From positions 1 through 46,393 of the forward strand of contig JALVVX010000024.1 in assembly GCA_027038555.1 (NCBI GenBank): a stretch of 46,393 bases of DNA, read 5' to 3'. The position numbers were made by a program, and so were the translations under genes. Below the pieces are notes generated by a model that did no database searches, had not been told where the DNA came from, and saw only the letters and a list, made by a program, of their open reading frames with translations. Each line of letters starts with the position of its first letter. Position 1 is the first letter of the stretch. This document shows positions 1-46,393 of the stretch, piece after piece. Origin of the DNA: Nautiliaceae bacterium (GTDB lineage Bacteria > Campylobacterota > Campylobacteria > Campylobacterales > Nautiliaceae).

Positions 1-24
1 CGCTTCCCGTTTTGGGATTGAAAG
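1..24 (+). CRISPR. possible 3' end of a CRISPR repeat cut by the window edge
   Basis: The first 24 bases end in GGGATTGAAAG, a 3' end typical of many type I and type III CRISPR repeats. They contain a small palindrome, TCCC-gtttt-GGGA, as such repeats often do. Only one copy is visible, so there is no repeat-spacer periodicity to confirm it. If it is real, the array lies to the left and this is its leader-distal end, followed by an AT-rich trailer. It could equally be unrelated sequence. Confidence 0.35.
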
Positions 25-153
25 TATATTATATTTTTGTCCTTCTGTCAAGGAAATTTTGTGGTTTTTTTACGGTTTTTTTAATTTTTTTACTATAAGT
101 AATTAAAAGTCCCTAAAATTAGGGAGTTTAAAACTTAATGAAATTTGAAACTA
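25..153. other. AT-rich intergenic spacer
   Basis: No reading frame or RNA gene is recognisable. Long T runs on the + strand (about 66-98) could terminate transcription coming from the left. A short hairpin at 110-125 is listed separately. Confidence 0.5.
110..125 (-). terminator. weak hairpin downstream of the acl-pseudopilin operon
   Basis: TCCCTA and TAGGGA form a 6-bp stem with a 4-nt loop, 29 nt after the pseudopilin stop codon. On the minus strand it is followed by CTTTTAATT, an imperfect U-tract. Plausible as a weak intrinsic terminator. Confidence 0.45.
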
Positions 154-813
154 TTATTTTTTAATATATGAATATCCAGTAGGAGTAATAACAATTATTT
201 TGCTTTTATTGTTTTGAGTAATGTTTAATTCTATATTTGATGTCAATAATTTCATGTTTTTAAAAATATTACTATTATTATTATCATTTTTATTAATAAA
301 TACATTTCCATAATTGTCAAAATAGAAGTGAAAACCGTGAGAAGTTATATTATATTCTGTGCCTTTGTATTTGTAAGTAATATTTGTAATACCAAAATTT
401 GATAAATTTGCATCCCTATCCGCAGTAGAAGCACTATAATTACCGTCAATATATTTACCATTTAATGGGTTTTTAGCATAATCATTAACAGATATACTAC
501 CATTTAAATCAGAATCTGTATATACTTGAATAAAAAAATTATTGTTTGAAGTTTTTCCTATTTTTAATTGCCAAAATCTTCTAAACCATTTTTTTGATTT
601 ATTAGTTTCAATAGAAGTATTATTTTTGGGAAAAGGAATAAATTTATCATCTTTTAAAGCTAGTGAACGAGTATAGTTTAAATAATTTTTTATTACATCA
701 GATGCAACTTGAAGCCGATTATCAGGAATGGAGATATTTATACTAAAAGCAAGAATTGCAATTACTATTATAACTATGATTAATTCAAGAAGAGTAAAAG
801 AAGGCCTTTTCAA
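154..813 (-). CDS. prepilin-type pseudopilin, TTG start
   Basis: A 219-aa protein with a class III (type IV pilin-like) signal. A short basic leader MKRPS is followed by FTLLELIIV and a hydrophobic helix to about residue 24; Phe6 would be mature residue 1 and Glu10 the +5 glutamate. The residue before the cleavage site is Ser instead of the usual Gly. Ala at this position is, as I recall, common in Campylobacterota. The rest is Asn/Lys/Ser-rich and resembles a GspH/minor-pseudopilin globular domain, but I cannot assign a subtype. The start is TTG at 813. AGAAGAG lies just upstream and overlaps the aclA stop region (TAAGAAGAG), so translation is probably coupled to aclA, which ends 11 nt before. 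It would act in a type II secretion or type IV pilus/competence machine. The function within an acl operon is unknown. Confidence 0.8.
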   Translation of the reverse strand: MKRPSFTLLELIIVIIVIAILAFSINISIPDNRLQVASDVIKNYLNYTRSLALKDDKFIPFPKNNTSIETNKSKKWFRRFWQLKIGKTSNNNFFIQVYTDSDLNGSISVNDYAKNPLNGKYIDGNYSASTADRDANLSNFGITNITYKYKGTEYNITSHGFHFYFDNYGNVFINKNDNNNSNIFKNMKLLTSNIELNITQNNKSKIIVITPTGYSYIKK

Positions 814-824
814 TTTAACTCTTC

Positions 825-2675
825 TTATTTAATTTCTTCGGCTTTTTCAACTTGGTAAAGTATATCATCCCATGGATGTCTATACATAGGCATACCAAGT
901 CTTTTTTCATCAAGAACATGACCGATGAAACCTATACTTCTTCCTAAAATAAAGAAAGCATTAAGAGTACCGCTTTCAATAAATTCATTAATTTCTTCTT
1001 CTGAATAACCTAATGCTCTCCACATATCTACCATTAAAATACCTATTGTTCCGTCAACATTTAGAATTAAATTTTCTTTTTTTGAAGTGGTTTCTTTTTC
1101 AACTTCTAATGCATATTCAAGTAATGGTGTTGCAGGGAAATATTCTGCCGCATATTTTTTAAGTCCTTCAACTCTTTTATCAGGATTTCTAACTGATTTG
1201 ATTCTATGTCCGATACCAGGAATTGGAATACCTTGTTTTTTCATATATGCTAAAAATTCCTTAGGGCTCATTCCATTATCATGTGCATATTTAAAATATT
1301 TAGCGGCACCGTCAATTGCACCACCAAATCTCGGACCGATTGTTAGAAGTCCTGTTACAAGGCTCTCAACTACTGATTTACCAGCTCTTGCTGTAACTTT
1401 TGCATTATGTGCACCACTAACAGCCGGACCGTGGTCTGCAACTGTTTTGATTACAGTTTCAATAAAATTTGTTGCCCATTTAGGATATCTTTTTTTGAAC
1501 CATAATAGAGAAATAACATCACCAATACTATATCCTGTATCAGGAGTGGCAACTTGTGAAATAGGAATACCGGCATAAACTGCTTCTTCTCCTCTATCAT
1601 CACTGATAGTACATACAAAATTTCTTGGTTTTCTAATTTTACCAGCTGCAAGAGCTTTATTATAATCCTCAGGCATTGGTGGAACCACAGGTTCTTCAAT
1701 ATCTTGAATAATACCTTTACCTTTAAGCTCTTCATAAACTCCTCTAATTACATGAGGTAAATCATTAAAGTTATCAGGAACGTGAATTCCAGCTTCTTTC
1801 ATAGCTCTATTTTTAGCTTCTGCTGTTTCGGCTTCTGCATTTGCACTTGCACCTGCGTGTCCAAACTGCACACCACTGCTGAAATGTTTAGCAATAGTTC
1901 CTATACACCATCCTATTACAGGTTTAGTAATTTTACCTTCTTTAATAGCTTCAATAATTTTATATTCTTCTCTACCTCCAACTTCGCCAAGTAAAATCAT
2001 ATATTTGATTTTCGGATTTTTTTCCATTCTAAGCATATGGTCAATAAATGTAGAACCTACAAATCTGTCTCCACCGATAGCAACACCTTCTGCAATACCG
2101 TCTGCGTTTAATGCGATAATATTTGAAAGTTCGTTAAATAAACCACCACTTCTTGTAACAAGTCCTGCGCTTCCAGGTCTGTGAAGTTTTGATTTTACAA
2201 TATTTTCAATTGTTCCACCGATATTTGCAACTTTAAATGCACCGGGTGCTATCGCACCAACAGTAGCCGGTCCGATTATTGTTACAGCTTTCTCTCTTGC
2301 TTTTTTATTCATAAGTCTTGCAAGTCTTTCAGGAATACCCTCAGCTGTAATCATAATCACTCTGAATTGGTCCATATCAAGCGCTTCATTTGTTACATCA
2401 TAAGCTGTTCTAAATGATGCAAAGTTTAGAAGCACATCAGCATTCGGATGATTTTTTACAGCTTCAGCTGTACTTCTATAAATTGGAATCATCACTTCAT
2501 CAGTACCGTAAAAGAATTTTTCAAATTTGTTGTTGCTTGTCGGAGCTACGATAGCTGCAACTGATGGTTTTTCTCTTTGAATTACATAATCATAATCAAG
2601 CATTCTTTGAATTGCAGATTTATTATTATTCCAGAATATTGCCTGTGTGTCCCTTGTAAATAATTCGTTAGCCAT
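825..2675 (-). CDS. aclA: ATP-citrate lyase alpha (large) subunit AclA
   Basis: 616 aa, close to the ~610 aa of green-sulfur-bacterial AclA. With AclB it cleaves citrate with CoA and ATP to acetyl-CoA and oxaloacetate, the signature step of the reductive TCA cycle. Residues ~1-320 are a succinyl-CoA synthetase alpha-like CoA-binding/ligase part, with the phosphohistidine motif GHAGA (His273). Residues ~340-616 are a citrate-synthase-like lyase domain with GHRIKSVRNPDKRVE and a PGIGH motif. It overlaps the aclB stop by one base (TAATG) with GGAGCG as Shine-Dalgarno, so the subunits are coupled. The order aclB-aclA matches other bacterial acl operons. The citrate-lyase assignment is firm. The autotrophic role is inferred from the family. 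Confidence 0.96.
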   Translation of the reverse strand: MANELFTRDTQAIFWNNNKSAIQRMLDYDYVIQREKPSVAAIVAPTSNNKFEKFFYGTDEVMIPIYRSTAEAVKNHPNADVLLNFASFRTAYDVTNEALDMDQFRVIMITAEGIPERLARLMNKKAREKAVTIIGPATVGAIAPGAFKVANIGGTIENIVKSKLHRPGSAGLVTRSGGLFNELSNIIALNADGIAEGVAIGGDRFVGSTFIDHMLRMEKNPKIKYMILLGEVGGREEYKIIEAIKEGKITKPVIGWCIGTIAKHFSSGVQFGHAGASANAEAETAEAKNRAMKEAGIHVPDNFNDLPHVIRGVYEELKGKGIIQDIEEPVVPPMPEDYNKALAAGKIRKPRNFVCTISDDRGEEAVYAGIPISQVATPDTGYSIGDVISLLWFKKRYPKWATNFIETVIKTVADHGPAVSGAHNAKVTARAGKSVVESLVTGLLTIGPRFGGAIDGAAKYFKYAHDNGMSPKEFLAYMKKQGIPIPGIGHRIKSVRNPDKRVEGLKKYAAEYFPATPLLEYALEVEKETTSKKENLILNVDGTIGILMVDMWRALGYSEEEINEFIESGTLNAFFILGRSIGFIGHVLDEKRLGMPMYRHPWDDILYQVEKAEEIK

Positions 2676-4039
2676 TATTTCGCTCCTTTTTTATCATCTT
2701 CAAGTGCCATTCTTACAATATCAGTAATGTGTGTTTCAGGTCCAAATACTTTTATTGGAAGTCCAAGTCTTTCAGCTGCTTCTTTGATATCTTTTAAACC
2801 TTTTTCATAGTTTGGCCCACCTCTTCTTACATAAATTCTTACACCAACATCTTTCATTTTATCAGCATATTTTTCAAACGCTTGAATAATACCGGTAAAT
2901 GTTTTTGCAACATCTGTAAAGTTTGCAATAGCCCCACCGATAATTAAGATTTTATCTCTTCCCTTAGGGTCTTTTTCTCTTGTCATAAGGTCTAATACTG
3001 TTTCTGTATAAAATCTTGTCTCATCAGTTGTAGGACCACCTGAATATTCACCATAGTTTGCTAAATCTTCTACTCCCCCTGCTAAATCAGCAATTGTATC
3101 AGCGTATACAACAGACGCTCCACCACCTGCTACAAGTGTCCAAATTCTGCCTTTTGGATTAAGAACAGTTAATTTAAGTGAAGCACCGCTTTTTGAGTCA
3201 GCTTCGGCAATAGCTTTTTCTTCTGGTGATTTTTCCGGCATACCAAAAGGTGTAGGGAATTCAATATCTCCCCATTTATCTTTCATTAAAAATCCAGCTG
3301 TATCATCAAGTCTTGCAACAAGGTCAAGAAGATATACATCATTACCAACAATTACAACAGGATTTATTTCAAGATATGCGAAATTTAAATCTCTAAAAAA
3401 TTTATAGAAATTAACTGCAAAATTTGCATAAACTTCTTTTTTGTCTGCCGGAATGTCTGTCGGAATATTTTCTTTAATTAATTTTTCAATTTCTTCATCA
3501 GTGGCATCAATAGGAATTTTAACTTCTGTAACTTTATCCCAATTTTCTTCAACTTCCATACCACCGTGAGCACTCATATATAAAGCATCGTAATTTTCAT
3601 CTAAACTTGCAGCAGCAATATAATATTCTTCATCTTCACTGTGCGGTGTAAAAGGTTCAACTATGAAATAAGTAAGATAGTCTTCTTTACCTTCATCAAC
3701 CGGTTTATCACCTTCAAATTTTGAGTATACTCTTACTTTTTGACTTCTTTTATCATCAATCCATTTAGCTGCATCTTTAAGAGTAACATCTCCTGGTTTA
3801 TTAACTTTAAATAAAACCAAATCGTTTTTACCTCTTTTACCAAAAAGCATATCAGGTTTTGCAACAAGAGGTTTTTGTTTTAACCATTCATACCCAGGTT
3901 CCTCTGCTTTTTTTAAAAGTTCCTCTCCACTTTTAACAAGAACACTTTCAAATGGGTAATTTAATCCTTTGAAATATTTGTCCCAATTTTCTTTAAAAAG
4001 TCTTTTACCGTCATATTCACGTATTGGTTTTTGAGCCAT
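2675..4039 (-). CDS. aclB: ATP-citrate lyase beta (small) subunit AclB
   Basis: 454 aa, an ATP-grasp protein of the succinyl-CoA synthetase beta type and somewhat longer than the ~400 aa Chlorobium subunit. The N-terminal ~240 residues form the ATP-grasp region, with YLEINPVVIVGNDVYLLDL as the metal/nucleotide-binding end. The C-terminal part has the Gly-rich VAGGGASVVYADTIADLGG-like ligase motif and GGPTTDETRFYTE. It binds ATP and citrate and phosphorylates the active-site His of AclA. The start ATG at 4039 has AAGGAG six bases upstream. It is the first gene of the operon aclB-aclA-pseudopilin, with a promoter candidate in the 79-bp gap upstream. Confidence 0.95.
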   Translation of the reverse strand: MAQKPIREYDGKRLFKENWDKYFKGLNYPFESVLVKSGEELLKKAEEPGYEWLKQKPLVAKPDMLFGKRGKNDLVLFKVNKPGDVTLKDAAKWIDDKRSQKVRVYSKFEGDKPVDEGKEDYLTYFIVEPFTPHSEDEEYYIAAASLDENYDALYMSAHGGMEVEENWDKVTEVKIPIDATDEEIEKLIKENIPTDIPADKKEVYANFAVNFYKFFRDLNFAYLEINPVVIVGNDVYLLDLVARLDDTAGFLMKDKWGDIEFPTPFGMPEKSPEEKAIAEADSKSGASLKLTVLNPKGRIWTLVAGGGASVVYADTIADLAGGVEDLANYGEYSGGPTTDETRFYTETVLDLMTREKDPKGRDKILIIGGAIANFTDVAKTFTGIIQAFEKYADKMKDVGVRIYVRRGGPNYEKGLKDIKEAAERLGLPIKVFGPETHITDIVRMALEDDKKGAK

Positions 4040-4066
4040 TAATACTCCTTGAATTTTATTTTAAAA

Positions 4067-4075
4067 ATTGTATCA
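4067..4075 (-). promoter_or_regulatory. extended -10 promoter candidate for aclB
   Basis: On the minus strand this reads TGA-TACAAT, an extended -10 about 28 bases before the aclB start codon. No good -35 is visible. Transcription would start near 4060, leaving a short leader that contains the AAGGAG site. Confidence 0.45.
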
Positions 4076-4118
4076 TTATTAAAATTAACTTTTCTATAAA
4101 TTTTATTTATAACCTAAA

Positions 4119-5267
4119 TTATTTCCCCAAAGTGTTTAGATTTGAAACATTAATATCCAAAATCTTTTTTTTGTTGTGAAATATTGAAACTTCATTTTTT
4201 TTAATAGAATAATTTATTTTATATTTCCTTCCTTTTTTAATTCCATAAAATTCAAGGCTATTACATAAATATTTATTATTACATTTTATTTTGTTTATAT
4301 TGTGTTTTTTTAAAACAATTGCCAAGTCTTTTATAAAATAAAAACTTCCACTTAAATTTTTTGCAGGTGTATATCTATTTAGAAAAATAGCAATATCAAA
4401 TAAAATCATTGTCGAAAATAAAAAAACAAATAAAAATTTATAACATCTTCTAAATTTCGGCAATCTCACTTTATATGAATTTAAAAACACTTTTATCATA
4501 TATATCACATACGGCAATACAAAAGGCGCATAATCATCTATTTTTATTCTCTGTCTAAAAGATAAAATAATTGATAATAAAAAACTAAAACTTCCGATAA
4601 AAAATAAAATATCTTTTTTTAAAAAAAAACCTTTATAAAAAGTAAATAAAAAATATACAAAAACAAACGGAGAAAAAATTAAAATATATGTACCAAATAC
4701 ATCCAAAAAATATCCCTGTGGTTTTCCGTCAATTTTATAATTGAAATAATTTGCATTTACTGCAAGTAATAACAAAGAAAATAACAGAAGTTTGGTATCT
4801 TTTTTGTATATAGAATAAAAAATTAAAGCAAAATAAAGGGATATAAAACTATAATCTATAAACACATATATAATTAGCAACAAATATGCAAATATTCTTA
4901 ATTTTTTAAAAAAATAAACAAATATTAGTGTAAAGAAAATTAAAAAAATAGCCTTATTAATAATTACACTGGAAATTATAAATCCCGGGATAAAAATAAA
5001 AATCAAAGTCGAAAAATATTTATATTTTTCTTTTAAATAAATTTTACAAAGATTGTAAAAAACAATTAAAGATAAAAAAGAAAAAGAAATAGGCAGTATT
5101 CTTAGAGAAAAATCATTTTTAATATTAAAAACATTTATTAAAAATCGGAGTAAATAAAAACTTTCTACACTTTTTGCTTCTACAACAGAAAAAGATAAGA
5201 ATTTAACACTATACCAATATAAAAAAGTATAATATAGAAATATTACGGGCCAAAAAATATATTTCAT
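4119..5267 (-). CDS. multi-pass membrane protein, possibly GT-C/GT39-like
   Basis: 382 aa with about nine to ten hydrophobic segments up to residue ~300, then a Lys-rich soluble tail of about 80 residues ending LNTLGK. The N-terminal topology (TM1, a loop with VVEAKSVES, then a run of TMs with FIPGFIISSVIINKAIF) recalls ArnT/GT39 lipid-linked sugar transferases. However, the usual acidic DE pair is only partly kept, so this is a weak family guess. It overlaps the upstream glutamine amidotransferase by ATGA, so it is co-translated with it. There is no metabolic link to that gene that I can see. The codon content is extremely AT-rich, as is common for membrane proteins here. Confidence 0.7.
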   Translation of the reverse strand: MKYIFWPVIFLYYTFLYWYSVKFLSFSVVEAKSVESFYLLRFLINVFNIKNDFSLRILPISFSFLSLIVFYNLCKIYLKEKYKYFSTLIFIFIPGFIISSVIINKAIFLIFFTLIFVYFFKKLRIFAYLLLIIYVFIDYSFISLYFALIFYSIYKKDTKLLLFSLLLLAVNANYFNYKIDGKPQGYFLDVFGTYILIFSPFVFVYFLFTFYKGFFLKKDILFFIGSFSFLLSIILSFRQRIKIDDYAPFVLPYVIYMIKVFLNSYKVRLPKFRRCYKFLFVFLFSTMILFDIAIFLNRYTPAKNLSGSFYFIKDLAIVLKKHNINKIKCNNKYLCNSLEFYGIKKGRKYKINYSIKKNEVSIFHNKKKILDINVSNLNTLGK

Positions 5268-5830
5268 AATTTTAAAAAATTATTAATAATTTCTTTACCA
5301 TATTGACTCATTATTGACTCAGGATGAAACTGTACCCCGTATATCGGCTTATCGATAACTCTTATTGACATAATTTCATTATCATCCAAACTGTATGAAG
5401 TAGGCATTATATTTTCGGGTAAATTTTCTTTATTTATAACTAATGAATGATATCTTGTTACTTTAAAATTTTCAGGCAGTTTTTGAAAAATATCATCATC
5501 TTTTGTGATTTTTATCTGAGAGGTTTTACCATGCATTAAATTTTTTGCCCTTATTATTTCTCCTCCGAACGCATAAGCAATTGACTGATGACCAAGACAA
5601 ACACCAAGTATAGGCTTTTGAATCTTTTTGATTACATCTACACTCACTCCTGCCTCTTTCGGAGTGGAAGGTCCGGGCGAAATGATTATTTTTTCAGGAT
5701 TTAGTTTTTTAATTTCTTCCACACTCAGTTCATCATTTCTTATAACTTTTAAATTTGCACCGAGTTCAAGGCAATATTGGACTATATTATATGTAAAAGA
5801 ATCATAATTATCAATCATTAAAATCATCAA
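5264..5830 (-). CDS. anthranilate/aminodeoxychorismate synthase glutamine amidotransferase (TrpG/PabA)
   Basis: 188 aa, full length for a class I glutamine amidotransferase. It starts MILMIDNYDSFTYN and carries the oxyanion segment SPGPSTP, the nucleophile in GVCLGHQ (Cys78), and the His-Glu pair in FHPES (His169, Glu171). It supplies ammonia from glutamine to TrpE for anthranilate or to PabB for aminodeoxychorismate. No trpE or pabB is next to it, so sequence alone cannot say which, and one protein often serves both. AAGGCAG precedes the ATG at 5830. It is the first gene of a two-gene operon with the membrane protein and is divergent from metF across 49 bp. Confidence 0.9.
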   Translation of the reverse strand: MMILMIDNYDSFTYNIVQYCLELGANLKVIRNDELSVEEIKKLNPEKIIISPGPSTPKEAGVSVDVIKKIQKPILGVCLGHQSIAYAFGGEIIRAKNLMHGKTSQIKITKDDDIFQKLPENFKVTRYHSLVINKENLPENIMPTSYSLDDNEIMSIRVIDKPIYGVQFHPESIMSQYGKEIINNFLKL

Positions 5831-5879
5831 CTGCCTTTTTTATAAAAATTATATTAAAATTTCATCAAAAAGGGAATTT

Positions 5880-6776
5880 ATGTTAGTTGAAAAACTAAAA
5901 GACAAAATCATTACTCTTGAAACAACTCCTCCAAAACTTCCGACAATTGACCCTATGATTGAAAAAATTGAAAAAAGCGGTGCATTAAAGTTTATTGACG
6001 GTTTTTCTACAACTGATTGTCCGTTAAGTAAATTAAAATATAATTCGATTATTGCAGCTTTCAGATTGCAAGAAAAATTTAAAAAACCCGTAATTGCAAC
6101 TATGAGTATGAGAGATAGAAATAAAATTGCACTTCAAAGTGATTTACTTGGAGCTAATGATTTAAATATTACGAATATTTTAGCCCTAACCGGTGATCCT
6201 GCAAAAATGTCAGACCAACCAAATGTAAAAGGTGTAGTTGAAGGAAGCAGTATACTGCTTCTTGAAATAATAAGGGCTTTTAACAATGGAATGGATTACA
6301 GTGGAAAAGAATTTAAAATAAAACCTAAACCCATTACTCCTTTTGTAGTAAGTAATTCATATGCAAAAAATTTTTCTACTATTGAAAGAAAAATACATAA
6401 AAAAGTAAAAAATTATGCAAAAGCTGTAATTACTCAACCTGTATATGACTTGGAAATAGTTGATAAAATGCTTGAAATAAGAAATAAAATTAGAGATGAA
6501 TTTATTGATGAAAGAAAAGAATTTGAAATTATCTTAGGCTTTTTCCCTATGATGAATTTAAAAACTGCACAATTTTTACACTCACATGTTCCTGGTATTT
6601 ATGTACCGGATGAATGGATTGAAAAACTAATTAAAGCCCATAAAATCGGAATTGAAGAAGAAAAAAAGGTAGGTTTGGAACTTAGTAGAAATTTATTTCG
6701 AAAAATTTATAAAAAACATCCTAAAATCCATATAATGACTGCAAATAAATTTGAAATAGTAAAAGAGCTTTTTTAA
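5880..6776 (+). CDS. metF: methylenetetrahydrofolate reductase family protein
   Basis: 298 aa. The beta/alpha-barrel family signature includes an early LETTPPK (substrate/FAD Glu near residue 18), the ALTGDP motif near residue 104, QPVYD around residue 181 and GFFPMMN near 217. It reduces 5,10-methylene-THF to 5-methyl-THF for methionine synthesis. In an autotroph it may also serve C1 metabolism. AAGGGA sits four bases before the ATG. The stop overlaps the convergent TRAP permease stop in TTAA, and both stops lie in a shared hairpin. The C-terminus has Lys-rich helices. The family call is strong, but the electron donor cannot be read from the sequence. Confidence 0.88.
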   Translation: MLVEKLKDKIITLETTPPKLPTIDPMIEKIEKSGALKFIDGFSTTDCPLSKLKYNSIIAAFRLQEKFKKPVIATMSMRDRNKIALQSDLLGANDLNITNILALTGDPAKMSDQPNVKGVVEGSSILLLEIIRAFNNGMDYSGKEFKIKPKPITPFVVSNSYAKNFSTIERKIHKKVKNYAKAVITQPVYDLEIVDKMLEIRNKIRDEFIDERKEFEIILGFFPMMNLKTAQFLHSHVPGIYVPDEWIEKLIKAHKIGIEEEKKVGLELSRNLFRKIYKKHPKIHIMTANKFEIVKELF

Positions 6777-6782
6777 GCTCTT
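6763..6782. terminator. bidirectional terminator shared by metF and the TRAP permease
   Basis: Perfect inverted repeat AAGAGCTT / AAGCTCTT (8 bp) with a TTTT loop. The metF stop (6774-6776) and the permease stop (6773-6775) both lie inside it. On + it is followed by GCTTTTTG, on - by TTACTATTTC. Plausible for both directions, better on +. Confidence 0.65.
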
Positions 6783-8893
6783 GCTTTTTGCCATACAAAA
6801 ACAGCTATCCAAAGTCCCAATCCTACTAAATAAGATATATATTCATTTGGTAAGCCTAAAAATTTATGCATAATATTAGGAAGCATAAAAAAAGGTACCG
6901 CTGAGAGTAACATTAGTCTTTCAAGTATATTTGTTTTTTTAATAAGCCATCCCTGTGTTGCAGATGAAAAACTAAACATTCCAAGCATTGCTGTTAAAAA
7001 TATAATTGTAATATGTAAAGGATTTGAAATAAAACTAAATTCATTAACATCCCATTCATTTACTTTATCTATCAATAAAAGCTCTGTATTAAAGAAAAAC
7101 ATAAACGGTAAAATTGCCGTTCTGATATCATATGCGAAACCTTGAAGACCTGTTTTTATCGGATCTGATTTTGCTATACCAGCCGCCGCATAAGCCGCAA
7201 TTCCGACCGGAGGTGTATCATCGGCTAAGATACCAAAATAAAATACAAATAAGTGTGCCGCAATAGCAGGGATAATAAATCCGTTATCTTGTGCAAGTTG
7301 AAGCATTACAGGAGCTGTAAGTGATGCGACTACGATATAGTTCGCGGTTGTCGGAAGACCCATACCAAGAATTAATGAAATAAACGCCGTTAAAAGAAGT
7401 ACTATTAAAATATTTCCATTTGATAAAGCATCAATAACATCTAATAATACCTGACCGATTCCGGTTAAAGTAATACTTCCTACCACTATACCTGCAATTG
7501 CAGTTGCAAGTGCAATTGGAACCATATTTCTTGCACCGTTTACCATACCGTGAAATATATCAATAAATCCTTGTAAAAAATCATTTTTGTTTAATTTTCT
7601 TTTATCAATAAAAAGTGCTTTAAAAGGATATTGAATAATCATAATAACCATCAATAACCAAATTGCACTAAATGCCGCCATTTGAGCTGACTGTCTTAGT
7701 ACAATCAGTACATACATCAGATAAATTACAGGAATTAAGTAATGAAGACCGCTGATAAACGTTTCCCATTTAGGAGGAAGTCTGCTTGGGTCTTCACCTT
7801 TAAGCCCCAATTTTTTAGCTTCAAGGTGAACAATATAAAATAAAGCCAGATAACTAACAACTGCGGGAATTGCTGCTGCAATAACAACATCCGTATAACT
7901 AAGCCCAAGAAATTCTGCAATAATAAAAGCAGCAGCACCCATAACAGGTGGCATCAACTGACCGTTTGTAGAAGCGGCGACTTCAATAGCTGCGGCTTTT
8001 TCAGGAGGAAATCCGGCTTTTTTCATAAGAGGAATGGTAAATACACCCGTTGTTACCACATTTGCGGTCGAACTTCCACTAATAATACCTGTCAAACCAC
8101 TTGCTACAACACTTGCTTTTGCAGGACCTCCGCTATATTTCCCAAGAAAGGCATATGCAAGTTTTATAAAATATTCCCCGGCTCCTGCTCTTTCAAGCAA
8201 AGCTCCAAAAAGTACAAACAAGAATACAAATCCGGCAGATACACCAAGAGGTACACCGAAAATTCCCTCAGTTGTCAAATACATCTGAGAAATAATTTTC
8301 TCCCAGCTTGCAGGTTTATGGGATATTATATCGGGCATCAAATCCCCGAATTTATCATAAATTAAAAATAAAATCGCAACTGCACTCAGCGCAAATCCAA
8401 TAACCCTTCTTCCAGCTTCAAGTAAAATCACCATAAAAACGGCGCCTATTACAAAATCTCTTAATAAATATTCCCCGGGTCTGTTTGAGAGACCTACATA
8501 ATCAATTGCAATATATGCTGCGCCAAATCCTCCTATTATGGCCAATATCCAGTCATACCACGGTATTTTTTTAAGATATTTTTCTTTTTTAAAAATAGGA
8601 TAAATTAAAAATGCCAAAACCATTGCAAATGCTAAATGTATACTTCTTACAATTGTTGAATTTACAGGAAAATAGCTCACATACAGCTGATAAAGCGACC
8701 AGGCAAAAGCAATACCGGATATTAACCAATAATAAAAAGTATTAGGAGGAAAATTTCTCTGTCCTTCCAGTTCTGTTAATATCTTCTCTTCTAAATCTTT
8801 ATCTACTTCACACTCTTTGATTGTTTCTTTTTCAATTTCATCAATTTCTTTTTCAAAATCTTTATCTTCATTAAAAATTTCCGGTTTTGACAT
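6773..8893 (-). CDS. TRAP transporter fused permease (DctQ-DctM type), TAXI system
   Basis: 706 aa. Residues 1-45 are a charged cytosolic head rich in Glu, Asp and Lys. About 46-190 is a DctQ-like set of membrane helices. From about 200 on is the DctM-like transport domain, with GLTGIISGSSTANV, the inner motif EVAASTNGQLMPPVMG and a second motif GLPTTANYIVVASL. Such fusions work with TAXI-family binding proteins and drive uptake of dicarboxylates, amino acids or related acids with a sodium or proton gradient. The binding protein is encoded directly upstream (8961-9917). The substrate cannot be read from the sequence. The SD AAGGAG precedes the ATG and follows a 10-bp inverted repeat. Its stop overlaps metF. 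Confidence 0.93.
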   Translation of the reverse strand: MSKPEIFNEDKDFEKEIDEIEKETIKECEVDKDLEEKILTELEGQRNFPPNTFYYWLISGIAFAWSLYQLYVSYFPVNSTIVRSIHLAFAMVLAFLIYPIFKKEKYLKKIPWYDWILAIIGGFGAAYIAIDYVGLSNRPGEYLLRDFVIGAVFMVILLEAGRRVIGFALSAVAILFLIYDKFGDLMPDIISHKPASWEKIISQMYLTTEGIFGVPLGVSAGFVFLFVLFGALLERAGAGEYFIKLAYAFLGKYSGGPAKASVVASGLTGIISGSSTANVVTTGVFTIPLMKKAGFPPEKAAAIEVAASTNGQLMPPVMGAAAFIIAEFLGLSYTDVVIAAAIPAVVSYLALFYIVHLEAKKLGLKGEDPSRLPPKWETFISGLHYLIPVIYLMYVLIVLRQSAQMAAFSAIWLLMVIMIIQYPFKALFIDKRKLNKNDFLQGFIDIFHGMVNGARNMVPIALATAIAGIVVGSITLTGIGQVLLDVIDALSNGNILIVLLLTAFISLILGMGLPTTANYIVVASLTAPVMLQLAQDNGFIIPAIAAHLFVFYFGILADDTPPVGIAAYAAAGIAKSDPIKTGLQGFAYDIRTAILPFMFFFNTELLLIDKVNEWDVNEFSFISNPLHITIIFLTAMLGMFSFSSATQGWLIKKTNILERLMLLSAVPFFMLPNIMHKFLGLPNEYISYLVGLGLWIAVFVWQKARA

Positions 8894-8909
8894 CTCTGCT
8901 CCTTATACC

Positions 8910-8946
8910 TATTGAAAATAAAAATATACCATTTTCATTTTCAATA
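8910..8946 (-). repeat. 10-bp inverted repeat in front of the TRAP permease RBS
   Basis: TATTGAAAAT (8910-8919) and ATTTTCAATA (8937-8946) are perfectly complementary around a 17-nt loop. They lie between the binding-protein stop and the permease Shine-Dalgarno. In RNA this stem could protect the upstream message 3' end or tune permease translation. Confidence 0.55.
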
Positions 8947-8955
8947 AGTAAAGAA

Positions 8956-8974
8956 AAGGATTATAACAATCCTT
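8956..8974 (-). terminator. partial terminator after the TAXI binding protein
   Basis: On the minus strand AAGGATT-GTTAT-AATCCTT forms a 7-bp stem followed by TTCTTTACTT. The binding-protein stop codon lies across the loop and 3' arm. Being inside the operon, it probably lets part of the transcripts continue, giving more binding protein than permease. This is inference from a common arrangement. Confidence 0.55.
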
Positions 8975-9917
8975 CTTCTTTAAAAGCTTTTTTTGCACCC
9001 GGATGCATCATATTCAAATCAAACCCTTTTAATAAATCTTTTTTTGTTAAGTTTTTATAAGCCGGATGCATTTTTTTGAATTGATCAAAATGGTCTAAAA
9101 TTGATTTTGTTAAATAATAAACTGTTTTTTCATCCATTTTATCACTTGTTACAAGTGTGGCTTTTACACCGTATGTTTTAGTAGGATGATTAACACCTTT
9201 ATACATTCCTGCAGGAATTACTCCCCATGCATAATATGGTTTTTCTTTTACAAGTTCTTGAGCAGCCGGAACATTGTCAAGTGAAATTAAATCAATATCA
9301 ACTGAATTTGCGGCATCTTTAATATTTGCCGTAGGATGTCCGACCATATAATAATATCCGTCAATTTTTTTATCTTTAAGCGCATTTGGACACTCACTGG
9401 CTTTTAGCTGTTCTACTTTTATATCTTTTAGACTTAATTTTTTACAATGATCAAACAGTGTTTTAACAGCCGCTTCATTTCCGCTTCCAGGGTTTCCTAT
9501 ATTTATTCTGTGACCTTTTTGATCAAAAAAGTTTTTAATTCCACTGTCTTTTCTAACAACAAATGTAAGAAGCTCAGGATGAATTGTCATAACAACTCTT
9601 AAACCTTTAAATGGCTTTCCTTTGAATTTTCCTTCACCGTGGTATGCCTGATACACTACGTCGCTTTGCGCAATACCAAAATCAAGTTCACCATTTCTTA
9701 TAGCATTTATATTATAAACACTTCCCCCTGTACTCTCAACAGAGCATTTAGTATGAGTCGTATTTTTGTAATATTTGTTAAAAAGTCTACAAATAGCTCC
9801 TCCTGTCGGATAATAAACACCCGTTACTCCACCTGTACCTATTGATATGTATTTGTATGCAAATGCACCAGTTGTTAAAACTGCTACACTCAATGCACCT
9901 AATAACAATTTTTTCAT
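8961..9917 (-). CDS. TAXI-family TRAP transporter substrate-binding protein
   Basis: 318 aa with a clear Sec signal peptide MKKLLLGALSVAVLTTGAFA, then mature YKYISIGTGGVTGVYYPTGG, the hallmark start of TAXI binding proteins. Other family features are GGSVYNINAIRNGELDFGIAQSD and RINIGNPGSGNE. It binds the ligand in the periplasm and delivers it to the fused permease downstream. Three cysteines in the mature part (near residues 43, 58 and 158-175) could form a disulfide. The ATG at 9917 has a GGAG site upstream. It precedes the permease by 67 bp, with two hairpins in the gap. The ligand is unknown. Confidence 0.93.
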   Translation of the reverse strand: MKKLLLGALSVAVLTTGAFAYKYISIGTGGVTGVYYPTGGAICRLFNKYYKNTTHTKCSVESTGGSVYNINAIRNGELDFGIAQSDVVYQAYHGEGKFKGKPFKGLRVVMTIHPELLTFVVRKDSGIKNFFDQKGHRINIGNPGSGNEAAVKTLFDHCKKLSLKDIKVEQLKASECPNALKDKKIDGYYYMVGHPTANIKDAANSVDIDLISLDNVPAAQELVKEKPYYAWGVIPAGMYKGVNHPTKTYGVKATLVTSDKMDEKTVYYLTKSILDHFDQFKKMHPAYKNLTKKDLLKGFDLNMMHPGAKKAFKEEGLL

Positions 9918-10023
9918 TTTTACTCCTTTTTTGTTTAGATAATAACATAATTAAATAAATTTATTAATATATAATTAACTTATAAGAAAAAACTAATAGG
10001 GGAGAAAAGAAAAAGTTATGGAA

Positions 10024-12824
<2,801 letters not shown>

Positions 12825-12925
12825 CGCTGTCCTTTATAATTAAACTTTTTAGCCATAAATAAATTATATAACTTCCTGCAACCAATACTATTATAGAAAA
12901 TATAATAAACCAAAAAGGTACCGGT

Positions 12926-15673
12926 TTATCCATTAATTACCTCTTTACATCTGTTGCAAAGTTCGTTTTCCGCTTCACTTAAATATCTCCAACATCTTGG
13001 GCATTTGTGTAGAGGAGATTTTTTGATTTTGACTACAAATCTTTCATCTTCACCTATATGAAATTCATCTAACATCTCACTATCAACTTTATCACAAATT
13101 AAACTTACATTAAAAAACTCAGCCATTTCATCTTTTAAGAGTTTATCATAATTTGTTTCAATTGCAAGTTCAAGAGTATCTTTTATTATTTTTTCTTTTT
13201 TTAGTCTGTCTACGATTTCATAAAATCTTCTTCTGATTTCTAAAACATCTTCATCAAGCGGATTCTCAACAGCCGTCAAAGGAGTATAAACAAAATCAAA
13301 AATGTCTTTTTTATCTTCTTTTATTACTTTTGGAGCATGCTCAACCGCTTCATCCATAGTATATGTTAAAACCGGTGCTAAAATACTCATAAGTTCTTTT
13401 GCAATCACTGCCATAGTACTTTGAGAATTTCTTCTTTTCGCTGAATTTGGCGCTTCGCAGTAAAGTCTGTCTTTACAAACATCAAGATATATAGCACTAA
13501 GTTCAGTTACAATAAAATTATTTAAAATCTGCATAGCTTTTGAAAAATCATATTTACCGAAAAGATACACAACCTCATCAAACACTTCTTTGGCTCTTGC
13601 TAAAATCCATTTATCAATCATTGAAGGATTATCAAGTTTAATTTCTTCAAGGTCATTTACATTTGCAAGCAAAAATCTTATGGTATTTCTTATTTTTCTG
13701 TATTGTTCCGCTACTTGTTTTAAAATATTATCGCTGATTTTGATATCGCCTGTATAATCACTTGTGGCGACCCAAAGTCTTAGTATTTCCGTTCCGAACT
13801 TTTTACTAACTTCCTGAGGTGCTACAACATTACCTTTGCTCTTACTCATTTTTTCACCTTTTTCATCTACGGTAAAACCATGTGTAAGGATTGATTTGTA
13901 AGGTGCTTTACTCTCAACCGCCGTTGAAACAAGTAAAGAGCTTTGGAACCAGCCTCTGTGCTGATCGCTTCCTTCAAGATACATACTTGCCGGATAATCA
14001 CCTGCGTCATATCTGTCTGATTTAAGCACTGCAAACCAAGTAGAGCCGCTGTCAAACCATACGTCTAAAATATCCTGAACTTTTTCAAGATTTGGCGCTA
14101 AATCCTTTTTATTTTCAGGTAAGAGTTCTTCAATACTCATATCATACCACGCATCCGCACCTTTAATTTCAAAAATTTTATAAATATTTTCCAAAATGTC
14201 ATTATCAAGAAGAATTTCACCTGTGTTTTTATCTCTGAAAAACGCAATAGGAACACCCCAGTCCCTTTGTCTGCTTATACACCAATCGGGTCTGTTGCTA
14301 ACCATTGCTTTTAATCTGTTTTTACCACTATCCGGAGTAAACTGCACATTTTCAATTTCACTAAGTGCTTTATTTCTTAAAGTATCACCTTCAACCTCTT
14401 TATCCATTGCAATAAAAAACTGTTTTGTGGCTCTGAATATTACCGGATTGTGGCATCTCCAGCAATGAGGATAGCTGTGAGTGAATTTACTTGATTTAAT
14501 TAAGTTTTCGCCTAAAAGTTCTAAAATTTTTTCGTTTGCCTCAAAAATATGCATTCCTACAAATTCATCTGATTTTTCACCAAGAAGTTTTTCGACAGCC
14601 ATAATATTTGAATATTTACCTTCATTGTCAACCGGTTGTAAAATCTCTTCATATCCGTATTTAAGCCAAACTCTATAATCCTCTTCACCGTGTCCGGGAG
14701 CTGTGTGAACGCATCCCGTACCGCCATCCATTGTTACATGTTCGCCAAGAAGTATGATTGAGAGTCTGTTATTTAAAGGATTAACGGCTTTTAAACCTTC
14801 AAGCTCTTTTGGATCGAATTCTTTAACTATATCACCTTTTACAACGCCTTCTTCTTTTAACTTTTCATAAAGCGCTTTTGCAACTATAAAATTATCACTT
14901 GTAAGTACATATTTTTCTTCCGGATTTAGAGCAATTCCCATATTCGCAGGAAGTGTCCAGGGTGTAGTGGTCCAAATAATAATTTTTGCATGTTTTGTAC
15001 CGAGTTTTTTATTCGCTTCTTTACTTAAAGGAAAAGCCACATAAATAGAATAATCTTCTTTATCTTCATATTCCACTTCTGCTTCTGCAAGAGCCGTTTT
15101 ATCATGCATACACCAAAATACAGGTTTGCTTCTTTCTACCAAAAGACCTTTTTTTGCTATTTCGGTAAGTGCTTTATAAATATCTGCTTCAAATTTAAAA
15201 TCCATTGTTTTATATGGATTTTCCCAGTCTCCTATAACTCCAAGAGCCTGAAACTCTTCTTTTTGTATGTTTATAAATTTAGCGGCATGTTCACGGCAGA
15301 GCTCTCTTATTTTTGTCTTAGGAAGCTGTTCTTTTTTTTCGCGCCCTATTTTTTTCTCGACCTGCTGCTCTATCGGAAGTCCGTGACAGTCCCATCCCGG
15401 AACATATCTTATGTCATATCCTTGGAAATAGTAATATTTATTAATTATGTCTTTTAAAATCTTATTAAGGGCATGACCTATATGAATATGTCCGTTTGCA
15501 TACGGAGGACCGTCGTGAAGATTGAACCTGTCGTTGCCGGTTCTGTTTTGTTTCATTCTATCATATACATTTTCACTAAACCATTTAGCGTATCTCTTTG
15601 GTTCATTTTGCGGAAGGTTACCGCGCATTGGAAAAGAAGTTTTAGGAAGAAGAAGAGTTTCTTTATAATCCAT
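12926..15673 (-). CDS. ileS: isoleucyl-tRNA synthetase
   Basis: 915 aa class I synthetase. HIGH is at residues 64-67 in GHIHIGHALNK, and KMSKS near residue 607 in GEKMSKSKGNV. An editing domain lies between, with the TTTPWTLPANM segment. A C-terminal zinc finger has CPRC...CNRC, as in bacterial-type IleRS. It charges tRNA(Ile) and edits Val. The N-terminus MDYKETLLLPKTSFPMRGNLPQNEP is canonical, and AAAAGGAC precedes the ATG. First gene of the ileS / 48-aa ORF / gatA / guaB operon, linking translation with purine synthesis. A promoter lies in the 34-bp gap after ppk2. Confidence 0.97.
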   Translation of the reverse strand: MDYKETLLLPKTSFPMRGNLPQNEPKRYAKWFSENVYDRMKQNRTGNDRFNLHDGPPYANGHIHIGHALNKILKDIINKYYYFQGYDIRYVPGWDCHGLPIEQQVEKKIGREKKEQLPKTKIRELCREHAAKFINIQKEEFQALGVIGDWENPYKTMDFKFEADIYKALTEIAKKGLLVERSKPVFWCMHDKTALAEAEVEYEDKEDYSIYVAFPLSKEANKKLGTKHAKIIIWTTTPWTLPANMGIALNPEEKYVLTSDNFIVAKALYEKLKEEGVVKGDIVKEFDPKELEGLKAVNPLNNRLSIILLGEHVTMDGGTGCVHTAPGHGEEDYRVWLKYGYEEILQPVDNEGKYSNIMAVEKLLGEKSDEFVGMHIFEANEKILELLGENLIKSSKFTHSYPHCWRCHNPVIFRATKQFFIAMDKEVEGDTLRNKALSEIENVQFTPDSGKNRLKAMVSNRPDWCISRQRDWGVPIAFFRDKNTGEILLDNDILENIYKIFEIKGADAWYDMSIEELLPENKKDLAPNLEKVQDILDVWFDSGSTWFAVLKSDRYDAGDYPASMYLEGSDQHRGWFQSSLLVSTAVESKAPYKSILTHGFTVDEKGEKMSKSKGNVVAPQEVSKKFGTEILRLWVATSDYTGDIKISDNILKQVAEQYRKIRNTIRFLLANVNDLEEIKLDNPSMIDKWILARAKEVFDEVVYLFGKYDFSKAMQILNNFIVTELSAIYLDVCKDRLYCEAPNSAKRRNSQSTMAVIAKELMSILAPVLTYTMDEAVEHAPKVIKEDKKDIFDFVYTPLTAVENPLDEDVLEIRRRFYEIVDRLKKEKIIKDTLELAIETNYDKLLKDEMAEFFNVSLICDKVDSEMLDEFHIGEDERFVVKIKKSPLHKCPRCWRYLSEAENELCNRCKEVING

Positions 15674-15695
15674 AAAAATGTCCTTTTTGCGTGTT

Positions 15696-15704
15696 ATTAT
15701 ATCA
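15696..15704 (-). promoter_or_regulatory. extended -10 promoter for ileS
   Basis: On the minus strand TGA-TATAAT lies 23 bases before the ileS ATG, in the short gap after ppk2. It is a perfect extended -10, and the -35 would fall in the ppk2 end with no clear match. The transcript leader would be about 15 nt and would hold the AAGGAC site. Confidence 0.6.
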
Positions 15705-15707
15705 AAA

Positions 15708-16511
15708 TTATCCTATATGGGATATAACTTTTACAATATTCGGGTCGGCAAAAAAATCTTCTGCTTTATTATCATAATCAAACTGTGACAAAATATCTCT
15801 TATGATATTTATTCTTGCTCTTTTTTTGTCATTTGCATCAACTTCTATCCATGGTGCATAAGGTGTAGACGTGGCCGCAAACATATCCTCTTTTAACTTT
15901 TGATATTCATCATAATGTTCATAACTTTTCCAGTCAAGGGTAGAGAGTTTCCATTTTTTAAGAGGGTCTGTTTCTCTTTTTTTAAGACGTTTATACATCT
16001 CTTCTTTTGAAATTTGAAGATAATATTTAAAAAATTTTATCCCATCATCCACTATCATCTCCTCAAATCTCGGACATTGTCTCATAAATTTAAGATAATC
16101 TTCTTTGGTGCAAAAATGAAAAACCATCTCAACCCCTGCCCTATTGTACCAGCTTCTGTTAAAAAGCACCATCTCTCCACCAGCCGGGAAATGCGGAACA
16201 TATCTTTGGAAATACCACTGGGTTTTTTCTTTTTCGGTAGGCTTATCAAGTGCCACGCTTCTTGCAAATCTTGGATTCAAATATTCTAAAATTCTTTTTA
16301 TTGTTCCATCTTTTCCCGCAGTATCAACACCTTCAAATATAGATAAAAACCTGATATTATTATTTTTTATCCATGTTTGAAGTTTTACAAGCTCCACTTG
16401 CAATTTAAGAAGTTCTTTTTCATAAAACTTATCTTTAAATTTTCCGTTTTTTTTGAAAACTTTATCTTTTGGAAGTGAATATTCGGGCAGTTTTTTTAAA
16501 TCTACATTCAT
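15708..16511 (-). CDS. ppk2: polyphosphate kinase 2 (PPK2 family)
   Basis: 267 aa single-domain PPK2. Walker A is GVDTAGKDGT (61-70), followed by the conserved KRILEYLNPR. The Walker B/lid region FNRSWYNRAGVE lies near residue 120, and a lid motif with KRRETDPLKKWKLS-like residues lies near 182. Members move phosphate between polyphosphate and nucleotides, usually making GTP or ATP from GDP or ADP. Class I is suggested by the single domain and RSWYNRAG, but the nucleotide preference is not readable. AAAGGAG precedes the ATG. It is divergent from cinA with overlapping promoters. Confidence 0.92.
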   Translation of the reverse strand: MNVDLKKLPEYSLPKDKVFKKNGKFKDKFYEKELLKLQVELVKLQTWIKNNNIRFLSIFEGVDTAGKDGTIKRILEYLNPRFARSVALDKPTEKEKTQWYFQRYVPHFPAGGEMVLFNRSWYNRAGVEMVFHFCTKEDYLKFMRQCPRFEEMIVDDGIKFFKYYLQISKEEMYKRLKKRETDPLKKWKLSTLDWKSYEHYDEYQKLKEDMFAATSTPYAPWIEVDANDKKRARINIIRDILSQFDYDNKAEDFFADPNIVKVISHIG

Positions 16512-16529
16512 TTCGGCTCCTTTTTTGGC

Positions 16530-16542
16530 TATAATAATTATA
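16530..16542. promoter_or_regulatory. divergent promoter boxes between ppk2 and cinA
   Basis: In the 47-bp gap a + strand TATAAT (16530-16535) faces a minus-strand TATAAT (16537-16542). The minus box is extended (TGT-TATAAT) and sits in the 13-mer TTTGTGTTATAAT, which also occurs at the lapG promoter. The two boxes almost touch, so polymerases would compete. Confidence 0.55.
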
Positions 16543-16558
16543 ACACAAAGGAGAAGAA

Positions 16559-17575
16559 ATGAAAGTATTGTTTGTAGGTAAAGAATGGCGTTTTAGAAGT
16601 GAAGTTAAAAACGAATTGTTCAGATACATAACTTATGATAAACTTGAATATATAAATTCATTTGATATTTCATTTATACCAAAAGAAGACACATTAATAG
16701 TTACAACAAATCAAAGCTATCCTCTTGTTACAAGAATTATTTCTACTATTTTAAATCAAAATCCTGTTATTAAAGACAATCAACTCGTTCCTGAAAATGC
16801 AAAATATTCAAAAAACAGCTACTTAGTAAAAATCAATGAATATGAAGTAAATGTAATACTGCTGGAAAACAAAGTTCCCGAAATTTTTATATTAATGCCA
16901 AAAAATGAACTTACTAATATTTTCAATATGGACAAAGATACAGCAAAAATGTTAATCGAACCAATATTTTCTCCAAGAAAAATAGATTATACTCTAATAC
17001 AAAACGAAGGGGGATTTTTAGAATTACACACAGAACCTCTCGATAAAAAAATAAAAAAAGAAATTTTACGTGCGATTCCTTTTGTTGTTTTCGGAAATGT
17101 ATTCAAACATATTATAAAAAATCTGCCTCCTGAAAAAATAACATTTGCCGAGAGTTGCACGGGAGGTCTTATAGCTTCAACTCTTACAAAATACTCCGGA
17201 AGTAGCGATGTGTTTGATGGGAGTGTTGTAACATATGCAAACAGAATAAAAAACGAATGGCTTGGTGTGAGTCAGGATACATTAAAAAGATACGGAGCAG
17301 TAAGTGAGCAGACAGTAAAAGAGATGCTTCTTGGGGCAATTGAAATTAGCAAAGCAAACTATGCAATAGCCGTCAGCGGTATAGCAGGACCTACGGGAGG
17401 CACTCCCGAAAAACCGGTCGGTACCGTTTATATAGGTGTGGCAAATAAAAAAGAGCTTAAAGTCGAACATCATATTTTCAAAGGCGACAGAAATTATGTA
17501 CAATATCAGGCTATGATGAACGGAATCAGAATGTTTATAAATTTTAGTAAATTATATTCAAAGGATGTTGATTGA
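16559..17575 (+). CDS. CinA-like protein with C-terminal nicotinamide-nucleotide amidase domain
   Basis: 338 aa. The C-terminal ~150 residues are a clear CinA/PncC amidase: AESCTGGLIASTLT with the catalytic Ser, FDGSVVTYANRIKNEWLGV, GAVSEQTV and SGIAGPTGGTPEKPVGTVYIG. PncC deamidates nicotinamide mononucleotide in NAD recycling. Full CinA is about 400 aa with a MoaB-like N-terminal domain. Here the N-terminal ~180 residues are short and lack the usual start motif, keeping only a loose match to the second half of that domain. AAAGGAG precedes the ATG. It starts an operon with ribB, hemH, dtd and a DUF2914 gene. Its stop overlaps the ribB TTG start. Confidence 0.82.
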   Translation: MKVLFVGKEWRFRSEVKNELFRYITYDKLEYINSFDISFIPKEDTLIVTTNQSYPLVTRIISTILNQNPVIKDNQLVPENAKYSKNSYLVKINEYEVNVILLENKVPEIFILMPKNELTNIFNMDKDTAKMLIEPIFSPRKIDYTLIQNEGGFLELHTEPLDKKIKKEILRAIPFVVFGNVFKHIIKNLPPEKITFAESCTGGLIASTLTKYSGSSDVFDGSVVTYANRIKNEWLGVSQDTLKRYGAVSEQTVKEMLLGAIEISKANYAIAVSGIAGPTGGTPEKPVGTVYIGVANKKELKVEHHIFKGDRNYVQYQAMMNGIRMFINFSKLYSKDVD

Positions 17576-18585
17576 ATGCAATTGATAGAGTAAAAAAAGC
17601 AATTGAAGAGATACAAAAAGGAAACATTGTCATTATGATAGACGATGAAGAGAGGGAAAACGAAGGCGACCTTGTTTATGCAGGAGTGTTTTCTACTCCT
17701 GAGAAAGTAAATTTCCTTGCAAGCAAAGGAAAAGGACTTATTTGTGTATCCATAACAAAAGATATTGCCAAAAAACTTGAACTAAATCCAATGGTGCCTC
17801 AAAACAGCGAAAGTTTCTCAACCGCTTTTACCATAAGTGTTGACGCAAAAGAGTGCACTACCGGGATAAGCGCATATGAAAGGGATTTGACAATCAAAAA
17901 ATTAAGCTCTCCTACCAGTAAGCCAGATGATTTTGTAAAACCGGGACACATTTTCCCTCTTATCGCCAAAGAAGGTGGAGTGCTGGTTCGAACCGGCCAT
18001 ACCGAAGGCAGTGTGGATATCTGTAAGCTCGCAGGTGTATATCCGACAGCCGTAATTTGTGAGATTATGAATGAAGACGGCACAATGGCAAGACGCAAAG
18101 ATTTGGCAAAATTTGCAAAAGAGCATAATTTAGCCGTGGTGTATATATCCGATATCGTAGAATACAGGCTTCAATTTGAAAGTCTTGTAAATATTGAAAA
18201 AAAAGAAAAAGTCACAATTGACGGAGTAGAATTTGACAAATTTATATTTAAAGACCATCTTAACCAAACCCACTACGCTCTTACAAACAGACCAAAAGAG
18301 ACAAGTAACGTAAAATTTTACAAAGTAACAAAAAACGTCGACTTTATGCTTGATGATAAAAAAATGAAAGAGTATAAAAAGGTTCTTGAATATATTAAAT
18401 ATAATAACGGCGCAATAATTTTTATAGATTCAAATTCAAAAGACAATAAAGAATTCGGAATTGGAGCACAAATTCTCAAAAAACTCGGTATTAAAAAACT
18501 AAATCTTCTCTCAAACCATAAAAACGCACTAAACGCACTTAAAGGATTTGGGATTGAAATAAAAAAATATGTGGAGCTTAAATGA
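17572..18585 (+). CDS. ribB: 3,4-dihydroxy-2-butanone-4-phosphate synthase with degenerate GTP cyclohydrolase II domain
   Basis: 337 aa. Residues 1-~200 are a full DHBP synthase: DDEERENEGDL, CVSIT, HIFPL, RTGHTEGSVDICKLAG and VICEIMNEDG. It makes the four-carbon riboflavin precursor from ribulose 5-phosphate. The C-terminal ~135 residues align with the end of GTP cyclohydrolase II (EFGIGAQILKKLGIKKLNLLSN) but contain no cysteine, so the three zinc ligands and catalytic core are missing. This matches the 'RibBX' type known in other proteobacteria, so a separate RibA is expected elsewhere. The start is TTG at 17572 in a TTGA overlap with cinA, supported by AAAGGA six bases upstream. Overlaps hemH by ATGA. 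Confidence 0.92.
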   Translation: MNAIDRVKKAIEEIQKGNIVIMIDDEERENEGDLVYAGVFSTPEKVNFLASKGKGLICVSITKDIAKKLELNPMVPQNSESFSTAFTISVDAKECTTGISAYERDLTIKKLSSPTSKPDDFVKPGHIFPLIAKEGGVLVRTGHTEGSVDICKLAGVYPTAVICEIMNEDGTMARRKDLAKFAKEHNLAVVYISDIVEYRLQFESLVNIEKKEKVTIDGVEFDKFIFKDHLNQTHYALTNRPKETSNVKFYKVTKNVDFMLDDKKMKEYKKVLEYIKYNNGAIIFIDSNSKDNKEFGIGAQILKKLGIKKLNLLSNHKNALNALKGFGIEIKKYVELK

Positions 18586-19463
18586 TTGTTTTACACAATA
18601 TGGGAGGGGCAAGAAGCGAAAAAGAATTAAAAGAATTTTTATTCAATATGTTTATGGATAAAAGAATTATCTCTTCTCCGATAAGATTCGCATTAGCCCC
18701 TCTTATTTCAAATTTAAGATATAAAAGAGTTTGGAAAAATTATGAAAAAATAGGCGGTAGCAGAATTTATGACATAACACAAAACCTCGCTAAAAAAGTT
18801 GAAAACATAACCGGTGAAAAAACCGCTTATGCATTCAGGTATACAAAGCCTCACATTAAAGATGTGGCTGTTGAAAAAGATATCATTTTAGTGCCTTTAT
18901 ATCCACATTACTCTTTTACAACATACGAAAGCTCGATTGATGAACTTAAAGAAAGCAAATTAAATGCAAAAGTGATTAAACCTTTTTACAAACATCCAAA
19001 ATATAATGAAATAATTAAAAAAAATATTTTAAAATCAATTGAGAATCCAAAAGAATGGAATCTTATATTCTCAGCCCATGGACTGCCTGAAAAGATAATA
19101 AAAAAAGGCGACAATTATAAAAATGAAGTCGAAGAGCATGTTCAAATACTAAAAAACATACTTCCGGAATTTAAATCAATCAGTTTGGCTTTTCAATCAA
19201 GATTTGGTCCGGGAGAATGGTTAAAACCGTATCTTGATAAAGAGCTTAAAAAATATAAAAATGAAAAAGTACTTATATATCCGATATCGTTTGTTATAGA
19301 CAATTCAGAAACAGATTTGGAGCTTAAAGTTGAATACGGACATTTTGCAAAAGAAATAGGCATTAAAGAGTATAAAGTAGTTGAATGCCCAAATGATAGT
19401 GACGAAATGGCAAAATTTATAGTGGAGCTGATAAATGAAAGCGGTTATACAAAGAGTTATTAA
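18582..19463 (+). CDS. hemH: ferrochelatase
   Basis: 293 aa, at the short end for bacterial ferrochelatase. It inserts Fe2+ into protoporphyrin IX (or a related porphyrin) as a late step of haem synthesis. The N-terminal VLHNMGGA substrate loop is followed by LYPHYSFTT, the catalytic His in FSAHGLP (about residue 166), FQSRFGPGEWLKP, and the acidic SETDLEL (a metal-path Glu near residue 247). The ATG overlaps the ribB stop (ATGA). Its last 29 bases overlap the start of dtd in another frame, an unusually long overlap for this cluster. In the operon cinA-ribB-hemH-dtd-DUF2914. Confidence 0.94.
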   Translation: MIVLHNMGGARSEKELKEFLFNMFMDKRIISSPIRFALAPLISNLRYKRVWKNYEKIGGSRIYDITQNLAKKVENITGEKTAYAFRYTKPHIKDVAVEKDIILVPLYPHYSFTTYESSIDELKESKLNAKVIKPFYKHPKYNEIIKKNILKSIENPKEWNLIFSAHGLPEKIIKKGDNYKNEVEEHVQILKNILPEFKSISLAFQSRFGPGEWLKPYLDKELKKYKNEKVLIYPISFVIDNSETDLELKVEYGHFAKEIGIKEYKVVECPNDSDEMAKFIVELINESGYTKSY

Positions 19464-19860
19464 ATCAAGTGTTGAAGTAAACGGTGAAAAAATAGATGAA
19501 ATCAAAAAAGGTCTTTGTGTTTTAATCGGTTTTGAAAAAGAAGACACGGAAGAAAAACTTGATAAAATGATAAAAAAAATTATCAATATGAGACTTTTTG
19601 GGGAAAAATTTTCAAAATCTATTTTAGATATAAAAGGAGAAATCTTACTTATTCCAAATTTCACAATACCCGCTATAACCAAAAAAGGTACAAGACCAAA
19701 TTTTCAAAACTCCATGCCACCTGATGAAGCTAAAAAATATTATAATTTAATGCTTGATAAATTAAACAGATATATAATTACAAAATCAGGAATTTTTGGG
19801 GCAGATATGAAAGTTAATATTATAAACGACGGTCCTGTAACAATTATTTTGGAGGTATAA
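19435..19860 (+). CDS. dtd: D-aminoacyl-tRNA deacylase
   Basis: 141 aa, typical DTD length. It hydrolyses D-amino acids from mischarged tRNAs. MKAVIQRVIKSSVEVNG is the classic start, and the cross-subunit Gly-cis-Pro motif is seen in NDGPVTII near the C-terminus. The usual SQFTL motif is PNFTI here, a visible deviation also expected in relatives from this phylum, though I cannot check. The ATG at 19435 lies 29 bases inside hemH. The stop TAA abuts the ATG of the next gene. Confidence 0.93.
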   Translation: MKAVIQRVIKSSVEVNGEKIDEIKKGLCVLIGFEKEDTEEKLDKMIKKIINMRLFGEKFSKSILDIKGEILLIPNFTIPAITKKGTRPNFQNSMPPDEAKKYYNLMLDKLNRYIITKSGIFGADMKVNIINDGPVTIILEV

Positions 19861-20235
19861 ATGAAGAAATTAATTTTTTTCATACTTGTAACACTCTCAT
19901 TTTCTTATGAACTTAAAGAATTTGCAACATGTAAAAATGTACAAAATTTAACTCCGATAAATATTACGAATACATTCGATGCAACAGATAAAAAAGTATA
20001 TGCATTTGCTTATTTTATAAATATTAAAAATAACAAAAACATTGATTTTCTATGGGAGGAAAAAATAGGAAATGAATGGAAACTTTATACAGACATAAAA
20101 CTTCCTATTTTTACAGGTGTTAGATGGAGAACATATTCATATATAACAATAAGTCCGTTTTTTAGGGGTGAGTGGAGAGTTAGTTTAATTGACGGGAATA
20201 AAACAGTAGCTGTTAAAAATTTCATCATTAAATAA
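19861..20235 (+). CDS. secreted DUF2914-like protein
   Basis: 124 aa with a signal peptide MKKLIFFILVTLSFS. The mature part starts with a Cys-containing segment (FATCKNVQNLTPINIT) and has the DUF2914 pattern: KVYAFAYFIN, FLWEEKIGNEW, VRWRTYSYITISP and GEWRVSLIDGNK. Known family members are periplasmic or membrane proteins of unknown role. It starts right after dtd, with GGAGGT inside the last dtd codons, so it is strongly coupled. Last gene of the cinA operon. It faces dnaK across 68 bp. Confidence 0.8.
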   Translation: MKKLIFFILVTLSFSYELKEFATCKNVQNLTPINITNTFDATDKKVYAFAYFINIKNNKNIDFLWEEKIGNEWKLYTDIKLPIFTGVRWRTYSYITISPFFRGEWRVSLIDGNKTVAVKNFIIK

Positions 20236-20281
20236 ACTTTTTCTTTTTTTGGTTTATTTTATCCTCTGATAATTTTTAATT

Positions 20282-20316
20282 AAATATAAAAAAGGAAGTT
20301 GAATTATTCAACTTCC
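20282..20316 (-). terminator. intrinsic terminator of hrcA-grpE-dnaK with the stop codon as loop
   Basis: GGAAGTTGAA / TTCAACTTCC is a perfect 10-bp stem whose 3-nt loop is the dnaK stop codon TAA. On the minus strand it is followed by TTTTTTATATTTA. The 5' arm encodes the last DnaK residues EVE. The folding RNA may use a slightly larger loop. Confidence 0.88.
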
Positions 20317-22184
20317 GCATCGATAACATCGTCGTCACCGCCTTTATTTTCTTGGCTGCCTTGGCTTTGTCCGCCTTGTGCTCCGCCCTGAGCCGCCATG
20401 TTTTGAGCTGCTTTTTGAAGTTCTGCGTTAATTTCCTCTTTTAAAGCATCAATTTTTGCTTTATCTTCGCTTTGTTCTTCAATTAATTTTTTAGCTTCTT
20501 GAATTTTAGCTTCAAGTGCGCTTACATCACCAAGTTTGTCTTTATTGTCTTTGATGAATTTCTCAGCTTGATATGCAACTGCATCAAGTTCATTTCTTGC
20601 TTTAATAGCTTCAATTCTTGCTTTTTCTTTTTTGTTTGCTTCTTCTGCTTCTCTTATCATTTTTTGAATTTCTTCTTCGCTAAGAGTTGAGCTTCCTGTA
20701 ATTGTAATTTTTTGCTCTTTACCTGTATCTTTATCTCTTGCCGTAACATTTAAAATACCGTTTGCATCAATATCGAATGTTACTTCAATTTGTGGTACAC
20801 CTCTTGGTGCCGGTCTGATGCCTTCAAGATTGAATTGACCTAAGGATTTATTGTCTTTTGCAAGTTCCGCTTCACCTTGTAATACGTGAATTGTAACTGC
20901 TGTTTGATTATCCTCAGCTGTTGAGAACACTTGTGATTTTTTAACAGGTATTGTTGTACCTTTTTCAATAATTTTTGTCATTACTCCACCAAGTGTTTCA
21001 ATTCCAAGGCTTAGTGGTGTAACGTCAAGCAATAATACGTCTTTTACGTCACCTTTAAGCACACCCGCTTGAATTGCCGCACCAAGTGCAACCACTTCAT
21101 CAGGGTTAACAGATTTATTTAATTTTTTACCGTTAAAGTAATCACTTACCAATTGTTGTACTTTCGGTATTCTTGTAGAACCACCAACCATTACAATTTC
21201 ATCTATTTCATCTTTGCTTAGTCCCGCATCGTTTAGAGCATTGTCTATATGAGTTAATGTTTCTTGTAATAAATCATCAATCATTGCTTCGAATTTAGCT
21301 CTTGTTAATTTTTTAACCAAGTGTTTCGGTCCGCTCGCATCCGCTGTAATAAACGGCAGGTTAATTTCTGTCTCTTCTTTTGTTGAAAGTTCTTTTTTAG
21401 CCTGTTCAGCCGCATCTTTTAATCTTTGAAGAGCCATTTTATCATTACTTAGATCAATGCCTGTTTCGGCTTTAAATTCATCAATCAACCATTGAACGAT
21501 TCTGTTGTCAAAGTCATCCCCTCCAAGGAATGCATTACCGTCAGTTGCAAGTACTTGGAATGTACCATCCCCAATTTCAAGAACTGTAACGTCAAATGTA
21601 CCACCACCAAGGTCATACACAAGAACTTTTTCTTCACCTTTTTTATCAAGTCCGTATGCAAGCGCCGCAGCTGTCGGTTCGTTGATAATTCTAAGTACGT
21701 TAAGTCCTGCAATTTTACCAGCTTCTTGTGTCGCTTTTCTTTGAGCGTCGTTAAAATATGCCGGTACTGTAATAACTGCTTCTGTTACTTCTTCACCAAA
21801 GAATTCTTCCGCATCATTTTTTAATTTTTGTAAAATTTTTGCGCTTATTTCTTGTGGTGTATAAACTTTTCCGTCAACCTCAACGGCACAAGCACCGTTT
21901 TTATCAACAATTTTATATTGAACGTGTTTTTTAGCTTCCTGAGCTTTTGGCTCATTACACATCATACCCATAATTCTTTTTACAGAATAAATTGTTCTTT
22001 CAGGATTTGTAATTGCCTGTCTTTTAGCAGGCTCACCTACTAAAACACCTTTATCTGTAAATGCCACAACTGATGGAGTTGTATTTTTACCTTCTTTATT
22101 TGGAATAATTTTGGCATCTTTTCCATCATAATATGCCATTGCACTGTTTGTTGTACCTAAGTCAATTCCTATTACTCTTCCCAT
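20304..22184 (-). CDS. dnaK: chaperone DnaK (Hsp70)
   Basis: 626 aa. The ATPase domain starts [16 protein letters not shown], with [33 protein letters not shown] (split phosphate loops) and [11 protein letters not shown]. The substrate-binding domain starts near residue 390 ([14 protein letters not shown]). A helical lid follows, then a Gly/Gln-rich tail and [10 protein letters not shown]. It works with GrpE (next gene upstream) and DnaJ (not in this window) in protein folding. AAGGAGGG precedes the ATG, 14 bases after grpE. Last gene of hrcA-grpE-dnaK, ending in a strong terminator. Confidence 0.98.
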
Positions 22185-22198
22185 AATACCCTCCTTAA

Positions 22199-22741
22199 TT
22201 ATTTTTTATTTATTGTAACCATTGATGGTCTTAGTAATTTGTTTTTAAGTTTATATCCTTTTTGATAAATATCAACTATTTCGCCTTCATCATGTTCTTC
22301 ACTTTGAACATGTTGAATGGCCTGATGATATTCAGGATTAAACTCTTCATGCTCCACAGGTTCAATCCCATGGTTTTTAAAAGTATCAAGCATTTTTTTA
22401 AGAGTGAGTTCCACTCCTTCCACAAGTTTGTCAAAAGCCTCTTCCTTATTGTCGATTTCTTTTGCATGAATAATTGCAAGCTCCAATGAATCAACTACCG
22501 GAAGAAGGTCTTTTGCAAATTTTTCATATGCATAATCAACTAATGCATCAGCTTCTTTTTTGAGTATTTTTTTATCGTTTTCACACCTTGCATAAGCTCT
22601 CAGCGCTTCATCAAGCTTTTGTTTAAGTTCTTCATTTTCTTTTAAAAGTTCTTCATTTTCATTTGAAGAAGCGTTTTCGTTTTTTAAATTTTTTTCTTCT
22701 TTGCGTTCATTTTCATGCTTTTTTTTATGATGTTTTGCCAT
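22199..22741 (-). CDS. grpE: nucleotide exchange factor GrpE
   Basis: 180 aa. Residues 1-~35 are a highly charged head rich in Lys, Glu and Asn. A long coiled coil runs to about 85 ([30 protein letters not shown]). The four-helix and beta-wing part has [46 protein letters not shown] and a C-terminal [15 protein letters not shown]. It exchanges ADP for ATP on DnaK. The ATG at 22741 lies 17 bases inside hrcA and has a strong AAAGGAGGGG site, so it is coupled to the repressor gene. Confidence 0.96.
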
Positions 22742-23483
22742 TTTCCCCTCCTTTCATAGATTCAAACAAACTTTCGAAATCACTATATATATCTCCTATA
22801 ATATAAATATCAATCTCTTTTTCTTCATTTAAAAGATGATATTTTTTGATAAGGAGTTTTTCATCATAATTGATATAATAATCTTCAACTTGCTTTAAAA
22901 AATCAAAATTAATATTATTGAATTTATTATATAATAATTTTTGATTTATTATATATTTTTTTTGAAAATTTTTTATGTTTTTTAATAAGTCGTATAATTT
23001 ATAATGTGTTAAAATTTTTTTTAATTCTTTTAAATTCAAATATTTGAGACTTTTTAGAAGATTATATATATTCTCATCATATTTCAATACGGTCTCATCT
23101 TCTTCAAATTCTAAAACAATAAATTTATTTTTTACATTATAAACTTCTTTTAACATCTGATTTTCAAAGATCTTTACAAGAGCCGAAACATTATATTGTT
23201 TACATTCTTCTTCAAGTAAATCAATTGAAAAAAATTTTATTTTTTTCGGTAATTTGTGCTTCCAATAAAAATCCATAGCTTTAACACTTGGATAAGAACC
23301 ACTTGCAAAATGTTCTTTTTGAATCATCCCCTTTTTTTCAAGAATCTGAAAATAGCCTCTTATTGTTGAAGGGGACATATTCAAATGCGATAATTCTTTA
23401 AGTGCGGTTGAGCTTATAGGCTCTTGTACTTTTAAATAAGTTTTTATTAACTCGTTTAGAATAAACTCAACCTTATTTTTCAT
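22725..23483 (-). CDS. hrcA: heat-inducible transcription repressor HrcA
   Basis: 252 aa from the ATG at 23483 (MKNKVEFILNELIKTYLKVQEPIS). The winged helix-turn-helix at about 20-60 (STALKELSHLNMSPSTIRGYFQILEKKGMI) is typical of HrcA. The C-terminal part is short and strongly diverged compared with the ~340 aa Bacillus protein, which fits the small HrcA of Campylobacterota. It represses chaperone operons by binding CIRCE. A frame upstream to 23534 is open, but it crosses a consensus -10 and the expected transcription start, so the shorter start is chosen. It heads hrcA-grpE-dnaK, and a degenerate CIRCE site overlaps its leader. Confidence 0.88.
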   Translation of the reverse strand: MKNKVEFILNELIKTYLKVQEPISSTALKELSHLNMSPSTIRGYFQILEKKGMIQKEHFASGSYPSVKAMDFYWKHKLPKKIKFFSIDLLEEECKQYNVSALVKIFENQMLKEVYNVKNKFIVLEFEEDETVLKYDENIYNLLKSLKYLNLKELKKILTHYKLYDLLKNIKNFQKKYIINQKLLYNKFNNINFDFLKQVEDYYINYDEKLLIKKYHLLNEEKEIDIYIIGDIYSDFESLFESMKGGENGKTS

Positions 23484-23485
23484 TT

Positions 23486-23512
23486 TTGGCACTCTTTCAT
23501 TTTTATTGACAA
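23486..23512. promoter_or_regulatory. degenerate CIRCE-like operator upstream of hrcA
   Basis: On + the left arm TTGGCACTC (23486-23494) matches CIRCE TTAGCACTC at 8 of 9. After exactly nine bases, TATTGACAA (23504-23512) matches the right arm GAGTGCTAA at 5 of 9. It covers the leader and the predicted start of transcription. A second inverted repeat with the same 9-bp spacing, TTTCATT-N9-AATGAAA (23495-23517), overlaps it. Either or both could bind HrcA. Confidence 0.55.
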
Positions 23513-23516
23513 TGAA

Positions 23517-23545
23517 ATTATACATATTAATCAATATATTGTCAA
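23517..23545 (-). promoter_or_regulatory. consensus sigma-70 promoter of hrcA-grpE-dnaK
   Basis: On the minus strand TTGACA (23545-23540), a 17-bp spacer and TATAAT (23522-23517) are perfect matches to the housekeeping consensus. Transcription would start near 23510, leaving a leader of about 27 nt. A perfect promoter fits an operon held down by a repressor. Confidence 0.88.
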
Positions 23546-23554
23546 GTATTTTAA

Positions 23555-23595
23555 TAAAAAAATTAAAAAAAGTTTAGCTTTAATAACTAAACTTT
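23555..23595 (-). terminator. terminator of panB-ruvB-perM
   Basis: On the minus strand AAAGTTTAG (23595-23587) pairs with CTAAACTTT (23577-23569) around a 9-nt loop, followed by TTTTAATTTTTTT. The stem begins 7 nt after the perM stop. An alternative 8-bp hairpin (23583-23605) spans the stop codon itself. Confidence 0.75.
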
Positions 23596-23601
23596 CATTA
23601 G

Positions 23602-24600
23602 TTATACTTTTTCATAGAATTTTAAAACAGATATAAACATCGTAGTAATAGCAGGTCCTAAAATAATTCCCCAAAGTCCAAAAGACGAAAGTCCTGCTAC
23701 AATTGCAAAGAAAATAAGAAGCGAATTAATTTCAATTTCAGTCTCAAAAAATTTCTTAACTCCCACAATTATTAAAGGTTTTATAAAAGTATCGGCTATT
23801 ATAGAAATAACAACAATAGAGTAAATAGCTACTATTATCGCCCCTTTTACATTCCCTTGTGAATAAAGATATAAACTCACAGGACCCCACATAATTATTC
23901 CACCTATTACAGGAATTAAAGAAGCAAAAGCATACATAACCATAAAAAAGAAAAAATCAAGTCCGAAAAAACTTACAATAAATCCAAACAATGTCCCTTC
24001 CAAAAGTGCAGTAAGTATTGTAGAATAAAATACAACACTCATTACTTCACTTGTATTAAAAAAAAGAGTTTCAAGCTGTTTTTCACTCATTGGAATTATT
24101 TTTTTTAAAAATTTCAAAATCTCTTTTCCATATAAAACCGCAAAAAAGAAAAAAATAACAATCAAAAAAGCATCTTTGAAAAAAAGAGCACTTTTTTGAG
24201 TTATAGTTCCTATTACCGGTAAAACAGTTTGATATATTTGATTAAAATTTTCGGGAGACAATATCTTTTTTATTTTTTCAGAAATAATATCCGGAAGATA
24301 ATTTACCAATTTTAGCAACTCATTTAAAATATTTTTAACAATTTCAGGATCAACACTGCTTACAAGTTTGCCAAGTTCAATAATAAAATATAAAAAAGGA
24401 CCGAATATCAAAACAGAAAGTATAAGTGTATCGATAATAGTAACATAAATATGTTTATCAATTTTTTTTGAAAGTATCAAATTTATTTTACCAAATGCTA
24501 CCGCCATCAAAGAAGCTATTGCTATATCCAAAAGATATGGTCTATATACCAAATATACAAAATAACCAATAACAAGAGTTAAAATTGTAAGGAATTTCAC
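23602..24600 (-). CDS. AI-2E/PerM-family membrane transporter, GTG start
   Basis: 332 aa with about seven to eight TM helices. Two come at the N-terminus, followed by a soluble amphipathic stretch (about 65-130). The rest includes family segments such as [20 protein letters not shown] and [12 protein letters not shown], and the C-terminal [16 protein letters not shown]. The family includes autoinducer-2 exporters and sodium/proton antiporters, so the substrate is open. The start is GTG at 24600 in a GTGA overlap with the ruvB stop. Last gene of the panB-ruvB-perM operon. Confidence 0.88.
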
Positions 24601-25601
24601 ATTTGCTCCTTAAAAAGACCTCCAAAAGGCATATTGAGTATTTCAAACGTTTTATAAGTGGCCACTCTTCCTTTTGGTGTTTTTTCTATGTATCCATTTG
24701 CTATTAAAAACGGCTCGATTACTTCTTCAATAGTGTCTTCATCTTCACTCAAAGCTGCTGCAATGGTAGTAAGTCCAAGAGGTTTTTTTGCATTTGCAAG
24801 AAGAGTTAAAAATTTAATATCAAGCTCATCAAAGCCGTGTTCGTTTATACCAAGTTCATCAAGTGCATATCTTGCAATATTTTTGTCAATTGTTTTTTTA
24901 TTTTCAACCTCTGCAAAATCCCTTACTCTTTTAAGAAGCCTAAGGGCAATTCTTGGAGTTCCGCGTGAGCGTCTTGCAATTTCAAAAGCGGCTTGATTGT
25001 TTATTTCATATCCGAGTTTGCTACTTGCAAGTTTAATAATAAGTGAAAGCTCTTCTTCATTATAAAAATTAAGTCTAAAACTCATACCAAATCTATCTCT
25101 AAGAGGATTAGAGAGCATACCTGCCCTTGTGGTCGCCCCAATGAGTGTGAATTTTGCTACATCTATTTTTATAGTCTGAGCGGCAGGTCCGCTTCCTATT
25201 ACTATATCAAGCCTAAAATCCTCCATTGCCGAATATAAAACTTCTTCAATGCTGGCTTTTAGTCTATGAATTTCATCTATAAAAAGTATATCTCCCTCTT
25301 CAAGATTTGTCAAAATTGCCGCCAAATCCCCACTCTTTTCAAGCATAGGTGCTGATATGGTTTTAATATTCGCATTCATTTCATTTGCAATTATATTTGC
25401 AAGTGTTGTTTTACCAAGACCGGGAGGTCCAAAAAAGAGCATATGATCAAGACTCTCTTCTCTTTTTTTAGCCGCCTGAATAAAAACTTTAAGATTTTTT
25501 TTAATCTGTTCTTGGCCTATATACTCTTCAAGCGTGGAAGGTCTTAAAGATTTCTCATACGATTCTTCAAAACTTACTTTTTCTATTTCAACAATTCTCA
25601 T
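24597..25601 (-). CDS. ruvB: Holliday junction ATP-dependent helicase RuvB
   Basis: 334 aa. Walker A is GPPGLGKTT (58-66), Walker [11 protein letters not shown] (near 105), sensor 1 [10 protein letters not shown] and the arginine-finger area NPLRDRFG. The C-terminal winged-helix DNA-binding domain ends with [13 protein letters not shown]. It drives branch migration of Holliday junctions with RuvA, which is not in this window. The ATG shares one base with the panB stop (TAATG). Its stop overlaps the GTG start of the membrane protein downstream. Confidence 0.97.
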
Positions 25602-26377
25602 TAATATATTTCCTCTTCACCTGGAAATTTGCCACTTGTCACATCATCTTTATATTTTCTCACCGCACTTTTTACTATTTCTGCTCCGTCAAGATAACGC
25701 CTTACAAATTTAGGTTTAAATTCATCAAAAAATCCAAGCATATCCGACCATACAAGAACTTGACCTTTTGTATGTCTTCCTGCTCCTATTCCGATAGTGG
25801 GAATTGAAACCGATTCGACAATTTCTTTTGCCACATCTTCTTTTACACCTTCGATTACAAGCATAACAGCCCCTGCTTCTTCTATCGCTTTTGCATCACG
25901 AAGAAGTTTGTTACGAGAATTTTCATCTTTTCCTTTTACTTTATACCCGCCTTCACTTCTTGAAAATTGAGGCATCAGACCAATATGTCCAACTACCGCT
26001 ATTGCATTGTCGCTGAGGAGTTTAATAGTATCCGCTTTTTCTTCTCCGCCTTCAAGTTTAACGGCATCGGCTTTTGTTTCTTTATAAATTCTAATTGCGT
26101 TTTCAAGTGCAATATCAGGCGTGTGATAAGTACCAAAAGGCATATCGCATATAATATACGCTTTTTTTGCCCCGTTGCATACCGCTTTTGTGTGATAAAT
26201 CATCTGATCAAGCGTTGCACTCAAAGTATCGCTTTCACCGAAAAACGACATATTAAGACTATCTCCAACTAAAATAATATCAACAATATCATCAAACATT
26301 TTTGCAAAAAGGGCATCATAAGCTGTAATCATCGTAAGTTTTTCTTTTTTATAAAGCCTACTAAGTGTATTTTTCAT
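25601..26377 (-). CDS. panB: 3-methyl-2-oxobutanoate hydroxymethyltransferase
   Basis: 258 aa. It adds a hydroxymethyl group from methylene-THF to ketoisovalerate, the first step to pantothenate and CoA. Motifs are [23 protein letters not shown] (metal-binding Asp), [24 protein letters not shown], the catalytic Glu in MLVIEGV, and IGIGAG. AAAGGTAGGAA precedes the ATG. First gene of panB-ruvB-perM and divergent from trpA. Confidence 0.96.
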
Positions 26378-26386
26378 TTCCTACCT

Positions 26387-26414
26387 TTGTTATAATTTCA
26401 TAATCTTTTATAAT
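26387..26414 (+). promoter_or_regulatory. promoter candidate for trpA
   Basis: TTGTTA (26387-26392), a 16-bp spacer and TATAAT (26409-26414) precede trpA by 17 bases. A second TATAAT at 26391-26396 is an alternative -10. The divergent panB promoter must share the same 54-bp gap. Confidence 0.5.
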
Positions 26415-26431
26415 TATACCAAAGGATAATA

Positions 26432-27148
26432 ATGAAAAAATTAATAGCTTATATAACAACAGGTTATCCTGATAAAAATTTTACAGTTGATTTAATTAAT
26501 GAAATAAGTGAATATGTTGATGGGATTGAACTTGGAATACCTTTTTCTGACCCTGTGGCAGATGGAGAAATTATACAAGAGGTTAATAAAAGAGCTCTTC
26601 AAAAAGGTTATAAATTACAAGACACTTTTGAAGTCAGTGAAAAAATTGCAAAAAATATTGATACTTACTGGATGGGATATTTTAATAATTTTTACCATAA
26701 AGGATATGATTTTATGGTAAATAAAGCGAAAGAACTTAATGTTAAAGGATTTATTATTCCTGATTTACCTTATGAAGAAGCAATAATTTATGAAGACAAA
26801 TTTCCGCTTATTTCCTTTGTAGCACCTACTGATTCCAAAGAAAGAATAAAAACAATTCTTAAAAATCCGAAAGAATTCATTTATCTTGTAGCATATGCCG
26901 GAATTACAGGAGCTGATAAAAAAGAAGATTTAAGTGAAATTATTTCATACATTAAAGAAATAACTAAAACACCTTTATTTATAGGTTTTGGGGTAAATGA
27001 AAAAACAGCCAAAGAAAAAGCAAAAGATGTTGATGGTGTAATAGTTGGAAGTGCTTTTGTAAAAGTACTACTTGAAGATATCAGTAGTAATGAAAAAATC
27101 AAAAAAATAAAAGAAAAAGCAAAAATTATCAAAGAGGCTATTAATTGA
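26432..27148 (+). CDS. trpA: tryptophan synthase alpha subunit
   Basis: 238 aa, about 30 shorter than the E. coli protein because the N-terminus begins close to the first barrel strand (MKKLIAYITTGYPD). Catalytic Glu33 (GIELGIPFSDP) and Asp44 (PVADG) keep the Glu49/Asp60 spacing of 11. GFIIPDLPYEE, FVAPTDSKERI, VAYAGITGA and the phosphate-binding IGFGV and VIVGSAFVK are visible. It cleaves indole-3-glycerol phosphate and passes indole to TrpB. trpB is not adjacent, so the trp genes are scattered. AAAGGAT precedes the ATG. The stop overlaps the next gene as TTGA. Confidence 0.95.
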   Translation: MKKLIAYITTGYPDKNFTVDLINEISEYVDGIELGIPFSDPVADGEIIQEVNKRALQKGYKLQDTFEVSEKIAKNIDTYWMGYFNNFYHKGYDFMVNKAKELNVKGFIIPDLPYEEAIIYEDKFPLISFVAPTDSKERIKTILKNPKEFIYLVAYAGITGADKKEDLSEIISYIKEITKTPLFIGFGVNEKTAKEKAKDVDGVIVGSAFVKVLLEDISSNEKIKKIKEKAKIIKEAIN

Positions 27149-27768
27149 AAGAGTTTTTTCATAAAAATTATTTTTTAAGCAATCTTTACCTTAATTTTCA
27201 TAAAGTAGATGAAAATTTATATAGAAGTGCTCAGCCTACAAAAAAACAGCTTGAAAAACTAATAGATAAATACGGTATTAAAACAATAATAAATCTAAGA
27301 GGCAAAGAACATATAAATGATTTAAAATATGAAGAGGAAGTTGCAAAAGAAAAAGGCGTAAAACTTATAAATATAAAACTTAATTCAAGAGGATTTCCTA
27401 AAAAAGAAGATTTTTTAAATTTATATAATATTTTCAAAACAATTCAATATCCGGCTTTGATTCACTGTAAATCCGGAAGTGATAGAACCGGCCTTGTAGC
27501 GGCTTTATATCTTTATCTAATAAAAAACGTGCCTCTTAAAAAAGCTCTTAAACAGCTTAGTTTCTTTCCTTACGGGCATATTAAATACTCACAGGCCGGA
27601 AAACTTGATTTTATATTCGAAAAATATATTGAATTTAATAAAAAAACACCTATATCTTTTTTGGAATGGATAAAATACCATTACGACAGAGATGCTTTAA
27701 GTATGGAATTTAAGAAAAAATCTCACTTTTTAGACTTTCTTAACGATAAAATTTTAAAAAGAGAATAA
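27145..27768 (+). CDS. dual-specificity/tyrosine phosphatase-like protein, TTG start
   Basis: 207 aa. The CX5R phosphatase loop is HCKSGSDRTG (Cys108, Arg114). Ahead of it lies a substrate-recognition part with NLYRSAQPTKKQLEKLIDKYGIKTIINLRG, typical of small bacterial DSP/PTP-like proteins. A general acid Asp/Ser is not obvious. No signal peptide, so it is probably cytoplasmic. The substrate is unknown: phosphoprotein, phosphoinositide or sugar phosphate are all open. The TTG start at 27145 overlaps the trpA stop (TTGA), with AGAGG seven bases upstream. No trp-related role is evident. Confidence 0.82.
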   Translation: MKEFFHKNYFLSNLYLNFHKVDENLYRSAQPTKKQLEKLIDKYGIKTIINLRGKEHINDLKYEEEVAKEKGVKLINIKLNSRGFPKKEDFLNLYNIFKTIQYPALIHCKSGSDRTGLVAALYLYLIKNVPLKKALKQLSFFPYGHIKYSQAGKLDFIFEKYIEFNKKTPISFLEWIKYHYDRDALSMEFKKKSHFLDFLNDKILKRE

Positions 27769-27844
27769 AACGACATTTTTTTACTTATTTTTATTGTATA
27801 ATCTCATACTTAGTTTTTAAACTTAAAGTTTTCTTAAATATTTA

Positions 27845-27873
27845 TTGACTTTTTAAGGTTTTTTTGATATTAT
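27845..27873 (+). promoter_or_regulatory. sigma-70 promoter of ssrA
   Basis: TTGACT (27845-27850), a 17-bp spacer and TATTAT (27868-27873), each one base off consensus. Transcription would begin near 27880, about 35 nt before the mature tmRNA. Confidence 0.75.
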
Positions 27874-27886
27874 TGCATTAGTCAAT

Positions 27887-27917
27887 CCCGCTAAGTTCTT
27901 TTAGAGAATTTAACGGG
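27887..27917 (+). other. precursor hairpin overlapping the tmRNA 5' end
   Basis: CCCGCTAAGTTCT (27887-27899) pairs with AGAATTTAACGGG (27905-27917) around a 5-nt loop: 13 positions with one C-A mismatch and one G-U. The 3' arm takes in the first three Gs of mature tmRNA, so leader folding competes with the acceptor stem until the leader is cut off. Confidence 0.5.
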
Positions 27918-28290
27918 GGTGACATGGCTTCGACAGGGGTAGAAAGCCCTAAGCTGCACGCGTGCCTGAGCAAGCACTAAAACGGCTCGATAAAAATAAA
28001 CGCAGCAAATAACAAATCTTACAGCCCAGCAGTAGCTAGAGCTGCTGCTTAATTAAGTAGTATTTCGGGCGCCTCCGTCCACTGAGGTTCTCCACAGCCT
28101 CGGACGGAGAGTAAAGTGTGGATAGGAATGATTGTTTGAGTGCGGCATTCATTCCGAAAAAAAAGCACTCCTTACTGCTTTAAGGCTTTGTTCGTTGAGC
28201 CTGGCAGTAAGTACAATCAACGAACTAAGCGTGTAGACGCTTAGGGTAATCTGCTTCTGGACTGGGGTTCGATTCCCCACACCTCCACCA
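27915..28290 (+). ncRNA. ssrA: tmRNA (ssrA), one-piece, encoded CCA
   Basis: 376 nt. The 5' end GGGGGTGACATGGCTTCGACA and the 3' end GGTTCGATTCCCCACACCTCCACCA are standard tmRNA ends and pair as a 7-bp acceptor stem (GGGGGTG with CACCTCC, one G-U). The tag reading frame starts at GCA 28002 and ends at TAA 28050-28052, giving AANNKSYSPAVARAAA. The NN...PA...AA pattern recalls Helicobacter and Campylobacter tags. If the second GCA is the resume codon the tag is one Ala shorter. It rescues stalled ribosomes with SmpB (not here). Its own promoter lies upstream. The 3' end is part of a long inverted repeat and is repeated 0.9 kb downstream. Confidence 0.97.
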
Positions 28291-28344
28291 TAAGTCCCTT
28301 TATAAATTTCTATATTACAGGGATTTATGGTAGAGGTGCTTTTT
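28280..28344 (+). terminator. long hairpin using the tmRNA 3' end as its 5' arm
   Basis: 28280-28299 (CACCTCCACCA then TAAGTCCCT) pairs with 28319-28338 (AGGGATTTATGG then TAGAGGTG): 18 Watson-Crick pairs, one G-U and one mismatch in 20, with a 19-nt loop. It is followed by CTTTTTAAAT. This looks like an intrinsic terminator whose 5' arm contains the acceptor strand and CCA of tmRNA, so mature folding must displace it. Confidence 0.65.
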
Positions 28345-28403
28345 AAATATCCACTTTTTTATTAAGCAGGAAATAGTGTTGAAATAAACACAAACACTCA
28401 CGT

Positions 28404-28435
28404 ATAAGCTCTTACAAAGAGACTTATTTTTATTT
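28404..28435 (+). terminator. intrinsic terminator downstream of ssrA
   Basis: ATAAGCTCTT pairs with AAGAG-CTTAT (one bulged A) around a 3-nt loop, followed by TTTATTTAAA. Good shape. It would back up the first hairpin at the tmRNA end, or end transcription coming from within the inserted stretch. Confidence 0.65.
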
Positions 28436-28517
28436 AAAAATTTATATAGTCAGAGACAAATAAGTTTGTAATTTTTGATAAAATCAATAAATAGAAATTT
28501 ACTTAAAAAGGTAGTGT

Positions 28518-29066
28518 TTGAAAATTATAAAATTTTTATTTTTCTGGATATTATTTCCAGTTATTTTAGGATACATAGGTTGTAAGTTATTTAAAGTAAA
28601 TGTATCTGTTATGCAAATTTTTATAATTTGGATCATTGTCTTATATCCAATTTTATATATAAAATATAAAATAAAATTTGAAAAAGAAAAAAAAGAGAAA
28701 AGAGAAAAACAATTAAAAAATCAAATAAAAAATAAAATTATTAAACAAATAAAAATTCGAGACAAATATAACAGCAAAGATTACCTGATTCTTACTGATA
28801 AAAACGAATTCTTTATTTTAAAAGATAATAATGATATTTTAAAAGCTTTTGAAATTAAAAACTATGATTATTCTATAAAAAATATTACAAAAGAAATAAA
28901 TGAAAAGTTGATTCAAATTCCTAGCGGTTATGATGTATCAAATCAAGAAATATATCAATGGAAATTTTATTTAAAAAATGGAAATAAACTTGTATACCAA
29001 ATAGATTATGAAACACATAATAAACTAGAAGAAATTTTTTTAGAATTTTTCTCTAAAAACACCTAA
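28518..29066 (+). CDS. unrecognised membrane protein with coiled coil, TTG start
   Basis: 182 aa that I do not recognise. Two hydrophobic helices lie at about 3-24 and 28-48, followed by a Lys/Glu-rich stretch of about 35 residues (EKEKKEKREKQLKNQIKNK) that should be helical or coiled. The C-terminal soluble part of ~110 residues is rich in Asn, Lys and Ile, with YLILTDKNEFFILKDNND, which has a beta-strand character like a PH-type fold (weak impression). The start is TTG at 28518 with AAAGGTAG upstream. It is the only gene between the two copies of the tmRNA 3' end, so it may have come with an integrated element. It is followed by a hairpin around 29073-29096. Confidence 0.6.
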   Translation: MKIIKFLFFWILFPVILGYIGCKLFKVNVSVMQIFIIWIIVLYPILYIKYKIKFEKEKKEKREKQLKNQIKNKIIKQIKIRDKYNSKDYLILTDKNEFFILKDNNDILKAFEIKNYDYSIKNITKEINEKLIQIPSGYDVSNQEIYQWKFYLKNGNKLVYQIDYETHNKLEEIFLEFFSKNT

Positions 29067-29170
29067 CTAAACACCTTAAAAGAAAAATTTTAGGGGTATA
29101 AGTAGTAATTAAACAAAACAGCTTAATAAAATTAAGAATTTAAGATATGTTTGTATAATTATAAATTCGT

Positions 29171-29181
29171 CACCTCCACCA
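29171..29181 (+). repeat. direct repeat of the tmRNA 3' end (attR-like)
   Basis: CACCTCCACCA is identical to 28280-28290, in the same orientation. No tRNA fold precedes it. The matching stretch stops at 11 bases. A GC-rich 11-mer is unlikely to recur by chance within 1 kb of such AT-rich DNA. Confidence 0.6.
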
Positions 29182-29275
29182 TTTGTTTTTTAGTGTCAGT
29201 GAGTTTTTATTTATATAGGCAAAGATATTAATTTTTGATATATTTATATCCTAAAAAATCATTTAAGGAAATACA

Positions 29276-29842
29276 ATGAAAAAAATTTTATTAATATTAA
29301 TAATAAATTTGCTTTTACTTAACGCTTCTTCTTTAAAAAAAGCAAAAGAGTGCGTGAACAAATCGATACTTGAAATTTTCAATAACGGTATAAAAAACAA
29401 AAATAGAGAAGTTTTAAATAATTATATTGATTTTAATTCTTTAAAAAACAGTGTAAAATCACAATTAAACGAGCAGCTTCTAAAAGATACTAAAAAGCAA
29501 AATACTTTTAATTTTTATAACTCTGCAATAAATATGATAACATTGGCTTTATCACAAAGAATAATTGAGCCGTTGGTCGAAACATACGTTTCTCCCGAAG
29601 GTCTTATATATATGAATAAATACAATAACAGATATGAAAAAATTACGTCCGAATTAATCCAAGAGCATGAAAAAATCATTTCAGTAAAAAACAATACTAT
29701 AACTGTGAATTTATACGAAAATAAGAATCAAAATAATTATATCAGTGTTATATTTAAACAAAATAACAATAAGTGTATTGTATCGGGAGTGGTACTTCCC
29801 AAGAAAGTTTCAGATATGATATTAAAAAATATAAAAAGATAA
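29276..29842 (+). CDS. secreted DUF2939-like protein
   Basis: 188 aa with an N-terminal signal or anchor (MKKILLILIINLLLLNASS). The mature part has the DUF2939-type pattern: a helix with AIxxxN/D, then NYIDFNSLKNSVKSQLNEQLL, and a middle IEPLVETYVSPEGLIYMNKY. The family call is from pattern memory and is moderate. Members are small periplasmic or lipoprotein-like proteins of unknown role. One Cys (about residue 26) lies just after the signal but without a good lipobox. AAGGAAA precedes the ATG. It stands alone just right of the attR-like repeat. Confidence 0.7.
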   Translation: MKKILLILIINLLLLNASSLKKAKECVNKSILEIFNNGIKNKNREVLNNYIDFNSLKNSVKSQLNEQLLKDTKKQNTFNFYNSAINMITLALSQRIIEPLVETYVSPEGLIYMNKYNNRYEKITSELIQEHEKIISVKNNTITVNLYENKNQNNYISVIFKQNNNKCIVSGVVLPKKVSDMILKNIKR

Positions 29843-29862
29843 TTATTACCAATAAAAAATAT

Positions 29863-29891
29863 TTGAAATTGATTTTTTTTTATTATATAAT
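29863..29891 (+). promoter_or_regulatory. sigma-70 promoter of the DUF2853 gene
   Basis: TTGAAA (29863-29868), a 17-bp T-rich spacer and TATAAT (29886-29891). The start of transcription would be near 29898, leaving a ~23-nt leader with AAAGGGA. Strong by consensus. Confidence 0.75.
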
Positions 29892-29920
29892 CTTTATGAA
29901 TCTTTAAAAAAAGGGAAAAA

Positions 29921-30259
29921 ATGAGCAAACTTCAAGAAAAAATCAAACAATACCAAGAAGAAAACAAAAAATTAGGTCTTGGTCTAAGCGATGAATTAAT
30001 CGAAAAAGTAACAAAAAAATTGGGACCGTCTATATATAAAGCGGATGCAGAAACTATTTCTTGTAGTAGCAAAGATGAGCTTGAAAGAGTTAAAAAAAAT
30101 TTCTTAATTAAAAAATTAGGTTTTAAAGACGAACCGAAACTTGATGAATTAATTGAAAAAACTTGTGAAAAAATGGGTAAATCAAACAGAAGAAAATACA
30201 GAGCTTTATTTTATGCGATTCTTGTAAAAGAAACAGGAAAAGAAGATATTTACTCTTAA
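29921..30259 (+). CDS. DUF2853 family protein
   Basis: 112 aa, soluble and helical. The family pattern is clear: KADAETISCSSKDELERVKKNFL, KKLGF and the C-terminal KMGKSNRRKYRALFYAILVKETGK. No catalytic residues are known for the family. It has its own strong promoter and a good RBS, so it may be abundant. It faces corA across 30 bp. That gap contains a direct repeat AACCGATT rather than a clear terminator. Confidence 0.88.
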   Translation: MSKLQEKIKQYQEENKKLGLGLSDELIEKVTKKLGPSIYKADAETISCSSKDELERVKKNFLIKKLGFKDEPKLDELIEKTCEKMGKSNRRKYRALFYAILVKETGKEDIYS

Positions 30260-30289
30260 TATTTTAAAACAACCGATTTTTTTAACCGA

Positions 30290-31057
30290 TTAGTCTCTTT
30301 TCATATAAATCCAAAGAAGATAAAATAAAGGTAATTCCAAAATTATTCCGACAATCGAAGCTTTAATAGTTCCATAAGGATCATCACTCCATGGAAGCCC
30401 ACCTGTATTCATTCCAAAAAAACCCGTAATTAACGTAAGAGGCAAAAAAATCCCGGATAAAAGAGTTAATATAAACATAATTTTATTCATTTTTTCATCC
30501 TGCTTTGCTTTAAAAAATTCATAAAGATAATCAAGTTTTTCAATAGCATTTTTAGCAAATCTAAAAGAACGATTTATATGTTCATTCAAATCCATAAATG
30601 CAAAATTATCTTGAAGTTTGTAATATTTAATGAATCTTTCAAAAGCTATCATAGCATGAGCCATAAGTCTTTCTATTAAAACAAGGTCTTTTTTTAATTT
30701 AAGCCACTCGTTCGGAAACGATTTTGAAATGTGGTTTTCATACAGTGAATCTTCCATTTTGGCTATTTGCATATGAAATTTATTTAGTTTTACCAAAATT
30801 TTATCTATTCTAACATCCAGATAATCATGCAAATCTTCAAGGCTTCCTAATTTCTCAAAATCCTGTGTTTTTCTGTTAAATATATATACTTCATCATTTT
30901 TGATTAAAAATCCGTAAGAATAGACTTCTACTTTATCATCTTTTATATACGGCAGTCTGAGTATCAAAAGCGAAAACTCTTTTGTGGGTTCAAAATCGCT
31001 CGGATGTTCACTGTTTAAAATGTCATCTATTAAATATTTGTTTTTTAAAAATTTCAT
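30290..31057 (-). CDS. CorA-family divalent cation transporter
   Basis: 255 aa, shorter than the usual 315-330 because the N-terminal cytosolic domain is reduced. The signature GMN lies in GFFGMNTGGLPW at the end of TM1 (TM1 about 190-212, TM2 about 228-248). A long helical stalk precedes it (LVKLNKFHMQIAKMEDSLYE and following). The C-terminus MKRD is Lys/Arg-rich, as in CorA. The GMNTGGLPW variant occurs in both CorA and ZntB-type proteins, so Mg2+, Co2+ or Zn2+ are possible. The ATG overlaps the asnB stop (ATGA). Confidence 0.9.
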   Translation of the reverse strand: MKFLKNKYLIDDILNSEHPSDFEPTKEFSLLILRLPYIKDDKVEVYSYGFLIKNDEVYIFNRKTQDFEKLGSLEDLHDYLDVRIDKILVKLNKFHMQIAKMEDSLYENHISKSFPNEWLKLKKDLVLIERLMAHAMIAFERFIKYYKLQDNFAFMDLNEHINRSFRFAKNAIEKLDYLYEFFKAKQDEKMNKIMFILTLLSGIFLPLTLITGFFGMNTGGLPWSDDPYGTIKASIVGIILELPLFYLLWIYMKRD

Positions 31058-32751
31058 AAAAATTCCTTTTTATACCATCTGCTGAACAAATACAGCGTCC
31101 ACAGATGTTGTTTGTATCTTTTATGTCCTGTTTTTATTATCTCTTTTAAGTATTCTTCATTAAATATTTTTGATTTTCTATTTACATCGACAATAATTTT
31201 AAATTCATTCTCTTTTTTTAGCCATTCCAAAAAAGGATAAGCAAAACCTTTTTTTCTGCGGTTTATAATCTCAAAAGGCAGATACTTTTTTGCAACTTCC
31301 TTTACAAGAAACTTTTTATTCCCCCTGATTTCCTCAGGTAAAGAAAAAATGAATTCTACCAAATTTCTATCAAGAAAAGGGCTTCTTGCTTCAATAGTAT
31401 GTGACATAAACATTTTATCAAGTTTCATTAAGAGTACCTCTCCAATCCACACTTTCAAATCAAAATAACTAAAATCAAAACTTCCCCACCCTTTTAGAAA
31501 TCTTTTGAAATCCACTTCTTTTGCCTTAACTTTTAAGATTTTGCTAATCTGTCTTTGAAAAAACGTTTCGTTTATACCTCTAAACACAGGTTCATCTGCA
31601 AAAAATCTCCTGAATACTTCCCATTCTTTTATGTCTTCTGGATGTCTTTCAAGATACTTTTTAAGCCATTTTTTATTTGGCAGATATGCACTGAAAAATC
31701 CAAGAAACTCTTCATATCTTCTGTATCCCAAAAAAAGCTCATCACTTCCCTCACCGCTCATAACAACTTTAAGTGGAATTTTGGAGGCTAAAAAATTAGC
31801 CGGGAAAAAACTGCTATCTGCTACCGGTTCGTCCATATCATTTAAAACTTTTTCGAAATGGTCAAAAAAATCTTTTTTTGTATAATTTATTTCATAATGC
31901 TCCGAATTTATATGATTTGCAACAATTCTTGCATATTTTCTTTCATCATAATTTTCAAAACCTTCATAACCTATACTGAAAGTTTTTATTTTTCTTTTTT
32001 GAGATATTATTGAAGCAATTAACGAACTGTCAATTCCTCCGCTAAGAAGTGAGCCGATTTCCACATCACCTTGCATTCTTTTGTAAATAGAATTTATCAG
32101 AAGTTCTTCAAGTTTTAAAACTGCATTTTCCACTCTCCATTCTTCATCCTCCACTCTTTTAAAATCATACCACCTCTTAATTTCCCCATCATAATAACAG
32201 CCTGCCGGAAGTTTATAAATGTTTTTGTAAATTGTATTTGGTGCAATAGAAGAATTATAAGCAAGATATTCACCTAATGCCTCAAAATTTATTTCTTTAT
32301 TTATAAAAGGCAAAATTGCTTTTATTTCGCTGCTAAAAATCCCGTTTTTTGTAAAATAAAGCGGTTTTTTGCCAAACTCATCCCTGAAAAGATAAAGTTT
32401 TTTATCAAAAATAGCAATTGCAAACATTCCGTCAAGCAATTTTACAAATTCAACTCCAAATCTTTTCCACAATTCATAAATCACCTCAACTTCGGTACTT
32501 ACATTTAAATTGTATTTTTTTATTAAATCTTTATAATTGTATATTTCACCGTTAAATACAACCAAAACATTATCTTTTAATAATGGCTGGTTATTGATAT
32601 TTATATTTTCAATTGCCAGTCTGTTAAATCCGAAAGTGGCTTTTAAATTTGATTTAATCCCGTGAAAATCAATACCTCTGTGATACATAATATCAAGTGC
32701 TTTTTTAACTTTTTGTGGATTAACCTCACATATTCCGAATATTGCACACAA
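31054..32751 (-). CDS. asnB: asparagine synthase (glutamine-hydrolysing), TTG start
   Basis: 565 aa from a TTG at 32751. This start makes the N-terminus M-C-A-I-F-G, so Cys becomes residue 1 after Met removal, as class II glutamine amidotransferases require. It also puts AAGGA five bases upstream. The ATG two codons before would leave Ser-Leu ahead of the Cys and has no spacing to the RBS. The glutaminase part has FNGEIYNYKDL; the usual RGPD is RGID. The synthetase PP-loop is LLSGGIDSSL (near 232), with GEGSDELFLGYRRY. It makes asparagine from aspartate, or may act on a surface polymer as AsnB-like enzymes do. Operon with corA. Confidence 0.9.
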   Translation of the reverse strand: MCAIFGICEVNPQKVKKALDIMYHRGIDFHGIKSNLKATFGFNRLAIENININNQPLLKDNVLVVFNGEIYNYKDLIKKYNLNVSTEVEVIYELWKRFGVEFVKLLDGMFAIAIFDKKLYLFRDEFGKKPLYFTKNGIFSSEIKAILPFINKEINFEALGEYLAYNSSIAPNTIYKNIYKLPAGCYYDGEIKRWYDFKRVEDEEWRVENAVLKLEELLINSIYKRMQGDVEIGSLLSGGIDSSLIASIISQKRKIKTFSIGYEGFENYDERKYARIVANHINSEHYEINYTKKDFFDHFEKVLNDMDEPVADSSFFPANFLASKIPLKVVMSGEGSDELFLGYRRYEEFLGFFSAYLPNKKWLKKYLERHPEDIKEWEVFRRFFADEPVFRGINETFFQRQISKILKVKAKEVDFKRFLKGWGSFDFSYFDLKVWIGEVLLMKLDKMFMSHTIEARSPFLDRNLVEFIFSLPEEIRGNKKFLVKEVAKKYLPFEIINRRKKGFAYPFLEWLKKENEFKIIVDVNRKSKIFNEEYLKEIIKTGHKRYKQHLWTLYLFSRWYKKEFL

Positions 32752-32791
32752 ACTCATCCTTTTTTGATAGAATTTTACAAAAAGGTTTTAA

Positions 32792-33574
32792 ATGAGAGAA
32801 GTTTTTAAATATACGTTTTTAAGCGTTGCCGAGTGGAAAAAATTTTTGATTTTAGTTTTGAGTGTTTCTATTCTTACACTTTTTGAAGCATTTCCGGTAA
32901 TAGATACTGCCGCTTTTTTATTTGAAAAACTTTTATATTTAAGTGTGGGGGTATTTTTGATTTATATTCTAAAACGCTCATCAACACCTGAAATATATTT
33001 TGAAAATCTACAAAAAAATCCTGTATCAACATTTATGTTTCATTTTATTCCAAGCGCAAGCGGCATACTTTTGGCATTGATTATGATAGGAATATTTTGG
33101 GCTATATTTGGGCTTTTGATTTTTGAATTTACAAATTCAATGTTTGTATTTGCTAATCCGCATAATTTTTTAGCAGCTGTTTCTAAAACCACATTCATAA
33201 CGAAATTATTAATAGGATTTTATCTTGTTTATTTATTGTTTTACAGTTATGTATTTTTGGGGAAATTTGGAGACGCTTTATCAAAAGAGTCTTTTAAAGA
33301 GGCATTTATTGCAATGATTTTATCTCTTTTTGATTTTAAATACTGGATAAAAACGGTTAGTTTAAAATATTTTCTTATTTATATTGTATGGAATATTATC
33401 GTCTTATTTATTTATTCACTTACATCTTTTGTATATTTATTTGATATTTTTCCTACACTTCAAACAAATCCTAATATTTCACTTTTAATAATTCCGATTT
33501 TTGTTGCAATAACTACAATTCTTACTTATTTTACTTTTTTTAGTGCATATTTCGCAAATAAAGCGACGGATTAA
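32792..33574 (+). CDS. unrecognised six-TM membrane protein
   Basis: 260 aa with about six TM helices (roughly 18-38, 45-62, 85-110, 138-160, 188-210 and 225-250). No family motif is recognised. The N-terminus MREVFKYTFLSVAEWKKF is amphipathic, as in small integral proteins that insert near the membrane surface. Overall it resembles DUF4013-like or ABC-permease-like helical bundles only in composition. AAAGGTTTTAA precedes the ATG. It is divergent from asnB (40 bp) and convergent with the next gene by a TTAA overlap. Confidence 0.65.
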   Translation: MREVFKYTFLSVAEWKKFLILVLSVSILTLFEAFPVIDTAAFLFEKLLYLSVGVFLIYILKRSSTPEIYFENLQKNPVSTFMFHFIPSASGILLALIMIGIFWAIFGLLIFEFTNSMFVFANPHNFLAAVSKTTFITKLLIGFYLVYLLFYSYVFLGKFGDALSKESFKEAFIAMILSLFDFKYWIKTVSLKYFLIYIVWNIIVLFIYSLTSFVYLFDIFPTLQTNPNISLLIIPIFVAITTILTYFTFFSAYFANKATD

Positions 33575-33589
33575 GCTATATCCATCGCT
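33562..33589. terminator. bidirectional hairpin holding both convergent stop codons
   Basis: AGCGACGGAT (33562-33571) and ATCCATCGCT (33580-33589) pair at 9 of 10 (10 of 10 with a G-U on the minus strand), around an 8-nt loop TAAGCTAT. The + stop (33572-33574) is in the loop and the - stop (33571-33573) straddles it. On - it is followed by TTTATTT, on + by GAATTTGGTCTTTTTTC. Confidence 0.65.
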
Positions 33590-34641
33590 GAATTTGGTCT
33601 TTTTTCTACAATTCTAATATCCGTAGCATCTTTTGGTACCGGTACTATTTTTGTTTTGGTAACCACCCTCTTAGGCAAATATATTTCTTTTCCCCTTATA
33701 TGAATTACTGTCTCTCTTATAGTCATTTTGTATGTTATTTTAATACCGTACACATCATTACCGAATTTATTTTTGTATACATTTGGTCCTTCCACTTTAA
33801 TATCAAAAGCATCAGCAGGAAAATATATTCTTTTTGCATATTCTCTTTTTCTTCTCGGTAAGAAATATACAAGCCATAAAACTTTTGCACCGCCTTTATA
33901 TTTTGCCTCGGTAGGTATATATGTTTCTGATTTTTCTTCTTCTTCAAGGAGTTTATTTAGATAATCTTCGGCTGTTGTTTCAAAATCTTCTTCATTAATA
34001 ATTTGATACATTCTATCCCATCTATTTACTTCCGCGATAATATTGGCAAGTTCAACGCTTCTTTGTTTTTCAGTGTTAATAAGTTTATCAATTGCAGATA
34101 AAACGCCTTCATCGAAATGTTGGATGAATTCTTCCAAATATGGCAAAAGGGATAAAATATCAACCGCTTTTTTTAGTTTATCAAGACATTCCACATTTTC
34201 ACATAAAACCATTGCTTTTCTTATTTCACAAAATTCACTTCGAATTTCCTCCAAAATATTTACACTAAGTTTCAAACTAAAAACAGAATTTGTCAACTCT
34301 TCAATAACTCTTTGTGGGATGAGTTTTAATTGTTGTTCTATATCAAGTTCTTTTTTCCATGGCTCATACTCTTTATCAAAACCTTTGTATTTAGCTACAT
34401 AATTAGCAGTTTTAACTGTCGCCCTATTTTCTTCTAATGCAACTTGTCTTATTTCTTCAATTTTATCACCAAATTTTTTTTGCCAAAATGGTGAATATGT
34501 AAGCGTGCATAAATAATCGCTTCTTTTTTTAAGTTCGGTAAGTTCCGCATCATCTTCTACAATAAGCATTTCATCTCTTATGATACAGTTGATTCTGCTT
34601 ATATCTTCGACTGTTTCCACTTTACCGTATATTCTTCCCAT
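33571..34641 (-). CDS. unrecognised soluble protein
   Basis: 356 aa, no signal peptide and no TM helix. I do not recognise the family. Residues 1-~215 are mostly helical with many Glu, Lys and Leu and a CENVEC pair of cysteines. Around 216-245 is an acidic linker (EDYLNKLLEEEEKSE). Residues 250-356 have alternating beta character (AKVLWLVYFLPRRKREYAKRIYFPADAFDIKVEG, TIRETVIHIRGKEIYLPKRVVTKTKIVPVP). The layout suggests a helical N-terminal domain plus a beta domain. Strong RBS AAAGGAGGGG. Its promoter (TTGACA-N18-TATAAT) is back-to-back with that of lapG, so it may belong with the Lap locus, but this is only proximity. Confidence 0.7.
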   Translation of the reverse strand: MGRIYGKVETVEDISRINCIIRDEMLIVEDDAELTELKKRSDYLCTLTYSPFWQKKFGDKIEEIRQVALEENRATVKTANYVAKYKGFDKEYEPWKKELDIEQQLKLIPQRVIEELTNSVFSLKLSVNILEEIRSEFCEIRKAMVLCENVECLDKLKKAVDILSLLPYLEEFIQHFDEGVLSAIDKLINTEKQRSVELANIIAEVNRWDRMYQIINEEDFETTAEDYLNKLLEEEEKSETYIPTEAKYKGGAKVLWLVYFLPRRKREYAKRIYFPADAFDIKVEGPNVYKNKFGNDVYGIKITYKMTIRETVIHIRGKEIYLPKRVVTKTKIVPVPKDATDIRIVEKRPNSAMDIA

Positions 34642-34669
34642 AATCCCCTCCTTTAACTTTATTTAATAA

Positions 34670-34699
34670 ATTATATAACATTAATTTAGTCTTTGTCAA
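34670..34699 (-). promoter_or_regulatory. sigma-70 promoter of the 356-aa gene
   Basis: On the minus strand TTGACA (34699-34694), an 18-bp spacer and TATAAT (34675-34670). The start would be near 34663, 22 nt before the ATG. Its -35 faces the lapG promoter 45 bp away. Confidence 0.75.
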
Positions 34700-34743
34700 T
34701 CAATTTTGTTAAAAGATTTTTAATTTCCATAAGAGCATCTTTG

Positions 34744-34752
34744 TGTTATAAT
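34744..34752 (+). promoter_or_regulatory. extended -10 promoter of lapG-lapD
   Basis: TGT-TATAAT is a perfect extended -10, with a weak TTTCCA (34724-34729) as -35. Transcription is predicted to begin near 34759, which is the A of the chosen lapG ATG, so the message may be leaderless. Confidence 0.65.
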
Positions 34753-34758
34753 ATGATT

Positions 34759-35376
34759 ATGAAAAGATTTATACTTTTTTTTATCTGTTTTGTGTTTATT
34801 ATAGGAGTGTCAAAGCCTTATGTAAATTACACTCTAATTAAAAAGATTGCCCAAAAATACGGTTTTTTTGCCAAAAACAGATTTTTATATCAACAAAAAA
34901 TGCTGGATAATTTAAAAAAAGAAAATATAATGAAAAAGCTAAACGAAATCAATCTGTTTTATAATCAGGCAAAATACATGTCCGATATGGCACTTTATCA
35001 TAAAATAGATTATTGGGCTACACCTTATCAGTTTTTGGCAAAAGATGCCGGAGATTGTGAAGATTATGCAATCGCAAAATATTTTGCCTTAAAATATTTA
35101 AAACTCAATCCTAAAAAATTATATTTTGTATATGTCAGGGTAAAACAAACAAATATCCCTCATATGGTTTTGGCATATTTTTATGAAAAAAACAAACCCC
35201 CTTTGATTTTGGATAATTTAACAAATAAAATTATGCCGGCAAACAAAAGAAAAGACATTATTCCTGTTTATATGTTTAATCCTGTGATTTTGGAAAAAAC
35301 ATTAAAAAATAAAAAAAACGGTGTATACAGAAAATGGGACGATTTGATAAAAAGAATTAAAAAAGGTGTAATATGA
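34759..35376 (+). CDS. lapG: LapG-type periplasmic cysteine protease
   Basis: 205 aa from ATG 34759 (MKRFILFFICFVFIIGVS is the signal or anchor). It belongs to the bacterial transglutaminase-like cysteine proteinases. The triad is Cys100 in AGDCEDYA, His135 in PHMVL and Asp152 in LDNL. The spacings (35 and 17) are close to those of Pseudomonas LapG (37 and 17). The Asp and Glu next to the Cys (DCE) are the known Ca2+ ligands. It cuts LapA-like adhesins at a di-Ala site to free cells from a biofilm and is held back by LapD. An open frame extends upstream to 34693, but it crosses the promoter. No Shine-Dalgarno precedes 34759, or the ATG at 34753. lapD overlaps by ATGA. Confidence 0.9.
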   Translation: MKRFILFFICFVFIIGVSKPYVNYTLIKKIAQKYGFFAKNRFLYQQKMLDNLKKENIMKKLNEINLFYNQAKYMSDMALYHKIDYWATPYQFLAKDAGDCEDYAIAKYFALKYLKLNPKKLYFVYVRVKQTNIPHMVLAYFYEKNKPPLILDNLTNKIMPANKRKDIIPVYMFNPVILEKTLKNKKNGVYRKWDDLIKRIKKGVI

Positions 35377-37289
35377 GCTTAAAAACTTTACTTTTCAGTA
35401 TTCTCAGCACTCTTATGATTTTACTGTGGAGTGCTACTTTCATTGCTGTTTTACATAATGAGAAAAATGAAATCCAAACTGAACTTTACAACAATTCCAA
35501 AAATGTCGCTCAGTCACTCTCTTTAACTCTTACAAATGCAAAAGGCGATAAAACATTAATGGAAACAATGATCAATGCCGTTTTTGACGGAGGTCATTTT
35601 AATCAAATAGTTTTAACAGATATGAACCATCATATTCTTTACAATAGAATAAAAGAAATAAATGAATATAAAGTGCCAAAATGGTTTAAAAAACTCATAA
35701 AACTAACTTCTCCTACTGCAAATGCAAACGTATCAAACGGATGGAGTCCATTAGGTATTTTATACGTCCAAAACGATGTGGAATATGCTTATGACAAATT
35801 ATATAAAATATTTATTCAATTATTAATTATTTATTCTGTTGCAACTATTGTTTCTATAATTATTTTAAAAATAATCCTGAATCAAATATTAAAACCTCTT
35901 GAAAAAATCAAAAATCAGGCAAAAGAAATTATCAACAAAAAATTTGTAACCATTAAAAAAATGTCTTTTATAAAAGAATTAAAAGATGTAACAATAGCCC
36001 TAAATAAAATGGTGGAAAAACTGAAAATTATGTTTGAAAATGCAAATAAAGAAATTGTCAAACTCAAACAAAAAGAGTATATTGACCCTTTAACAGGACT
36101 AAAAAACAGAAAATATTATATTGAAAAATTAAATTCACTTATAAACAGTGAAGAAAATATATTAGAAGGTGTAAATATCTTCATAATGATAAAAAATTTA
36201 GAAGAAGCCAATAAAAAACTCGGTAGAATTAAAACGGATAATTTGATAAAAGAAATAGCAAAAAATATAGAGTTTTTTTTGAAATCAAAAATATTACCTG
36301 ATTTAAATAACACCGATTTTATCTTTGCAAGATTAAACGGAAGCGAATTTGCAATTTTTATTCCGAATATAACAAAAGAAGAGGCTCAAAAAATTCTTTA
36401 TCTTTTACACAATCATATGTACAAATTAGTTAAAAAATATACAGATATTATTGAAATATTAATTGGTGCCTTTATGATAAAATCTTCTACTAATCTTGAA
36501 GAAATTTTATCAAATACGGATAAAGCAGTGGCGATGGCTGCGGTTAATCAAGAAAAAACTGCCTTAATAGAAACACAAGCTCATGTTATGTATTCAAAAG
36601 AAGAGTGGAAAGAAATTTTGCTTGAAGCACTAAAAAATGATAACATTGATTTTTTAAGATACAATGCAGTTGACCTTAAAAATAATAATATACATCATAA
36701 AACATTAAGTTTATGTTTAAAAACAGAAAATAAAACACTAAAATATTCGGATTTTATCCCTGCGGCAATTCATCTTGATATGATAGATGAAATATATAAA
36801 AATGCAATAAACAAACTAATAAATTTAAAATTTATATCTAAAAAAATTTCATTTAAACTACCTGTGGAATTTATAAGTAAAACCAACAATTTTTTATATT
36901 TAAAAAAAGCCTTCATAAATAAAAAACCTGATTATGAGCTTATTTTAGAACTTCCTGAAAAATTTATTATTGAAGATATAGATACCGCCCGGGAGCTTAT
37001 CAAAATTTTCAAACAAAACTCTTTAAAATTCGGTATATATAATTTTATAGCGGAAAGTAAAGATTTTAATTATATTATCGATTTGCATCCGGAGTTTATA
37101 AAATCCGATAAAAATTTTTATATTAATCAAAAAAGTGAAATTTTAACTCATTTAAAAAACATAGCCATTACAACAGAAACTGATTTAATTGCAACAGGAG
37201 TAAATGAAGAAAAATATATAAAAGAATTGCAAGAAAAAGGAATTTATATCATTCAAGGAAGTATTACAGATAAAATCAAACAGGATTAA
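35373..37289 (+). CDS. lapD: LapD-type c-di-GMP receptor (degenerate GGDEF-EAL)
   Basis: 638 aa inner-membrane protein. TM1 is about 7-27. The periplasmic LapD/MoxY-type domain (28-146) has NGWSPLGILYV, the loop that grips LapG. TM2 is about 147-170 and the HAMP 170-222. The GGDEF-like domain (from KQKEYIDPLTGLKNR) has its active loop changed to NGSEF (322-326), so it is catalytically dead. The EAL-like domain from ~400 has no EAL triplet. Such proteins bind c-di-GMP with the EAL part and hold LapG when the level is high. It overlaps lapG (ATGA), and its stop overlaps the adhesin stop (TTAA), so the regulator pair faces its target. Confidence 0.92.
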   Translation: MSLKTLLFSILSTLMILLWSATFIAVLHNEKNEIQTELYNNSKNVAQSLSLTLTNAKGDKTLMETMINAVFDGGHFNQIVLTDMNHHILYNRIKEINEYKVPKWFKKLIKLTSPTANANVSNGWSPLGILYVQNDVEYAYDKLYKIFIQLLIIYSVATIVSIIILKIILNQILKPLEKIKNQAKEIINKKFVTIKKMSFIKELKDVTIALNKMVEKLKIMFENANKEIVKLKQKEYIDPLTGLKNRKYYIEKLNSLINSEENILEGVNIFIMIKNLEEANKKLGRIKTDNLIKEIAKNIEFFLKSKILPDLNNTDFIFARLNGSEFAIFIPNITKEEAQKILYLLHNHMYKLVKKYTDIIEILIGAFMIKSSTNLEEILSNTDKAVAMAAVNQEKTALIETQAHVMYSKEEWKEILLEALKNDNIDFLRYNAVDLKNNNIHHKTLSLCLKTENKTLKYSDFIPAAIHLDMIDEIYKNAINKLINLKFISKKISFKLPVEFISKTNNFLYLKKAFINKKPDYELILELPEKFIIEDIDTARELIKIFKQNSLKFGIYNFIAESKDFNYIIDLHPEFIKSDKNFYINQKSEILTHLKNIAITTETDLIATGVNEEKYIKELQEKGIYIIQGSITDKIKQD

Positions 37290-39694
37290 AGACCTGTATG
37301 ATCTATTTGATCGTTTACGCTAAGCGCTACATATTCATGACCGTTTGTATAAATATATGTTGTTCCAGCAGCAGTATTCCCTTGATTATCAAGAGGTAGA
37401 TTTTGATGAATTTCGTTTACTTTACTCCATCCGGTAGTATCAATATTATTAAGCGTATCATTATCTCCGACAATCATTAAATGATTTCTATTATCTGTCA
37501 TATTTAAAACATCATCCAATGAAAGATTCGTAAGATTTGCATTATCAACTTTTGTAAGATTGATAACTTCTATATTTTTTACATTCGTTACATTATCAAA
37601 ATCTATATTTTTATTAATCTCGGTAATACCTAAAAGATTTGCAACAGATTGTAAAGTTTGAGGCATATGTGCCAAATCAACAGGGACCAATGTATCATTT
37701 CCTGCACCTAAATCAATATCATGAATTTGTGAAGGAAGAATTGGTAATTTTTCATCTACACCAAATTGCAAAGTAATATTTTTTGATGTGGAATCCCCGT
37801 CTTCATCAACAACATTAATACTTATAGGCTGTTGTATACTTAAAGATGAGGCGATATTTGGATCACAGTTATAATCAAGAGTAACATCTCCGGTTACAAA
37901 ATTTATATGCATATCTCCATTAGCTGTATTAATTGTTTGGGTAGGATTATTAGGATCAAACGTATAAGTGTCATTTCCTATTTTAATTGATTCTATATGC
38001 CCTAAATCAGCACCGTATAAAACACCGTCATGCCCAAAAGCATCAAAAAGTTTTCCTTGCATTTGAATTGTGCTTTGTAAATGAGCAGTATCGGCCAATA
38101 CAACATCTTGTGAAATATGCTGACTACCGATATCCGCATCAATTCCTATTGTATTAATCTGAATAGTTCCATCATCAAGATGCATTCCGTTTACTTCAAG
38201 ATGAACGTTAAATTCATCATTTGCAATTAAAGTTTTTAAATTGTTTATACCATCAGGTGTTAAAAGGGCATCGGCAAAAGTTTTTATAACAGCCGCATGA
38301 GGAATTACATCTGAATAATTGGTCAATAAATTATCCATTTTCTGGTCCACAATTTGTAACACTTCCGGGTCTACATAATGAGTTTTTATATTTGAAATCA
38401 ACAAGTAACCATCAGTCGTATGATATAAAATATCTCCATTTTGTACCGTATAAGTTTCAGATGTTCCGTCAGGATGAACTCTTGTAATTGTTTCACCTGC
38501 ATTTAACATATCGATATTATTTATATAAGTAAGAAGTTTTCCCTCAAACTCTTTTAAAAGATTTAGATAATCTTGATTTTCATTATCGAGTGCTACAATG
38601 CTTTTGATTGTCTGAGCAATTGTGCCAAAATTTTCAAGAAGCGATGTTTTTAAAATATTAAAATTTTCAGGAGTCAAATTATCCAAAATACCTGCCGAAA
38701 CTTTTACCATATGTGAGGTGATATCAATATCCGCGATAATTTGAGGTGCATTTGCACTGTTAATGGAAATATTAACGTCATCTCCTAAAATTACGGGTTT
38801 ATCATCAATAATTTTAATTGAAATATTCTCATTAGCACTGTGACCAAAATTATCATTAAGAGTTACGGTAAAATCTTGAGTAATTGAATCGACATGAGTC
38901 CCGTTAATTATATCTTTTAATGGATGCGAAAGGGTATATGTATAATCCCCGTTTACAGTGTTTAGTTCAAATACATTTCCCTCAGGTGTAGTAATTGTAA
39001 TAATTCCTTGTTCATTTGGTGTAATTCCGTTTACACTTGCGATATTCGCTCCTCCTATAATTGTGTCATTGTCAAAAATATTTCCATGCACCACGGTAGG
39101 TTCGCCTCCGGGATTTGTACCATATGGAAGAGCGGATTCATATACCACACCGCTGTCATTATTTAAAACACTCACAAATTCTCTTATTATATTTGCTTCA
39201 TTCAATAAAACCAATCCGTTAATTCCTGTCGTTACAATAGGAATATTAATATTTAAACCTGGTGATATTTCATTGAAATTTATATTAAAATTTTCAAATT
39301 CTACATTCAAAAAATCTGTTGCTAAATGCGGAGTATTTTTCCCCGCAGCCGTTGCCATATTTGCAGGATTTTGATTATGAGTATGGATTTGATGATGTGT
39401 TTGTGTTTCATGAATAGCTGTATGATGTTGAGGATGAGTGTTTTGATGTTGTGTTTTTACTTCTTTATTGTTTTCAAACATTGACATATCAAACACCTGT
39501 ACCTCAAAGCCTCTTAAAATTATAGGCTTATTTCCACCTTCAATTACCAGCTCGGCATTTATACTGTTTGTATCTGAACCATAAACCATACTATCAGGCA
39601 AAATTTCCATTCCAGGTTTTAACTCCACTATTTTACCCTCAGGTAATTGCATATAAAATTTTCCGTTTTTAATCTCTTTTACTACATAACTCAT
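37286..39694 (-). CDS. small LapA-like type I secreted adhesin
   Basis: 802 aa, far shorter than Pseudomonas LapA (about 5000 aa). Residues 1-~72 resemble the LapA retention module (KNGKFYMQLPEGKIVELKPGMEILPDSMVYG). A His-rich linker follows (83-106, nine His). TAAG at 115-118 is the LapG di-Ala cleavage motif, so cutting between Ala116 and Ala117 would free the rest. Then come VCBS or T1SS-143-like domains (VHGNIFDNDTIIGG, VTLNDNFGHSANENISIKIIDDKPVI), a helical insert (~350-460), another beta domain and a C-terminal type I secretion domain with a single RTX-like GAGNDTL. A second TAAG lies at 774-777. AAGGGT precedes the ATG. Last gene of the exporter operon. Confidence 0.85.
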   Translation of the reverse strand: MSYVVKEIKNGKFYMQLPEGKIVELKPGMEILPDSMVYGSDTNSINAELVIEGGNKPIILRGFEVQVFDMSMFENNKEVKTQHQNTHPQHHTAIHETQTHHQIHTHNQNPANMATAAGKNTPHLATDFLNVEFENFNINFNEISPGLNINIPIVTTGINGLVLLNEANIIREFVSVLNNDSGVVYESALPYGTNPGGEPTVVHGNIFDNDTIIGGANIASVNGITPNEQGIITITTPEGNVFELNTVNGDYTYTLSHPLKDIINGTHVDSITQDFTVTLNDNFGHSANENISIKIIDDKPVILGDDVNISINSANAPQIIADIDITSHMVKVSAGILDNLTPENFNILKTSLLENFGTIAQTIKSIVALDNENQDYLNLLKEFEGKLLTYINNIDMLNAGETITRVHPDGTSETYTVQNGDILYHTTDGYLLISNIKTHYVDPEVLQIVDQKMDNLLTNYSDVIPHAAVIKTFADALLTPDGINNLKTLIANDEFNVHLEVNGMHLDDGTIQINTIGIDADIGSQHISQDVVLADTAHLQSTIQMQGKLFDAFGHDGVLYGADLGHIESIKIGNDTYTFDPNNPTQTINTANGDMHINFVTGDVTLDYNCDPNIASSLSIQQPISINVVDEDGDSTSKNITLQFGVDEKLPILPSQIHDIDLGAGNDTLVPVDLAHMPQTLQSVANLLGITEINKNIDFDNVTNVKNIEVINLTKVDNANLTNLSLDDVLNMTDNRNHLMIVGDNDTLNNIDTTGWSKVNEIHQNLPLDNQGNTAAGTTYIYTNGHEYVALSVNDQIDHTGL

Positions 39695-39756
39695 AATTAC
39701 CCTTTTTTTATATTTTTCAAATAATATTGAATTTTCAAATTTTTATCTATTGTACT

Positions 39757-40299
39757 TTAGGACAAAAGAAGCATAAATTGTAATCTGTTTTTTACATTTT
39801 TCTTTTTATATATACTTTGTGCATGGGCTTTGACGGTCCTTACCGTAATATTTAATTTTTTAGATATTTCATTATATGAAAGACCTTCAAGTAAAAGTTT
39901 TGCTATTTCTTTTTCTCTGTCTGTTAATCCTTCAAATTTATTTTCACTGCCTTTTTCAAAAAATCCCTGTATAAGTGAAGGTGTTATCCAAAAATTATTT
40001 TCTTTGATAGCTTCAATAGCACTTAAAAAATATTCTTTTTTCATATAAACGTTTCCATAACCTCTTGCACCAAGTCTATATAACAGTTTTGCCTTATTAA
40101 GAGAAGGAACACTATCAAGAACTAAAAATTTATTTTTTGCAAAAATTTCGTTTAAATTTTTGAATTTCGAAACAAAAGAAAAATTAGTAATAATTATTTC
40201 ATTATTTAACTCTTCCAGAGAATCGTAAAATATCACTTCTCCTTCAATTTGTTCTTTCCAAAAATTTATATACCGGTAATCATCGCTTAAAAAATACAT
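39757..40299 (-). CDS. LuxR-family regulator with receiver-like N-terminus
   Basis: 180 aa. The LuxR helix-turn-helix is at the C-terminus (LTDREKEIAKLLLEGLSYNEISKKLNITVRTVKAHAQSIYKKKNV, ~124-168). The N-terminal ~115 residues have a receiver-like pattern (VLDSVPSLNKAKLLYRLGARGYGNVYMKKEYFLSAIEAI), but the usual phospho-Asp position is missing, so it may be a pseudo-receiver. Likely target: the adhesin or exporter operon that it sits in. This is inferred from place only. The ATG overlaps the HlyD-like gene's stop (TAATG). 62 bp separate it from the adhesin. Confidence 0.88.
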   Translation of the reverse strand: MYFLSDDYRYINFWKEQIEGEVIFYDSLEELNNEIIITNFSFVSKFKNLNEIFAKNKFLVLDSVPSLNKAKLLYRLGARGYGNVYMKKEYFLSAIEAIKENNFWITPSLIQGFFEKGSENKFEGLTDREKEIAKLLLEGLSYNEISKKLNITVRTVKAHAQSIYKKKNVKNRLQFMLLLS

Positions 40300-41627
40300 T
40301 ATTTCTCCGTAAAGATATATGTTTTTGTTTTTAAAATAGGTTTTAAAATATAATCCATTACTGTTTTTTTACCAGTTACAATATCAACATTTGCCGTCAT
40401 TCCCGGTTTTATTTTAAGTTTTTTACCGTTTTTTTCAAGATAGTTTTTATCTGTTTTTATATAAACGATATAAAAAACATTTCCTTTTCTGTCTTCTTCT
40501 GTATCAGGGCTGATAAGCACAACTTTGCCTTCCATATTTCCAAATATCGTATAATCATATGCGCTAAATTTAATAATTGCTTTTTGCCCCGGATATAAAA
40601 ATCCTATATCTTTCGGCTTTATTTTAGTTTTTATCAAAAGCGTATCGTTAAGAGGCACAATTTCAACCACATTACCACCCGGCTTAATAACTTCTCCAAT
40701 TGTATTTACATACAATTTTTTTATTATACCTGTTATAGGAGAAATAACAACAGTCCTTTTTACCGTATCTTTATAAGATTGTATTTGTGCTTTTAATGCA
40801 AGGTATTCTGTAATTGCATCTGTTAATTTAGTTTTGGCATTATTTTGATATTGAAGTTTTAAGGTGTTTATTTTGTCATTAATCTCTTTTATTTCACTTT
40901 GAAGTTTGGGAATCGAATGTTTTGTAGACTCATATTTATTTTCAAGTTCATTTACCTGTCTTTTAAGTTTATATAATTCTATTTTTGATTTTACCCCTTG
41001 TTTTACCATAGGAATTGTCATTTGAAGCTCTTTATTTATAATATTTAGCGAATTTTTAAAAAGTTTTAAAGAAATTTTTGCATTTTCAAGCTCATGCTCT
41101 TTTTGTTGTAGTTTTTCTTTCAATTGCGATATTTTAGAATTTAATTCTTTTTTATCGCTGTTAAAAAGACTGAGTTCGTTTTTAACAATTTCAGGAGCTT
41201 TTTTTAATATTTCTTTTGAATAAACAAGTTTATTGCTACCCTTGGCTTCCGCTTTAAGTCTTTTTATTTTTATTTCATATGCCAAAATTTTTGCTTTTGT
41301 GGCTTCAAGATACGAAAGGGATTTTTGATTTTTGATTTTTACAAGTGGTTCTCCTTTTTTTACATAATCCCCCTCTTTTACAAAAATTTTTTCAACAATT
41401 CCACCTTCAAGATTTTGAACAACTTGGTTTTTACCGCTTGGTATGACTTGTCCTTTACCTCTTACAATCTCATCCACTTTTGTAAAAGACGCCCATATTA
41501 TAAAACCAATTATCACTATAAACCAAAAAAAAAGAATAAGTCTAATTTTAGTAGGAGTTTTTTTAAGAATCGCCTCACTTAATGCATTCATAAATTCATA
41601 ATCGGTTTTTGAATATTTATCTTTCAT
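40299..41627 (-). CDS. lapC: HlyD-family type I secretion adaptor (LapC-like)
   Basis: 442 aa. A short cytosolic head is followed by a single TM (about 29-48: LILFFWFIVIIGFIIWASF). A lipoyl/barrel-sandwich half comes next (GKGQVIPSGKNQVVQNLEGGIVEKIFVKEGDYVKKGEPLV). A long coiled coil follows (~115-275), then the second lipoyl half and the beta domain (AVVISPITGIIKKLYVNTIGEVIKPGGNVVEIVP, KPKDIGFLYPGQKAIIKFSAYDY). It bridges the ABC exporter and TolC in the periplasm. TAG of the ABC gene directly abuts its ATG, with AAGGGG as the RBS. Confidence 0.93.
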   Translation of the reverse strand: MKDKYSKTDYEFMNALSEAILKKTPTKIRLILFFWFIVIIGFIIWASFTKVDEIVRGKGQVIPSGKNQVVQNLEGGIVEKIFVKEGDYVKKGEPLVKIKNQKSLSYLEATKAKILAYEIKIKRLKAEAKGSNKLVYSKEILKKAPEIVKNELSLFNSDKKELNSKISQLKEKLQQKEHELENAKISLKLFKNSLNIINKELQMTIPMVKQGVKSKIELYKLKRQVNELENKYESTKHSIPKLQSEIKEINDKINTLKLQYQNNAKTKLTDAITEYLALKAQIQSYKDTVKRTVVISPITGIIKKLYVNTIGEVIKPGGNVVEIVPLNDTLLIKTKIKPKDIGFLYPGQKAIIKFSAYDYTIFGNMEGKVVLISPDTEEDRKGNVFYIVYIKTDKNYLEKNGKKLKIKPGMTANVDIVTGKKTVMDYILKPILKTKTYIFTEK

Positions 41628-43739
41628 CTAACCCCTTAATCTTTTGTTAAGTTCGGCCATAACTAAATCTTTTGGACCATCTATTATTTTTTTACCTTCA
41701 TGCATTACGATAATTCTGTCTACTAATGTTAAAAGAGAAGGATTTTGAGTAATTAAAATCAAAGTTTTATCTTTTAAAGTATTTTTTAAATTGTCTATTA
41801 CTTTTCTTTCTGTATTTTTGTCCATAGAACCGGTAGGTTCATCCAATATAAAAATTTTTCCGTTTTTAAGAACCGCTCTTGCTACACCAACAGTTTGTCT
41901 TTGTCCTCCGCTAAGTCCCATCCCTCTTTCTTCTATCGGCATTTCAAGCCCTTTTGGATGTTTTGAAATAAAATCATAAGAAGTTGAAATTTTAGCTGCA
42001 TCGATAACTTTTGACGCATCGTATTTTTTTCCAAGGGTTATATTATCTTGTATGGTTCCTCTAAAAAGTTGTATATCCTGAGGTACATAAGAAATAATAC
42101 TCCTTAAAAGAGCTGGGTCTATTTGAGAGATATCAAGATTATCAATGAGAATTTTACCTTTTTGAGGTTCATATAATTTTAAAAGAAGTTTTATAATAGT
42201 GCTTTTTCCTGAACCGATATTTCCTATTATTGCAACTTTTTCACCAGGATTTATTGTGAAACTTACATCGTCAATAGCATAAACATCACTATCGGGATAT
42301 TTAAAAGATACATTTTTAAATTCTATTTTTCCTTGTAAATTATCAATATGTAAAAACTCTTTATCGTGTTCTTTTTCTTGTTTTATAATATTTTCAATAG
42401 CTTCATATGCAACTTTTGCATCTGAATATTGTGATATCAGTGCAGCCACCTGTCCCATTGGAGCTACCGTTCTGGAACCCAAAATAACAGCTGCAATTAA
42501 AGCACCCATTGTAAGCTCATGAGAAGTAATAAGATATACTCCGAGAATAACTGTTACGACAGTATTCATATTTGTCATAAAATAAGTTACAGCAGGGATG
42601 GAAGCACTCAAAATTTTTGTTTTCAAAAACTTATCAGCTATATTTCCGGTTGCCTCTTCCCACTGCCATTGCCTTAATGATTCAAGGTTATGAGTTTTTA
42701 TCGTTTCTATATTTTGCAAAGTTTCAACAAGAATTGAACTTTTATATGAATGTGCATGATGAGTTTCATTCATCAGTTTTTCAAGCGGTTTTCTTACTAT
42801 AAGAGCATAAATAATAATTAAACCAGAAAATATAATCGGAACTACGACAAGTACCCCGCCGATATACCAAATAACAAATAAAAAAAGTATTGAAAATGGT
42901 ATATCAACAAGTGCCGCAATAGTTGCCGATGTAAAAAAATTTCTAATTACGTCAAAACTTCTCAAATTATTTGCAAATGAACCTACCGATTTAGGATAGA
43001 CAGACATTTTTAGATTCATTGCTTTTTCAAATATTAGCGATGACATAATAATTTCACTTTTTTTACCGGCTGTTTCAAGAAGATAGGCTCTAATATTTTT
43101 CAAAATAAAATCAACAATCAATACAAGCATAATCCCTATTGCAAATCCCCACAATGTCTCTTGTGCATTATTGGGTATTACCCTGTCATATACATTCATA
43201 GTAAAAAGAGGAATTGCCAAAACAAAAAGATTCACTAAAATAGAAGCTAATATAACATCTCTGTAAAGCGGTAATGATAATTTTAAAGTATCCCAAAACC
43301 AATGTTTAGGTCTTATTTTTAATGTATTGTATTTATCACTGTATTGATATTCCTTTTTAAGTAAAAAACCGTATCCTAAATAATCTTCATTCAATTTATC
43401 CAAATCAATCCATTCGCTTACCTCACCTTCTGGAAAAATAATTTTGGCTTTATTGTCTTTTATCTCTTCGAGAATTACACAATATCTGTTTTTAAGTAAA
43501 ATTATCATAGGAAGATGAACATTTAAAATTTCATTTAAATCTTTTTTTACGAGCGTACTTTTAAATCCGGCTCTTGAAGCTATACGAGAAAAAAGAGATT
43601 TAGGATTGTTTAAAGAAAAAATTTCTTCTTCAATAGGAATACCGTGTATTAAACTCTCTTTTGAGATTGGTTTGTTATAAAGTCTGGCGAAAAGAACCAG
43701 ACAATCCAGCAACTTGTCATTATATTTTATATTTTCCAC
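41628..43739 (-). CDS. lapB: type I secretion ABC exporter with C39-like domain (LapB-like)
   Basis: 703 aa. Residues 1-~130 are a C39-peptidase-like domain (LLDCLVLFARLYNKPIS) that looks like the non-proteolytic kind found in adhesin exporters. TM helices span ~160-430. The ATPase domain has Walker A GNIGSGKST (506-514), signature LSGGQRQ (609-615) and Walker B FILDEP (630-635). It exports the adhesin from the cytoplasm in one step together with the HlyD-like and TolC-like partners. It follows the TolC gene by 10 bp and abuts the HlyD gene. Confidence 0.95.
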   Translation of the reverse strand: MENIKYNDKLLDCLVLFARLYNKPISKESLIHGIPIEEEIFSLNNPKSLFSRIASRAGFKSTLVKKDLNEILNVHLPMIILLKNRYCVILEEIKDNKAKIIFPEGEVSEWIDLDKLNEDYLGYGFLLKKEYQYSDKYNTLKIRPKHWFWDTLKLSLPLYRDVILASILVNLFVLAIPLFTMNVYDRVIPNNAQETLWGFAIGIMLVLIVDFILKNIRAYLLETAGKKSEIIMSSLIFEKAMNLKMSVYPKSVGSFANNLRSFDVIRNFFTSATIAALVDIPFSILFLFVIWYIGGVLVVVPIIFSGLIIIYALIVRKPLEKLMNETHHAHSYKSSILVETLQNIETIKTHNLESLRQWQWEEATGNIADKFLKTKILSASIPAVTYFMTNMNTVVTVILGVYLITSHELTMGALIAAVILGSRTVAPMGQVAALISQYSDAKVAYEAIENIIKQEKEHDKEFLHIDNLQGKIEFKNVSFKYPDSDVYAIDDVSFTINPGEKVAIIGNIGSGKSTIIKLLLKLYEPQKGKILIDNLDISQIDPALLRSIISYVPQDIQLFRGTIQDNITLGKKYDASKVIDAAKISTSYDFISKHPKGLEMPIEERGMGLSGGQRQTVGVARAVLKNGKIFILDEPTGSMDKNTERKVIDNLKNTLKDKTLILITQNPSLLTLVDRIIVMHEGKKIIDGPKDLVMAELNKRLRG

Positions 43740-43749
43740 TTAAACTCTT

Positions 43750-45042
43750 TTATTTAATTAAACCTTTAAAAACTTTTTTACCAAAAATTTCATCGACCAA
43801 ATCACCCATTAAATTATGAATTTTAACTTTAACATATAATAAATCAAGTTTTGTTTTTATTAATTCGTTTTTGGCTTTATACAAATCGTTTTGAGCTGTT
43901 AATAATTCAAGAAGTGTTCTTCTACCCATATTGAATTCTTTTTGATAAAGATTTAATGTTTGATTTGAATAATTTTTATATTGATTTAAATCCGAAACTC
44001 TTTTTTCAAGTGTATTTTTTAAATCCCAAGCATTATAAAGATTTGCTTTTATTTCTCTTTTTATTTTTTCAAGAGAATTCAGTGCTTCATTTGTTTTTAT
44101 TTTGTTTATCTGAGAATTTGTTTTGTCTTTATAGCCGTTAAATATATTATATGTCATATTTAAACTTGCTATAAATCTATCATCTGCACTGTCATAAGGA
44201 TTTCTGTCCGATACATCGTTATAATTTTGAGCTAATTGTAAATCGATTTTAGGATACAAATTTTTATCAACCACTTTTTGATATTCATTCAATGCTTTTA
44301 TATAAAATTTTGCACTTTTAATAGCAGGATTGTTAGAAATTGCACTTTGATATGCCTCTTTTACATCCAAAGGCAGTTTTAAAGCGACATCAAAACTCAT
44401 ATTTTGAATATCCGGTTTAAAACCGAAAACTTTTTCAAAATTGTTTATAGCCTGTGTGAGTTTATCTCTTAATATCAAAACATTTGATTTGGCAAGATAA
44501 TATTGAGATTCTATCTTGGTAACTTCGGATTTAGTTGTCATTCCGCCTTTGTAAAGCTCTTTAACTTTATTTAAAATTGATTTTGTAATTTTCAAATTAT
44601 CCATTCCGTTGTTATAAAGCATCTGTGATTTCATTACGTCAATATAGCTTTTTAAAGCTTTATCAGTAATATTGTTTACCGTTTGTATATATTTAAAAGC
44701 GTAACTTATAGCTTTTGCTTTTTGGAAGTTTATTTTACCTTCGCTTCCGTATCCGTTAAAAAGATTTTGAGTTAAAACAATTGCAGCTTTATAATATCTG
44801 TAAGTTTGATCAGGCGTATCTCCTTTAAAAAGCCCTGATTTTGCGAGACCTCCTTGAAGATTAAAATTCACTACTGGTAGATTTTCTGATTTAGCCGTTT
44901 TTACTTCTTCTTTTTGGGCTAAAAATTTATCAAGAGCAGCTTTAATTTCCGGATTTGTATTTAACAAATTAGACACGGAATTTTGAACCATTGTAGCGTT
45001 TAATCCCAATGTGATTAAAAAAATCGGTAATACCCTTTTCAT
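43750..45042 (-). CDS. lapE: TolC-family outer membrane channel (LapE-like)
   Basis: 430 aa. The signal peptide MKRVLPIFLITLGLNA is followed by a typical TolC repeat structure: two similar halves of long helices (VQNSVSNLLNTNPEIKAALDKFLAQ, then AYQSAISNNPAIKSAKFYIKALNEYQ) with beta strands (QGGLAKSG, LQLAQNYNDVS). The C-terminal RRTLLELLTAQNDLYKAKNELIKTKLDLLYVKVKIHNLMGDL is a family hallmark. Outer-membrane exit channel for the adhesin; may also serve as an anchor. First gene of the operon, with a perfect promoter and AAAGGGGAGAGG as the RBS. Confidence 0.94.
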   Translation of the reverse strand: MKRVLPIFLITLGLNATMVQNSVSNLLNTNPEIKAALDKFLAQKEEVKTAKSENLPVVNFNLQGGLAKSGLFKGDTPDQTYRYYKAAIVLTQNLFNGYGSEGKINFQKAKAISYAFKYIQTVNNITDKALKSYIDVMKSQMLYNNGMDNLKITKSILNKVKELYKGGMTTKSEVTKIESQYYLAKSNVLILRDKLTQAINNFEKVFGFKPDIQNMSFDVALKLPLDVKEAYQSAISNNPAIKSAKFYIKALNEYQKVVDKNLYPKIDLQLAQNYNDVSDRNPYDSADDRFIASLNMTYNIFNGYKDKTNSQINKIKTNEALNSLEKIKREIKANLYNAWDLKNTLEKRVSDLNQYKNYSNQTLNLYQKEFNMGRRTLLELLTAQNDLYKAKNELIKTKLDLLYVKVKIHNLMGDLVDEIFGKKVFKGLIK

Positions 45043-45070
45043 ACCTCTCCCCTTTCAAAATTATAAATAT

Positions 45071-45099
45071 ATTATATTATAATGTGATTTTGGTGTCAA
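45071..45099 (-). promoter_or_regulatory. consensus sigma-70 promoter of the adhesin export operon
   Basis: On the minus strand TTGACA (45099-45094), a 17-bp spacer and TATAAT (45076-45071). A second TATAAT lies five bases upstream. Transcription would begin near 45064, leaving a 21-nt leader before the lapE-like ATG. Confidence 0.85.
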
Positions 45100-45104
45100 T
45101 AAAT

Positions 45105-45626
45105 TTAAGAAAATCTTTTTTTATTTATAAATGCGTAAATCAAACTTACAGCCGGTACAATACTTATCCCGAACAAAAAGCTATATACATCAAAAATACC
45201 TTGTTTATTAAGATAAATAAAAGAAGCAATTAAAAAAGCATAGCCTAAAATTCTCAATATGTTAAACCCGCCTTTAAAAGAAAAAAACATTGCTTCATAC
45301 CATTTTAATTTTTTACGTTTTAATTTTTCAAGATTTTTTTTATCGACTTGTTCTTCTTCATCATACAAATCAAATTCATCATCATATTTTTTTAAGATAT
45401 CCTCTCCGACATTTCCGTTTTCAAGCTGTCTTTTTATGGAATTACTGATTCCTATATATGCACCCAAAATAATCAGTGATGTTGAAAAAAAAGCAAGCTG
45501 TGTATTATAAAGCCATTTTAAATTATCTTCTAAATAACAAAAAACAACAATACCTATATCAACCGCTATTAAAATTCTTATTAAATCTAAAAAAATATTT
45601 TTATTTTTTAATTTTCCGTTCTCCAT
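45105..45626 (-). CDS. unrecognised four-TM membrane protein
   Basis: 173 aa. Two TM helices lie at about 15-32 and 43-60, then an acidic then basic cytosolic loop (DDEFDLYDEEEQVDKKNLEKLKRKKLKWYEAM), and two more helices near 122-138 and 147-165. No motif is known to me. The loop is likely a coiled helix. It follows the radical SAM gene by 14 bp with GGAGAATAGAG as the RBS, so it is probably co-transcribed with it and not part of the adhesin operon. Confidence 0.75.
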   Translation of the reverse strand: MENGKLKNKNIFLDLIRILIAVDIGIVVFCYLEDNLKWLYNTQLAFFSTSLIILGAYIGISNSIKRQLENGNVGEDILKKYDDEFDLYDEEEQVDKKNLEKLKRKKLKWYEAMFFSFKGGFNILRILGYAFLIASFIYLNKQGIFDVYSFLFGISIVPAVSLIYAFINKKRFS

Positions 45627-45640
45627 TCTCTATTCTCCGT

Positions 45641-46393
45641 TTAAACATATGCCTTATAAAATTTAATCCCGCCTACCCATACTTCTTCAAGCAAATTTTC
45701 TTTTAATAAATCGTTAAAAATTTTTTGAGTATGCTCGTCAAAAACATTTTCAACATCACTTTGACTAAACGGTCTTTTTTTAAGAGTGTTTAAAAGTTCT
45801 TCTTTTGTTAAATTTTCAATTTTATAATTTATTTTTTTACGTGTGGGAATAAATACATTTTGATTTTTTATATATTCGGCAAGTTCAAAAAGTCTATCCG
45901 TGCTTACACCTTCAACTTTATAAGCCGGAGGCCTGTCAATAGTTGAGATATCAACTCTATTAGGATTGATTTTAGCCAAAACATCATTTAATTTTTTAAA
46001 TTCTTCATCTTTATCATTTATACCTTTAACAACAAGAATTTCAATAATAAGCTCACCTTTATAAATTTTTCTGAACTCAATAATTCCATTAATTATTTCC
46101 TGCAAATTTATATTTTTATGAGGTCTGTCTATTTTTTTAAATATTTTCTCATCTGCACTGTCTAAGGAAAGTTTTACAATATCAAGTTTTTTCAGAGCAT
46201 TTTGAATGTTTTTTCTATTAATGGTAGATGAATTGCTTAATATAAGAAGTTTTTTATTAAGTGTTTTTAGTTTATCAATAAGTTCGTTTAAATAAGGATA
46301 TAATGTAGGCTCTCCGTTGCTCGTAATCGTAAGCACTTCAAAATCAAATTCATCAACCGCTTTTTTTACCTCATCGAATATTTCTTCAACCTT
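45641..46393 (-). CDS. radical SAM protein, N-terminus outside the window
   Basis: The frame stays open to the window end (250 codons visible), so the 5' end, with the expected CX3CX2C iron-sulfur site, is missing. The SAM-binding GGE-like motif is seen as SNGEPTLYPYLNEL. Further barrel features are LLILSNSSTI, KLSLDSADEKIFKKIDRPH and IIEILVVKGIND. The C-terminal ~70 residues look like a winged helix (LTKEELLNTLKKRPFSQSDVENVF). The substrate is unknown. Related proteins are often annotated as MoaA-like or general Fe-S oxidoreductases. Confidence 0.85.
   Translation of the reverse strand, partial: KVEEIFDEVKKAVDEFDFEVLTITSNGEPTLYPYLNELIDKLKTLNKKLLILSNSSTINRKNIQNALKKLDIVKLSLDSADEKIFKKIDRPHKNINLQEIINGIIEFRKIYKGELIIEILVVKGINDKDEEFKKLNDVLAKINPNRVDISTIDRPPAYKVEGVSTDRLFELAEYIKNQNVFIPTRKKINYKIENLTKEELLNTLKKRPFSQSDVENVFDEHTQKIFNDLLKENLLEEVWVGGIKFYKAYV

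What the first reader, a model, noticed from the sequence alone, without database searches (positions are those of the whole stretch)
23486..23517. Degenerate CIRCE and a second 9-spaced inverted repeat on the hrcA start site
TTGGCACTC-N9-TATTGACAA fits CIRCE in the left arm (8/9) and poorly in the right (5/9). An overlapping TTTCATT-N9-AATGAAA has the same spacer. Both lie over the start of a perfect TTGACA-N17-TATAAT promoter. This looks like HrcA autoregulation through a diverged operator.
Basis: partly seen in the sequence, partly recalled or inferred. Interest (0 to 1): 0.5.

Follow-up and report, generated by a model that had tools for sequence, protein, structure and literature searches.

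The report
Heat-shock repressor's own DNA switch
A bacterium of the Nautiliaceae family appears to control its chaperone genes with two repressors, one of which sits on the start of its own gene at a changed but conserved DNA site, in a layout already known from Helicobacter and Campylobacter.

Summary
The CIRCE-like repeat is real and most likely HrcA's own operator; the second repeat is chance. By score alone a 13/18 CIRCE match occurs 1.2 times per shuffled window, so conservation decides. An exactly 15-spaced [GT]CA...TG[ACT][CT]AA site lies upstream of hrcA in 23 of 25 related genomes and upstream of groES in 23 of 23 genomes with HrcA against 4 of 15 without. Five relatives that lost hrcA between unchanged neighbours lack the pattern and its right arm. 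groESL of this genome carries the same kind of site; clpB does not. TTTCATT-N9-AATGAAA is exact in 1 of 25. This is the dual HrcA/HspR layout footprinted in Campylobacter jejuni. New here: the outer half-site is TTGTCA rather than TTAGCA in the lineage where HrcA's wing arginine is serine (serine 15 of 15, arginine 49 of 49 others), probably one event. Known system, interesting variant; nothing was measured.

The parts
23486..23512 (-). HrcA operator, diverged CIRCE: TTGTCAATA-N9-GAGTGCCAA on the - strand (-2 to +25 from the predicted start site)
   Evidence: letters; same spacing upstream of hrcA in 23 of 25 genomes and upstream of groES in 23 of 23 with HrcA
23486..23494 (-). right half-site GAGTGCCAA, two bases before the ATG; GAGTG in 13 of 13 family sites; possibly a weak ribosome-binding site as well (inference)
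   Evidence: column counts
23504..23512 (-). left half-site TTGTCAATA; GTCA is lineage-specific, inner triplet is not CTC
23510..23510 (-). predicted transcription start (7 bases after TATAAT; not measured)
   Evidence: inference
23517..23522 (-). -10 box TATAAT
23540..23545 (-). -35 box TTGACA, spacer 17
   Evidence: 12/12 in 13 of 13 family hrcA promoters
23573..23591 (-). HAIR-like candidate HspR operator TTTAGT-N7-GCTAAA, centred -72
23565..23596 (-). hairpin plus T7 over the same repeat: probable terminator of the upstream gene
   Evidence: 49 nt folded: -11.6 kcal/mol, z -3.68; -2.4 to -13.3 among 13 family genomes
22725..23483 (-). hrcA (252 aa, short type PRK03911)
   Evidence: below curated cut-off; gene order and alignment A1; 1stz match
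22199..22741 (-). grpE
20304..22184 (-). dnaK
23602..24600 (-). AI-2E family transporter gene upstream of the operon
   Evidence: PF01594

Best explanation
The site at 23486-23512 is the operator through which HrcA represses its own operon hrcA-grpE-dnaK. A HrcA dimer bound from -2 to +25 blocks a perfect housekeeping-type promoter at its start site; the same repressor binds a more symmetric version of the site at groESL. HspR (cbpA-hspR operon elsewhere in the genome) binds a HAIR-like repeat centred at -72 at both promoters. On heating, HrcA and HspR let go and both operons are read. Shown by sequence: the site, its strict spacing, its presence at groES, its loss where hrcA was lost, and the fixed -72 repeat. 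Inferred from the footprinted relatives: which protein binds which repeat, repression, and heat release.
For: Spacing: of gaps 11-19 upstream of hrcA, 15 gives 23 of 25 and the others 0-5; of gaps 10-20 upstream of groES, 15 gives 23 of 23 HrcA+ genomes and the others 0-5. Association with HrcA: 23/23 against 4/15, Fisher p 1.1e-6; HrcA present in the same 25 of 41 genomes by NF003033 and by the own-lineage profile. Gene loss: G008, G015, G017, G018, G019 have ruvB, AI-2E gene, grpE, dnaK in a row and no hrcA match at E 1e-4, while G012 of the same genus has it there; the five grpE promoters have neither the pattern nor the right arm, but all keep a HAIR-like repeat at -72. G012 keeps the CIRCE-like site at hrcA and groES. 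Own groESL site at G000:C25:78241-78267. HAIR-like repeat: score at least 11 of 12 in 13 of 13 family hrcA promoters at spacer 7, 0 of 13 at 6, 8, 9; centre -72 in 13 of 13 hrcA and 16 of 20 groES promoters. HspR-like gene beside a cbpA-like gene in the own genome. Literature: HrcA on CIRCE-like repeats over the start site and HspR upstream in C. jejuni (PMC7464140, passages and section 3.4); same in H. pylori, with HspR centred 72 bp upstream at Pgro (PMC6032397, passages).
Against: No binding or expression data for this organism. The 13/18 score is not significant by itself. The pattern was written after seeing the sequences and the genomes are related, so the p-value is optimistic. 4 of 15 genomes without detected HrcA match: G016 (57% complete) and G038 (grpE not found) may hold an unseen hrcA, G015 looks like a chance overlap, G027 has a clean repeat and no HrcA found. 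G021's match is at -98, not at the usual place, so 22 of 23 is the stricter count. Two hrcA-less grpE promoters still show a left-arm GTCA. At groES the HAIR-like repeat reaches 11 in only 15 of 20 family genomes, and spacer 11 reaches it in 5 of 20. The protein is below curated HrcA cut-offs. In C. jejuni Phrc was not deregulated in an hrcA mutant although HrcA binds it (PMC7464140), so autoregulation may be weak.
Confidence: 0.88

Rival explanations
1. The site is a leftover: HrcA works only on groESL, and the hrcA copy is a decaying CIRCE without function.
For: It is the less symmetric copy (mean 5.85 against 6.85 of 9 pairs in 20 genomes, inner three 0.95 against 2.6); Phrc was not deregulated in a C. 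jejuni hrcA mutant (PMC7464140).
Against: GAGTG of the right arm is fixed in 13 of 13 family sites and the asymmetry is shared across the order (inner right GAG in 45 of 55 sites), so this is a kept form; decay is seen where hrcA is gone.
Confidence: 0.07
2. The 7-spaced repeat at 23573-23591 is only the intrinsic terminator of the AI-2E gene, not an HspR operator.
For: Hairpin -11.6 kcal/mol, z -3.68, followed by T7 in this genome; T runs of 4 to 7 follow in all 13 family genomes.
Against: Predicted hairpin strength ranges from -2.4 to -13.3 kcal/mol in those 13 while spacer 7 and centre -72 do not vary; the same kind of repeat stands at -72 before groES in 16 of 20; a 7-spaced repeat lies on the -35 box in 11 of 12 other-family hrcA promoters and of clpB in 14 of 16.
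Confidence: 0.1
3. The conserved stretch is kept for the 5' end of the mRNA (ribosome binding, RNA structure) rather than for a repressor.
For: The right half-site ends two bases before the ATG and could serve as a weak ribosome-binding site; by eye no better one is there.
Against: The predicted 5' RNA does not fold (-0.4 kcal/mol, z 0.66); the site also stands at groES, which has its own GGAGG, and in several other families lies further from the start codon; it disappears with hrcA.
Confidence: 0.04

Closest known systems
HrcA/HspR dual control of Pgro and Phrc in Campylobacter jejuni (PMC7464140; passages and section 3.4 seen)
   Same: HrcA on a single CIRCE-like repeat over the start site of both operons, HspR on HAIR-like repeats upstream
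   Different: Outer half-site TTGTCA; HAIR-like repeat at -72 in both operons; binding and cooperativity untested here. The C. jejuni operator letters were in a figure I could not see
HrcA/HspR control in Helicobacter pylori (PMC6032397; passages seen)
   Same: HspR site centred 72 bp upstream of the groES start; HrcA over core promoter and start
   Different: H. pylori HspR site at the hrcA operon is centred at -117; here -72 at both
Bacillus subtilis CIRCE/HrcA (consensus as quoted in PMC7464140)
   Same: 9-9-9 geometry; hrcA-grpE-dnaK and groESL as targets (recalled for B. subtilis)
   Different: 13/18 matches with a diverged left arm; HspR as apparent partner

Membership tests
CIRCE operator of HrcA | two 9-base arms with 9-base spacer near TTAGCACTC/GAGTGCTAA | tested here: met
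   8/9 and 5/9 with spacer 9, a score that alone is within chance; exact spacing conserved
CIRCE operator of HrcA | present at both hrcA operon and groESL and tied to an HrcA gene | tested here: met
   exceptions listed in the Against line
CIRCE operator of HrcA | bound by HrcA, heat-released | not testable with these tools
   needs footprint or gel shift
HrcA repressor | score above curated family cut-off | tested here: not met
   NF003033 155.9 bits against 248, TIGR00331 63.9 against 197.2, PF03444 19.3 against 21
HrcA repressor | HrcA DNA-binding domain by profile, and hrcA-grpE-dnaK order | tested here: met
   profile A1 finds T. maritima HrcA 1stz, E 7.1e-22, chain residues 16-98; gene order; best family E 1.5e-45
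HAIR operator of HspR | CTTGAGT-N7-ACTCAAG-like repeat with 7-base spacer | tested here: met
   TTTAGT-N7-GCTAAA, a variant of the consensus; spacer 7 in 13 of 13 family hrcA promoters; the loose pattern is not enriched genome-wide
HAIR operator of HspR | hspR gene present, repeat at its own promoter | tested here: met
   MerR_1 protein of about 125 aa beside a cbpA-like gene; GTTGATT-N7-GCTCAAA on its -35, read by eye
HAIR operator of HspR | bound by HspR | not testable with these tools
   needs footprint

The most novel reading that the evidence does not exclude
On the branch leading to Nautiliaceae and its sister family, HrcA changed its DNA preference: the wing arginine found in all other HrcA proteins compared (SGR-x-P, also in T. 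maritima HrcA) became serine, and the operator's outer half-site moved from TTAGCA to TTGTCA/TGACAA, while the HspR site of hrcA moved from the -35 box to -72. A natural rewiring of a repressor and its operators.
Probability: 0.35. Interest if true: 0.55.

Novelty: new variant of a known kind. Interest (0 to 1): 0.38.

Why it matters
It extends the two-repressor heat-shock circuit, worked out in two pathogens, to the Nautiliaceae, and offers three natural experiments: clean loss of hrcA with decay of its operator, a matched change of a repressor wing residue and its operator, and relocation of the HspR site. HrcA-DNA contacts become directly testable.

Tried and rejected
Second repeat TTTCATT-N9-AATGAAA: rejected as chance. 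Canonical CIRCE: no exact match in the window and none in the genome for TTRGCACTC-N9-GAGTGCYAA. A loose operator pattern made from the two own sites gives 41+33 hits at up to 3 mismatches against 23+32 for the reversed control, so it is not specific at that level; the two zero-mismatch hits are the sites it was built from (circular). Three other hits looked at (C17:155739, C8:53815, C25:36567) lie inside open frames. The loose HAIR pattern is not enriched genome-wide (44 hits against 70 for the reversed control); only position and conservation carry it. By the score used for hrcA, 1 of 16 clpB stretches reaches 11; the clpB repeat is seen only with the form that allows TTGACW as left arm (14 of 16 at spacer 7, 0 at 5, 6, 8, 9). 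The structure model of HrcA from 7 sequences is poor (mean pLDDT 52.9; residues 52-66 below 50), so the wing was placed by alignment to 1stz and recalled knowledge of the winged-helix domain, not by structure. Residue 63 is not the only lineage-specific residue of the DNA-binding domain: 12, 32, 46, 49, 56 and 68 also pass the cut used; only 63 is clean. One search was a first version that kept 14 of the 49 other proteins.

Full report
What is there. The letters are as described. The - strand reads TTGACA-N17-TATAAT, four bases, then TTGTCAATA-N9-GAGTGCCAA and, two bases later, the ATG of a 252-residue HrcA-like protein followed by grpE and dnaK. The protein fits the HrcA-family model PRK03911 with E 1.5e-45 but stays under its cut-off, and a profile of it and 23 relatives finds T. 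maritima HrcA (1stz, E 7.1e-22) over the DNA-binding domain.

Chance. CIRCE matches of 13 of 18 or more with a 9-base spacer occur twice in this window and 1.21 times per shuffled window. The score alone is therefore weak. The second repeat is one of 22 exact 7-base repeats with a 9-base spacer in the window and is exact in 1 of 25 genomes. I reject it.

Conservation. Upstream of hrcA in 25 genomes the blocks [GT]CA and TG[ACT][CT]AA stand exactly 15 bases apart in 23; gaps 11-14 and 16-19 give 0 to 5. In the 13 family sites G3, C5, A6 and GAGTG are invariant, and GTCA holds in 12. Upstream of groES, 23 of 23 genomes with HrcA match against 4 of 15 without. Three of the 41 genomes gave no usable groES stretch (G001, G024, G025) and are not among these 38. 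The pattern was written after seeing the sequences, and genomes are related, so the p-value of 1.1e-6 is only a guide.

Natural loss. In one genus of the family five genomes (G008, G015, G017, G018, G019) have ruvB, the transporter gene, grpE and dnaK in a row without hrcA; G012 of that genus has hrcA at that place. All five keep the promoter and a 7-spaced repeat centred at -72, and none has the CIRCE pattern or its right arm; two keep a left-arm GTCA. At groES of the same genus G012 keeps a full site; of the six HrcA-less genomes (G020, 63% complete, included) five have no match and G015 has a chance-like one. This is the strongest evidence that HrcA reads the site.

The missed operator. TTTAGT-N7-GCTAAA at 23573-23591 has the layout of HspR's HAIR. 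Upstream of hrcA a repeat of this kind scores at least 11 of 12 in 13 of 13 family genomes with spacer 7 and in none with spacer 6, 8 or 9 (3 of 13 reach it at spacer 12); upstream of groES in 15 of 20 at spacer 7, with up to 5 of 20 at another spacer. Its centre is 72 bp before the predicted start in 13 of 13 hrcA, 16 of 20 groES and 5 of 5 hrcA-less grpE promoters. H. pylori HspR is centred at -72 on Pgro (PMC6032397, passages). Outside the family, 11 of 12 hrcA promoters carry CTTGACA-N7-RCTMAA on the -35 box, and 3 of 12 (G029, G030, G032) have an upstream repeat scoring 11 or more; G029 and G030 have both. So the HspR site at hrcA appears to have shifted from the -35 box to -72. The repeat also forms a good terminator hairpin in this genome, but predicted hairpin strength varies widely among relatives while spacing and distance do not. 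An HspR-like MerR_1 gene lies beside a cbpA-like gene. clpB has a 7-spaced HAIR-like repeat on its -35 box in 14 of 16 stretches examined, 12 of 12 in the family, and a CIRCE match in 1 of 16, outside the family; I examined 16 of the 20 clpB loci that one search returned.

Asymmetry. The poor arm is not random decay. In 20 genomes with both sites (G021 left out) the hrcA site is less symmetric than the groES site (5.85 against 6.85 of 9 pairs; inner three 0.95 against 2.6). The inner right triplet is GAG in 45 of 55 hrcA sites and the inner left is CTC in 2 of 55. I infer a weaker autoregulatory operator, so that the hrcA operon would be released before groESL; this is not shown.

Lineage variant. 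I compared 65 genomes: the 25 above plus 40 chosen by me, to spread over genera, from the further HrcA-bearing genomes (157 of 248 had a match there). Of the 65, 55 have both a wing motif and a site by pattern; left position 4 is T in 14 of 15 with wing serine and in 1 of 40 with wing arginine. Ten rows were dropped; seven of them show a GCA left arm by eye. Residue 63 is serine in 15 of 15 and arginine in 49 of 49 others, one protein without the motif left out. A GroEL tree of 28 genomes places G032 of the sister family next to Nautiliaceae (100/99), so this is probably one event. G006 has serine with GGCA, and groES sites of G003 and G007 have GCA, so the preference is relaxed rather than absolute.

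Known work. HrcA binding over the start sites and HspR upstream at Pgro and Phrc is published for C. jejuni (PMC7464140; passages and section 3.4). A metagenome study says in one sentence that HrcA in Nautiliales is probably regulated by HspR (PMC10696704; passages). Of PMC8533110 (C. jejuni HrcA as thermosensor) I saw one passage and the start of the abstract. My searches for HspR/HrcA/CIRCE/Campylobacter (8 papers), HrcA/CIRCE with winged helix, comparative genomics or binding specificity (15 of 94 listed) and Nautilia with HrcA (1 paper) showed, by title and start of abstract, no paper on the operator change or wing substitution; only open-licence papers are held.

Verdict. A real, conserved HrcA operator in a known circuit, in a lineage-specific form. 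The mechanism is inferred from footprinted relatives; nothing was measured in this organism.

Noticed in passing
G000:C2:6766-6784, locus L129 / L230: A DUF308 gene (HdeD-like by recall) has a HAIR-like repeat TTTAGT-N7-ACTAAA centred 51 bp before its predicted start; of 16 family genomes printed, own included, 12 score 11 or more of 12, all centred at -51 or -50 (the spacing control was not printed because the script failed at row 17). Possible new HspR target.
   Followed up: partly
locus L090 (G027, groES upstream): A clean TTATCACTC-N9-GAGTGATAA stands before groES although no HrcA and no MerR_1/HspR was found in this 96% complete genome.
   Followed up: no
loci L117, L126, L127, L128, L136: hrcA is precisely missing between the AI-2E transporter gene and grpE in five genomes of one genus, with a MerR_1/HspR match kept in all five.
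   Followed up: yes
L030, L036, L046, L049 (groES upstream of HrcA-less genomes): Where the CIRCE right arm is lost, short palindromes such as AGTTAA-A-TTAACT or AGATT-AAA-AATCT stand before the ribosome-binding site (by eye); possible RNA element, not tested.
   Followed up: no
window 23584-23604: A further exact 7-base repeat (7-base spacer) overlaps the HAIR-like repeat; probably chance.
   Followed up: no

What the first reader, a model, noticed from the sequence alone, without database searches (positions are those of the whole stretch)
28280..28344. tmRNA 3' end is one arm of its own terminator hairpin
Twenty bases beginning with CACCTCCACCA pair almost perfectly with 28319-28338 and are followed by a T run. 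The precursor could therefore hide the 3' acceptor strand and CCA in a 20-bp stem. Maturation must choose between acceptor stem and terminator. This could act as a fold switch or delay tmRNA activation. The pairing is seen directly; the function is inferred.
Basis: partly seen in the sequence, partly recalled or inferred. Interest (0 to 1): 0.65.

Follow-up and report, generated by a model that had tools for sequence, protein, structure and literature searches.

The report
Pre-tmRNA with both acceptor strands locked

Summary
The tmRNA (27915-28290) ends in CACCTCCACCA. These 11 bases plus the next 9 pair with 28319-28338 (19 of 20 pairs; best of 5000 shuffles 17), followed by CTTTTT. Comparison with family relatives (Nautiliaceae) changes the reading.

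(1) The second arm lies inside an 891-bp insertion. A displaced copy of the tmRNA 3' end (29171-29181) is followed by N11-GTGTCA, the trailer of 12 of the 13 other hairpin-less Nautiliaceae tmRNAs. The insertion thus replaced the ancestral trailer with a terminator-like hairpin. Homologous hairpins with compensatory changes occur in only three other genomes. In two of them there is no T run and rnpB follows directly, so the hairpin is not always a terminator.

The 34-nt leader, starting at the predicted +1, pairs with mature nucleotides 1-9 (27881-27923). It is present in 16 of 18 Nautiliaceae leaders, strongly covarying, and was found at no tmRNA of 378 sampled genomes from other families of the order.

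Folding gives the acceptor stem P near 0 with either hairpin present and near 1 when both are gone. RNase P is known to be inhibited by such pairing. Gated maturation is plausible; a regulatory switch is unproven.

The parts
27845..27873 (+). Predicted promoter TTGACT-17-TATTAT with TG before the -10 box; puts +1 at about 27880-27881, the first base of the leader hairpin
   Evidence: Consensus scan. A -10-like box ends 6-7 nt before the hairpin in all 15 relatives examined with the hairpin.
27881..27923 (+). 5' leader hairpin: 34-nt leader pairs with mature tmRNA nt 1-9 (27915-27923)
   Evidence: Fold -20.6 kcal/mol, z -5.0; covariation in 9 of 18 pairs; CM hit 61.5 bits.
27915..28290 (+). tmRNA (ssrA) gene, one-piece, tag AANNKSYSPAVARAAA, CCA encoded
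   Evidence: ARAGORN, Rfam RF00023 160.5 bits.
28280..28338 (+). 3' trailer hairpin: mature 3' acceptor strand + discriminator + CCA + 9 nt (28280-28299) pair with 28319-28338
   Evidence: homologous hairpins in G015, G009, G013.
28340..28344 (+). T run after the hairpin (intrinsic-terminator-like)
   Evidence: Sequence; no transcript data.
28291..29181 (.). 891-bp insertion between the tmRNA 3' end and its ancestral trailer (ends with the displaced 11-bp tmRNA 3' end copy)
   Evidence: 12-bp direct repeat; ancestral trailer after 29181; no full-length relative of its left 227 bp in 21 family genomes.
28518..29066 (+). ORF of 182 aa inside the insertion, two hydrophobic segments then a charged region; function unknown
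   Evidence: No Pfam or PADLOC hit. 79% identical protein in sister genome G003; 94% DNA identity over 450 bp.
29171..29181 (+). Displaced copy of the tmRNA 3' end (CACCTCCACCA), attR-like
   Evidence: Direct repeat D6.
29182..29198 (+). Ancestral tmRNA trailer: N11 then GTGTCA (29193-29198)
   Evidence: Same N11-GTGTCA spacing in 12 Nautiliaceae tmRNAs, 0 of 36 in other families.

Best explanation
The primary transcript is a pre-tmRNA whose two acceptor strands are each held by an extension. The 34-nt leader, starting at +1, folds with mature nt 1-9 into a 5'-terminal hairpin; this is the old, family-wide part. Its likely job is to hold the G-rich 5' strand, and protect the 5' end, until the 3' strand is made some 370 nt later, at the price of making 5' maturation conditional. 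In this species an insertion targeted to the tmRNA 3' end regenerated CACCTCCACCA and replaced the ancestral trailer (N11-GTGTCA) by a hairpin that uses the mature 3' strand as one arm and ends in a T run. It most likely serves as terminator and 3'-processing stem. Tying up the 3' strand and CCA is a side effect that must be undone before RNase P and 3' trimming. The likely route is cleavage of the stems (RNase III) or loss of about 10 nt from the leader's 5' arm. Either frees the strand, after which the 7-bp acceptor stem forms while the inner hairpins can stay. Shown by computation: both hairpins, conservation, covariation, insertion, mutual exclusion. Inferred: transcription start and end, order of events, enzymes, biological benefit.
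For: 3' hairpin real. Leader hairpin z -4.5 to -6.5 in 15 of 17 family tmRNAs and about 0 in other families. Covariation score 0.494 against at most 0.157 for slid pairings, 9 of 18 pairs changed on both sides, including a pair across the mature boundary. A model built from 12 leaders finds 4 genomes left out of training and no tmRNA outside the family in 399 genomes. Trailer hairpin: three pairs changed on both sides in four sequences. Acceptor probability 1.00/0.98 (37/55 C) for mature RNA, about 0-0.01 with leader or trailer, 1.00/0.98 again when 10 nt of the 5' arm are removed. Forcing the acceptor costs 14.3 kcal/mol at 37 C, 9.5 at 55 C. Insertion; a tyrosine integrase gene sits 189 nt after the tmRNA in G017. 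RNase III is encoded in this genome. PMC9433436: leader/RCCA pairing inhibits RNase P. PMC3968760: RNase P, and RNase III or E, mature tmRNA ends in E. coli.
Against: Nearest-neighbour energies ignore tmRNA tertiary contacts, pseudoknots, SmpB/EF-Tu and co-transcriptional kinetics, which could open both locks readily. G013 has the trailer hairpin but no leader hairpin, and G010 has neither, so neither is essential. Termination at 28345 is unproven. The ORF-free left part of the insertion has no intact relative, so its delivery by an integrase is inferred from the repeat alone and the insert carries no integrase.
Confidence: 0.6

Rival explanations
1. Plain terminator with no functional consequence: the insertion happened to leave an inverted repeat ending in a T run. 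The acceptor stem forms quickly by strand exchange or RNase P capture, so maturation is not delayed.
For: Only 6-7 bp are contested and the acceptor-forced structure keeps the inner helices. RNase P unwinds mispaired precursors as part of its normal work (PMC9433436). The 3' hairpin is present in only 4 of 17 family tmRNAs.
Against: G009, G013 and probably G015 hairpins lack a good T run, yet keep the pairing with compensatory changes. It does not explain the conserved leader hairpin.
Confidence: 0.35
2. Regulated fold switch: the locks delay or condition tmRNA activation, for example by temperature or by availability of RNase III or RNase J.
For: Mutual exclusion and near-zero acceptor probability in the precursor; conserved leader geometry with the hairpin beginning at the predicted +1.
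Against: At 55 C the locks still hold in the model, so simple thermal opening is not predicted. No regulatory signal is known; G010 and G013 lack the leader lock.
Confidence: 0.2
3. The 3' inverted repeat is a DNA feature of the integrating element (part of an attP site), with no RNA role.
For: It lies at the left end of an insertion flanked by a direct repeat of the tmRNA 3' end. tmRNA is the most enriched island target (PMC4383910).
Against: Loop lengths differ widely (about 19, 8 and 2-4 nt) and arms covary rather than being fixed in sequence, as expected for RNA pairing. No matching attP was found in IMG/VR.
Confidence: 0.2
4. RNase III processing stem: the hairpins are primarily cleavage sites, as in rRNA precursors, and in G009/G013 separate tmRNA from RNase P RNA in one transcript.
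For: In G009/G013 the hairpin abuts rnpB with no -10-like box between them; RNase III is present and acts on the E. coli tmRNA 3' end (PMC3968760).
Against: No cleavage data; about 20 bp is near the lower range for efficient RNase III substrates (general knowledge).
Confidence: 0.35

Closest known systems
Structured 5' leaders and RCCA pairing as RNase P anti-determinants (PMC9433436)
   Same: Leader pairs with bases at the cleavage site or the 3' RCCA is paired, which slows RNase P; said to occur in endogenous pre-tRNAs.
   Different: Here the leader takes nine bases of the mature 5' strand with fixed geometry and covariation across a family, in a tmRNA, and in this species the 3' strand is also paired.
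[quoted passage not shown]
   Same: Full tmRNA, insertion, displaced tmRNA 3' fragment in direct orientation downstream.
   Different: Only 0.9 kb, no integrase, so it would fail Islander's length and integrase filters; looks like a remnant or a small passenger. It also replaced the trailer with a hairpin pairing with the mature end.
Intrinsic terminators directly after tRNA or tmRNA genes (general knowledge)
   Same: GC-containing stem and T run close to the encoded CCA.
   Different: Usually the stem starts after the CCA; here CCA, discriminator and acceptor strand are in the stem. Similar tmRNA CCA hairpins were found in Vicinamibacteria, Firestonebacteria and Oscillospiraceae records, mostly without a T run.
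E. coli pre-tmRNA maturation (PMC3968760)
   Same: Longer precursor matured at 5' by RNase P and at 3' by RNase III or E and exonucleases.
   Different: No equivalent double sequestration is described there.

Membership tests
tmRNA (Rfam RF00023) | tRNA-like domain, tag reading frame, score above gathering cut-off | tested here: met
   160.5 bits against 47, positions 1-374 of 374; ARAGORN tag.
Permuted (two-piece) tmRNA, RF04321 | Score above gathering cut-off with 3' part preceding 5' part | tested here: not met
   26.7 and 22.9 bits against 47.
Intrinsic terminator | Stable stem followed by U-rich tract | tested here: met
   20-position stem then CTTTTT; loop unusually long.
Intrinsic terminator | Transcripts end at the U tract | not testable with these tools
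   No transcript data available.
RNase P anti-determinant leader | Leader pairs with nucleotides at the cleavage site or with RCCA | tested here: met
   Predicted with covariation.
RNase P anti-determinant leader | Slower cleavage by RNase P | not testable with these tools
   Needs in vitro kinetics.
tDNA genomic island | Displaced 3' tDNA fragment in same orientation downstream | tested here: met
   29171-29181 plus ancestral trailer.
tDNA genomic island | Integrase gene within the island and length over 2 kb | tested here: not met
   Insert is 891 bp with one 182-aa ORF without a Pfam hit.

The most novel reading that the evidence does not exclude
Nautiliaceae make tmRNA as a doubly or singly locked precursor in which a conserved 5'-terminal hairpin sequesters the acceptor strand, so that tmRNA activation is gated by an obligatory unlocking step (stem cleavage or 5' trimming) before RNase P. 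Some lineages added a second lock on the CCA end through a mobile insertion.
Probability: 0.35. Interest if true: 0.75.

Novelty: new variant of a known kind. Interest (0 to 1): 0.55.

Why it matters
tmRNA maturation is usually treated as routine RNase P plus exonuclease work. A covarying leader hairpin that consumes nine bases of the mature RNA across a family is a clear, testable case of a conserved alternative pairing at an RNase P site. The 3' hairpin shows how an insertion at the favourite integration site of bacterial islands can hand an essential RNA gene a new trailer that pairs with its own mature end. Culturable members (Nautilia profundicola has the leader hairpin) make it directly testable.

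Tried and rejected
Permuted tmRNA: only sub-threshold hits. A matching phage or plasmid-like attP: 21 IMG/VR pattern hits lack the extended hairpin and look unrelated; no relevant match in phage records. Ubiquity among tRNAs: most genome contigs pattern hits are a tRNA followed by another tRNA whose D-loop reads TGGTAGAG, false positives. Base-pair probability of the 5' strand alone was not informative, since shuffled leaders also pair with GGGGG; energy z-scores and covariation were used instead. Alignment A1 with 44-nt leaders put the gap inside the stem, so counts used the 12 gapless 43-nt leaders. Short matches of the insert's left part elsewhere: those looked at are AT-rich or coding, chance-like. 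tRNA leaders at seven G000 loci showed no comparable lock by eye.

Full report
Observation. The tmRNA gene runs from 27915 to 28290 on the + strand. Its last 11 bases, CACCTCCACCA, plus the next nine, pair with 28319-28338: 19 of 20 positions, with one G-U pair and one C.A mismatch, then C and five T. The stretch folds at -37.6 kcal/mol, z -7.2. Against 5000 shuffled trailers the best chance partner reaches 17 of 20.

Taxon. The window's genome (G000) belongs to a family of 21 held genomes. I therefore call the family Nautiliaceae. Genus names for the other groups are guesses.

The 3' hairpin sits in an insertion. The repeat finder gave a 12-bp direct repeat of the tmRNA end at 29171-29182. 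In 12 Nautiliaceae tmRNAs without a trailer hairpin the trailer is CCA, exactly 11 nt, then GTGTCA; none of 36 tmRNAs from other families has GTGTCA in the first 30 nt. G019 shows the same trailer; G010 lacks both motif and hairpin. In the window this ancestral trailer follows the displaced copy (29182-29198), not the gene. [quoted passage not shown] The insert holds one 182-aa ORF without Pfam or PADLOC hits; part of it is 94% identical at DNA level to a contig of sister genome G003. It has no integrase. That tmRNA is an integration site in this family is supported by G017, where a tyrosine integrase gene starts 189 nt after the tmRNA.

Distribution of the 3' hairpin. It occurs in G000, G015, G009 and G013 only; in a looser pattern search of 399 genomes of the order no further tmRNA case stood out among the matches (the pattern's gap limit excludes the window's own copy, so it would miss long-loop cases). 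All four share [AT]AAG at the start of the trailer, the same G-U pair, and compensatory changes, so they look homologous. In G015 the hairpin lies between CCA and a mutated motif (GTGCCA). In G009 and G013 it abuts RNase P RNA with no T run and no -10-like box between them, which suggests co-transcription of tmRNA and rnpB. So the hairpin's common denominator is the pairing, not termination. Similar CCA hairpins also exist in tmRNAs of unrelated phyla (L123, L135, L154, L179).

The 5' lock. The first 34 nt of the predicted transcript plus mature nt 1-9 form a hairpin at 27881-27923. It is present in 15 of 17 family tmRNAs with z between -4.5 and -6.5, absent in G010 and G013, and absent in 36 tmRNAs of other families. 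On 12 gapless leaders 93.5% of cells pair, 9 of 18 pairs have double changes, and the covariation score is 0.494 against at most 0.157 when partners are slid. Mature nucleotide 5 changes together with its leader partner (U-G, U-A, C-G, G-C). A covariance model from these finds G003, G004, G017 and G019, which were not in training, and no tmRNA in other families among 399 genomes; weak hits in five other genomes are not at a tmRNA in the places I could compare and score below 29 bits. A -10-like box ends 6-7 nt before the hairpin in all 15, so the hairpin should begin at +1.

Consequences. In ViennaRNA the mature RNA forms the acceptor stem (P 1.00 at 37 C, 0.98 at 55 C). With the leader, the trailer, or both, P is about 0-0.01; without the first 10 nt of the leader it returns to 1.00/0.98 for the window sequence. 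Forcing the acceptor costs 14.3 kcal/mol at 37 C and 9.5 at 55 C; the inner hairpins can persist. RNase P is inhibited by leader pairing near the cleavage site and by RCCA pairing (PMC9433436). RNase III is encoded. The model: precursor locked, stems cut or trimmed, acceptor forms, RNase P and 3' exonucleases finish. The enzymes and the order are inferred. In G014 removing 10 nt restores the acceptor only partly (P 0.73 at 37 C, 0.37 at 55 C), so the release step may differ between species.

Verdict. Observation confirmed; interpretation partly supported. The 3' feature is a rare, insertion-borne hairpin, terminator-like here. The stronger and more general finding is the conserved leader lock. 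I could not find either described in the literature searched, but that library holds only open-licence papers.

Noticed in passing
L042 (G009) and L043 (G013), directly after the tmRNA: RNase P RNA gene abuts the tmRNA trailer hairpin with no -10-like box between them, suggesting a tmRNA-rnpB co-transcript; in the other genera examined rnpB lies elsewhere with its own TATAAT-like box.
   Followed up: partly
window 29193-29198 and tmRNA trailers of 12 other Nautiliaceae: GTGTCA at exactly 11 nt after CCA, function unknown. The longer word TAGTGTCAG occurs several times per genome, above the reversed-pattern control in most family genomes, also after rnpB in G002/G003 and near tRNA ends.
   Followed up: partly
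G000, G004, G005 (whole genomes): No RNase P RNA match; in G002 and G003 the match runs into a contig end, so assembly breaks near rnpB rather than gene loss are likely.
   Followed up: partly
window 28518-29066: 182-aa ORF of unknown function inside the insertion, with a 79% identical protein on a short contig of sister genome G003.
   Followed up: partly
L048, 2068-3288: Tyrosine integrase with Arm-DNA-bind_3 domain 189 nt downstream of the G017 tmRNA: evidence for island integration at ssrA in this family.
   Followed up: partly
G330, G342, G348 (other family): Several copies of long palindromes beginning CTCCACCA and ending TGGTGGAG scattered in the genomes; a repeat family not examined.
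   Followed up: no
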